The notes under the pieces were generated by a model. It was not told the origin of the DNA. It searched no databases and saw nothing but the letters and a program-made list of their open reading frames with translations. Position numbers and translations under genes: made by a program. 32,234 nt of DNA from SAR116 cluster bacterium AG-325-F22 (GTDB lineage Bacteria > Pseudomonadota > Alphaproteobacteria > Puniceispirillales > Marisalimonadaceae), in assembly GCA_003282885.1 (NCBI GenBank), contig QBYJ01000017.1:1-32234 (forward strand), read 5' to 3'. Shown one piece after another: positions 1 to 32,234 of this stretch (its first letter is position 1; each line of letters starts with the position of its first letter).

Positions 1-136
1 TATTTTTATTATCAAATATAGCATCATATAAAGGTAAAACAGCTCCACCTGGGTATCCAAATATAACTTCTACACCATTTTCAACTAAAGCTTTTATTAC
101 AGCTTCCGCACCAGTAATTGTTTTATCTGCAGTCAT
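1..136 (-). CDS. ilvB: Acetolactate synthase large subunit, N-terminal fragment
   Basis: Only the first 45 codons lie in the window; the gene runs off the left edge. Translating leftwards from the ATG at 136-134 gives a start of [17 protein letters not shown] followed by [19 protein letters not shown]. The GxPGGAxxPxYDA block is the N-terminal signature of the thiamine-diphosphate binding domain of acetohydroxyacid synthase, which makes 2-acetolactate or 2-acetohydroxybutyrate in branched-chain amino acid synthesis. The motif contains no odd residue. miaA lies upstream on the same strand, with 109 bases between its stop and this start. Adjacency of ilvB to miaA and serB is familiar in Alphaproteobacteria. 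ilvB and ilvI cannot be told apart from so short a piece. Confidence 0.88.
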
Positions 137-245
137 TATTTTATAATTCTTTCATATCAATTAATTAGATTGGTTGTTAACAACAATTTTATAAATCGTC
201 AACATGTTAATATAAAATTATAATTATATTCATAAATACAAAATT

Positions 246-1172
246 TTATTTCATATTTATTATTTTGTACGGAATATAATTGTGCAAAAACCATGTAAAT
301 TGTCTTTTAACATATCTTCTAGTATCTCTTTTACTTAATTTTACAGCCTCTTCATATGAAATGTTATTATCTAAATAACTTAAAAGCCATTTAACTCCTA
401 AACTCTTTGAAATAGGAAGTGACCTGTCAATATTTGAATTATGTAATTTTTTAACTTCATATATAGCCCCTTTAGTAAGCATATCTTCAAATCTAATCTC
501 ACATTTTTTGTATATTGATTTTCGTTCTGATGTTATAAAAAATGAATAAATATTCTTGTTTACAGTTTTAACTCTAGGCTGCTCGTGCCAAAAGGATATA
601 TTTTTTTTTGTTTGAAGAAAAATGCTATAAGCTCTGAGTAATCTATGTTTATCATTGTTATTTTGCATATACCTAGGATCAATTTGAAAATTGATTTGCC
701 TAAACTTCTCAATCCCAACCTCGTTGAGTTTTATTAAACTTTGGTTTTTAATCGTTTCTGAAATTGATGGAATATTAACTAAGCCATTTATTACTGCGTT
801 TATATATAGCCCTGAACCACCAACTAAAATAGGTATCTTATTTTTTAATTCTATTTCAGATAATGTTTTTTTTAGCTCAAAAAGCCAGTCTACAACCGAA
901 TAATTGATATCAGAGTCTACATATCCATATAAAAAATGAGGAACTTTATTAATATCTACTTTTGATGGTCTCGCAGATAACAATAAAAGATCTTTATATA
1001 ATTGAACTGAATCAGCATTGATTAGAACACCATTAATCTTTTTGGCTAATTCTATCGCTATTTTAGACTTTCCAACGCCTGTAGGACCTGCAATTATGAT
1101 CATATCGTTAACAAAAGAATAATTATTCTTTGAAAGATCAAACAATGTCTCAACATTCAACAAACTAGACAT
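246..1172 (-). CDS. miaA: tRNA dimethylallyltransferase MiaA
   Basis: Transfers dimethylallyl from DMAPP to the N6 of A37 in tRNAs reading UNN codons. The P-loop GPTGVGKS is at residues 29-36, followed by the substrate-binding INADSVQLYKDL segment and the GGSGLYINA motif. The C-terminal SKRDTRRYVKRQFTWF is the family's RRYAKRQxTWF tail, so the protein is complete at 308 residues. Start choice is open. ATG at 1172 gives 23 residues before the P-loop strand and leaves only 29 bases to the divergent serB. ATG at 1103 would begin MIIIAGPTGVGKS, as most MiaA proteins do, and leave about 98 bases for two promoters. Neither ATG has a convincing Shine-Dalgarno sequence. I keep the longer form but think 1103 equally likely. 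Confidence 0.95.
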   Translation of the reverse strand: MSSLLNVETLFDLSKNNYSFVNDMIIIAGPTGVGKSKIAIELAKKINGVLINADSVQLYKDLLLLSARPSKVDINKVPHFLYGYVDSDINYSVVDWLFELKKTLSEIELKNKIPILVGGSGLYINAVINGLVNIPSISETIKNQSLIKLNEVGIEKFRQINFQIDPRYMQNNNDKHRLLRAYSIFLQTKKNISFWHEQPRVKTVNKNIYSFFITSERKSIYKKCEIRFEDMLTKGAIYEVKKLHNSNIDRSLPISKSLGVKWLLSYLDNNISYEEAVKLSKRDTRRYVKRQFTWFLHNYIPYKIINMK

Positions 1173-1201
1173 AATAAATACAATAATATAATTAGAGTTT
1201 C

Positions 1202-2116
1202 ATGAAACAATTTTTATTAATTTCTAATACTACAGAAAAAAATATTGACAATAATATTCTAAATTATTTATCAAAAAGATTGGAAGATATCTCATTTAAA
1301 AAGACAAATTTTAGAGAATTAAGTCCGCAAGGAGCTTATGAGTTAGAACTTAAAAATGTGGAATTAAATTTAGAGCTTAAAAAATTTACTAAAAATTTCC
1401 TTCTGCAAAATAATATTGACTGTAATTTTATAAAAGAAACAAAAGATAGGAAAAAAAAATTACTCTTAGCTGATATGGATAGCACTATTATTAAAGAAGA
1501 AAGTCTAGATGAACTTGCAAAGCAGATTGGCAAAGAAAAAGAAGTTATTAAAATTACGAATGAGGCTATGAATGGCAAAATTGATTTTAAAAAAGCATTA
1601 TTGGAAAGGGTAGCAATTCTTAAGGATCAACCAGCTGAGATATTAGAAAAATTAAAAAAAAGTATAAATATCAATGATGGGGCAGTCGAGTTAATTAAAA
1701 CTATGAAGCACAATAATTCAATTACTGTCCTTGTATCTGGTGGTTTCACTTTTTTAACTGATTATTTAAAAAAATCCCTGGGTTTTGAACATGCACATGC
1801 TAATTCACTTGAAATTTGCTATAACAATTTAAACAAAATGTATCTAACAGGTAAAGTTACAAACCCAATTTTAGATAAACATGCAAAAGTTTGGTACTTA
1901 GATGATTATGTAAGAAAGAACAAACTTGATTATGAAGAGACAATATGTGTTGGAGATGGAGCAAATGATATTGAAATGATCAAAAAAGCTGGTTTAGGAG
2001 TTTCATATAATGGTAAAAAAGTCTTAGAAAAAGAAGCTAATATTCATTTTAAAACAACAAATCTTTTAGGTATACTCTATGCACAGGGGTATAGTGACAA
2101 CCAAATAATTTACTGA
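1202..2116 (+). CDS. serB: Phosphoserine phosphatase SerB
   Basis: HAD-superfamily hydrolase that removes phosphate from O-phosphoserine in the last step of serine synthesis. HAD motif I is DMDST at residues 91-95, with Asp91 as nucleophile and Asp93 as acid/base. Motif II is VSGGFTF around Ser179. A lysine (HAKVWYL region) and motif IV GDGANDIEM at 251-259 follow. The EEESLDELAKQIG segment after motif I is the SerB cap. The first 85 residues form a divergent, probably ACT-like N-terminal domain, as in many proteobacterial SerB proteins. The gene diverges from miaA and converges on the degP-like gene, whose stop is only 3 bases away, so there is no room for a conventional terminator between them. 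Confidence 0.95.
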   Translation: MKQFLLISNTTEKNIDNNILNYLSKRLEDISFKKTNFRELSPQGAYELELKNVELNLELKKFTKNFLLQNNIDCNFIKETKDRKKKLLLADMDSTIIKEESLDELAKQIGKEKEVIKITNEAMNGKIDFKKALLERVAILKDQPAEILEKLKKSININDGAVELIKTMKHNNSITVLVSGGFTFLTDYLKKSLGFEHAHANSLEICYNNLNKMYLTGKVTNPILDKHAKVWYLDDYVRKNKLDYEETICVGDGANDIEMIKKAGLGVSYNGKKVLEKEANIHFKTTNLLGILYAQGYSDNQIIY

Positions 2117-2119
2117 TTT

Positions 2120-3562
2120 TTATTTTAACTCCAATGCGACAAATCTACTTCCATTTTCAACCTTTACTAATAGTAATAAGGCCTTTCTCTTCTGTTTTTG
2201 AGCATTCTTAATTGCTTCATCAATAACTTTAAGAGAATCAACCTCAATCTGACCTACCCTTATAATAACCATACCAGGTGTAAGACCAGCATCTTGCGCA
2301 GAACTATTATCTTTAACAGATGTAATTATAACACCTTTATCTATGTTCTTAAGTTTGAATTTTGACTTATTTTTGCTGTTTAACTCCTCTGCAACAAAAC
2401 CTAGTTTATCGTATTGCTTAGATTTTGCATCTTTAGAACTTGTTTTACCTATTAAATTTTCTTTCTCAGCTAATTCAAGCTCACCTAATTTTACTTTAAG
2501 AGTTAATTCTTTTCCGTTTCTTAATATTACTAATGGAACAGACTCACCGACGGGGGTACCAGCAACAACTTTCGGTAACTCTTTCATATTTTTAATTTCA
2601 ATATTATTAAATTTTAATATAACGTCTCCAGTTTTCACACCAGCTTTTTCGGCAGGACCACCCTCAGTAGCTGAAGAAACTAATGCACCTTTTGCTGTTT
2701 TCATACCTAAACTGTCAGCAATTTCTTTGGAGATTTCTTGAATAAGTACACCAAGCCAACCCCTTTTTGTTCTACCAAATTCCTTAAGTTGATCTGTAAC
2801 CTGTTTAGCTAAATTGGAAGACACTGCAAATCCAATACCAACTGATCCACCAGATTGAGAGAAAATGGCAGTATTAATTCCTACTACCTTGCCATTCATA
2901 TCAAATAGTGGGCCACCTGAATTACCTCTATTAATTGATGCATCAGTTTGAATGTAATCGTCATATGATCCTGACAGATTTCTACCCCTCGCAGATACGA
3001 TACCGGCTGTAACTGTACCACCAAATCCAAAAGGATTTCCAATTGCCATCACCCAATCTCCTACTCTCAGATCATTAGAGTCAGCAAACTTAACAGCTTT
3101 TAGCTTTGTTTTCTTAGGCTCAATTTTTAAAAGCGCAACATCTGTTTTTGGGTCCTTACCAACAACTTTGGCTTCAAAGGACGTGTCATCATACAGGATA
3201 ACCATAATTTTTTCAGCATTGTCTATTACATGATTATTAGTAATAATGTATCCAGTTTCATCTATGATAAAACCTGAACCTAAGGATTGAGCTCTCCTTT
3301 TTTTACCATTTGGCTTTTCAAATTGTTTGAAAAAATCTTCAAATGGAGAACCTGGTGGAAAAGACGGCATTTCTCTGGATCTCTGTTCAACAACTGTAGT
3401 TGTAGAAATATTTACAACAGAAGGACTCAGTATTTCAGCGAGATCTGCAAAACTTTCAGGAGCACTTTTAGCACTGGCTAAATTAATTGCAAAAAGTAAT
3501 ACAAAAATATTAACGCTAACTATGAGACCATAATTTTTAAAACAATTTGATATATGAGACAT
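2120..3562 (-). CDS. degP: DegP/DegQ-type periplasmic serine protease
   Basis: Do-family envelope protease/chaperone. Residues 1-33 form a signal peptide (hydrophobic VSVNIFVLLFAINLASA). The trypsin-like domain carries the triad His111 (TNNHVID), Asp141 (TDVALLKI) and Ser215 (RGNSGGPL). Two PDZ domains follow, at about 265-360 (start RGWLGVLIQEI) and 385-475 (LGFVAEEL to VIIRVGQIEV). A Phe/Pro/Gly-rich LA-type linker (SFPPGSPFEDFFKQF) sits at 67-81. At 480 residues it matches the two-PDZ DegP/DegQ class. It lies downstream of hflK-hflC, a common alphaproteobacterial order, with a 115-base gap that may hold its own promoter and a hairpin. DegP versus DegQ versus MucD cannot be settled by sequence reading alone. 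Confidence 0.95.
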   Translation of the reverse strand: MSHISNCFKNYGLIVSVNIFVLLFAINLASAKSAPESFADLAEILSPSVVNISTTTVVEQRSREMPSFPPGSPFEDFFKQFEKPNGKKRRAQSLGSGFIIDETGYIITNNHVIDNAEKIMVILYDDTSFEAKVVGKDPKTDVALLKIEPKKTKLKAVKFADSNDLRVGDWVMAIGNPFGFGGTVTAGIVSARGRNLSGSYDDYIQTDASINRGNSGGPLFDMNGKVVGINTAIFSQSGGSVGIGFAVSSNLAKQVTDQLKEFGRTKRGWLGVLIQEISKEIADSLGMKTAKGALVSSATEGGPAEKAGVKTGDVILKFNNIEIKNMKELPKVVAGTPVGESVPLVILRNGKELTLKVKLGELELAEKENLIGKTSSKDAKSKQYDKLGFVAEELNSKNKSKFKLKNIDKGVIITSVKDNSSAQDAGLTPGMVIIRVGQIEVDSLKVIDEAIKNAQKQKRKALLLLVKVENGSRFVALELK

Positions 3563-3601
3563 TTGTACACCGTATTATTAATTTAAAACTTATTATCTAT
3601 A

Positions 3602-3628
3602 CAAAAAGGCAGATTTAAGGCTAAATCT
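3602..3628 (-). terminator. Possible terminator or attenuator between hflC and degP
   Basis: On the minus strand a perfect 7-bp inverted repeat (AGATTTA with TAAATCT, 4-base loop, 3611-3628) is followed by GCC and five T residues (3607-3603). It lies in the gap between the hflC stop and the degP-like start. The layout fits an intrinsic terminator, but the stem is AT-rich and weak. It may reduce read-through from hflKC into the protease gene, or be chance. Confidence 0.35.
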
Positions 3629-3677
3629 TGGAGCTATTTTAACAATTTAATAAAAAAAAAATTTATTTTATAATAAC

Positions 3678-4547
3678 CTAATTACCTGTTTGTTTGCCAA
3701 AAAAACTAAAAAAATCACTGTCAGGACTCAATAACATAGTTGTACCGTCGTCAGAAAAAGTATTTTCATATGCAAGCATTGATCGGTAAAACTTAAAGAA
3801 CTTTTCGTCTTGACCAAAAGAGTCTGAATATATTTTGATTGCAAGTGCATCTCCATCCCCTCTTAGTGCTTCAGCTTTTCTTTTACTTTCAGCTACCAGA
3901 ACTACTTTAGTTTTTTCAGCAATAGCTCTGATCTTTTGAGCTTCTTCAGCACCTTCAGCTCTAAATTCTTTAGCTTCTTGCTCTCTTTCTGTTTTCATTC
4001 TATTAAAAATATTTTGACTTGTGGCTTCTGGATAATCCGCTCTTCTGATACGAACATCAACAATTTCCATGCCTAGTTTCTTTATTGTAGAATTAACTTC
4101 TCCACTTATATCTTCAACTATTTTTGTTCTTGCGTCAGACAATATTGCTGTTAGTTCAAACTTTCCAAAAACTCTCCTAACTGATGAATCTATAATTGAT
4201 TCTAAACGTTGACGCGCACCAAATTCGTTTCTAACTGTTTGATAAAATAAAAGTGGATCAATAATTTTAAATCTTGAATATGTATCTACTTCAAGTCTCT
4301 TTTGATCAGCTAAAATTACCTCTTCGGAGTCTTTGGATACCAAAGATAACACTCTCTTTTCGAAATATGTAACTTCTTGTATGAATGGAATTTTGAAATT
4401 TAATCCAGGTTTATTGACAAGTCTTTTGGGTTCACCAAATTGTAGAACCAATGCTTGTTGTGTTTGATCAACAGTAAAGAAAGAACTTAAAAGACCAAAT
4501 AAAACTATTAATATACTTGTACCAGTTATAATTTTAGAAGTAGACAT
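3678..4547 (-). CDS. hflC: HflC, subunit of the FtsH-regulating HflKC complex
   Basis: SPFH/band-7 membrane protein that forms, with HflK, the large membrane cage around the FtsH protease. It has one N-terminal membrane segment (residues about 6-25, IITGTSILIVLFGLLSSFF), then the typical VDQTQQALVLQFGEPKR opening of the SPFH domain. A long alanine/glutamate-rich coiled coil follows (EREQEAKEFRAEGAEEAQKIRAIAEKTK). YSDSFGQDEKFFKFYRSMLAYE near the end is a family signature. At 289 residues it is full length. Its ATG overlaps the hflK stop by one base (TAATG), so translation is likely coupled. Confidence 0.96.
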   Translation of the reverse strand: MSTSKIITGTSILIVLFGLLSSFFTVDQTQQALVLQFGEPKRLVNKPGLNFKIPFIQEVTYFEKRVLSLVSKDSEEVILADQKRLEVDTYSRFKIIDPLLFYQTVRNEFGARQRLESIIDSSVRRVFGKFELTAILSDARTKIVEDISGEVNSTIKKLGMEIVDVRIRRADYPEATSQNIFNRMKTEREQEAKEFRAEGAEEAQKIRAIAEKTKVVLVAESKRKAEALRGDGDALAIKIYSDSFGQDEKFFKFYRSMLAYENTFSDDGTTMLLSPDSDFFSFFGKQTGN

Positions 4548-5644
4548 TATTTATCACCTTTTTGCTTTAGTTGATCTAGTGGTAAGTAAGGAACAACACC
4601 TGATGAGCTTGCAGATTTATCCATTATAATTTTTTTTACTCTTGAAAATACTTTCTCCATAGTTTCTAGATATATTCTAGACTCAGTCACTTCAGGATTT
4701 AATTTGTAGCTTTTGTATATAGAGTTAAATCTATCTGCATCACCTTTAGCTCTATTAACAACCTCACTCGCGTAAGCTTCAGCTTCAGAAATTAACTGTG
4801 CAGCTTCACCTCGAGCCCTAGGCACGATGTCATTTCTAAAAGCTTCGGCTTCGTTGATTAAAGTATCTCTATCTTGCCTTGCCCTTTGAACATCATTGAA
4901 TGCGTCGATAACTTCGGCTGGTGGATCAACTGATAAAAGTTGTACATCTCTAATCTCAACTCCAGCCTCATATTCATTTAATAGTTCCTGGAGCATGTTT
5001 TTAGCTTTTAATTGAATATCTTGCCTACCACCCGTTAAAGCAGTTTGTATTTTTGTTTGACCGATAATGTCTCTCATTACTGACTGCGCTGCTACTTTTA
5101 CTGTTTCAGGAGGGTCTTGTATATTAAATAAGTAAGCTCCAGCATCTGCAATCTTCCAAAACACAATAAAGTCAATATCAATATTATTTTCGTCACCTGT
5201 AATCATTTTAGATTCATCTGGAACATCTCTTCTACTTGTGGCTGCTCCACCAAATGACCTATAACCTACTTCAATTCTATTGTCCCTAGTAACATCAGGG
5301 GTCATAACTTTTTCGATTGGAGTTGGTAAATGATAATGGAGGCCTGGAGGTGTGGTTCTTACCCACTCACCAAATCTCATTACTACGCCTTGTTGTTGAG
5401 GATTCACCCTATATATGCCTGTCATCAACCATATTCCCAATAGTATAAAAAATAATATTGTTAAACCCTTACCGCCGCCAAAGCCTGTAGGCATCATTTT
5501 TTTTAACTTATCTTTGCTTTCTTTAAGCATTTGATCAACATCAGGAGGAGTTCCATTAGAATTAGGTTTTTTACCCCAAGGATTTTGGTTTCCACCATTG
5601 CCCCAAGGGCCTGAACCATTGTCGTTGATATTATTGATTATCAT
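4547..5644 (-). CDS. hflK: HflK, subunit of the FtsH-regulating HflKC complex
   Basis: Partner of HflC. The cytoplasmic head is rich in glycine, asparagine and tryptophan (GPWGNGGNQNPWGKKP), typical of HflK. A single membrane segment lies at about residues 62-80 (LTILFFILLGIWLMTGIY). It is followed by RVNPQQQGVVMRFGEWVRTTPPGLHYHLP, the SPFH start. A coiled-coil stretch with ERDTLINEAEAFRND-like repeats precedes ESRIYLETMEKVFSRVKKIIMD, the conserved end. At 365 residues it is full length. A GGAG sequence 7 bases before the ATG at 5644 supports this start. It is the first gene of the hflK-hflC(-degP) operon and diverges from mrp across 130 bases. Confidence 0.96.
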   Translation of the reverse strand: MIINNINDNGSGPWGNGGNQNPWGKKPNSNGTPPDVDQMLKESKDKLKKMMPTGFGGGKGLTILFFILLGIWLMTGIYRVNPQQQGVVMRFGEWVRTTPPGLHYHLPTPIEKVMTPDVTRDNRIEVGYRSFGGAATSRRDVPDESKMITGDENNIDIDFIVFWKIADAGAYLFNIQDPPETVKVAAQSVMRDIIGQTKIQTALTGGRQDIQLKAKNMLQELLNEYEAGVEIRDVQLLSVDPPAEVIDAFNDVQRARQDRDTLINEAEAFRNDIVPRARGEAAQLISEAEAYASEVVNRAKGDADRFNSIYKSYKLNPEVTESRIYLETMEKVFSRVKKIIMDKSASSSGVVPYLPLDQLKQKGDK

Positions 5645-5774
5645 AATTAAACTCCAGAAGCATTTGATCTATTTAACAAGTTTAAGGAAACTTGTATTTA
5701 GATTTGTATGGTAGATATTTGCACTGTAGTATAAAATTACAACCTTTATATAAAATTATTTCTGGACAAATATA

Positions 5775-6845
5775 ATGGATAATAAAAAATTAGATGAAAT
5801 TGTTACAACATTAAGGTCTATTGTTCTTCAGGATGAATCTAATAATATATTTGATAGCAATTGTATTTACGGATTAAATTTTGAAAACAATATAGTTCAT
5901 TTTACCCTTGAACTTCTACCTAAGCAATTAAAAGAATCTCAGCAGATCAAAAACTTTATTCAAGAAAAATTATTATTAATCAAACAAGTTGAAAAAGTAG
6001 AGATTATATTGACTTCACATAATACAAAAAAAGAGAATAAAAATTCACAAAATGCCCCTTTAAAACCTGCAAAATATATTATTGCAGTTGCAAGTGGTAA
6101 AGGCGGTGTAGGAAAATCAACTACTGCAATCAACATTGCTTTATCACTTTTAAAATTAAATTATAATGTCGGTATTCTAGATGCTGATATTTATGGACCA
6201 AGCCTTCCAAAGTTAACAGGTATATCCAATAAGCCAAAAAGTAACGGGAAAAAAATAGTTCCACATAATGCATTTGGTCTACAAGCAATGTCCATTGGCT
6301 ACTTAGTACCTGAAGACGCTGCAACAATTTGGCGAGGTCCTATGGTAATGAGCGCAATTGAACAACTTCTGAGAGATGTAGATTGGCAAAATCTTGATAT
6401 TTTAATAGTGGATATGCCTCCAGGAACTGGTGATGCTCAATTAACACTTTCTCAAAGAGTAAAATTGGCTGGTGCAATAATTGTTTCTACTCCACAAGAT
6501 TTGTCATTAATAGATGCCCGAAAAGGTATAAACATGTTTAAAAAAGTGAATGTTCCCATTTTAGGTATAATTGAAAATATGAGCTATTTTCAATGTACTA
6601 ACTGCGACACTAAACATGAAATTTTTGGAAATGGTGGAGCAAAAGCTGAAGCTCAAAAATTAGGTGTGCCTTTTTTAAATGAAATTCCTCTTGATATAAA
6701 CTTAAGAACATCATCTGATGATGGAAATCCAATTGTGTATAAAGAACCATACAGCATTATTTCACAAAAATATATGAAGATTGGATCTCAAATAATAAAA
6801 ACAATAGAACTAAGTGAAAAACCTAGTCCGAAGATTTTTCAATAA
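5775..6845 (+). CDS. mrp: Mrp/ApbC iron-sulfur cluster carrier ATPase
   Basis: P-loop ATPase that binds and passes on Fe-S clusters. Residues 1-80 form a MIP18/DUF59-type domain, though it has lost much of the usual sequence. The deviant Walker A GKGGVGKS is at 108-115, ILDADIYGPSLP is the switch I region, and VDMPPGTGDAQLT is Walker B/switch II. The cluster-binding CxxC is present (Cys274 and Cys277, in YFQCTNCDTKHEIFG). At 356 residues it is a normal length. The gene diverges from hflK and converges on folA with 6 bases between stops. Adjacency of mrp to hflK/degP is seen in other Alphaproteobacteria. Confidence 0.95.
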   Translation: MDNKKLDEIVTTLRSIVLQDESNNIFDSNCIYGLNFENNIVHFTLELLPKQLKESQQIKNFIQEKLLLIKQVEKVEIILTSHNTKKENKNSQNAPLKPAKYIIAVASGKGGVGKSTTAINIALSLLKLNYNVGILDADIYGPSLPKLTGISNKPKSNGKKIVPHNAFGLQAMSIGYLVPEDAATIWRGPMVMSAIEQLLRDVDWQNLDILIVDMPPGTGDAQLTLSQRVKLAGAIIVSTPQDLSLIDARKGINMFKKVNVPILGIIENMSYFQCTNCDTKHEIFGNGGAKAEAQKLGVPFLNEIPLDINLRTSSDDGNPIVYKEPYSIISQKYMKIGSQIIKTIELSEKPSPKIFQ

Positions 6846-6851
6846 TCATCT

Positions 6852-7400
6852 TTAAATAATCCTACTATAATGCCAATAACTAAATTCAGGTGAATTACTA
6901 GTTGCTTCAAAATATTCAAGTTTTGTTTTTTTCCAATCATTTTCCTTCAATTTTGGAAACTTCGACCCTGATACTGCACAAAAGTTTACCTTGGTCATTT
7001 CAATAGTATTACAATACTCTAATCCAATCTTATATATTTGAGCACCACCAAATAAAAATATTTTATTTTGTATGGCTTTATTTCCCATTTTTTTATTTGC
7101 TTCGATCCAAATATTAGCTTCTGTAATAGCATTCTCGAAAGAATTTGCTACAATTGCTCCTTCCGCCTTCCAAGAAAGAGATTTAGTCAGAACTATGCTT
7201 GCTCTTCCAGGTAAAGGCCTACCAATTGAATTCCAAGTTTTTCTTCCCATTATCAAAGGTGTACCCATTGTGATTGTTTTTAATCTTTTTAAATCACCAG
7301 GCAAATGCCAAAGTAAACCATTACCATCCCCAATAACTCTATTTTGATTCATCGCAACAATACAAACAATAGGGTTTTTTAAGTCTTTTTTGCTTATCAT
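6852..7400 (-). CDS. folA: Dihydrofolate reductase
   Basis: NADPH-dependent reduction of dihydrofolate to tetrahydrofolate. The N-terminal strand IVCIVAMNQNRVIGDGNGLLWHLPGDLKRLK contains the catalytic acid (Asp36, equivalent to Asp27 of the E. coli enzyme). The NADPH-binding PLIMGRKTWNSIGRPLPGRASIVLT block follows. IFLFGGAQIYKIGL is the C-terminal GGxxIY motif. At 182 residues it is slightly long because of an 8-residue N-terminal extension. Its ATG starts on the base right after the thyA stop, so the two genes form one transcriptional and probably translational unit: ThyA consumes methylene-THF and makes dihydrofolate, which FolA recycles. Confidence 0.96.
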   Translation of the reverse strand: MISKKDLKNPIVCIVAMNQNRVIGDGNGLLWHLPGDLKRLKTITMGTPLIMGRKTWNSIGRPLPGRASIVLTKSLSWKAEGAIVANSFENAITEANIWIEANKKMGNKAIQNKIFLFGGAQIYKIGLEYCNTIEMTKVNFCAVSGSKFPKLKENDWKKTKLEYFEATSNSPEFSYWHYSRII

Positions 7401-8195
7401 TTATATGGCTACCGGTGCAGAAATATGAGGATGAGGATCATAATTAATAATTTCAAAATCTTCAAAAACAAAATCATTTATATCAGTATGTTTTTTCAAA
7501 AGTTTTATTTGAGGTTTAGTTTTTATTGATCTTGATAATTGCTTTTTAGCTTGTTCAAAATGATTTTTATATAAATGGGCATCCCCCAAAGTATGAACAA
7601 AATCACCAACTGATATATCACATACATTTGCTATCATATGCGTTAAAATCGCGTAGGATGCAATATTAAATGGAACACCAAGAAAAATATCTGCACTTCT
7701 CTGATATAACTGACAAGATAATTTATTGTTAGCTACATAAAATTGAAAAAGACAGTGACATGGAGGTAACGCCATAGAACCTACATCTGACGGATTCCAC
7801 GCCGACACAATCATTCTTCTTGAATTTGGTTTATTCTTAATTTCGCTAATCACGTCATATAATTGGTCAAGCTTCCTTCCATCGGGTGTATTCCAACTTC
7901 TCCATTGTTTACCGTATACAGGTCCAAGGTCCCCATTTTCGTCAGCCCACTCATCCCATATCGATACATTGTTGTCTTTTAAATAAGATATATTTGTATC
8001 ACCTCTTATAAACCATAAAAGTTCATGTATAATTGATCTTAAATGTAGTTTTTTTGTAGTCAGCAAAGGAAATCCTGAGTTTAAATCAAAACGCATTTGC
8101 CAACCAAAAACAGATTTGGTACCAGTTCCAGTTCTATCTTCCTTTACATTTCCGTGTTTTAATACGTAGTCTAATAAATCTAAATATTGCTTCAT
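7401..8195 (-). CDS. thyA: Thymidylate synthase ThyA
   Basis: Converts dUMP to dTMP using methylene-tetrahydrofolate. At 264 residues it is the same length as the E. coli enzyme, and the landmarks fall at the same numbers: Arg21 (EDRTGTGT), Arg126-Arg127 ([12 protein letters not shown]) and the nucleophile Cys146 ([12 protein letters not shown]). It has the canonical [25 protein letters not shown] start and ends [11 protein letters not shown]. The gene abuts folA downstream. Its start lies upstream of, and divergent from, the ssrA/sspB region. A folate-recycling ThyA rather than flavin-dependent ThyX fits the presence of folA. Confidence 0.98.
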
Positions 8196-8241
8196 TCAAA
8201 TATCTCAACCTATAATACTTTAAAACTTTCTTAATGTGGTC

Positions 8242-8270
8242 TTTAATAAAAAAAATAAATAATGTATACT
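8242..8270 (+). promoter_or_regulatory. Candidate sigma-70 promoter for ssrA
   Basis: TATACT at 8265-8270 is a good -10 hexamer, with a weak TTTAAT at 8242-8247 as -35 (17-base spacer). A predicted start near 8277 would place a small inverted repeat (AGTCA with TGACT, 8276-8291) at the 5' end of the pre-tmRNA. Only the -10 box is convincing. Confidence 0.4.
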
Positions 8271-8310
8271 AAAAAAGTCATTTTAATGACTATGGTGATA
8301 AACATTTTTT

Positions 8311-8596
8311 AGAATAAGCTTAGCGGACCCGGGGGCGGTACCCGGCGCCTCCACCAACTTTATATGGGGGCGAAATAGGATCGACGCATGTAGTAAAAAT
8401 CAAACTTTCACTCGGTATTGTACCACCGTTATCGGACTACTTTAATAGTTGCAAATGACAACTATGCTCCGGTAGCTGCAGCAGCGTAAGCAGCCAAAGC
8501 AACCGAAACTTAGTCCAATTCTATAGCTAGAATTGGCGGGGTTTCAATTTACCTGGCAACAGAAAAACTTGGGTGGCGAGAAGTTTACTTCTCGCC
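8311..8596 (+). ncRNA. ssrA: Permuted two-piece tmRNA (alphaproteobacterial type)
   Basis: Rescues stalled ribosomes and tags the peptide for proteolysis. The acceptor piece comes first. A T arm (stem CCGGG/CCCGG at 8329-8333 and 8341-8345, loop GGCGGTA) runs into CGCCTCC-ACCA ending at 8356. After only 9 intervening bases (8357-8365) the coding piece begins with GGGGGCG at 8366-8372. It pairs with CGCCTCC over seven pairs, and the third pair is the G-U that marks alanine tRNAs. The reading frame at 8451-8489 encodes ANDNYAPVAAAA and a stop. Order and sequence match circularly permuted tmRNAs processed into two RNAs. The 5' limit of the acceptor piece and the 3' end of the coding piece are approximate. 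The encoded CCA and the alanine-type tag leave little doubt of identity. Confidence 0.95.
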
Positions 8597-8604
8597 ATTT
8601 TATT
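8575..8604 (+). terminator. Intrinsic terminator after ssrA
   Basis: Perfect 9-bp GC-containing stem, GGCGAGAAG (8575-8583) with CTTCTCGCC (8588-8596), loop TTTA, then ATTTTATT. It ends the ssrA transcript before the sspB promoter. Confidence 0.8.
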
Positions 8605-8625
8605 CAAATAATTTCCAAATTTCTC

Positions 8626-8655
8626 TTGAAAAAATTACTTATAGAAATGTACAAT
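8626..8655 (+). promoter_or_regulatory. Candidate sigma-70 promoter for sspB-fumarase
   Basis: TTGAAA at 8626-8631 and TACAAT at 8650-8655 are separated by 18 bases. They lie just after the ssrA terminator and about 30 bases before the GTG start of sspB. Position and spacing fit a housekeeping promoter. Confidence 0.5.
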
Positions 8656-8683
8656 GTAAAAAAAAGTTTTAGGATGTAGTTCA

Positions 8684-9199
8684 GTGAATAATAATGATGA
8701 TGGCACACTCAACATTACAGGTTTTGATTATGATGATTTAGTTGAAGAAAGTCTTAAAAATGTTGTTAAAAAAGTATTAAAAATTACATCTAAGTCTGGC
8801 CTCTTAGGTAACAGTCATTTTTTTATTTCTTTTAACGGCAATGATGATGAAGTTATTGTCCCAGAAGAATTAAAAAGTACTGACAGTTCTGAGATAAAAA
8901 TAATTATTCAACATCAGTTTTGGGATTTAAAAGCAACAGACGAATATTTTGAAGTAACTTTGTCTTTTAATGGTCAAAAGAAAAACATTTATGTTCCTTA
9001 CAGAGCTATAACATCTTTTACTGATCCTTCTGTAGGATTTGGTCTGCAATTTAAAGTTGAAGAACAAAAAAAATTACCCAATAAAGAAACGAAAGATGAA
9101 AACGTTGTTTTAGAAAACAAAAAAAATCAATTAAAACACAAGAACAAAACTGGGTCTGGAGAAATTATTTCTCTCAATGAATTCAGAGATAAAAAATGA
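8684..9199 (+). CDS. sspB: SspB-like ClpXP adaptor
   Basis: Alphaproteobacterial SspB (DUF1321 family). It binds the ssrA tag and delivers tagged proteins to ClpXP. After an acidic, variable head, the core runs from about residue 12. It contains GNSHFFISFNG, VPEELKSTDSSEIKIIIQHQFWDLKATDEYFEVTLSFNG and VPYRAITSFTDPSVGFGLQF, the tag-binding beta fold and its conserved FxDPSVxFGLQF signature. The lysine/glutamate-rich linker and the short C-terminal EIISLNEFRDKK are the usual flexible tail with a ClpX-docking peptide. The start is GTG at 8684, supported by AGGAT 8 bases upstream. It lies directly behind the tmRNA gene, whose tag contains the ANDNY it should recognise, and 28 bases ahead of fumarase. 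Confidence 0.9.
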   Translation: MNNNDDGTLNITGFDYDDLVEESLKNVVKKVLKITSKSGLLGNSHFFISFNGNDDEVIVPEELKSTDSSEIKIIIQHQFWDLKATDEYFEVTLSFNGQKKNIYVPYRAITSFTDPSVGFGLQFKVEEQKKLPNKETKDENVVLENKKNQLKHKNKTGSGEIISLNEFRDKK

Positions 9200-9227
9200 A
9201 TATTATTATCTAAAATAGGAGAGTTTT

Positions 9228-10838
9228 TTGAGCGAATTTAATTATTCACCAATGTTTCCACTTTCAAAAGACAATACTGAGTATATTAAGATATCAGATT
9301 CTTACATTAAAACCTCTGTAATAAACGACATAGAGATTTTGTTAGTTGATCCTGAAGCTCTAACTTTATTATCCCAAAGAGCTTTCAAAGACGTCTCTCA
9401 CTTATTAAGAAAATCACATTTACAGCAGCTTAAAGATATACTTGAAGATAAAGATGGGTCTAATAATGATCACTTTGTTGCCTTAACAATGTTGAAGAAT
9501 GCAAACATATCTTCATCAGGCGTGCTTCCTATGTGTCAGGATACTGGAACAGCTATTATTTTAGGCTATAAGGGTGAAAAAGTTTTTACTAATACTGACG
9601 ATGGTAAATATTTATCATTAGGGGTTTATAATACTTATCAAACAAATAATTTACGCTTTTCTCAATTAGCACCTTTTTCAATGTTTGAAGAAAAAAATAC
9701 GGCTAACAACTTACCTGCAGAAATTAGTTTATTTGCTTCTGAAGGACAAGAATACAAATTTGTATTTGTTCAAAAAGGCGGTGGATCTGCTAATAAAAGT
9801 TTTTTATTTCAAGCAACACCTGCAACTTTAAATTATGACAATTTAAAAAATTTTCTATATGAAAAGATAATTTCTCTAGGCACTGCAGCTTGCCCACCCT
9901 ATCATTTATCTATTGTTATTGGAGGAACTTCTGCTGAACTAAATTTAAAAACAGTTAAGCTTGGTTCTTTGCGCTATTTAGATAATTTACCAAATCAAGG
10001 CGATTATAAATCTGGTCATGCATATAGAGACCACAAATGGGAAAAGATAATATTAGATTTTACACGTGAAATGGGTATAGGTGCACAATTTGGAGGTAAA
10101 TATTTTTGTCATGATGTAAGGGTAATAAGACTTCCAAGACACGGAGCATCTCTTCCGATAGGTATTGGAGTCTCTTGTTCAGCTGATAGACAAATATTAG
10201 GTAAAATTAATAAGAATGGAATTTTCCTCGAAAAACTAGAGACTGACCCAAGTCAATTCATGCCTGATATAGATTTTAATGATGTTTCTGAAGAAGTTAC
10301 AAACATAGATTTAAACCAACCCATGAAAAATATTTTGAAACAATTAAACGAATGTGAGGTAAAAAAAAGAGTTAATCTTACTGGCCCCCTGATTGTAGCA
10401 AGAGACATAGCTCATGCAAAGCTACTAGAGAGACTTCAAAATGATGGTTTTTTACCTGATTATATTAAAGATCATCCTGTATATTATGCAGGCCCAGCTA
10501 AAACACCTAAAGGAATGGCCTCTGGGTCTTTTGGACCAACTACCGCTGGACGAATGGATGGATATGTTGACAAATTTCAAAAAAATGGTGGTTCAATGGT
10601 TATGTTGGCAAAAGGTAATAGATCCACACAGGTAAGAGATGCTTGTCATAAATATGGTGGATTTTATCTTGGAACTATAGGGGGGGCTGCTGCTAAAGTT
10701 GCTCTTGATTGTATTAAAAAAATAGAAGTGTTAGAATATCCTGAATTAGGAATGGAAGCCGTGTGGAAAATTGAAGTTGAAGATTTTCCTGCATTTGTAG
10801 TTATAGATAATAAAGGAAATGATTTTTTTAAAATTTAA
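9228..10838 (+). CDS. fumA: Class I (4Fe-4S) fumarate hydratase
   Basis: TCA-cycle enzyme that interconverts fumarate and malate. The iron-sulfur cluster ligands of class I fumarases are visible at Cys103 (PMCQDTGTA), Cys222 ([14 protein letters not shown]) and Cys317 (GVSCSADRQ). The C-terminal beta domain contains [42 protein letters not shown] and [15 protein letters not shown]. At 536 residues it is the fused alpha+beta, full-length form. The start is TTG at 9228, supported by AGGAG at 9217-9221; there is no better in-frame ATG nearby. It is probably co-transcribed with sspB and converges on the tartrate dehydratase-like gene with 11 bases between the stops. Confidence 0.95.
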
Positions 10839-10849
10839 AAAATATAATT

Positions 10850-12016
10850 TTATGTAGTCATATTTTTCATTATTGAAAAAAGATCAGACTTACCTTCAAA
10901 GCCAATCCCCTCAATTTCTGGTAAAGTAACTATACTTTTTTCAACTTTTACTCCATCAGGAAAGCCACCATATGGTTGAAAGAGATCTGGGTAACTTTCA
11001 TTGCCCCCCAAGCCTAAACCAGCTGCTATTGCCAAGGACATTTGATGGCCACCGTGAGGAATACATCTTGAAATGTCCCAGTTATATTCTGTAAGCATTT
11101 TAATTATTTTTAAGTATTCAACCAATCCATAACTTAATGCACAGTCAAATTGTAGCCAGTCTTTTTCTTTTCTCATTCCAGCGTATCGAATTAGGTTTTT
11201 AGCATCATGCACAGAAAATAAATTTTCACCTGTGGCTAAAGAGCCCGAATAAACATTTGCTAGCTGCTTATGAAGCTCAAAGTCTAACGGGTCTCCAGGT
11301 TCCTCGTACCAAAACAAATCATAGTTTGAAAGTGCTTTTGCATACTCAATTGCCGTTTGAAGATCAAATCTTCCATTAGCATCAACAGCAAGTTTGTCAT
11401 TGGGGCCTAAAATTTTTAAAACTGCTTCTATTCTTGCACAATCCTCAGACAAAGATGCACCTCCAATTTTCTTTTTAACAACTGAGTAACCAAGATCTAG
11501 ATATTTTTTTATCTCATCAGTTAAACCTTGTATACCTTGATCAGGCCAGTAATACCCACCAGCTGCATAAACAAATACTTTTCTATTAACTGTTCCATTT
11601 CCATACTTTTCAGCAAGCATCTGAAATAATGGTTTTTTTTCAATTTTAGAAACAAGGTCCCAGATTGCCATGTCAATTGTTCCAACAGCAACTGAACGCT
11701 CTCCGTGACCACCAGGTTTTTCATTTTTCATCATAATATCCCACATTTTTGTGGGATCAAAATTAGTTTCTTCCTCATTTAATATTTCTTTAGGATTAGC
11801 TTCTAGTAGGCGTGGAACAAACCTTTCTCTGATAAGATGGCCTTGGCCATATCTTCCGTTCGAGTTAAAGCCATATCCAATTAAGGGCTTACCATTTTTT
11901 ATTATGTCAGAACAAACCGCTACTAGACTTATTGTCATTTTAGAAAAGTCAATATATGCATTCTTTATGTTAGAACTAATTGATTTAGTTTCTTCTATAA
12001 TCTTAGTAATCTTCAT
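10850..12016 (-). CDS. tarD: D(-)-tartrate dehydratase-like enolase-superfamily enzyme
   Basis: Mandelate racemase-subgroup member of the enolase superfamily. It strongly resembles, from memory, the characterised Bradyrhizobium D(-)-tartrate dehydratase, which yields oxaloacetate. Shared blocks include NAYIDFSKMTISLVAV, GYGFNSNGRYGQGHLIRERF, GGHGERSVAVGTIDMA and NESYPDLFQPYGGFPDGV. Catalytic features are all present: a KxK motif (Lys181/Lys183), metal ligands Asp212, Glu238 and Glu264, and the general acid/base His321. Length (388) matches. An AAGGAT sequence lies 7 bases before the ATG. It stands alone, convergent with fumarase. Its expected product oxaloacetate enters the same cycle, but whether tartrate is the natural substrate is an inference. 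Confidence 0.85.
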   Translation of the reverse strand: MKITKIIEETKSISSNIKNAYIDFSKMTISLVAVCSDIIKNGKPLIGYGFNSNGRYGQGHLIRERFVPRLLEANPKEILNEEETNFDPTKMWDIMMKNEKPGGHGERSVAVGTIDMAIWDLVSKIEKKPLFQMLAEKYGNGTVNRKVFVYAAGGYYWPDQGIQGLTDEIKKYLDLGYSVVKKKIGGASLSEDCARIEAVLKILGPNDKLAVDANGRFDLQTAIEYAKALSNYDLFWYEEPGDPLDFELHKQLANVYSGSLATGENLFSVHDAKNLIRYAGMRKEKDWLQFDCALSYGLVEYLKIIKMLTEYNWDISRCIPHGGHQMSLAIAAGLGLGGNESYPDLFQPYGGFPDGVKVEKSIVTLPEIEGIGFEGKSDLFSIMKNMTT

Positions 12017-12104
12017 GATTTAATCCTTTATAAAAGAATTCAATTGTAGAAGAGTTATAAAAGTTTGGTGTAACTTATAAAATTAACAAGAAAGAGCGAA
12101 TTAA

Positions 12105-12230
12105 TTAACCTTGACGAGCTTTAAATCTAGGATTTCTTTTATTTATTACGTACAAACGACCTCTACGTTTAACAATCTGACAGTTTCTATCTCTAACTTT
12201 TAATGTTTTTAAAGAACTTACAACTTTCAT
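12105..12230 (-). CDS. rpmJ: Ribosomal protein bL36, zinc-free (C-minus) form
   Basis: A 41-residue protein beginning [20 protein letters not shown], continuing with [21 protein letters not shown] and a stop. This is the bL36 sequence. Only one cysteine (Cys16) remains of the four that would bind zinc, so it is the YkgO-like C-minus type usual in Alphaproteobacteria. The gene stands alone between tarD and msrA rather than in the spc ribosomal-protein operon. Upstream on the minus strand, TTGACC and AT-rich hexamers could form a promoter, but the spacing is uncertain. Confidence 0.93.
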
Positions 12231-12311
12231 AATTTGCACCATTAATAAATATTATATCTTGATATATTACGAAACAAATTAGGTCAAGGCGTATTATAGA
12301 AAACAAGAGGT

Positions 12312-12941
12312 TTAATTAAATTTTATTCCACAACCACCTAAGCCACAATACCCATTTGGGTTCTTATATAAGTATTGTTGATGATATATTTCAGCAAAAT
12401 AATATTCTATATTACTCTTTATTTCTGTAGTAATATTTTTAAAACCTTCCATATTTAGTAAATCTTGAAATTCTTTCATTGTATATTTGACTTCAATCAA
12501 ATCCTCTTTATTTTTGATAAAAATTGCAGATCTATACTGTGTACCTATATCATTACCTTGTCTCATTCCTTGAGTTGGGTCATGTCCTTCCCAAAAATAA
12601 ATTAAAACTTTTTTTAGGCTTATTTTAGATGGATCATATACTACTCTTACTACCTCGGTATGACCAGTTAAACCACTGCATACCTCTTCATAGGTTGGAT
12701 TTTTTGTATGACCACCGGCATAACCGACTGAAGTGTGATACACTCCTTCAAGATTCCAAAAAATTTTTTCAGCACCCCAAAAACAACCCATGCCCAAAAT
12801 AATTTCACAAAACCCTTTTGGAACATGCATAAGGTCATGTCCATTTATCTCATGAGATAATTTATCGATGAGTGGATTATCTCTACCTACAAGCGCGTTG
12901 TTCTTGTCAATTACGTCATTTTTATATTTAGAAAAAAACAT
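12312..12941 (-). CDS. msrA: Peptide methionine sulfoxide reductase MsrA
   Basis: Repairs methionine-S-sulfoxide in proteins. The catalytic motif GCFWG lies at residues 52-56 (Cys53), and the recycling cysteines are in the C-terminal YCGLGGCGIKFN (Cys199 and Cys204), the three-cysteine arrangement of the E. coli enzyme. VGYAGGHTKNPTYEEVCSGLTGHTEVVRVVYDP and GMRQGNDIGTQYRSAI are family blocks. The roughly 45-residue head (NALVGRDNPL and NGHDLMHVPKG) is also shared with E. coli MsrA, which supports the long start. It diverges from the polyamine operon across 117 bases. Confidence 0.96.
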   Translation of the reverse strand: MFFSKYKNDVIDKNNALVGRDNPLIDKLSHEINGHDLMHVPKGFCEIILGMGCFWGAEKIFWNLEGVYHTSVGYAGGHTKNPTYEEVCSGLTGHTEVVRVVYDPSKISLKKVLIYFWEGHDPTQGMRQGNDIGTQYRSAIFIKNKEDLIEVKYTMKEFQDLLNMEGFKNITTEIKSNIEYYFAEIYHQQYLYKNPNGYCGLGGCGIKFN

Positions 12942-12999
12942 GCTACCCTCTTTTTTGAATTTTTATATTGTAAAAATCATATTTTATTTAAACCATAAC

Positions 13000-13026
13000 T
13001 TGACCAGTTCTATATGGCAATATAAT
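13000..13026 (+). promoter_or_regulatory. Candidate sigma-70 promoter of the polyamine operon
   Basis: TTGACC at 13000-13005 and a perfect TATAAT at 13021-13026, with a 15-base spacer, shorter than the usual 17. The -10 box lies 32 bases before the speA ATG. The -10 box is strong; the -35 assignment is less sure. Confidence 0.5.
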
Positions 13027-13058
13027 GAAACTATTAAAAAAAATTAGGTTAATTTAGT

Positions 13059-14936
13059 ATGAATGACGATATTTATGGAATAAAAAAATGGGGCAATGAT
13101 ATTCTTGAAATACTTGAAAATGGAAACATTGGCCTAAAAAACCCATTTCATCCAGATAATTCTCCAACGGACTTAATCAAAATTATAAAAAGTCTGAATG
13201 AAAGAGGAATAAGTTGCCCAGTTTTATTGAGAGTTACTGATTATTTAGCATTTAGGATAAAACAAATTAACAACTCTTTTTTAAGAGCAATTAGAGAAAT
13301 AAGATATAAGGGTGAATATAAAGGTGTTTTTCCAGTAAAAGTAAATCAACAAGCTCAAGTAATTGATAGAATAGTTGAGTTTGGCAAAGAATTCGATTTT
13401 GGTCTAGAAGTTGGTTCAAAACCAGAATTATTAATAGCCTTGGCGCATGATCTATCAGCTAACTCTACAATAATCTGTAATGGAATAAAGGATAGAGAAT
13501 TTATTCATCTTGCAATTTTATCGATAAAAATTGGTTTTAAGACTATTTTGGTTTTAGAAAGCCCAAGAGAACTTGATCTTATAATTGAAATTTCAAAAGA
13601 ACTAAAGGTCCGTCCATTACTTGGAATTAGAGTAAAATTAACTAATAAAGTTAGCGGTAATTGGTCACAGTCAAGTGGTGATCGAAGTGTATTTGGATTA
13701 TCTGTTGAACAAGTTATGGAAGTCATAAATAAGTTAAAAGTATATGATTACCTTGATTGCTTAATTTTACAACATTCACACCTTGGAAGTCAGATACCAG
13801 ATATAATTGAAATAAGAAAAGCAACTCAAGAGGCATGTAGATTTTTTTCTGAAATGAGTAAACTGGGTGCGCCATTAACCTATCTGGATCTTGGTGGAGG
13901 TTTAGGAGTGGATTATACTGGAGAACAAAAATCTGCTTTTAACTCTATAAATTATTCACTGGATGAGTATTGTATAAATATAGTAGAAACAGTTAAGTAT
14001 GAACTTGACCAATCCAAAATAGCTCACCCAACAATAATAACTGAATCTGGCAGAGCTTGTATAGCGTCTAGCTCAATGCTTATTTTCAATATTTTAGAAA
14101 CGACTAACTTTGATAGTAAAAAAATTCAAACTATGAATGAAGAGGATCATCCTTTACTCAAAAATATGATTCAAATTCCTGAATATCTAGGTTTAGAAAG
14201 AGCACAAGAATGTTTGAATGATCTAAACTATTACAGAGATGAGATAAGAGCCCTTTTTAAAAGTGGTCAAATTGATCTACCTAATATGGCAAAAACTGAA
14301 GAAACCTATTTATATGTTATAAACAAAATTAAGACGGTCCTTTCTTCATCAACTGAAATAACCGAAGAACTTCAAGATTCAATTGATAATATGGCAGATA
14401 TTTATCACGGTAACTTTTCATTGTTCCAAAGTCTTCCAGATGTTTGGGCCATAGATCAAATTCATCCAATAGCACCAATACAAAAACATCATGAATATCC
14501 TGACAGAAGAGTTATTTTAAATGACATTACTTGTGATAGCGACGGCATTATAAATAAATTTGTTTTAAAAGACGGTATTTCAAACACTTTACCTCTTCAC
14601 AGTATTAAAAATAATGAAGATTATTTTTTAGGTGTTTTTTATATAGGTGCATATCAGGAAACTTTAGGTGACCTTCATAATTTGTTTGGTGATACAAATG
14701 TAATTACAATAAAGTTAAAAGAAAATGGTAATTATCAGCTATTACATGAACAAGAAGGTGATACTATTTCTGAAGTATTATCTTATGTTGAGTATGAACC
14801 AAAAGATATTATAAATAGATTTAAGCGTATAGTAGAAGATGCTGTTAGAAGTAGAGACTTATCCTTAACTGAGAGAAAGCAATTAATTCAATCTTTTAAA
14901 GAATCAATATCTGGATATACCTATTTTGAAAAATAA
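13059..14936 (+). CDS. speA: Biosynthetic arginine decarboxylase SpeA
   Basis: PLP-dependent alanine-racemase-fold decarboxylase that turns arginine into agmatine. The PLP lysine is Lys94 in KGVFPVKVNQQ. The barrel carries the HSHLGSQ motif (from His239) and YLDLGGGLGVDYTG. The second domain has TESGRA and the catalytic cysteine Cys492 in NDITCDSDG, which is characteristic of SpeA. Length (625) is close to the E. coli protein's 658. It heads a four-gene operon with gaps of 28, 8 and 13 bases. The next three genes consume its product in sequence, and agmatinase is the last gene. Confidence 0.95.
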   Translation: MNDDIYGIKKWGNDILEILENGNIGLKNPFHPDNSPTDLIKIIKSLNERGISCPVLLRVTDYLAFRIKQINNSFLRAIREIRYKGEYKGVFPVKVNQQAQVIDRIVEFGKEFDFGLEVGSKPELLIALAHDLSANSTIICNGIKDREFIHLAILSIKIGFKTILVLESPRELDLIIEISKELKVRPLLGIRVKLTNKVSGNWSQSSGDRSVFGLSVEQVMEVINKLKVYDYLDCLILQHSHLGSQIPDIIEIRKATQEACRFFSEMSKLGAPLTYLDLGGGLGVDYTGEQKSAFNSINYSLDEYCINIVETVKYELDQSKIAHPTIITESGRACIASSSMLIFNILETTNFDSKKIQTMNEEDHPLLKNMIQIPEYLGLERAQECLNDLNYYRDEIRALFKSGQIDLPNMAKTEETYLYVINKIKTVLSSSTEITEELQDSIDNMADIYHGNFSLFQSLPDVWAIDQIHPIAPIQKHHEYPDRRVILNDITCDSDGIINKFVLKDGISNTLPLHSIKNNEDYFLGVFYIGAYQETLGDLHNLFGDTNVITIKLKENGNYQLLHEQEGDTISEVLSYVEYEPKDIINRFKRIVEDAVRSRDLSLTERKQLIQSFKESISGYTYFEK

Positions 14937-14964
14937 TAAATTGCTAAAATTTTAGGAGATTTCA

Positions 14965-16170
14965 ATGCAAAGTGTTTTAGTAATTGGTGCAGGCGGTGTA
15001 AGTCATGTAACAATTCACAAAATGGCAAGCCTTTCAATTGTTTTTACTAACATAATTTTAGCAAGTAGAACCTTAGATAAATGCTTAAAAATTAAAAAAA
15101 GTGTGAAAACAAAATATAAAGTCGATATTACAATTGTAGAGTTAGACGCTGATAACGTTAACGAAACTGTTTCTATAATTAACAAATTTAAACCTTTTTT
15201 AGTAGTCAATCTAGCACTTCCTTATCAAGATCTTAATATTATGGATGCTTGCCTTATTACAAAAACACATTATTTAGATACTGCCAATTATGAGCCAAGA
15301 GATGAAGCAAAATTTGAATATAAATGGCAATGGGATTATATGAAAAGTTTTAAAGAAAAAGGCATTATGGCACTTTTAGGATCTGGATTTGATCCTGGGG
15401 TAACAAATGTTTTTACTGCTTACACGAAAAAACATTATCTCGATATTATAGATAGTTTAGACATTCTAGACTGCAATGATGGAGATCATGGCCATCCATT
15501 TGCTACAAATTTTAATCCCGAAATTAACATTAGAGAAGTAACATCAAATAGCAAATACTGGGAAGATAAACAATGGAAAATTGGTCCTGCCCTAAAAAAT
15601 AAAGTATCATTTAATTTTCCTGAAATTGGTTATAAGAACATGTATTTGATGTATCACGAAGAATTAGAGAGTCTAACCAAACATTTTCCAGAAATAAAAA
15701 GAGCTAGGTTTTGGATGACTTTTAGCGACAACTATTTAAAGCATCTTGAAGTACTTAAAAATATTGGAATGACATCAATTACGCCAGTAAATTACAATGG
15801 AGCAGAGATAGTTCCATTACAGTTTTTAAAAACTGTTCTTCCAGATCCTAGTAGTCTTGGAGAGAGAACAAAAGGTAAAACATGTATTGGTACTATTATT
15901 AGTGGTAGAAAAAATAATATAGAAAAAACATTTTATACTTACAATATATGTAATCATGAAGCTTGTTATGATGAAGTGGGAAGTCAAGCTATTTCATACA
16001 CAACGGGTGTCCCTGCAATGATTGGAGCAATGTTAATGCTACAAAAAAAATGGTTTCGACCTGGTGTATGGAATATAGAACAATTTAACCCAGATCTATT
16101 TATGGAACTTCTTAATCAACATGGGTTACCAACTAATACTATTCAATTGAAAGATAGTGTAAAATTCTAG
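14965..16170 (+). CDS. Carboxy(nor)spermidine dehydrogenase, saccharopine dehydrogenase family
   Basis: NADPH-dependent enzyme expected to condense putrescine with aspartate semialdehyde to carboxyspermidine. The N-terminal Rossmann motif is VLVIGAGGVSHVTIHKMA (GxGGVxxV, residues 8-15). NLALPYQDLNIMDACL, LDTANYEPRDEAKFEY and LLGSGFDPGVTNVF are saccharopine dehydrogenase-family blocks as found in the Vibrio carboxynorspermidine synthase. Length (401) fits. The substrate assignment rests mainly on context: it sits directly before nspC, the matching decarboxylase, and in an operon that makes putrescine, so carboxyspermidine (not carboxynorspermidine) is the likely product. A good AGGAG-type site (aggag at 14954-14958) precedes the ATG. 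Confidence 0.9.
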   Translation: MQSVLVIGAGGVSHVTIHKMASLSIVFTNIILASRTLDKCLKIKKSVKTKYKVDITIVELDADNVNETVSIINKFKPFLVVNLALPYQDLNIMDACLITKTHYLDTANYEPRDEAKFEYKWQWDYMKSFKEKGIMALLGSGFDPGVTNVFTAYTKKHYLDIIDSLDILDCNDGDHGHPFATNFNPEINIREVTSNSKYWEDKQWKIGPALKNKVSFNFPEIGYKNMYLMYHEELESLTKHFPEIKRARFWMTFSDNYLKHLEVLKNIGMTSITPVNYNGAEIVPLQFLKTVLPDPSSLGERTKGKTCIGTIISGRKNNIEKTFYTYNICNHEACYDEVGSQAISYTTGVPAMIGAMLMLQKKWFRPGVWNIEQFNPDLFMELLNQHGLPTNTIQLKDSVKF

Positions 16171-16178
16171 AGTATAAG

Positions 16179-17351
16179 ATGTTACAGACAATGGGGGGGA
16201 ACCCTAAAGATTTTAATAAACTTGATCTGAAAAGGTTACCAAGTCCATGCTTTGTAATAGACAAGATAGCATTACAAAATAACTTGGAAATTTTATTTGA
16301 ACTTAGAAAAGAGACAAATGTAAAAATTTTGATGGCTTTAAAAGCCTTTTCAACCTTTTCACTTGCAGACCTAATATCAGAATACTTAGATGGTTCATGT
16401 TGTTCAGGTTTATATGAAGCCAAGTTAGCAAAGAAATATTTCAAAGGTGAAATAAGCACATATTCACCTGCATTTAAAAAAAATGAATTTGATGAAATTT
16501 CTAAAATATCTGATCATATTATTTTTAATTCGTTTAACCAAATCAATACTTTTTATGATATTTCTAAAAAATTTAATAATGAAGTTGGAATAAGAATTAA
16601 CCCACTCTATTCAGAAGTTGAAATTAATAAGTATAATTCTGCGGGGGTTACTTCTCGTTTAGGTGTACATTTAAAAGATTTAATTAATTACGATATAGAT
16701 AAAATTGATGGAATTCATTTTCATTCATTATGTGAACAAAACTTCAAACCCTTAGAAAATACATGGAATAAATTGAAAAAATCACTGACACCTTTAATTA
16801 CCAATATAAAATGGATAAACTTAGGTGGAGGGCATCATATCACAAGAAAAGATTATCAGCTTAATGAACTAAAAAATTTTTTGAAAAAAGTTTCTAATGA
16901 GACAAATTGTCAATTATATATTGAACCTGGAGAAGCAGTGGTTTTAGATAGTGGTATTCTAGTTGGAGAAATACTCGATTTTTTTAAACCTAGCAATCCA
17001 CTCTCTCCAAATATTGCGATTACAGATATAAGTGCTACATCACACATTCCAGATGTAATTGAAGCACCATATAGACCTACCCTTCTTAACGAACCAGATC
17101 ACGGACATAAAATTATTTTAGGTGGGCCTAGTTGTTTAGCTGCTGATATTATAGGTGAATATAATTTTACTGATATTCCAAAAATTGGAGAAAGAGTAGC
17201 CCTTCTAGATCAAGCGCATTATACTATGGTAAAAACTAGTTTTTTTAATGGTATAAAATTGCCATCTATAGCAATTTGGGACAGTGAAACTGACAATTTA
17301 GAAATTGTTAAAAGCTTTTCATTTAAAGACTTTGAAAATAGATTGTCATAA
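16179..17351 (+). CDS. nspC: Carboxy(nor)spermidine decarboxylase NspC
   Basis: PLP enzyme of the alanine-racemase fold that removes the carboxyl group of carboxyspermidine to give spermidine. The N-terminal LPSPCFVIDKIALQNNLEIL is typical of NspC. The PLP lysine is Lys55 in ILMALKAFSTF. Other blocks are GIHFHSLCEQ, WINLGGGHHIT, YIEPGEAVV and DISATSHIPDVIEAPYRP, with GGPSCLAADIIGEY near the end. At 390 residues it is full length. The start is uncertain: ATG at 16179 lacks a clear ribosome-binding site, and a second ATG lies at 16191, four codons downstream. Only 8 bases separate it from the preceding dehydrogenase. Confidence 0.94.
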   Translation: MLQTMGGNPKDFNKLDLKRLPSPCFVIDKIALQNNLEILFELRKETNVKILMALKAFSTFSLADLISEYLDGSCCSGLYEAKLAKKYFKGEISTYSPAFKKNEFDEISKISDHIIFNSFNQINTFYDISKKFNNEVGIRINPLYSEVEINKYNSAGVTSRLGVHLKDLINYDIDKIDGIHFHSLCEQNFKPLENTWNKLKKSLTPLITNIKWINLGGGHHITRKDYQLNELKNFLKKVSNETNCQLYIEPGEAVVLDSGILVGEILDFFKPSNPLSPNIAITDISATSHIPDVIEAPYRPTLLNEPDHGHKIILGGPSCLAADIIGEYNFTDIPKIGERVALLDQAHYTMVKTSFFNGIKLPSIAIWDSETDNLEIVKSFSFKDFENRLS

Positions 17352-17364
17352 GAATTTATAAATT

Positions 17365-18243
17365 ATGGATAATAAAAATAATCAATTTTTAAAGTCAGAG
17401 CTTTCTATAGAAGAAAACGATAGCGATAAAGCTAAATTTCATATTGTGCCAGTACCTTTGGAAAAAACAGTATCTTATGGTAAAGGGACCTCCAAGGGAC
17501 CTCAAGCCATTATTAAAGCAAGTAATGAATTAGAACGATATACTGGTAAAAGCATTCCATGCATCCACGGGATACACACACACCCCCTCTTAAATTGCAA
17601 TAAACCATTAAAAGTTATTATGAGTGATATTGAAAATATTACAAAAAATATAAGTAAGCAAAAAAAAATACCTGTCACATTAGGCGGCGAGCATGGAATC
17701 ACTTATGGTGCAGTTAACGGTATTTACAAAGGATTAGGTTTACATAGTAAAGATGATATTGGAATAATACAAATTGACGCCCACGCTGATCTGAGAAAAA
17801 ATTATGAAAACGAAGCTCATTCTCATGCTAGCATAATGTATCTTCTTGGTAATGAAAAATATAAAATTGCACAATTTGGAGTGCGTGCATTAAGTAAAGA
17901 AGAAGTTGAAAATAGAAAAATTTTCAATGTTTTATTTTTGGATGCTCAAGATATTTATTACAAAAAAAAATTTAAATTACCTTTAAATTTTCCAAAAAAA
18001 GTATACGTATCATATGATGTAGATGGATTAGATCCATCTGTCATGCCAGCGACAGGCACCCCTGTTCCTGGAGGCTTAGGATATTATGAAAGTCTAGATT
18101 TAATCAAAGAGCTTATTAAAGGTCGAGAAGTAATAGGGTTTGACGTTGTCGAATTCTCTCCAATAAAAAATTTTATTGCTTATGATTTCACAGTAGCTTC
18201 TTTGGTGTATGGAATAATGGAATTAATTAATCTGAATGGCTAA
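17365..18243 (+). CDS. speB: Agmatinase SpeB
   Basis: Ureohydrolase that splits agmatine into putrescine and urea using two manganese ions. All ligand motifs are present: GGEHG (one His), IDAHADLR (DxHxD) and SYDVDGLDPSVMP (DxD), plus the substrate-side glutamate region FDVVEFSP. GKGTSKGPQAIIKASNELE near the start is the family opening. At 292 residues it is normal for the agmatinase group. As the last gene of the operon it supplies the putrescine used by the dehydrogenase encoded two genes earlier. No urease or arginase is visible in the window. Confidence 0.93.
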   Translation: MDNKNNQFLKSELSIEENDSDKAKFHIVPVPLEKTVSYGKGTSKGPQAIIKASNELERYTGKSIPCIHGIHTHPLLNCNKPLKVIMSDIENITKNISKQKKIPVTLGGEHGITYGAVNGIYKGLGLHSKDDIGIIQIDAHADLRKNYENEAHSHASIMYLLGNEKYKIAQFGVRALSKEEVENRKIFNVLFLDAQDIYYKKKFKLPLNFPKKVYVSYDVDGLDPSVMPATGTPVPGGLGYYESLDLIKELIKGREVIGFDVVEFSPIKNFIAYDFTVASLVYGIMELINLNG

Positions 18244-18246
18244 AAA

Positions 18247-19182
18247 TCATTGATTTTGTATCCATTTTTCGGCATCAAGAGCGGCCATACAACCCATACC
18301 AGCAGCTGTTACTGCTTGTCGATAAATTTTGTCAACGCAATCACCAGCAGCAAAAACACCTTCGATATTTGTAATAGATGTTCCAGGTTTTTGTGCAACA
18401 ATATAACCTTCTTCATCCAGTTCAAGAAATCCTTTAAATGGTTCGGTAGAAGGACTGTGTCCAATAGCGATAAAAACACCTTGAACTTTGATTATCTTAG
18501 GTTTGACTGAATTTTTAGCTTTTAATTCTAATGAATTAACTCCCTTTTCGTCACCTAATATTTCACTTACAACATTATTCCAAATTATATTAATATTCTC
18601 CTTAGCAAAAAGTCTTTCTTGCAAAATTTTTTCTGCTCTTAATTCATCTCGTCTATGAATTAATATTACCTTTGAACAAATATTGGATAAATATAAAGCC
18701 TCCTCGACAGCTGTATTACCACCCCCAACGACAGCAACTTCTTTGTTTCTATAGAAAAAACCATCACATGTAGCACATGCAGAGACCCCTTTACCATTAA
18801 ATTTATTTTCACTTTCAATACCTAACCACTTAGCTTGAGCACCCGTAGCTATAATAACTGTGTTTGCAGATAATGTGCTCTTAGAGTCTAGTGAAATAGT
18901 TTTACTATCTTTTTTAAAATCAACACTAACAACTACATCATTTATTATCCGCGCTCCAACATTTAAGGCTTGTGATCTCATTTGTTCCATCATCCAAGGT
19001 CCTTGAACAACATCAGCATAGCCAGGATAGTTTTCGACATCAGTCGTAATTGTTAATTGACCTCCGGGCTGAATTCCTTCTATGACTAAAGGCTTCAAAT
19101 TAGCTCTAGCGGCATAAATAGCTGCGGTTAGTCCTGCAGCACCAGAACCTATTATAACAACTTTTTCCTTTTGATTTTTCAT
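18247..19182 (-). CDS. trxB: Thioredoxin reductase TrxB
   Basis: FAD/NADPH enzyme that keeps thioredoxin reduced. The FAD-binding GSGAAG is at residues 12-17, IQPGGQLTITTDVENYPG is a family block, and the redox pair is Cys136-Ala-Thr-Cys139 (ACATCDGFFY). The NADPH site is VVGGGNTAVEEAL (from 151), and the C-terminal FAD motif is GVFAAGDCVD. At 311 residues it is full length. The start overlaps the purU stop by four bases (ATGA), so the two are translationally coupled. It is the last gene of the hydrolase-purU-trxB unit and converges on speB. Confidence 0.97.
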   Translation of the reverse strand: MKNQKEKVVIIGSGAAGLTAAIYAARANLKPLVIEGIQPGGQLTITTDVENYPGYADVVQGPWMMEQMRSQALNVGARIINDVVVSVDFKKDSKTISLDSKSTLSANTVIIATGAQAKWLGIESENKFNGKGVSACATCDGFFYRNKEVAVVGGGNTAVEEALYLSNICSKVILIHRRDELRAEKILQERLFAKENINIIWNNVVSEILGDEKGVNSLELKAKNSVKPKIIKVQGVFIAIGHSPSTEPFKGFLELDEEGYIVAQKPGTSITNIEGVFAAGDCVDKIYRQAVTAAGMGCMAALDAEKWIQNQ

Positions 19183-20057
19183 CCTAAAACCCTTTGTCCT
19201 TTAAAAACTATTGTTCTTTTACCATTCAAAAAAACTCTGTTTTCAGAATGAGCTTTTAACGCTCTAAAGAGAACTCTTGCTTCTACATCTCTTCCTATTA
19301 AAACTAAATCATTAGGCATCATTTCATGATCAACTTCTTGCGTGTCCTGTTCTATTATAGGCCCTTCATCTAACTCTTTAGTAACATAATGAGCTGTTGC
19401 ACCAATAACTTTAACTCCTCTATCAAAGGCCTGATGATAGGGTTTAGCCCCTTTAAAACTAGGTAAGAAACTATGGTGAATGTTAATAATCTTTCCTTCA
19501 AATTCATGCGTAAATTCTTCTGAAAGTACTTGCATGTATCGAGCTAGTACTATTAACTCTACTTCATTATTATAAACAATTTCTTTAATTTTTAATTCTT
19601 GATCTTCTTTGTTTATTTTGTTGATAGGCAAAAAATAAAAAGGGATGTCGGAAAAACTTGCAATATCTTCAGCAATTTTATGATTTGAAATAATTGCTTT
19701 AACATTCAAGTTTAAAGAGTTGCTTCTTATTCGAAAAAGAAGGTCGTTTAAACAGTGGTCAAATTTTGATACCATAATGACTGTATTCATAGAATTTTCA
19801 ATTTCTCCTAAGAAAAATTCTGCATGTAATTCCTTTGATAACAAGTTTAAATTATACTCTAATTTTGATAATATATTTGGGTCACTAAGCGTAAAACTTT
19901 GCCTAATAAAAAAATTTCTGTTTTGTTGGTCTGTAAACTGTTTAGACTCTACGATATTGCATTTATAATTTGCTAGTAATGTAGAAATTTTTGAAACAAT
20001 TCCGACTTGGTCTCTACAAGATAATCTTAAAACATGTGTTTCAATTTTATTCATCAT
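19179..20057 (-). CDS. purU: Formyltetrahydrofolate deformylase PurU
   Basis: Hydrolyses 10-formyl-THF to THF and formate and balances one-carbon pools. An N-terminal ACT domain (residues about 6-85, LSCRDQVGIVSKISTLLANYKCNIVESKQF) is followed by a formyltransferase-type hydrolase domain. The latter contains VLARYMQVLSEEF, the catalytic INIHHSFLPSFKGAKPYHQAF, and IGATAHYVTKELDEGPIIEQD. Length (292) is usual. It lies between an alpha/beta hydrolase (45 bases upstream) and trxB (overlapping). Confidence 0.95.
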   Translation of the reverse strand: MMNKIETHVLRLSCRDQVGIVSKISTLLANYKCNIVESKQFTDQQNRNFFIRQSFTLSDPNILSKLEYNLNLLSKELHAEFFLGEIENSMNTVIMVSKFDHCLNDLLFRIRSNSLNLNVKAIISNHKIAEDIASFSDIPFYFLPINKINKEDQELKIKEIVYNNEVELIVLARYMQVLSEEFTHEFEGKIINIHHSFLPSFKGAKPYHQAFDRGVKVIGATAHYVTKELDEGPIIEQDTQEVDHEMMPNDLVLIGRDVEARVLFRALKAHSENRVFLNGKRTIVFKGQRVLG

Positions 20058-20102
20058 GATTATCTAATACAATTTTTATTATTGTGAAACAACATGATAT
20101 AT

Positions 20103-20924
20103 TTAATCTTCAAGAAATTTTTTTGAAACTTCATAAAATTCATCCGGAGTTTCTATATGTAAGAAATGACCAGCATTTTTAATTTTATAAAATTTAATAT
20201 TCGTAAAATAGTTTTTAAAAACTTCAAATTGGTCTTCATTTACATAATCACTTTTGCCTCCATAAATACATAGTGATTTTATGTCTACTTTATTATTAGT
20301 TTCCATTTTAGGAAATGATCGTAAATCAATCATTGCTCTTTTAATTGCAGTTAAATTTATTGACCAACTATATTTTCCGTCAATAAGTTGAAGATTTTGA
20401 AGCAAAAATAATCTTAAAAATTTTTGATCAATATGATTTAACAATAATTCATCTGCATGATTTCTATTTTTTACTATTCTTAAATTTAAATTTAATAAAG
20501 CATCTATTATCCTATTATCATAGTTTTTATAATTAACTGGAGCAATATCAGCTATAATTATTTTATTTATGTAATTTGGATTAGATAATGCAAGTAACAT
20601 TGCTAATTTTCCACCCATGGAATGACCTAACAAGTTAGTTTTCTTTATTTCAAGATAGTTAAATAAATTTAATATATCTTCTATCATTAATGAATAAGAT
20701 ATATTTTCGTTAAAAACGTTTCCTCCATGATTTCTTAGATCAACTGTGATAATAATAGTTTTTTTGTTTTGACTCATTTTTTTTGCGAAAGATTGCCAAT
20801 TTTTTCCTCTCCCATAGAGACCGTGAAAAATAAATAATGTGTTAATATTCTCTTTATCAAATGAATGAATATATCTAGTATATTCGATTTTTTGTCCTTT
20901 TTTGTATATTTCAAAATTAATCAT
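20103..20924 (-). CDS. Alpha/beta hydrolase (YbfF-like esterase)
   Basis: Single-domain alpha/beta hydrolase of 273 residues. The oxyanion-hole HG is at residues 34-35 (FIFHGLYGRGKNW), the nucleophile elbow GHSMGG places Ser102 as catalytic, and His253 (NAGHFLHIE) completes the triad, with an acid in the IYGGKSDYVNE strand. The LYGRGKNWQSFAKKM and VDLRNHG blocks recall YbfF/abhydrolase-11 esterases. No signal peptide is seen, so it is cytoplasmic. It is the first gene of the unit that continues into purU and trxB. The substrate cannot be inferred. Confidence 0.85.
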   Translation of the reverse strand: MINFEIYKKGQKIEYTRYIHSFDKENINTLFIFHGLYGRGKNWQSFAKKMSQNKKTIIITVDLRNHGGNVFNENISYSLMIEDILNLFNYLEIKKTNLLGHSMGGKLAMLLALSNPNYINKIIIADIAPVNYKNYDNRIIDALLNLNLRIVKNRNHADELLLNHIDQKFLRLFLLQNLQLIDGKYSWSINLTAIKRAMIDLRSFPKMETNNKVDIKSLCIYGGKSDYVNEDQFEVFKNYFTNIKFYKIKNAGHFLHIETPDEFYEVSKKFLED

Positions 20925-21023
20925 ATTAATAACTTTGTATATTAAGACAAAAAAATTTAATGTTACGCTAGTTTAGCCGTATAGTATATTAGAATCATAA
21001 TAATAACTGAATAGGTTTTAAAA

Positions 21024-21290
21024 ATGGGTCAAGTAGTTAAATTAAACTTTTCAAATAAAATTGAAAATGAAAATATGGATTATGAATTTAAAGTTTATGA
21101 AGAGAAATTAATTAGGATTAGAGATAGTATAGAAAATTATCTTTGTCAATTTTCTGCTAATGAAAATGACGAACTTGCAGTTGCCTTAGCTGCTGGAAGA
21201 TATGCTACAATGAAACTAGCCCAACTTACTGGAGAAGCTGAAACAAAAAATTTTGTTCATGACTGTATTAAAACAACCCTAAATAATTAA
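21024..21290 (+). CDS. Small protein of unknown function (88 residues)
   Basis: Not recognised. The predicted product is soluble, has no signal peptide, and looks mostly alpha-helical: a central YEEKLIRIRDSIENYLCQF helix, then NDELAVALAAGRYATMKLAQLTGE. It reads as real protein (balanced composition, no low-complexity run). A short aggt lies 6 bases before the ATG. It diverges from the hydrolase operon and converges on the bactofilin genes, its stop codon lying inside a perfect inverted repeat. It is probably a single-gene unit. Confidence 0.7.
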   Translation: MGQVVKLNFSNKIENENMDYEFKVYEEKLIRIRDSIENYLCQFSANENDELAVALAAGRYATMKLAQLTGEAETKNFVHDCIKTTLNN

Positions 21291-21310
21291 TAAATGAAAT
21301 ATTAATTATT
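21282..21310. repeat. Perfect inverted repeat spanning two convergent stop codons
   Basis: AATAATTAAT (21282-21291) and ATTAATTATT (21301-21310) form a perfect 10-bp stem with a 9-base loop. The stop of the 88-residue ORF and the stop of the last bactofilin gene each lie in one arm. It could act as a weak two-way terminator, but the stem has no G-C pair and may be chance in such AT-rich DNA. Confidence 0.35.
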
Positions 21311-21624
21311 TAAGAAATTCTGGTTATACTTCCTGATACTTCTGCGCCAAGATCAATAGAAAGTGCGTTAGTTTTTAAATTACCTTCAACTTTAGCGCTA
21401 CTAGCTACATTTAAAGTGTTAGCAGCCACTTCACCTTTAACTAACCCTCCCAAAGTAACTTTATCAGCTATTAGATTACCGTCAAATATACTATTTGCCT
21501 CAAGCAAAACATCCTTAGCCCTTAATTCTCCTTTGAATCTTCCAGCAACAACCACAGATGATCCTGCAGAGTCAAGGTTGCCCTCCATTACTAATTCTTC
21601 TGATATATATGTAATTTCACTCAT
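21310..21624 (-). CDS. Bactofilin (third of three)
   Basis: Polymer-forming cytoskeletal protein of 104 residues. Almost the whole chain is the bactofilin right-handed beta-helix, visible as short repeats of the form (V/I)xGxxxGxxxAxxVxLxxxxxxxGxL, from GNLDSAGSSVVVAGRFKGELRAKDVLLEANSIFDGNL to VEGNLKTNALSIDLGAEVSGSI. The flanks are minimal. AGGGAT lies 5 bases before the ATG. It is the last of three tandem bactofilin genes on this strand, 25 bases after the second, and shares their leftward sigma-54 promoter. Confidence 0.92.
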   Translation of the reverse strand: MSEITYISEELVMEGNLDSAGSSVVVAGRFKGELRAKDVLLEANSIFDGNLIADKVTLGGLVKGEVAANTLNVASSAKVEGNLKTNALSIDLGAEVSGSITRIS

Positions 21625-21649
21625 GATAAATCCCTATAATAATCCTATA

Positions 21650-22042
21650 TTATTTTTCATTAGATTGCTCTTCTTGAGCAATTTCTTGATTTTCTTGTGT
21701 TTCATCTACATTGTTGGTGTCAGTTTCATTCCAATTATGGACTACCCTACAATTTAAAGCTGCTCCTCTATCCATTTGTAAAGATTTGTAGTGAACCTCC
21801 CCACTTATACGAGATGTTTCTGTTAGCCAAACACTATCAGCTTGCATTTTGCCCTCATATTCTCCAGCAATAACAACTAGTTCTGATTCTACGGCGCCAA
21901 GAAACTTACCAGAAGAACCAATTGTAACTTTTTCAGTTGTCAAATCAGCTTCAACATATCCATTTATTTCTATAGATTTTGCATTTGATATTTTTCCACT
22001 AAAGCGGGCTCCTGATCCTAAAACTGCCTGTTTGTTAGCCAT
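21650..22042 (-). CDS. Bactofilin (second of three)
   Basis: A 130-residue bactofilin. The beta-helix core spans about residues 8-105 (SGARFSGKISNAKSIEINGYVEADLTTEKVTIGSSGKFLG to ISGEVHYKSLQMDRGAALNCRVV). A charged tail rich in Glu, Asn and Gln (ETDTNNVDETQENQEIAQEEQ) follows and is likely disordered. GGGAGA precedes the ATG by 7 bases. It differs from its two neighbours in that acidic tail, so the three are not simple duplicates and may co-polymerise or have separate partners. Confidence 0.92.
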   Translation of the reverse strand: MANKQAVLGSGARFSGKISNAKSIEINGYVEADLTTEKVTIGSSGKFLGAVESELVVIAGEYEGKMQADSVWLTETSRISGEVHYKSLQMDRGAALNCRVVHNWNETDTNNVDETQENQEIAQEEQSNEK

Positions 22043-22054
22043 AAATAATCTCCC

Positions 22055-22399
22055 TTAGTTTTTACTTTTTCTTTTACCAATTTGAGCTTCAACAACAGCT
22101 CCCTCTTCAATAGAGATGTTTTCATAAAAAACTTCACCAGAAATTTTTCCAGTTGATTTTATTGAAACAACATCGCCTGATACTTGCCCATCACACTTTC
22201 CCGACACTGTAACTACATCAGCATCTACATTACCTTTTAAAGTGCCAGTATCTTCAACTGATAAACTATGACACTTAATATCTCCTACAACTGATCCTAG
22301 TAATACTACATCACCGTCTGCGGAAATTTTACCTTTTATCTTCATATCTCTTGATATAGTAGATTTTTCAGTTTCAATATCGTTTGTTTTTCCTAGCAT
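22055..22399 (-). CDS. Bactofilin (first of three)
   Basis: A 114-residue bactofilin and the promoter-proximal member of the trio. A short polar head (MLGKTNDIETEKSTISRDM) is followed by KIKGKISADGDVVLLGSVVGDIKCHSLSVEDTGTLKGNVDADVVTVSGKCDGQVSGDVVSIKSTGKISGEVFYENISIEEGAVVEAQIG in the typical six-residue beta-helix rhythm (described here in parts: KGKISADGDVVL, GTLKGNVDADVV, GKISGEVFYENI). It ends in a basic tail (KRKSKN). AGGA lies before the ATG. The upstream gap of 179 bases holds a strong sigma-54 promoter facing it. Confidence 0.93.
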   Translation of the reverse strand: MLGKTNDIETEKSTISRDMKIKGKISADGDVVLLGSVVGDIKCHSLSVEDTGTLKGNVDADVVTVSGKCDGQVSGDVVSIKSTGKISGEVFYENISIEEGAVVEAQIGKRKSKN

Positions 22400-22511
22400 T
22401 ATGGAAATCCTTTTATTAATTGATTTAAAAATTTTTTTTTAATTAACTTCAACTAAACTACTTTACTACAAATAAACGTAAAATAAAAAAATTATTTATA
22501 AAGCACTTATT

Positions 22512-22539
22512 TGGTATGAATGATGCAATTAACTTGCCA
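22512..22539. promoter_or_regulatory. Bidirectional sigma-54 promoter (bactofilins / M23 operon)
   Basis: Rightward core: TGGTATGAATGATGCA at 22512-22527 (GG and GC 10 bases apart; predicted start near 22538, about 40 bases before the ATG at 22579). Leftward core, read on the minus strand from 22539 to 22524: TGGCAAGTTAATTGCA, near-perfect against TGGCAC-N5-TTGCA (predicted start near 22513, about 113 bases before the first bactofilin ATG). The two share the palindrome TGCA at 22524-22527 as -12 element. Confidence 0.75.
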
Positions 22540-22578
22540 TAATAATAACCCTAAACAAAAAAATCAGAGATAAATATT

Positions 22579-22953
22579 ATGGCCGAAGAAATTATTGATT
22601 TAAGAGATCGTATAGAACAGATGAGAATACAGATTGAAAATGAGGCTGTAGAACAAATTTCACAAGACCCACCCCTAGAAATCCGTCAACAAACTAGTAA
22701 CTCAAATATCTCTTTGTCTTTGCAAAATAATAAAGATCATGCGAATCAAAATAATAATAAGCCATTAGATTCTAAAGATGTTTATAAAAATGATAAAAAA
22801 ATTGATAAGCCTCATATGAAAAAAGAAACCTTTCCCGCTGTTAGCTTATCAGTTAAAAACCCTGTTTCTAGTAAAGTTTTAATTTTTATGGTGACATTAC
22901 AGATTTTATCTAATATTGGAATTTTGTATTTTTTATATTTAGGTATGGAGTAG
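22579..22953 (+). CDS. Small single-pass membrane protein of unknown function
   Basis: A 124-residue protein. The N-terminal 25 residues (EEIIDLRDRIEQMRIQIENEAVEQI) should form a short coiled coil. A polar, Asn/Lys/Asp-rich middle is probably disordered. A single membrane helix lies at the C-terminus (about residues 99-121, KVLIFMVTLQILSNIGILYFLYLG). This suggests a tail-anchored cytoplasmic adaptor. It is translationally coupled to the M23 peptidase gene (3 bases between them) and diverges from the bactofilins. I infer a link between cytoplasmic bactofilin polymers and the membrane-bound peptidase; no known family is recognised. Confidence 0.75.
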   Translation: MAEEIIDLRDRIEQMRIQIENEAVEQISQDPPLEIRQQTSNSNISLSLQNNKDHANQNNNKPLDSKDVYKNDKKIDKPHMKKETFPAVSLSVKNPVSSKVLIFMVTLQILSNIGILYFLYLGME

Positions 22954-22956
22954 TTA

Positions 22957-24348
22957 GTGGTGAATACCACGTTTAATAAGTTTGGAAAAAAACTTCCTCC
23001 GGTTAAGACAGGTCAACGTTTTGGAGAAGAAGTTAAAAAAGATAAAAAAGTAGGACTGTTTTCCGAAAGACGATTTCTAATTTTCACTAAAAAAGGGCCC
23101 ATAGAAATTGCATTTAAACCAATACACTATACTAGTGTACTTATAACAACAATTATTGGTTTAACTAGCATTGTTTACTGGTCTGCAAAGGGTATATATT
23201 CTGCAATAGATGTAGCAAAAAAAAACGATATAATTACTGAAGCCTCAGCCAATATAAATGATACAATAGAAAATGACTCAGATACTAATGTAAACATAAA
23301 TATTGAAGATCAGTCAAACATAACACTCCCTATTTTGAAAAAAGCAATTGTAGAAGTTGACAAAGTTGAAGTTTACGAACCAATCAAAAATAAAAATGAA
23401 AATGATTTTAATGAAGAAAGTAAATTAGCAAAAAAACTAAATTTTAAAGAGCTTAAAAACAAACTGACTACAGATTTAAAAAATAAAATAATTTTTAACT
23501 CAACAAAAACTATTGCTAAAAATAAGAATATCGATTTATATAACAAAACTCAAAGAAATCAAGATATTCCTAATGAATTGGTAAATCAATTACCAAATGA
23601 AAGCAATATCTTGATATCTGAAAATTACAAATCTAATACAAATCAAAACATTCAATATCCTCAACCTCCAAAACTAAATGATAAGGTTAAAAGTTTACGT
23701 TTTATTGCCACTGTTGACAATGAACTTATACAAATGGAAAATGTATTTAAGGCTATAAATGTAAAATTAAAAAACGATGATTTGGTAAGTATTGAAACAA
23801 TTATCAAAAATAATCAAACAATCGATCCAGACAGTGATGATTTTTTTAGAAGCCTAAAAAACCGCCTTAATTTACTAGCAATTTATAAAGAAGCACTACA
23901 AAATTTACCACTTAAACCACCAATGGAACATTATTACATTTCAAGTCCATATGGACCTAGGAAACATCCTGTAACTGGTAAATATAGAATGCATCATGGG
24001 ATAGACTTAGCAGGAACTTGGCAAGAAAATGTTTCAGTTTCTGCAGATGGTACAGTAGTTTTTGCTGGCTATCATGGGTCTTTTGGTAAAGTTATTCGTA
24101 TCAGACATAACTATGGTATTATGACAACTTATGGTCACTTAGCCAAAATAAATGTAAGAAGAGGAGACATAGTAAACGAAGGTCAAGTTATAGGTAAGAT
24201 GGGAAGGACTGGTAAAGTAAAAGGAGCTCATCTGCATTACGAGATTTCTGTTAATGGAAAGTCTCAAAATCCTGCCACATATATTAAAATAGGTAGAAAC
24301 CTTCTTAGTAGGACGAGTTTAAAAGGATATGCTAATAAAAATAAATGA
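22957..24348 (+). CDS. Membrane-anchored M23 (LytM) peptidoglycan endopeptidase
   Basis: A 463-residue protein. One membrane helix lies at about residues 52-75 (YTSVLITTIIGLTSIVYWSAK) behind a basic cytoplasmic head that includes a FSERRFLIFTKKGPIEIAF segment. A long Asn/Lys-rich periplasmic stalk follows, then a catalytic domain from about 325. Zinc ligands are intact: His346 and Asp350 (MHHGID), and His427 of HLHYE (His425 is the partner histidine). SSPYGPRKHPVTGKYR and TTYGHLAKINVRRGDIV are typical M23 blocks. It therefore should cut cross-links rather than be a degenerate activator. The start is GTG at 22957, with GGAG 6 bases upstream; a second GTG follows directly. M23 peptidases next to bactofilins control cell shape in other bacteria. 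Confidence 0.92.
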   Translation: MVNTTFNKFGKKLPPVKTGQRFGEEVKKDKKVGLFSERRFLIFTKKGPIEIAFKPIHYTSVLITTIIGLTSIVYWSAKGIYSAIDVAKKNDIITEASANINDTIENDSDTNVNINIEDQSNITLPILKKAIVEVDKVEVYEPIKNKNENDFNEESKLAKKLNFKELKNKLTTDLKNKIIFNSTKTIAKNKNIDLYNKTQRNQDIPNELVNQLPNESNILISENYKSNTNQNIQYPQPPKLNDKVKSLRFIATVDNELIQMENVFKAINVKLKNDDLVSIETIIKNNQTIDPDSDDFFRSLKNRLNLLAIYKEALQNLPLKPPMEHYYISSPYGPRKHPVTGKYRMHHGIDLAGTWQENVSVSADGTVVFAGYHGSFGKVIRIRHNYGIMTTYGHLAKINVRRGDIVNEGQVIGKMGRTGKVKGAHLHYEISVNGKSQNPATYIKIGRNLLSRTSLKGYANKNK

Positions 24349-24359
24349 TCTCAATAATT

Positions 24360-24375
24360 TGGCACAAATAATGCA
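24360..24375 (+). promoter_or_regulatory. Sigma-54 promoter of the 61-residue ORF
   Basis: TGGCACAAATAATGCA has the full TGGCAC -24 element and a TGCA -12 element, 10 bases between GG and GC. The predicted start near 24386 leaves a 19-base leader with GGAG at 24393-24396 and the ATG at 24405. It begins 12 bases after the M23 stop. Unlike the other two sites it has no opposed partner. Confidence 0.8.
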
Positions 24376-24404
24376 CTTTTCAAAAAACATTTGGAGATCG
24401 AATA

Positions 24405-24590
24405 ATGTTACCTAAGAAAATCAACGTTTCAAAAACCGTTGCACCTCAAAACAGTTTAAACAAATTAAATAAATATGTTATAAAGATTGATTATTTTGAC
24501 CAAGAAGGCACTAAGAATTTTGAGGACAATATCCCATTAAAATATATTTTTAATTCATCAGATATTAAATTATCTGAAATTAATATATAG
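24405..24590 (+). CDS. Small sigma-54-controlled protein of unknown function (61 residues)
   Basis: Not recognised. The product begins MLPKKINVSKTVAPQNSLNK. It continues with KYVIKIDYFDQEGTKNFEDN and ends IFNSSDIKLSEINI. It is soluble, with no signal peptide or cysteine, and probably folds as a short beta unit (VIKIDYFD). Evidence that it is a gene: a textbook sigma-54 promoter 45 bases upstream, a GGAG ribosome site at 8 bases, and a tightly matched ORF ending 24 bases before the convergent rpoN stop. It lies between the M23 gene and rpoN, in the sigma-54 cluster, which suggests a role tied to motility or envelope shape. Confidence 0.7.
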   Translation: MLPKKINVSKTVAPQNSLNKLNKYVIKIDYFDQEGTKNFEDNIPLKYIFNSSDIKLSEINI

Positions 24591-24613
24591 AGTATTATTT
24601 TAATATTTAGTAA

Positions 24614-26104
24614 TTAACCATTACAAAAATTTTGTAACCTTGTTTCTCTTCTTCTTTGAGAGCTTGATGGTATATTTAGCATATCTCTATACTTAGCTAC
24701 CGTCCTTCTAGCAACTTCCATCCCTTCCTTATTTAGTATTATTGCTAATTTGTCATCGCTTAGAGGTTTACCTGCAATTTCTGAAGAAATAAGAGATTTA
24801 ATAGTTTCTCTTACTGCCGATGCAGCATGGGATTCTGAATTTTCTGAACTAGCAATAGACGCAGAAAAAAAGTTTTTTAAAGGCATTACTCCCCACTCAG
24901 TCAAAATTAATTTACTATTAGTGACTCTTGAAACTGTGCTTTCGTGCATTCCTATTGCATCAGAAATATCTTTTAATATCATTGGTTTCATATGATTAAA
25001 ACCATGTCTGAAGAATCCTACCTGTTTTTTTACTATTTCAGCTGTTACTCTTATAATTGTTTTATTTCTTTGTTCTACTGCTTTTTTTAACCAACGTGCT
25101 TCACCTATTTTCTCATCAGCAAAGTTAGTGCCTTTTTCGTCAAAATTATAATTATTAATTTCTGAAATATACTCCTCATCTAAATCTACAGATGGCAATG
25201 TTGATCTATTTAAATCAATACGCCAACCCTTTTCGGTTTTTGATACAATTATATCTGGTTGGTCTATCATTATATTTTCTTGTTGGAATTGTTCAGCAGG
25301 TTTTGGATTTAAAGTTTTGATAATTTTAATCATTTTAAATAATTGTTCTTCAGTAACTTCACAAAGTTTGCTTACTTGTTTAAATTTTCCTATCGATAAA
25401 TATTGAAGATTTTTTAAAAGAATATCATAATGTTTGTTATAATAATTATTATCTATTAATTGAATTTTTAGACATTCAGCCAAACTTTCTGAAAATATTC
25501 CAACTGGTTCAAGTTTTTTTAATTTTTGAAGAGTTTTTTCAACTATAGAATTATTTATATTTAAATCCTCTGAAACTTTATCTATTGAAAAAGTAAACCA
25601 TCCACTAGGATGTAAATAATCAATCATTGCAATAGCAATTTCTTTATAATCTGAATTATGAAACTCAATATTAATTTGATTAACTAAATATTCCTTTAAA
25701 GAAGTTTTATTTTTTAATGTTTTTTCAATTACTTCACCTGCAGAGATATTATTACCTGATTTGAGAATCTCTTTATCATATAATTTTTTATTTTCTAGGT
25801 TTGCATTTGAAGATAAATGAGTATCAAAAGTGTTTTCTAAATCAATTTTATTTTCTTTTTTTACTAGTTCATTCGTATTATTCAAATTATCACAGACATT
25901 TTGATTGATCTTATCATTATTAATTAGTTTTTTTTCTGTAAATTCTTTTGTTTCTTGTAAAAATGGATTTTCTAATTGGGCTTTTTCAATATAATCAGAC
26001 AATTCAATATTAGTTAATTGTAATAATTTTATTGCTTGTTGTAATTGAGGTGTCATTATTAATGACTGGTTTTGTTTTAATTTTAACTGATGTCCTAACT
26101 TCAT
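24614..26104 (-). CDS. rpoN: RNA polymerase sigma-54 factor RpoN
   Basis: Alternative sigma factor needing AAA+ activators. The N-terminal activator-interacting region is clear (LGHQLKLKQNQSLIMTPQLQQAIKLLQLTNIELSDYI), followed by an acidic, Asn-rich region II and the core-binding domain. The helix-turn-helix contains KDISDAIGMHESTVSRVTNSK, and the C-terminal RpoN box is ARRTVAKYRDMLNIPSSSQRR. I start it at the ATG at 26104 (MKLGHQ), four codons inside the longest frame (ATG at 26116). GGAG then lies 6 bases upstream as the ribosome site, and the family also starts at this point. It is flanked by genes carrying sigma-54 promoters on both sides. Confidence 0.96.
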   Translation of the reverse strand: MKLGHQLKLKQNQSLIMTPQLQQAIKLLQLTNIELSDYIEKAQLENPFLQETKEFTEKKLINNDKINQNVCDNLNNTNELVKKENKIDLENTFDTHLSSNANLENKKLYDKEILKSGNNISAGEVIEKTLKNKTSLKEYLVNQINIEFHNSDYKEIAIAMIDYLHPSGWFTFSIDKVSEDLNINNSIVEKTLQKLKKLEPVGIFSESLAECLKIQLIDNNYYNKHYDILLKNLQYLSIGKFKQVSKLCEVTEEQLFKMIKIIKTLNPKPAEQFQQENIMIDQPDIIVSKTEKGWRIDLNRSTLPSVDLDEEYISEINNYNFDEKGTNFADEKIGEARWLKKAVEQRNKTIIRVTAEIVKKQVGFFRHGFNHMKPMILKDISDAIGMHESTVSRVTNSKLILTEWGVMPLKNFFSASIASSENSESHAASAVRETIKSLISSEIAGKPLSDDKLAIILNKEGMEVARRTVAKYRDMLNIPSSSQRRRETRLQNFCNG

Positions 26105-26152
26105 ATCAATCTCCATTTATAATTTTATACCGATGATGAAAAGAAAAACAGA

Positions 26153-26176
26153 AAGATTTAGCAAAAGCAAAATCTT
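26153..26176 (-). other. Leader hairpin upstream of rpoN
   Basis: On the minus strand, AAGATTT-T-GC, loop TTTT, GC-T-AAATCTT forms a 9-bp stem with one mismatch. It is followed by TC and the T-rich TGTTTTTCTTTT. It lies about 50 bases before the rpoN start codon at 26104. It resembles a weak attenuator or RNA-stability element. The rest of the gap (26177-26360) is very AT-rich, with a run of A8T7 near 26283-26298, and I see no gene or sure promoter in it. Confidence 0.3.
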
Positions 26177-26374
26177 AATTTGACAAAAAAATATTACAAA
26201 TAAATGACTAACTATTAGATTTCCACCTATAGAATAATCTAATAAATACAATGGCTTAATATTGTTTTACATTTTATTATTTAAAAAAAAATTTTTTTGT
26301 TTTAGATTATGATATTAAATTGTCAATTAATTGGCTTAGAGTTTTGTAAAACAAAAATTTAAGGTGATAATAAA

Positions 26375-26611
26375 ATTCTAAAATCATCAAAAGAGACGAA
26401 ACAGATATCCAATTGTCAAAATTGTCAGATTATACGTATTTTTTTGTTGAGTGTTATTTTTATAGTTATCTTAGCTCTAATACAAAGTGATAAATTGCAT
26501 TACTTAAAATTTGTTACCCCATTAAATGCAGCATTACTAATAATTTCTTTAGGTTTAATAATGTTTTTTATAAAGTTGACCAAATATTTTATAGGAAACA
26601 AAGAAAACTAA
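26375..26611 (+). CDS. Small two-helix membrane protein with an apparent ATT start
   Basis: An open frame from 26363 to the TAA at 26609-26611 has no ATG or GTG start. Read from ATT at 26375 it encodes 78 residues: a polar head with an NCQNCQ (CxxC) motif, a membrane helix (IIRIFLLSVIFIVILALI), a short loop and a second helix (NAALLIISLGLIMFFIKL), then a basic tail. AAGGTGA at 26361-26367, 7 bases ahead of the ATT, is the best ribosome site in the area. TTG at 26444 would give 55 residues and lose the CxxC head and part of helix 1. The hydrophobic pattern and clean end 4 bases from the convergent DUF1566-like stop support a real gene. Function unknown. Confidence 0.55.
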   Translation: MLKSSKETKQISNCQNCQIIRIFLLSVIFIVILALIQSDKLHYLKFVTPLNAALLIISLGLIMFFIKLTKYFIGNKEN

Positions 26612-26615
26612 AACC

Positions 26616-27110
26616 TTATCTGTCTCGAACTAGCCTTACATAGTTAGGAATAAAACCTGGAAACCTTCCAAAAGTATAACCAGTATAAAAGTTTACCGTC
26701 CACATAAACTTTGGTTGCCAAGGATTTTTTTCACTAGTCCAAAAAGACTCCGGTGGGGTGTTTGGGAATATATCTTTATTTATTTTAACTTTTTCACAAT
26801 TTGCGCAAATTATTTTCTCTAATTCTACCCTCTTTGGAAGTCTCCACTGACCTTTAAGTTGTTCATTTGCTTGAAGTATAACAGCGTCAATATCATCAAA
26901 TTTAAGTTTGATTGGATTTCCAACACAAGTCTTTTGTTCCCAAACCATCCCAACGGGACAAGTTAACCATTCAAGTTTTTGAGTTAAGTCAATAACATAA
27001 TGTCCTCTAGAAACAAAATTATTAGCCCAAACACTATTGAAATTATTACTAATTAGGAATAATATCAACAAAGCACAAATATTTTGTAATACAGTTTTAA
27101 AGAATAACAT
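26616..27110 (-). CDS. Secreted DUF1566-like protein
   Basis: A 164-residue protein with a signal peptide (residues 1-29, hydrophobic ICALLILFLI, cleavage after SVWA). The mature part resembles the DUF1566 (Lcl C-terminal) domain: DLTQKLEWLTCPVGM near the start, WRLPKRVELEKII, SFWTSEKNP and a final NYVRLVRDR. Four cysteines, Cys51/Cys62 and Cys102/Cys105, could form two disulfides in the periplasm or outside. AGAGG precedes the ATG. It diverges from motA, and its predicted sigma-54 promoter overlaps the motA promoter, which points to a motility-linked or surface role. The exact function is unknown. Confidence 0.75.
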   Translation of the reverse strand: MLFFKTVLQNICALLILFLISNNFNSVWANNFVSRGHYVIDLTQKLEWLTCPVGMVWEQKTCVGNPIKLKFDDIDAVILQANEQLKGQWRLPKRVELEKIICANCEKVKINKDIFPNTPPESFWTSEKNPWQPKFMWTVNFYTGYTFGRFPGFIPNYVRLVRDR

Positions 27111-27150
27111 GAAAGCCTCTTTAATTATTTTTTTTATTCTAATAACAGTT

Positions 27151-27178
27151 TGGTCTCATTCTTGCAGAAATTGTGCCT
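27151..27178. promoter_or_regulatory. Bidirectional sigma-54 promoter (motAB / DUF1566 gene)
   Basis: Rightward core: TGGTCTCATTCTTGCA at 27151-27166, predicted start near 27177, 36 bases before the motA ATG. Leftward core, read on the minus strand from 27178 to 27163: AGGCACAATTTCTGCA, predicted start near 27152, about 42 bases before the DUF1566-like ATG. Both keep the GG-N10-GC spacing and share the palindrome TGCA at 27163-27166 as -12 element. Confidence 0.75.
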
Positions 27179-27212
27179 AATATCATTATTTTATATTTAA
27201 AAAGGCAAAAAA

Positions 27213-27977
27213 ATGGATATAGCTTCTCTGATTGGTATAATAGGAACTCTTGGTATGATAGCAGGAGCGATGATTTCGTCTGGTGGTTTAGGAATGTTTG
27301 TGGATACCCCATCTATGTTAATTGTTATAGGGGGTACCTTTTTTGCAGTTATGTACCGTTCGACCTTGCCGATGTTTTTAGGGTCTTTTGGAACACTCAT
27401 GAAAGTTTTTATGCCAGGTGCAAAAAAACATGATGAATTAATCACACGGTTAACTGAGTTAGCAGGAATAGCACGAAAAGATGGGATGATGGCATTAGAA
27501 GGGCAAGAAGTTCCTGATAAATTTTTTGAAAAGGGATTACAAATGCTTGTTGATGGAGCAGATGAAACAAAATTAACTGACCAGCTTAATAGAGAAGTTA
27601 AAGCTATGCAAAAAAGACATGAAGATGCAACAGGTGTGTTTCAAGCTTGGGTAGATTTAGCGCCTGCTATGGGCATGATTGGAACGTTGATTGGTTTGGT
27701 TGCTATGTTGGGTAACATGGCGGACCCAAAAGCAATTGGACCTGCTATGGCAGTTGCATTATTAACAACTTTATACGGAGCTATGATTGCTAACTGTATT
27801 TTTATGCCAATAGTGACCAAACTTGAACATTATTCTGCTCACGAACTACTTTACAGGCAAATGGTAGTCATGGGATTAAAATTTATATCTAGAGGTGAAA
27901 GCCCGAGAAATATAACTGATCAGCTTGTAGCAAATTTACCTCCAAAAATTCAAGCTCAAATTGAAGAAGCAGCTTAA
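27213..27977 (+). CDS. motA: Flagellar stator protein MotA, PomA (sodium) type
   Basis: Inner-membrane stator subunit that pushes on the flagellar rotor. The 254-residue length and the opening MDIASLIGIIGTLGMIAGAMISSGGLGMFVDTPSMLIVIGGTFF match Vibrio-type PomA rather than the longer proton-type MotA. Four membrane segments are seen, at about 4-21, 33-50, 150-170 and 180-203. The last pair carries DLAPAMGMIGTLIGLVAMLGNMADPKAIGPAMAVALLTTLYGAMIAN, the ion-channel-lining helices with the conserved prolines. The cytoplasmic loop holds rotor-contacting charges (such as RKDGMMALEGQE). AAGG precedes the ATG. It is the first gene of the motA-motB-RRF-like operon under a sigma-54 promoter. Confidence 0.95.
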   Translation: MDIASLIGIIGTLGMIAGAMISSGGLGMFVDTPSMLIVIGGTFFAVMYRSTLPMFLGSFGTLMKVFMPGAKKHDELITRLTELAGIARKDGMMALEGQEVPDKFFEKGLQMLVDGADETKLTDQLNREVKAMQKRHEDATGVFQAWVDLAPAMGMIGTLIGLVAMLGNMADPKAIGPAMAVALLTTLYGAMIANCIFMPIVTKLEHYSAHELLYRQMVVMGLKFISRGESPRNITDQLVANLPPKIQAQIEEAA

Positions 27978-28002
27978 AAATTTTATAAAATAGGATTATA
28001 TT

Positions 28003-29175
28003 ATGGCAGAAGCTCAAGTTGAAGAAGTAGAAGAAGAAGAATGTCCCAAATGCCCTCCTCAAGGAGCACCTGCTTGGATGGCAACATTTGCTGATATGGC
28101 AACTCTTTTGATGGCATTTTTTGTTTTAATATTATCTTTTGCTGAATTTAATGTGCCAAAATTCAAACAAATAAGTGGTAGTCTAAAAAATGCCTTTGGA
28201 ATCCAGAGAGTTGTTCCAGTAGTTGAGCAACCTAAAGGCACAACAGTTCTTGCGTTGAATTTCAGTCCGTCGCCCGCACCCTCAGTAACAAAGAATTTGA
28301 GACAGCAAACATCAGATTCTGAGCAAAAGAATTTAGATCTTAAATCAGAAATTGATGAAGGGGATAGTGCTAAAAGTAATTCAAAAGAAACATTAGATGC
28401 TAAAAAATTAAGTGAAGAAATAATTGATAAAATTATGTCTGATGATGTAAAAGTTGAAACAGTTAATGATAAAGTTTTAGTAAGTGTGAATACTGAAAAC
28501 AAATCATCAGAAGAAATTTCAAAATTAATCAAAGATACCGTTGATGCAGTTGAAACTGCTCGAGAGAATACAGGAGCCACTGAAACAGACGTACTTATAG
28601 GTGGTATTGATCAAAATATAAAATCAATGGCATCTTCAACTATTGAAAACCAATCACTCAAAGATAAAGTCAACAAGTTAGAAAAACAAAAATCTGAAAA
28701 TAAAAAAGATATTCAAGAAAAAACAAAAAAAGCTGAATTTAGTGAAGATGAATTAAGAGTAGCATTAAAACAAGAGATTGGTAAAGGTTTGGCTGAAGTT
28801 CAAAGGGAAAAAGATAGAGTAGTTGTTACTGTTGGATCTGCTGGTGCATTTAGTTCTGGCTCGGCAAAATTAACAAAACAGGCAAGAGCGATTATGCAGA
28901 AGATTGCTAAAGTCAGCGGTAAAGGAGCAGGCCAAGTAAATGTTTCTGGACATACTGATGATGTACCTTTAATTTTTGGAGGTCAGTATAGAGATAATTG
29001 GGATTTGGCAGCTGCTAGAGCTTCTAGCGTGGTTCAGGAATTATCTAAAGCCAATACAATTCCGTCTGAGAGATTAAAGGCTATAAGTTTTGGTGAAACA
29101 AAGCCAATAGAACAAAATGATACAAGAGAAGGAAGAGAAAAGAATAGAAGAATTGAAATTGAAATTAAATATTGA
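28003..29175 (+). CDS. motB: Flagellar stator protein MotB, PomB (sodium) type
   Basis: Stator subunit that anchors to peptidoglycan. The N-terminal ECPKCPPQGAPAWMATFADMATLLMAFFVLILSFAEFNVPKFKQISGSLKNAFG is close to PomB. The single membrane helix (about 26-46) contains the ion-carrying Asp31. The periplasmic part has an acidic, lysine-rich linker of about 170 residues and an OmpA-like peptidoglycan-binding domain at about 255-388 (GAFSSGSAKLTKQARAIM, VSGHTDDVPL, NWDLAAARASSVVQEL, ENRRIEIEI-like end). At 390 residues it is longer than Vibrio PomB because of the linker. It lies 25 bases after motA, with AGGA before the ATG. Confidence 0.95.
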   Translation: MAEAQVEEVEEEECPKCPPQGAPAWMATFADMATLLMAFFVLILSFAEFNVPKFKQISGSLKNAFGIQRVVPVVEQPKGTTVLALNFSPSPAPSVTKNLRQQTSDSEQKNLDLKSEIDEGDSAKSNSKETLDAKKLSEEIIDKIMSDDVKVETVNDKVLVSVNTENKSSEEISKLIKDTVDAVETARENTGATETDVLIGGIDQNIKSMASSTIENQSLKDKVNKLEKQKSENKKDIQEKTKKAEFSEDELRVALKQEIGKGLAEVQREKDRVVVTVGSAGAFSSGSAKLTKQARAIMQKIAKVSGKGAGQVNVSGHTDDVPLIFGGQYRDNWDLAAARASSVVQELSKANTIPSERLKAISFGETKPIEQNDTREGREKNRRIEIEIKY

Positions 29176-29216
29176 TATTATGATAGATATATATCTAAAT
29201 TTATTGGATTGTAAAA

Positions 29217-30014
29217 ATGGAAGATGAAAATGACAAGCCTACCCTTAGTGAAGAAGGTTACTCTCCTGAAGCAATAGCAAATTTAGAGAGGGCAGTTGAA
29301 GAATTTGCCGAATCTTTATTAGTTATAAAGTCTGAGGACGCAAATATAAAAGTTTTTCAAAGTCTACAAATAACTATGAATGGACGAAAAAGAAGAATAG
29401 GAGACTTAGGTAATGTAGATTCTCCAGAAAATCCAATGAAAATTCAACTAATGATCTATAATAAAGAACATATTGAACAAGTGTTAGAATTTATAAAGCA
29501 AAATGGTTTCCCTGCTAAAAATGAAGAAGGTTCTCAATTTATTCATGTTAGAGTTCCTAAACCTTCAAGAATGCAATTGGAAGAAATTGGAGACGATGTT
29601 AATAGAAGAACTAATGCAATTGGATCAAGACTAACAAAAATTAAAACAAATACAGGCTTAAGAATCCGAGCTGCTGTGGAAAAAGAATTTATTGACCAAC
29701 GTATTGCTGGAATAGCCACAAAAAAAATAGATACAAACTTAGAAAGATGTTCAAAAGAAGTTAGAATTATAGGTTTAATGAAAAGAAAACAAATACTTGG
29801 TAGTTTTTTTAAAACAGTTGAAAGAGATGATGCTGATTTGATTAAAATCATTAGTAAAAGAGTAAAATTAGAACAACGAAGAATTGAAAACGAAAATCAA
29901 TTACGTATACAAGCTGAAGCTTTAGAAAATCAAAGGAATGAACAAGTTAACTCTGATAATATTGCTAGTGTTGAACAGAATAATAGTATATCTCCACCTA
30001 TTGCAATAAACTAA
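29217..30014 (+). CDS. Ribosome recycling factor-like protein in the stator operon
   Basis: A 265-residue cytoplasmic protein. Its order of elements follows ribosome recycling factor: a first helix at about 18-40, then a domain-II-like part. In the latter, SLQITMNGRKRRIGDLGNVDSPENPMKIQLMIYNKEHIEQVLEFI parallels the RRF stretch (v-e-y-y-G-..-PL-.QLA to IEKAI), and FIHVRVPKPSRMQLEEIG parallels IRVPLPPLTEERRKEL. Helices at about 117-160 and beyond follow. The RRF arginine cluster (VRNVRRDAND) is replaced by LTKIKTNTGLRIR. A charged coiled coil (205-245) and Asn-rich tail add about 80 residues. It is 41 bases after motB, likely the same transcript. It is a paralogue by eye, not the essential recycling factor; function unknown. 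Confidence 0.6.
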   Translation: MEDENDKPTLSEEGYSPEAIANLERAVEEFAESLLVIKSEDANIKVFQSLQITMNGRKRRIGDLGNVDSPENPMKIQLMIYNKEHIEQVLEFIKQNGFPAKNEEGSQFIHVRVPKPSRMQLEEIGDDVNRRTNAIGSRLTKIKTNTGLRIRAAVEKEFIDQRIAGIATKKIDTNLERCSKEVRIIGLMKRKQILGSFFKTVERDDADLIKIISKRVKLEQRRIENENQLRIQAEALENQRNEQVNSDNIASVEQNNSISPPIAIN

Positions 30015-30022
30015 GAAATATG

Positions 30023-31375
30023 TCATTTATCGGTGTAAGGATTTTTGCCTTTTCTATACATAATTCTCAAAGGTAATCCAAATAAATTAAAGTCCTTCAT
30101 TAGTGATGCTGCTAAAAAACGTTTATAACTACTTTGAAGATTATCTGGACTAGAAAGAAACACAACAAAAGTAGGAGGCCTAACATTTACCTGTGTAATA
30201 TATCTGATATTATTTTTTTTACCTTTATATAAAGGTGGTGGGTTGTCTTCAACAATTGGAGTTAACCATCTGTTAAGTTTTCCAGTAGAAATTCTAATGC
30301 TTAATCTTTTTTTTATGTCTAAAGCATTTTCAAATAATTCTTCTATACCCTGACTTTGTAGACCTGACAAAAAAATAATTGAAATCTTTTTAATTTGAAA
30401 TAAAGAGATTTTAAACTGGTTAAATATTTCATCTTTAATTGTATTTCTATCAATTACTTTATCCCACATATTCGCTCCAATAATTAAACCTCTTCCTTCT
30501 CCAATAATCATCCTAGCAATACTTAAATCTTGTTTGTCAATCCCTTTTGAAGCGTCAACAAGTAAAATACAAATGTCACTAAATTTTATCGTCCTCAGCG
30601 TGTCATTAACCATATCCTTTTCTAAATTATTTATTACTTTTGATTTTCTTCTTAATCCAGCTGTATCAATAATAGATATTGGGTTATTTTTGTAATTCCA
30701 GGAAACTTCAATAGAATCCCTAGTTATACCTGCTTCTACTCCAGTAACGAGTCTTTTGTGTCCTATTATATTGTTTATCAATGTAGATTTACCAGTATTA
30801 GGACGTCCAACAATTCCAATTCTTAGTGAAGATTTTTTTTTATGAGTATTCAAGTTATTGATTTTATGTGTTTCCTTGTTTTCAAATTCTATCAAGTCTT
30901 TAATATAATCATATAAATCAGATAAACCTTCTCCATGTTCTGCAGAAAAAGGTATAACGTGGTCAAAACCAAGCGTGGCACTATCACTTAAACCTACCAA
31001 ACCATTTCCCCCCTCACTTTTATTAACTAAGACAATTGTTGATTTATTAGTTTTTATCAAACTTTTAGCAAACATTTTTTCAACTGGTAAAACACCTACT
31101 CTACCATCTATAACAAAAATAATTATTTGGGCATCTTCAAGAGCAAATAAAGTTTGGCTTTTACTTTGATTTACAGTTTTGGCTTCAAATGAGTCTTCTA
31201 TTCCGGCAGTATCAATCAAAATAAAATTTAGATCAACTAAAGATGCACGGCCATATTTTCTATCTCTAGTAACACCCGGTTTATTATTAACTATTGCTTT
31301 ATCTGAACGAACTAAACGATTAAACAACGTAGATTTCCCTACATTAGGTCTACCTACTAATACAATTTTTAACAT
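30023..31375 (-). CDS. der: GTPase Der (EngA), ribosome assembly
   Basis: Double-GTPase needed for 50S ribosome assembly. The first G domain has GRPNVGKST at residue 8, TRDRKYGRA (switch) and DTAGIED. The second has GRPNTGKST at about 188, GITRDSIEVSW and DTAGLRRKSKV. A KH-like C-terminal domain includes NRWLTPIVEDNPPPLYKGKKNNIRYITQVNVRPPTFVVF and ends PLRIMYRKGKNPY. At 450 residues it is full length. The G4 lysine motif is VNKSEG in the first domain (NKxD varies to NKSE, as in many Der proteins) and ANMWD in the second. It is 29 bases downstream of bamB, the usual bamB-der order, and converges on the RRF-like gene. Confidence 0.97.
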   Translation of the reverse strand: MLKIVLVGRPNVGKSTLFNRLVRSDKAIVNNKPGVTRDRKYGRASLVDLNFILIDTAGIEDSFEAKTVNQSKSQTLFALEDAQIIIFVIDGRVGVLPVEKMFAKSLIKTNKSTIVLVNKSEGGNGLVGLSDSATLGFDHVIPFSAEHGEGLSDLYDYIKDLIEFENKETHKINNLNTHKKKSSLRIGIVGRPNTGKSTLINNIIGHKRLVTGVEAGITRDSIEVSWNYKNNPISIIDTAGLRRKSKVINNLEKDMVNDTLRTIKFSDICILLVDASKGIDKQDLSIARMIIGEGRGLIIGANMWDKVIDRNTIKDEIFNQFKISLFQIKKISIIFLSGLQSQGIEELFENALDIKKRLSIRISTGKLNRWLTPIVEDNPPPLYKGKKNNIRYITQVNVRPPTFVVFLSSPDNLQSSYKRFLAASLMKDFNLFGLPLRIMYRKGKNPYTDK

Positions 31376-31404
31376 TTCTTAGACTCTAATGCTTTCATAA
31401 TATA

Positions 31405-32234
31405 TTATTCGTAAGCGAATAATTTTCCTTTTGTAGTAAGGAAAAAAAGCTTTTTATCAACTGGAATAGGAGAAAGTGCTAACTTATCAATTTTTAACGT
31501 ACTTATTTCATTCCCATTATTAGCATCTATTATAATGATTTTTCCATCTAAACTGGAAAGTAAAATTTTTGAATCTACCAAGGTTGGGCCTTTATAAATA
31601 GCAATCTCCTTATCAGAAAATAAAGAGTTTTCATTAATATAAGATGGATATTTCTTTTTCCACCTAAGTTTACCAGATTTGATATCTATGGCAGTCAAAA
31701 GTCCCATATGCCCATTTACAAAAATAGTTTCTCCAGAAAGTGCAGGAGTCTCAAGACCGCCAACAGCTATATTCCAAAGCAGTTTTGACGTATTTATATC
31801 AAATGCAGCAGTATATCCTGATTGTGAAACTATATAAATTTTACCCTCATAATAAATCGGATTTGCAATTATATCTCCAGAATGAAATATTTTTGGTAAT
31901 TGCTTGTTTGAAGAAATATTTTCACTCCATAAAACATCCCCGGTATCATTTGATATAATAAAAAATGCGCCACCAGTACCGGGAACAATAATTTTGTTAT
32001 CAGCAACAATAGGCCTGGCACTCGTATATACTGAGTTATAATCACTACCTAAAAAAACATTCCAATTAGTTTTTCCACTTTTAGTATTAATTGATAAGAA
32101 ATTTCCATCAAAATCACTAACAAAAATTGAGTTTTTATAGGAAGTTATACCGCCCCTAATTGGCAAAGAATGATTTTTTTTCCATATAACTTTTCCATTT
32201 TCGCCATTAAGAGCCAAAATTTCATTGATACCAT
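31405..32234 (-). CDS. bamB: Outer-membrane assembly lipoprotein BamB, C-terminal part
   Basis: The frame is open to the right edge (first residues GINEILALNGENGKVIWKK), so the N-terminus and signal peptide lie outside the window. About 275 residues are visible, made of PQQ-type beta-propeller blades with repeated AxDxxxGxxxW motifs: SINTKSGKTNW, IISNDTGDVLW, AFDINTSKLLW, AIDIKSGKLRW and IIDANNGNEIS. The end VDKKLFFLTTKGKLFAYE is typical. Position directly upstream of der identifies it as BamB, the scaffold of the beta-barrel assembly machine, rather than another PQQ-repeat protein. Confidence 0.88.
   Translation of the reverse strand, partial: GINEILALNGENGKVIWKKNHSLPIRGGITSYKNSIFVSDFDGNFLSINTKSGKTNWNVFLGSDYNSVYTSARPIVADNKIIVPGTGGAFFIISNDTGDVLWSENISSNKQLPKIFHSGDIIANPIYYEGKIYIVSQSGYTAAFDINTSKLLWNIAVGGLETPALSGETIFVNGHMGLLTAIDIKSGKLRWKKKYPSYINENSLFSDKEIAIYKGPTLVDSKILLSSLDGKIIIIDANNGNEISTLKIDKLALSPIPVDKKLFFLTTKGKLFAYE

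Follow-up and report, generated by a model that had tools for sequence, protein, structure and literature searches.

We suggest that the 28-bp block at positions 22512-22539 of the window (the whole 32,234-nt stretch of SAR116 DNA that was analysed) is a bidirectional sigma-54 promoter, in which two opposed cores have their -12 element in common and one bound holoenzyme excludes the other. We regard this as the probable reading and extend it to a second block at 27151-27178. We infer the use of sigma-54 at the site, the firing in both directions, the exclusion and the regulatory meaning from sequence, spacing, conservation, the fit to a promoter matrix and the one-way arrangements of relatives.

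A previous sequence-only reading of this DNA had described two opposed sigma-54-type cores with one TGCA at this place. The opposed cores and their overlap stand: both arms are under selection, and both fit a matrix made from other sites of the order. The second copy at 27151-27178 and the one-way and separated states of the relatives had been missed.

Opposed cores in the bactofilin-M23 gap

The block reads TGGTATGAATGATGCAATTAACTTGCCA and has the layout TGG-N9-TGCA-N9-CCA, as first described. It is placed in a 179-bp divergent gap between the bactofilin start at 22399 (-) and the small-protein start at 22579 (+) (Table 1). Judged by the letters, one core element serves both strands, TGCA 22524-22527 here and TGCA 27163-27166 in the second block. 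The two cores of the first pair overlap by 4 bp. With GC taken as -13/-12, the rightward start is predicted at 22538 (+), with a leader of about 41 nt, and the leftward start at 22513 (-), with a leader of about 114 nt; the length of the latter counts against a two-way promoter. The predicted starts are 25 bp apart and, as had been claimed, each falls on the GG of the opposing promoter. The geometry of the overlap also supports the proposal that only one holoenzyme could sit here at a time.

The extended sigma-54 consensus is TGGCAC-N5-TTGCA. Compared with it, the leftward half is off at one listed position and the rightward half at three, and both qualify as sigma-54-type cores; of the two, the rightward one fits less well, with TGGTA followed by ATGCA or GTGCA. 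All 41 gaps with the first pair and all 36 with the second show the exact GG-N10-GC spacing (-24/-12) on each strand.

Table 1. Promoter-like elements and genes of the window
Feature	Position	Strand	Core sequence or family match	Remark
Pair 1, rightward sigma-54-type core	22512..22527	+	TGGTATGAATGATGCA	would serve small protein/M23 operon
Pair 1, leftward sigma-54-type core	22524..22539	-	TGGCAAGTTAATTGCA	would serve three bactofilins
Pair 1, common palindromic TGCA	22524..22527	.	TGCA	putative -12 element of both cores; 0 inferred changes, M23 tree, 41 sequences
Single sigma-54-type core after M23	24360..24375	+	TGGCACAAATAATGCA	ahead of 61-aa ORF; one-way comparison
Pair 2, rightward core	27151..27166	+	TGGTCTCATTCTTGCA	would serve motA; predicted start 27177, leader ~36 nt
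Pair 2, leftward core	27163..27178	-	AGGCACAATTTCTGCA	would serve Lcl_C-domain gene; predicted start 27152, leader ~42 nt
Bactofilin 3	21310..21624	-	PF04519, E 1.8e-18	
Bactofilin 2	21650..22042	-	PF04519, E 3.6e-21	
Bactofilin 1	22055..22399	-	PF04519, E 4.1e-21	
124-aa protein	22579..22953	+	ORF; no Pfam family above cut-off	first gene of rightward operon; C-terminal hydrophobic stretch by eye
M23-family peptidase	22957..24348	+	PF01551, E 2.8e-29	
rpoN (sigma-54)	24614..26116	-	PF04552, PF04963, PF00309; TIGR02395 above cut-off	
Lcl_C-domain protein	26616..27110	-	PF07603, E 6.7e-20	
MotA-type stator protein	27213..27977	+	PF01618, E 4.6e-29	
MotB-type stator protein	28003..29175	+	PF13677 and PF00691	

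Conservation of both orientations

The sequence-only reading had pointed to the gaps of related genomes as the place where the two half-sites should recur, and both are conserved there. An M23-like match is present in 60 of the 61 genomes searched. The ortholog search returned 46 loci, 44 of which were examined and 42 of which reach the gap (left out are L100, whose contig ends before the gap, L125, whose contig begins too near M23, and the weak matches L126 and L127). The core is at the same gap position in 40 of these 42 SAR116-type loci and in the window, 41 in total. It is absent from L123 (36% identity) and L124 (34%), the most distant of the 42.

Across the 41 core-bearing gaps the rightward TGG and TGCA and the leftward TGGC and TTGCA are invariant. 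Fitch counts on the M23 protein tree of 41, which takes in L106 as a 168-residue fragment (interrupted peptidase frame), give no change in ten key columns (TGG, TGCA, CCA) and 0-7 changes in the other 18 core columns. The 20+20 flanking columns have a mean of 5.9, and in both pairs the counts far from the core are inflated by indels because columns were compared without gaps. When 10 of the 28 core columns are drawn by permutation, so few changes occur with p of about 0.0006. The lack of change in both outer arms indicates that both orientations of the first pair are under selection.

Both spacers vary in the 13 most diverged loci, while TGG, TGCA and CCA do not, nor do C4 and the -12 T of the leftward core. 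In these loci TGGC...TTGCA persists in the leftward core and TGGTA...TGCA in the rightward one, and spacer columns 22519 and 22521 are also invariant. Among loci of the window's genus the spacers hardly vary either. A bare sigma-54 core would not need this, hence a further factor may bind. The spacers may be frozen either by such a factor or because in each of them the opposing promoter has its start region.

Fit to a sigma-54 matrix

A matrix of 37 distinct sites, 32 from the flhA gap across the order and 5 from the flagellar contig C25, was used to score 64,438 positions on the two strands of the window. The best score goes to the single site at 24360, followed by the leftward (rank 2) and rightward (rank 3) halves of the first pair. 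In the second pair, the leftward half takes rank 4 and the rightward half only rank 21. This matrix supersedes a first one of 48 sites, which is not independent because three of its sites are rightward ones from the outgroups' M23 gap and another is the window's 24360 site; the halves of the first pair had the same ranks (2 and 3) with it. The per-locus scores for the diverged loci come from the 48-site matrix: the rightward half scores 11.0 in 7 of the 13, and the leftward half outscores the rightward one in the window and in all 13.

A second pair upstream of motA

Another opposed pair with a common TGCA, TGGTCTCATTCTTGCAGAAATTGTGCCT, is found at 27151-27178, 4.6 kb from the first one. It is placed in the 102-bp gap between motA (27213, +) and the Lcl_C-domain gene (start 27110, -), and rpoN is situated between the two shared-core gaps. 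The pair is present in 36 of the 37 loci reaching motA (window counted), and its rightward core in all 37. The motA gap of L124 has the rightward half alone, and L123 carries the fully symmetric TGG...CCA version. Over the 36 loci, with L124 left out, the GG, TGCA and CC columns do not change at all. Core and spacer are less sharply separated here than in the first pair because the spacer columns are also largely conserved. The leftward leader is 35-51 nt long in six of the seven loci tried, the seventh being one where no start was found.

One-way relatives and the order of origin

In the M23 gap the rightward site is present in two of the eight outgroup loci (L072-L079). These two, L076 and L077, have the rightward core only (TGGCATGTCGTTTGCT, TGGCACGTCATTTGCT), a textbook sigma-54 core with no dyad. 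The other six (L072-L075, L078, L079) have no good sigma-54-type site between the bactofilin and M23-operon genes, and in none of the eight is there a good one upstream of the bactofilins in the scanned stretch. The motA gap has the rightward site in all eight outgroup loci, and in none of them does an opposed core use its TGCA; in L075 and L078 a leftward GG-N10-GC match does occur at another place of that gap. As to the two SAR116-type loci without the shared core, the M23 gap of L124 has the rightward core only, and in that of L123 the rightward core is joined by a separate leftward one at a distance of about 70 bp. By hand count, the latter site would leave the bactofilin nearly leaderless.

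The simplest reading of these few lineages is that the rightward promoter came first and that the leftward -24 element was added opposite to it, independently in the two gaps. The comparative series of one-way, separated two-way and shared two-way arrangements would provide natural test constructs.

We also note that in the M23 gap of L072-L074 another similar block (ACGAC-N-GTTGCCGTTTATATAAT-like) is in place, perhaps a promoter of a different type.

Sigma-54 machinery

The genome contains rpoN and eight matches to PF00158, four of which are clear activator ATPases, so that it holds what sigma-54 promoters require. Two of these four adjoin flagellin and fliF genes. The activator beside flagellin/fliF with 380 residues has an HTH_8 domain and lacks a receiver domain. 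For its neighbour, the 398-aa activator (L080:9385-10581, contig C25), the best NCBIfam match is FlbD, far below cut-off, and no HTH_8 was found; it thus might not need upstream sites. Two further activators carry receiver domains and HTH_8, and we take them to be NtrC/NtrX-like. By eye, the gap alignments contain no clearly conserved distant block that would mark upstream activator sites.

Five matches to the sigma-54 pattern are on the flagellar contig C25. The search behind them gave 29 matches against 3 in a backwards control, which carries CG for GC, is too lenient in AT-rich genomes and is therefore given little weight here and below.

Frequency of the pattern and ordinary sigma-54 layouts

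TGG-N9-TGCA occurs nine times in the window against 2.8 expected (sd 1.5), and none of 100 shuffles reaches nine; the earlier estimate of one or two chance matches per window was too low. Within the window, N9 has nine matches, and spacings N4-N8 and N10-N15 have 2-4 each. N9 is also the most frequent spacing in contig C25 (6; others 0-5), and it is not so in contig C39 (3; others 0-4). The symmetric TGG-N9-TGCA-N9-CCA is found at four places in the window's 1.6-Mb assembly (63% complete), three of them intragenic, and each of 61 genomes, that of the window among them, has between 0 and 9 copies. The looser WGG-N9-TGCA-N9-CCW has nine places in the assembly, namely the two divergent gaps (22512-22539 and 27151-27178) and seven inside ORFs. 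Hence the symmetric pattern by itself is not uncommon, and the evidence is its conservation, not the match.

Other sigma-54-type sites of this order are arranged differently. Of 41 loci, 39 have TGG-N9-TGC(A/T), with a variable spacer, in the 120 bp that follow M23. Upstream of flhA (identified as FHIPEP family; order-wide, L132-L162; in L132, the one locus tested, the divergent gene encodes an LPP20 lipoprotein) all 27 scored loci of the 30 retrieved (L145, L152 and L154 left out) have their opposed sigma-54-type cores at separate sites. With the flhA cores separate and the 24360 core single, sharing is not the arrangement of the other sigma-54-type sites examined in this order. A candidate third shared core upstream of flhA, first found at L132, was rejected as not conserved, being absent in 22 of 24 loci scored. 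Only the two close genomes of L133 and L134 (query protein 98% identical) have a symmetric partner match at the rightward flhA core, and both keep the usual separate leftward site.

Strict patterns gave no convincing conserved shared core outside SAR116 in 385 genomes of the class and 397 of the phylum. TGGCA-N7-TGCA-N7-TGCCA is present in 4 of the 385 (backwards control 2 genomes) at five places: three inside ORFs, one upstream of flhA and one (L131) between co-directional ORFs. TGGC-N7-TTGCAA-N7-GCCA is present in 30 of the 397 (control 3 genomes). It is intragenic in the window's own genome, and 27 of the other 29 loci are inside ORFs by a mechanical test (some of these ORFs have about 100 aa). 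Of the two outside, that at L179 is in a position unsuited as promoter of its neighbour. The other, L182:1501-1528, is between two divergent genes, upstream of a regulator gene that is presumably rtcR-like; the divergent gene, as we take it, resembles a Ro/TROVE RNA-binding protein. In 60 genomes (G831 and relatives) the search gave 11 places in 9 genomes, with no sign by eye that the double core of L182 is retained.

Proposed mechanism

Sigma-54 polymerase first forms a closed complex on the promoter, the opening of which requires an activator ATPase. In the proposed promoter two -24 elements (TGG, one per strand) would flank one palindromic TGCA -12, thus the polymerase could dock either way round. 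The docked enzyme would cover the -12 and the -24 of the other orientation, so that a single orientation is held at a time. As the holoenzyme waits in the closed complex, we would expect poised enzyme in a mixture of both orientations at the site, in a ratio set by the two -24 elements.

After remodelling by the activator ATPase the docked enzyme would fire, starting rightward near 22538 (small protein, M23) or leftward near 22513 (three bactofilins). Both operons would be on only with the activator, and total initiation would be capped. Over time both would be expressed together under one signal. The block at 27151-27178 would do likewise for motA/motB and the Lcl_C gene.

The sequence-only reading had spoken of a splitting of output between the two operons. 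We favour this wording less, as joint on/off control with alternation seems as likely as a choice. Matched expression would be more sensible than a strict choice because, according to the available text of PMC10945521, bactofilin and M23 peptidase cooperate in Hyphomonas.

In sigma-70 promoters binding and opening of the polymerase are spontaneous, and with sigma-54 docking and opening are distinct steps. A sigma-54 promoter with a shared core would therefore allow one to ask whether the poised orientation is chosen at docking and whether one activator fires both. It would also mean that a single regulator governs the bactofilin scaffolds, the flagellar stators and an M23 wall hydrolase in these ocean bacteria. 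More tentatively, a two-way sigma-54 switch may have evolved at least twice in SAR116, flanking rpoN, with the docked orientation being a stored, flippable state that decides which operon is fired; we hold this to be possible rather than probable.

Alternative explanations

The most serious competitor of the two-way promoter, though an unlikely one, is that only the rightward half is productive, the holoenzyme docked backwards occludes the rightward promoter and so represses it, and the bactofilins are transcribed from another promoter. The outgroups keep the rightward site (2/8 in the M23 gap, 8/8 in the motA gap), L072-L079 have no good sigma-54 site for the bactofilins, and one of two sigma-70-type matches in the gap faces leftward from 22520. 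Silent sigma-54 binding, and repression where the site overlaps another promoter, are reported in the accessible parts of PMC4591121 and PMC8743547. However, the leftward half is the one that outscores its partner in the window and in 13/13 diverged loci, both leftward halves face a divergent gene with motA-gap leaders of 35-51 nt in 6/7 loci tried, and the sigma-70-type matches do not exceed those in shuffles (2 vs 1.7). A dyad operator of a dimeric regulator, with coincidental likeness to sigma-54 sites, would agree with the near-dyad symmetry of the 28 bp and with the near-invariant spacers in the window's genus. We find it still more improbable, since the diverged loci vary the spacers and keep the sigma-54 positions, L076 and L077 have the rightward half as a textbook core with no dyad, and the GG-N10-GC spacing is exact on both strands. 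Moreover, the two gaps match, by hand comparison, at the sigma-54 positions, at TTT before GG and at few other bases.

A functionless match would fit the 0 to 9 copies of the pattern per genome in 61 genomes and the three other copies, all intragenic, in the window's assembly. It is contradicted by the retention in the window and 40/42 loci with zero changes in key columns, and by the second conserved pair, which makes chance extremely improbable. Compatible with the two-way promoter is a weaker form of it, in which both promoters work without any effect on regulation: at natural firing rates the polymerases would seldom collide, and the overlap would only reflect that a small genome is compact. 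In its favour, the gaps measure no more than 179 and 102 bp, and in the available portion of PMC12825309 the basal activity of E. coli sigma-70 bidirectional promoters is low and interference limited. On the other hand, the divergent flhA gap of the order keeps separate opposed promoters in 27/27 loci scored. Sigma-54 closed complexes are long-lived, hence occlusion should matter more than for sigma-70, and we consider compaction as the sole meaning of the overlap doubtful.

Relation to known systems

Sigma-70 bidirectional promoters were reportedly described by Warman in 2021. In E. coli and Salmonella, as far as the accessible text of PMC12825309 and PMC10268837 goes, they have a common near-symmetric -10 element, divergent starts mostly 18 bp apart and steric exclusion of opposing polymerases. 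The former source gives a basal activity in E. coli low enough to limit interference. Neither of the two main texts contains 'sigma54' or 'rpoN'. The promoter proposed here is similar in that one symmetric core element is read on both strands. However, its common element is the sigma-54 -12 (TGCA), the predicted starts fall on the outer -24 elements at a distance of 25 bp, and an activator ATPase would be required for firing.

Divergent sigma-54 operons with separate promoters are, reportedly, known from the E. coli hydrogenase-3 cluster (Lutz, 1990). The flhA gap of the same order likewise has opposed sigma-54-type cores in a flagellar gap, but as separate sites. In D. vulgaris the divergent sigma-54 operons orp1/orp2 have separate promoters, with IHF sites between promoters and activator sites, in the available sections of PMC3897727. 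As there, both divergent operons would be under sigma-54 here, but the cores overlap by 4 bp. In Hyphomonas neptunium the bactofilin BacA and the M23 peptidase LmdC work together and are encoded in a putative bicistronic operon with overlapping genes (PMC10945521, accessible part). Here, bactofilin genes similarly adjoin an M23 peptidase gene, but the operons are divergent and would start from one common core.

Salmonella ChIP-exo places 20 of 418 RpoN sites at bidirectional promoters, a term used there for the arrangement of the genes (PMC10794520, available part). Sigma-54 binding without transcription, and repression at an overlapping promoter, come from PMC4591121 and PMC8743547, and the accessible sections of these E. 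coli maps describe no shared core. Neither do those of PMC12316311, PMC3844500 and PMC4641369. No sigma-54 counterpart of the shared-element bidirectional promoters was found in the open-access literature searched, in agreement with the earlier remark that no named case of this design was known. Control of the cell exterior by sigma-54 is proposed in the available text of PMC3162934, and one regulator for bactofilins, M23 hydrolase and stators would agree with it.

Other features of the gaps

Two other candidates in the 179-bp gap were rejected. ATGAATGATGCAATTAACTTGCCATAATAA, an 8-codon ORF with two stops, could be read as a leader peptide. All three changes within it among 25 same-genus gaps alter codons (GAT to GGT, ATT to AAT) or destroy its ATG (L038), and the ATG is gone in 11 of the 13 diverged loci; one silent change in L104 (ATT to ATA) speaks in its favour. 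Sigma-70 promoters are unsupported, with two matches in the gap against 1.7 expected in shuffles.

To the left of the core, TACTA motifs are repeated about 20 nt apart in many same-genus gaps (window 22440-22490) and might be a regulator site; they are not seen in the gaps of the diverged clade. The 61-aa ORF after M23 (24405-24590), which runs toward the 3' end of rpoN, has no Pfam or NCBIfam match and may represent a small protein or an RNA facing rpoN.
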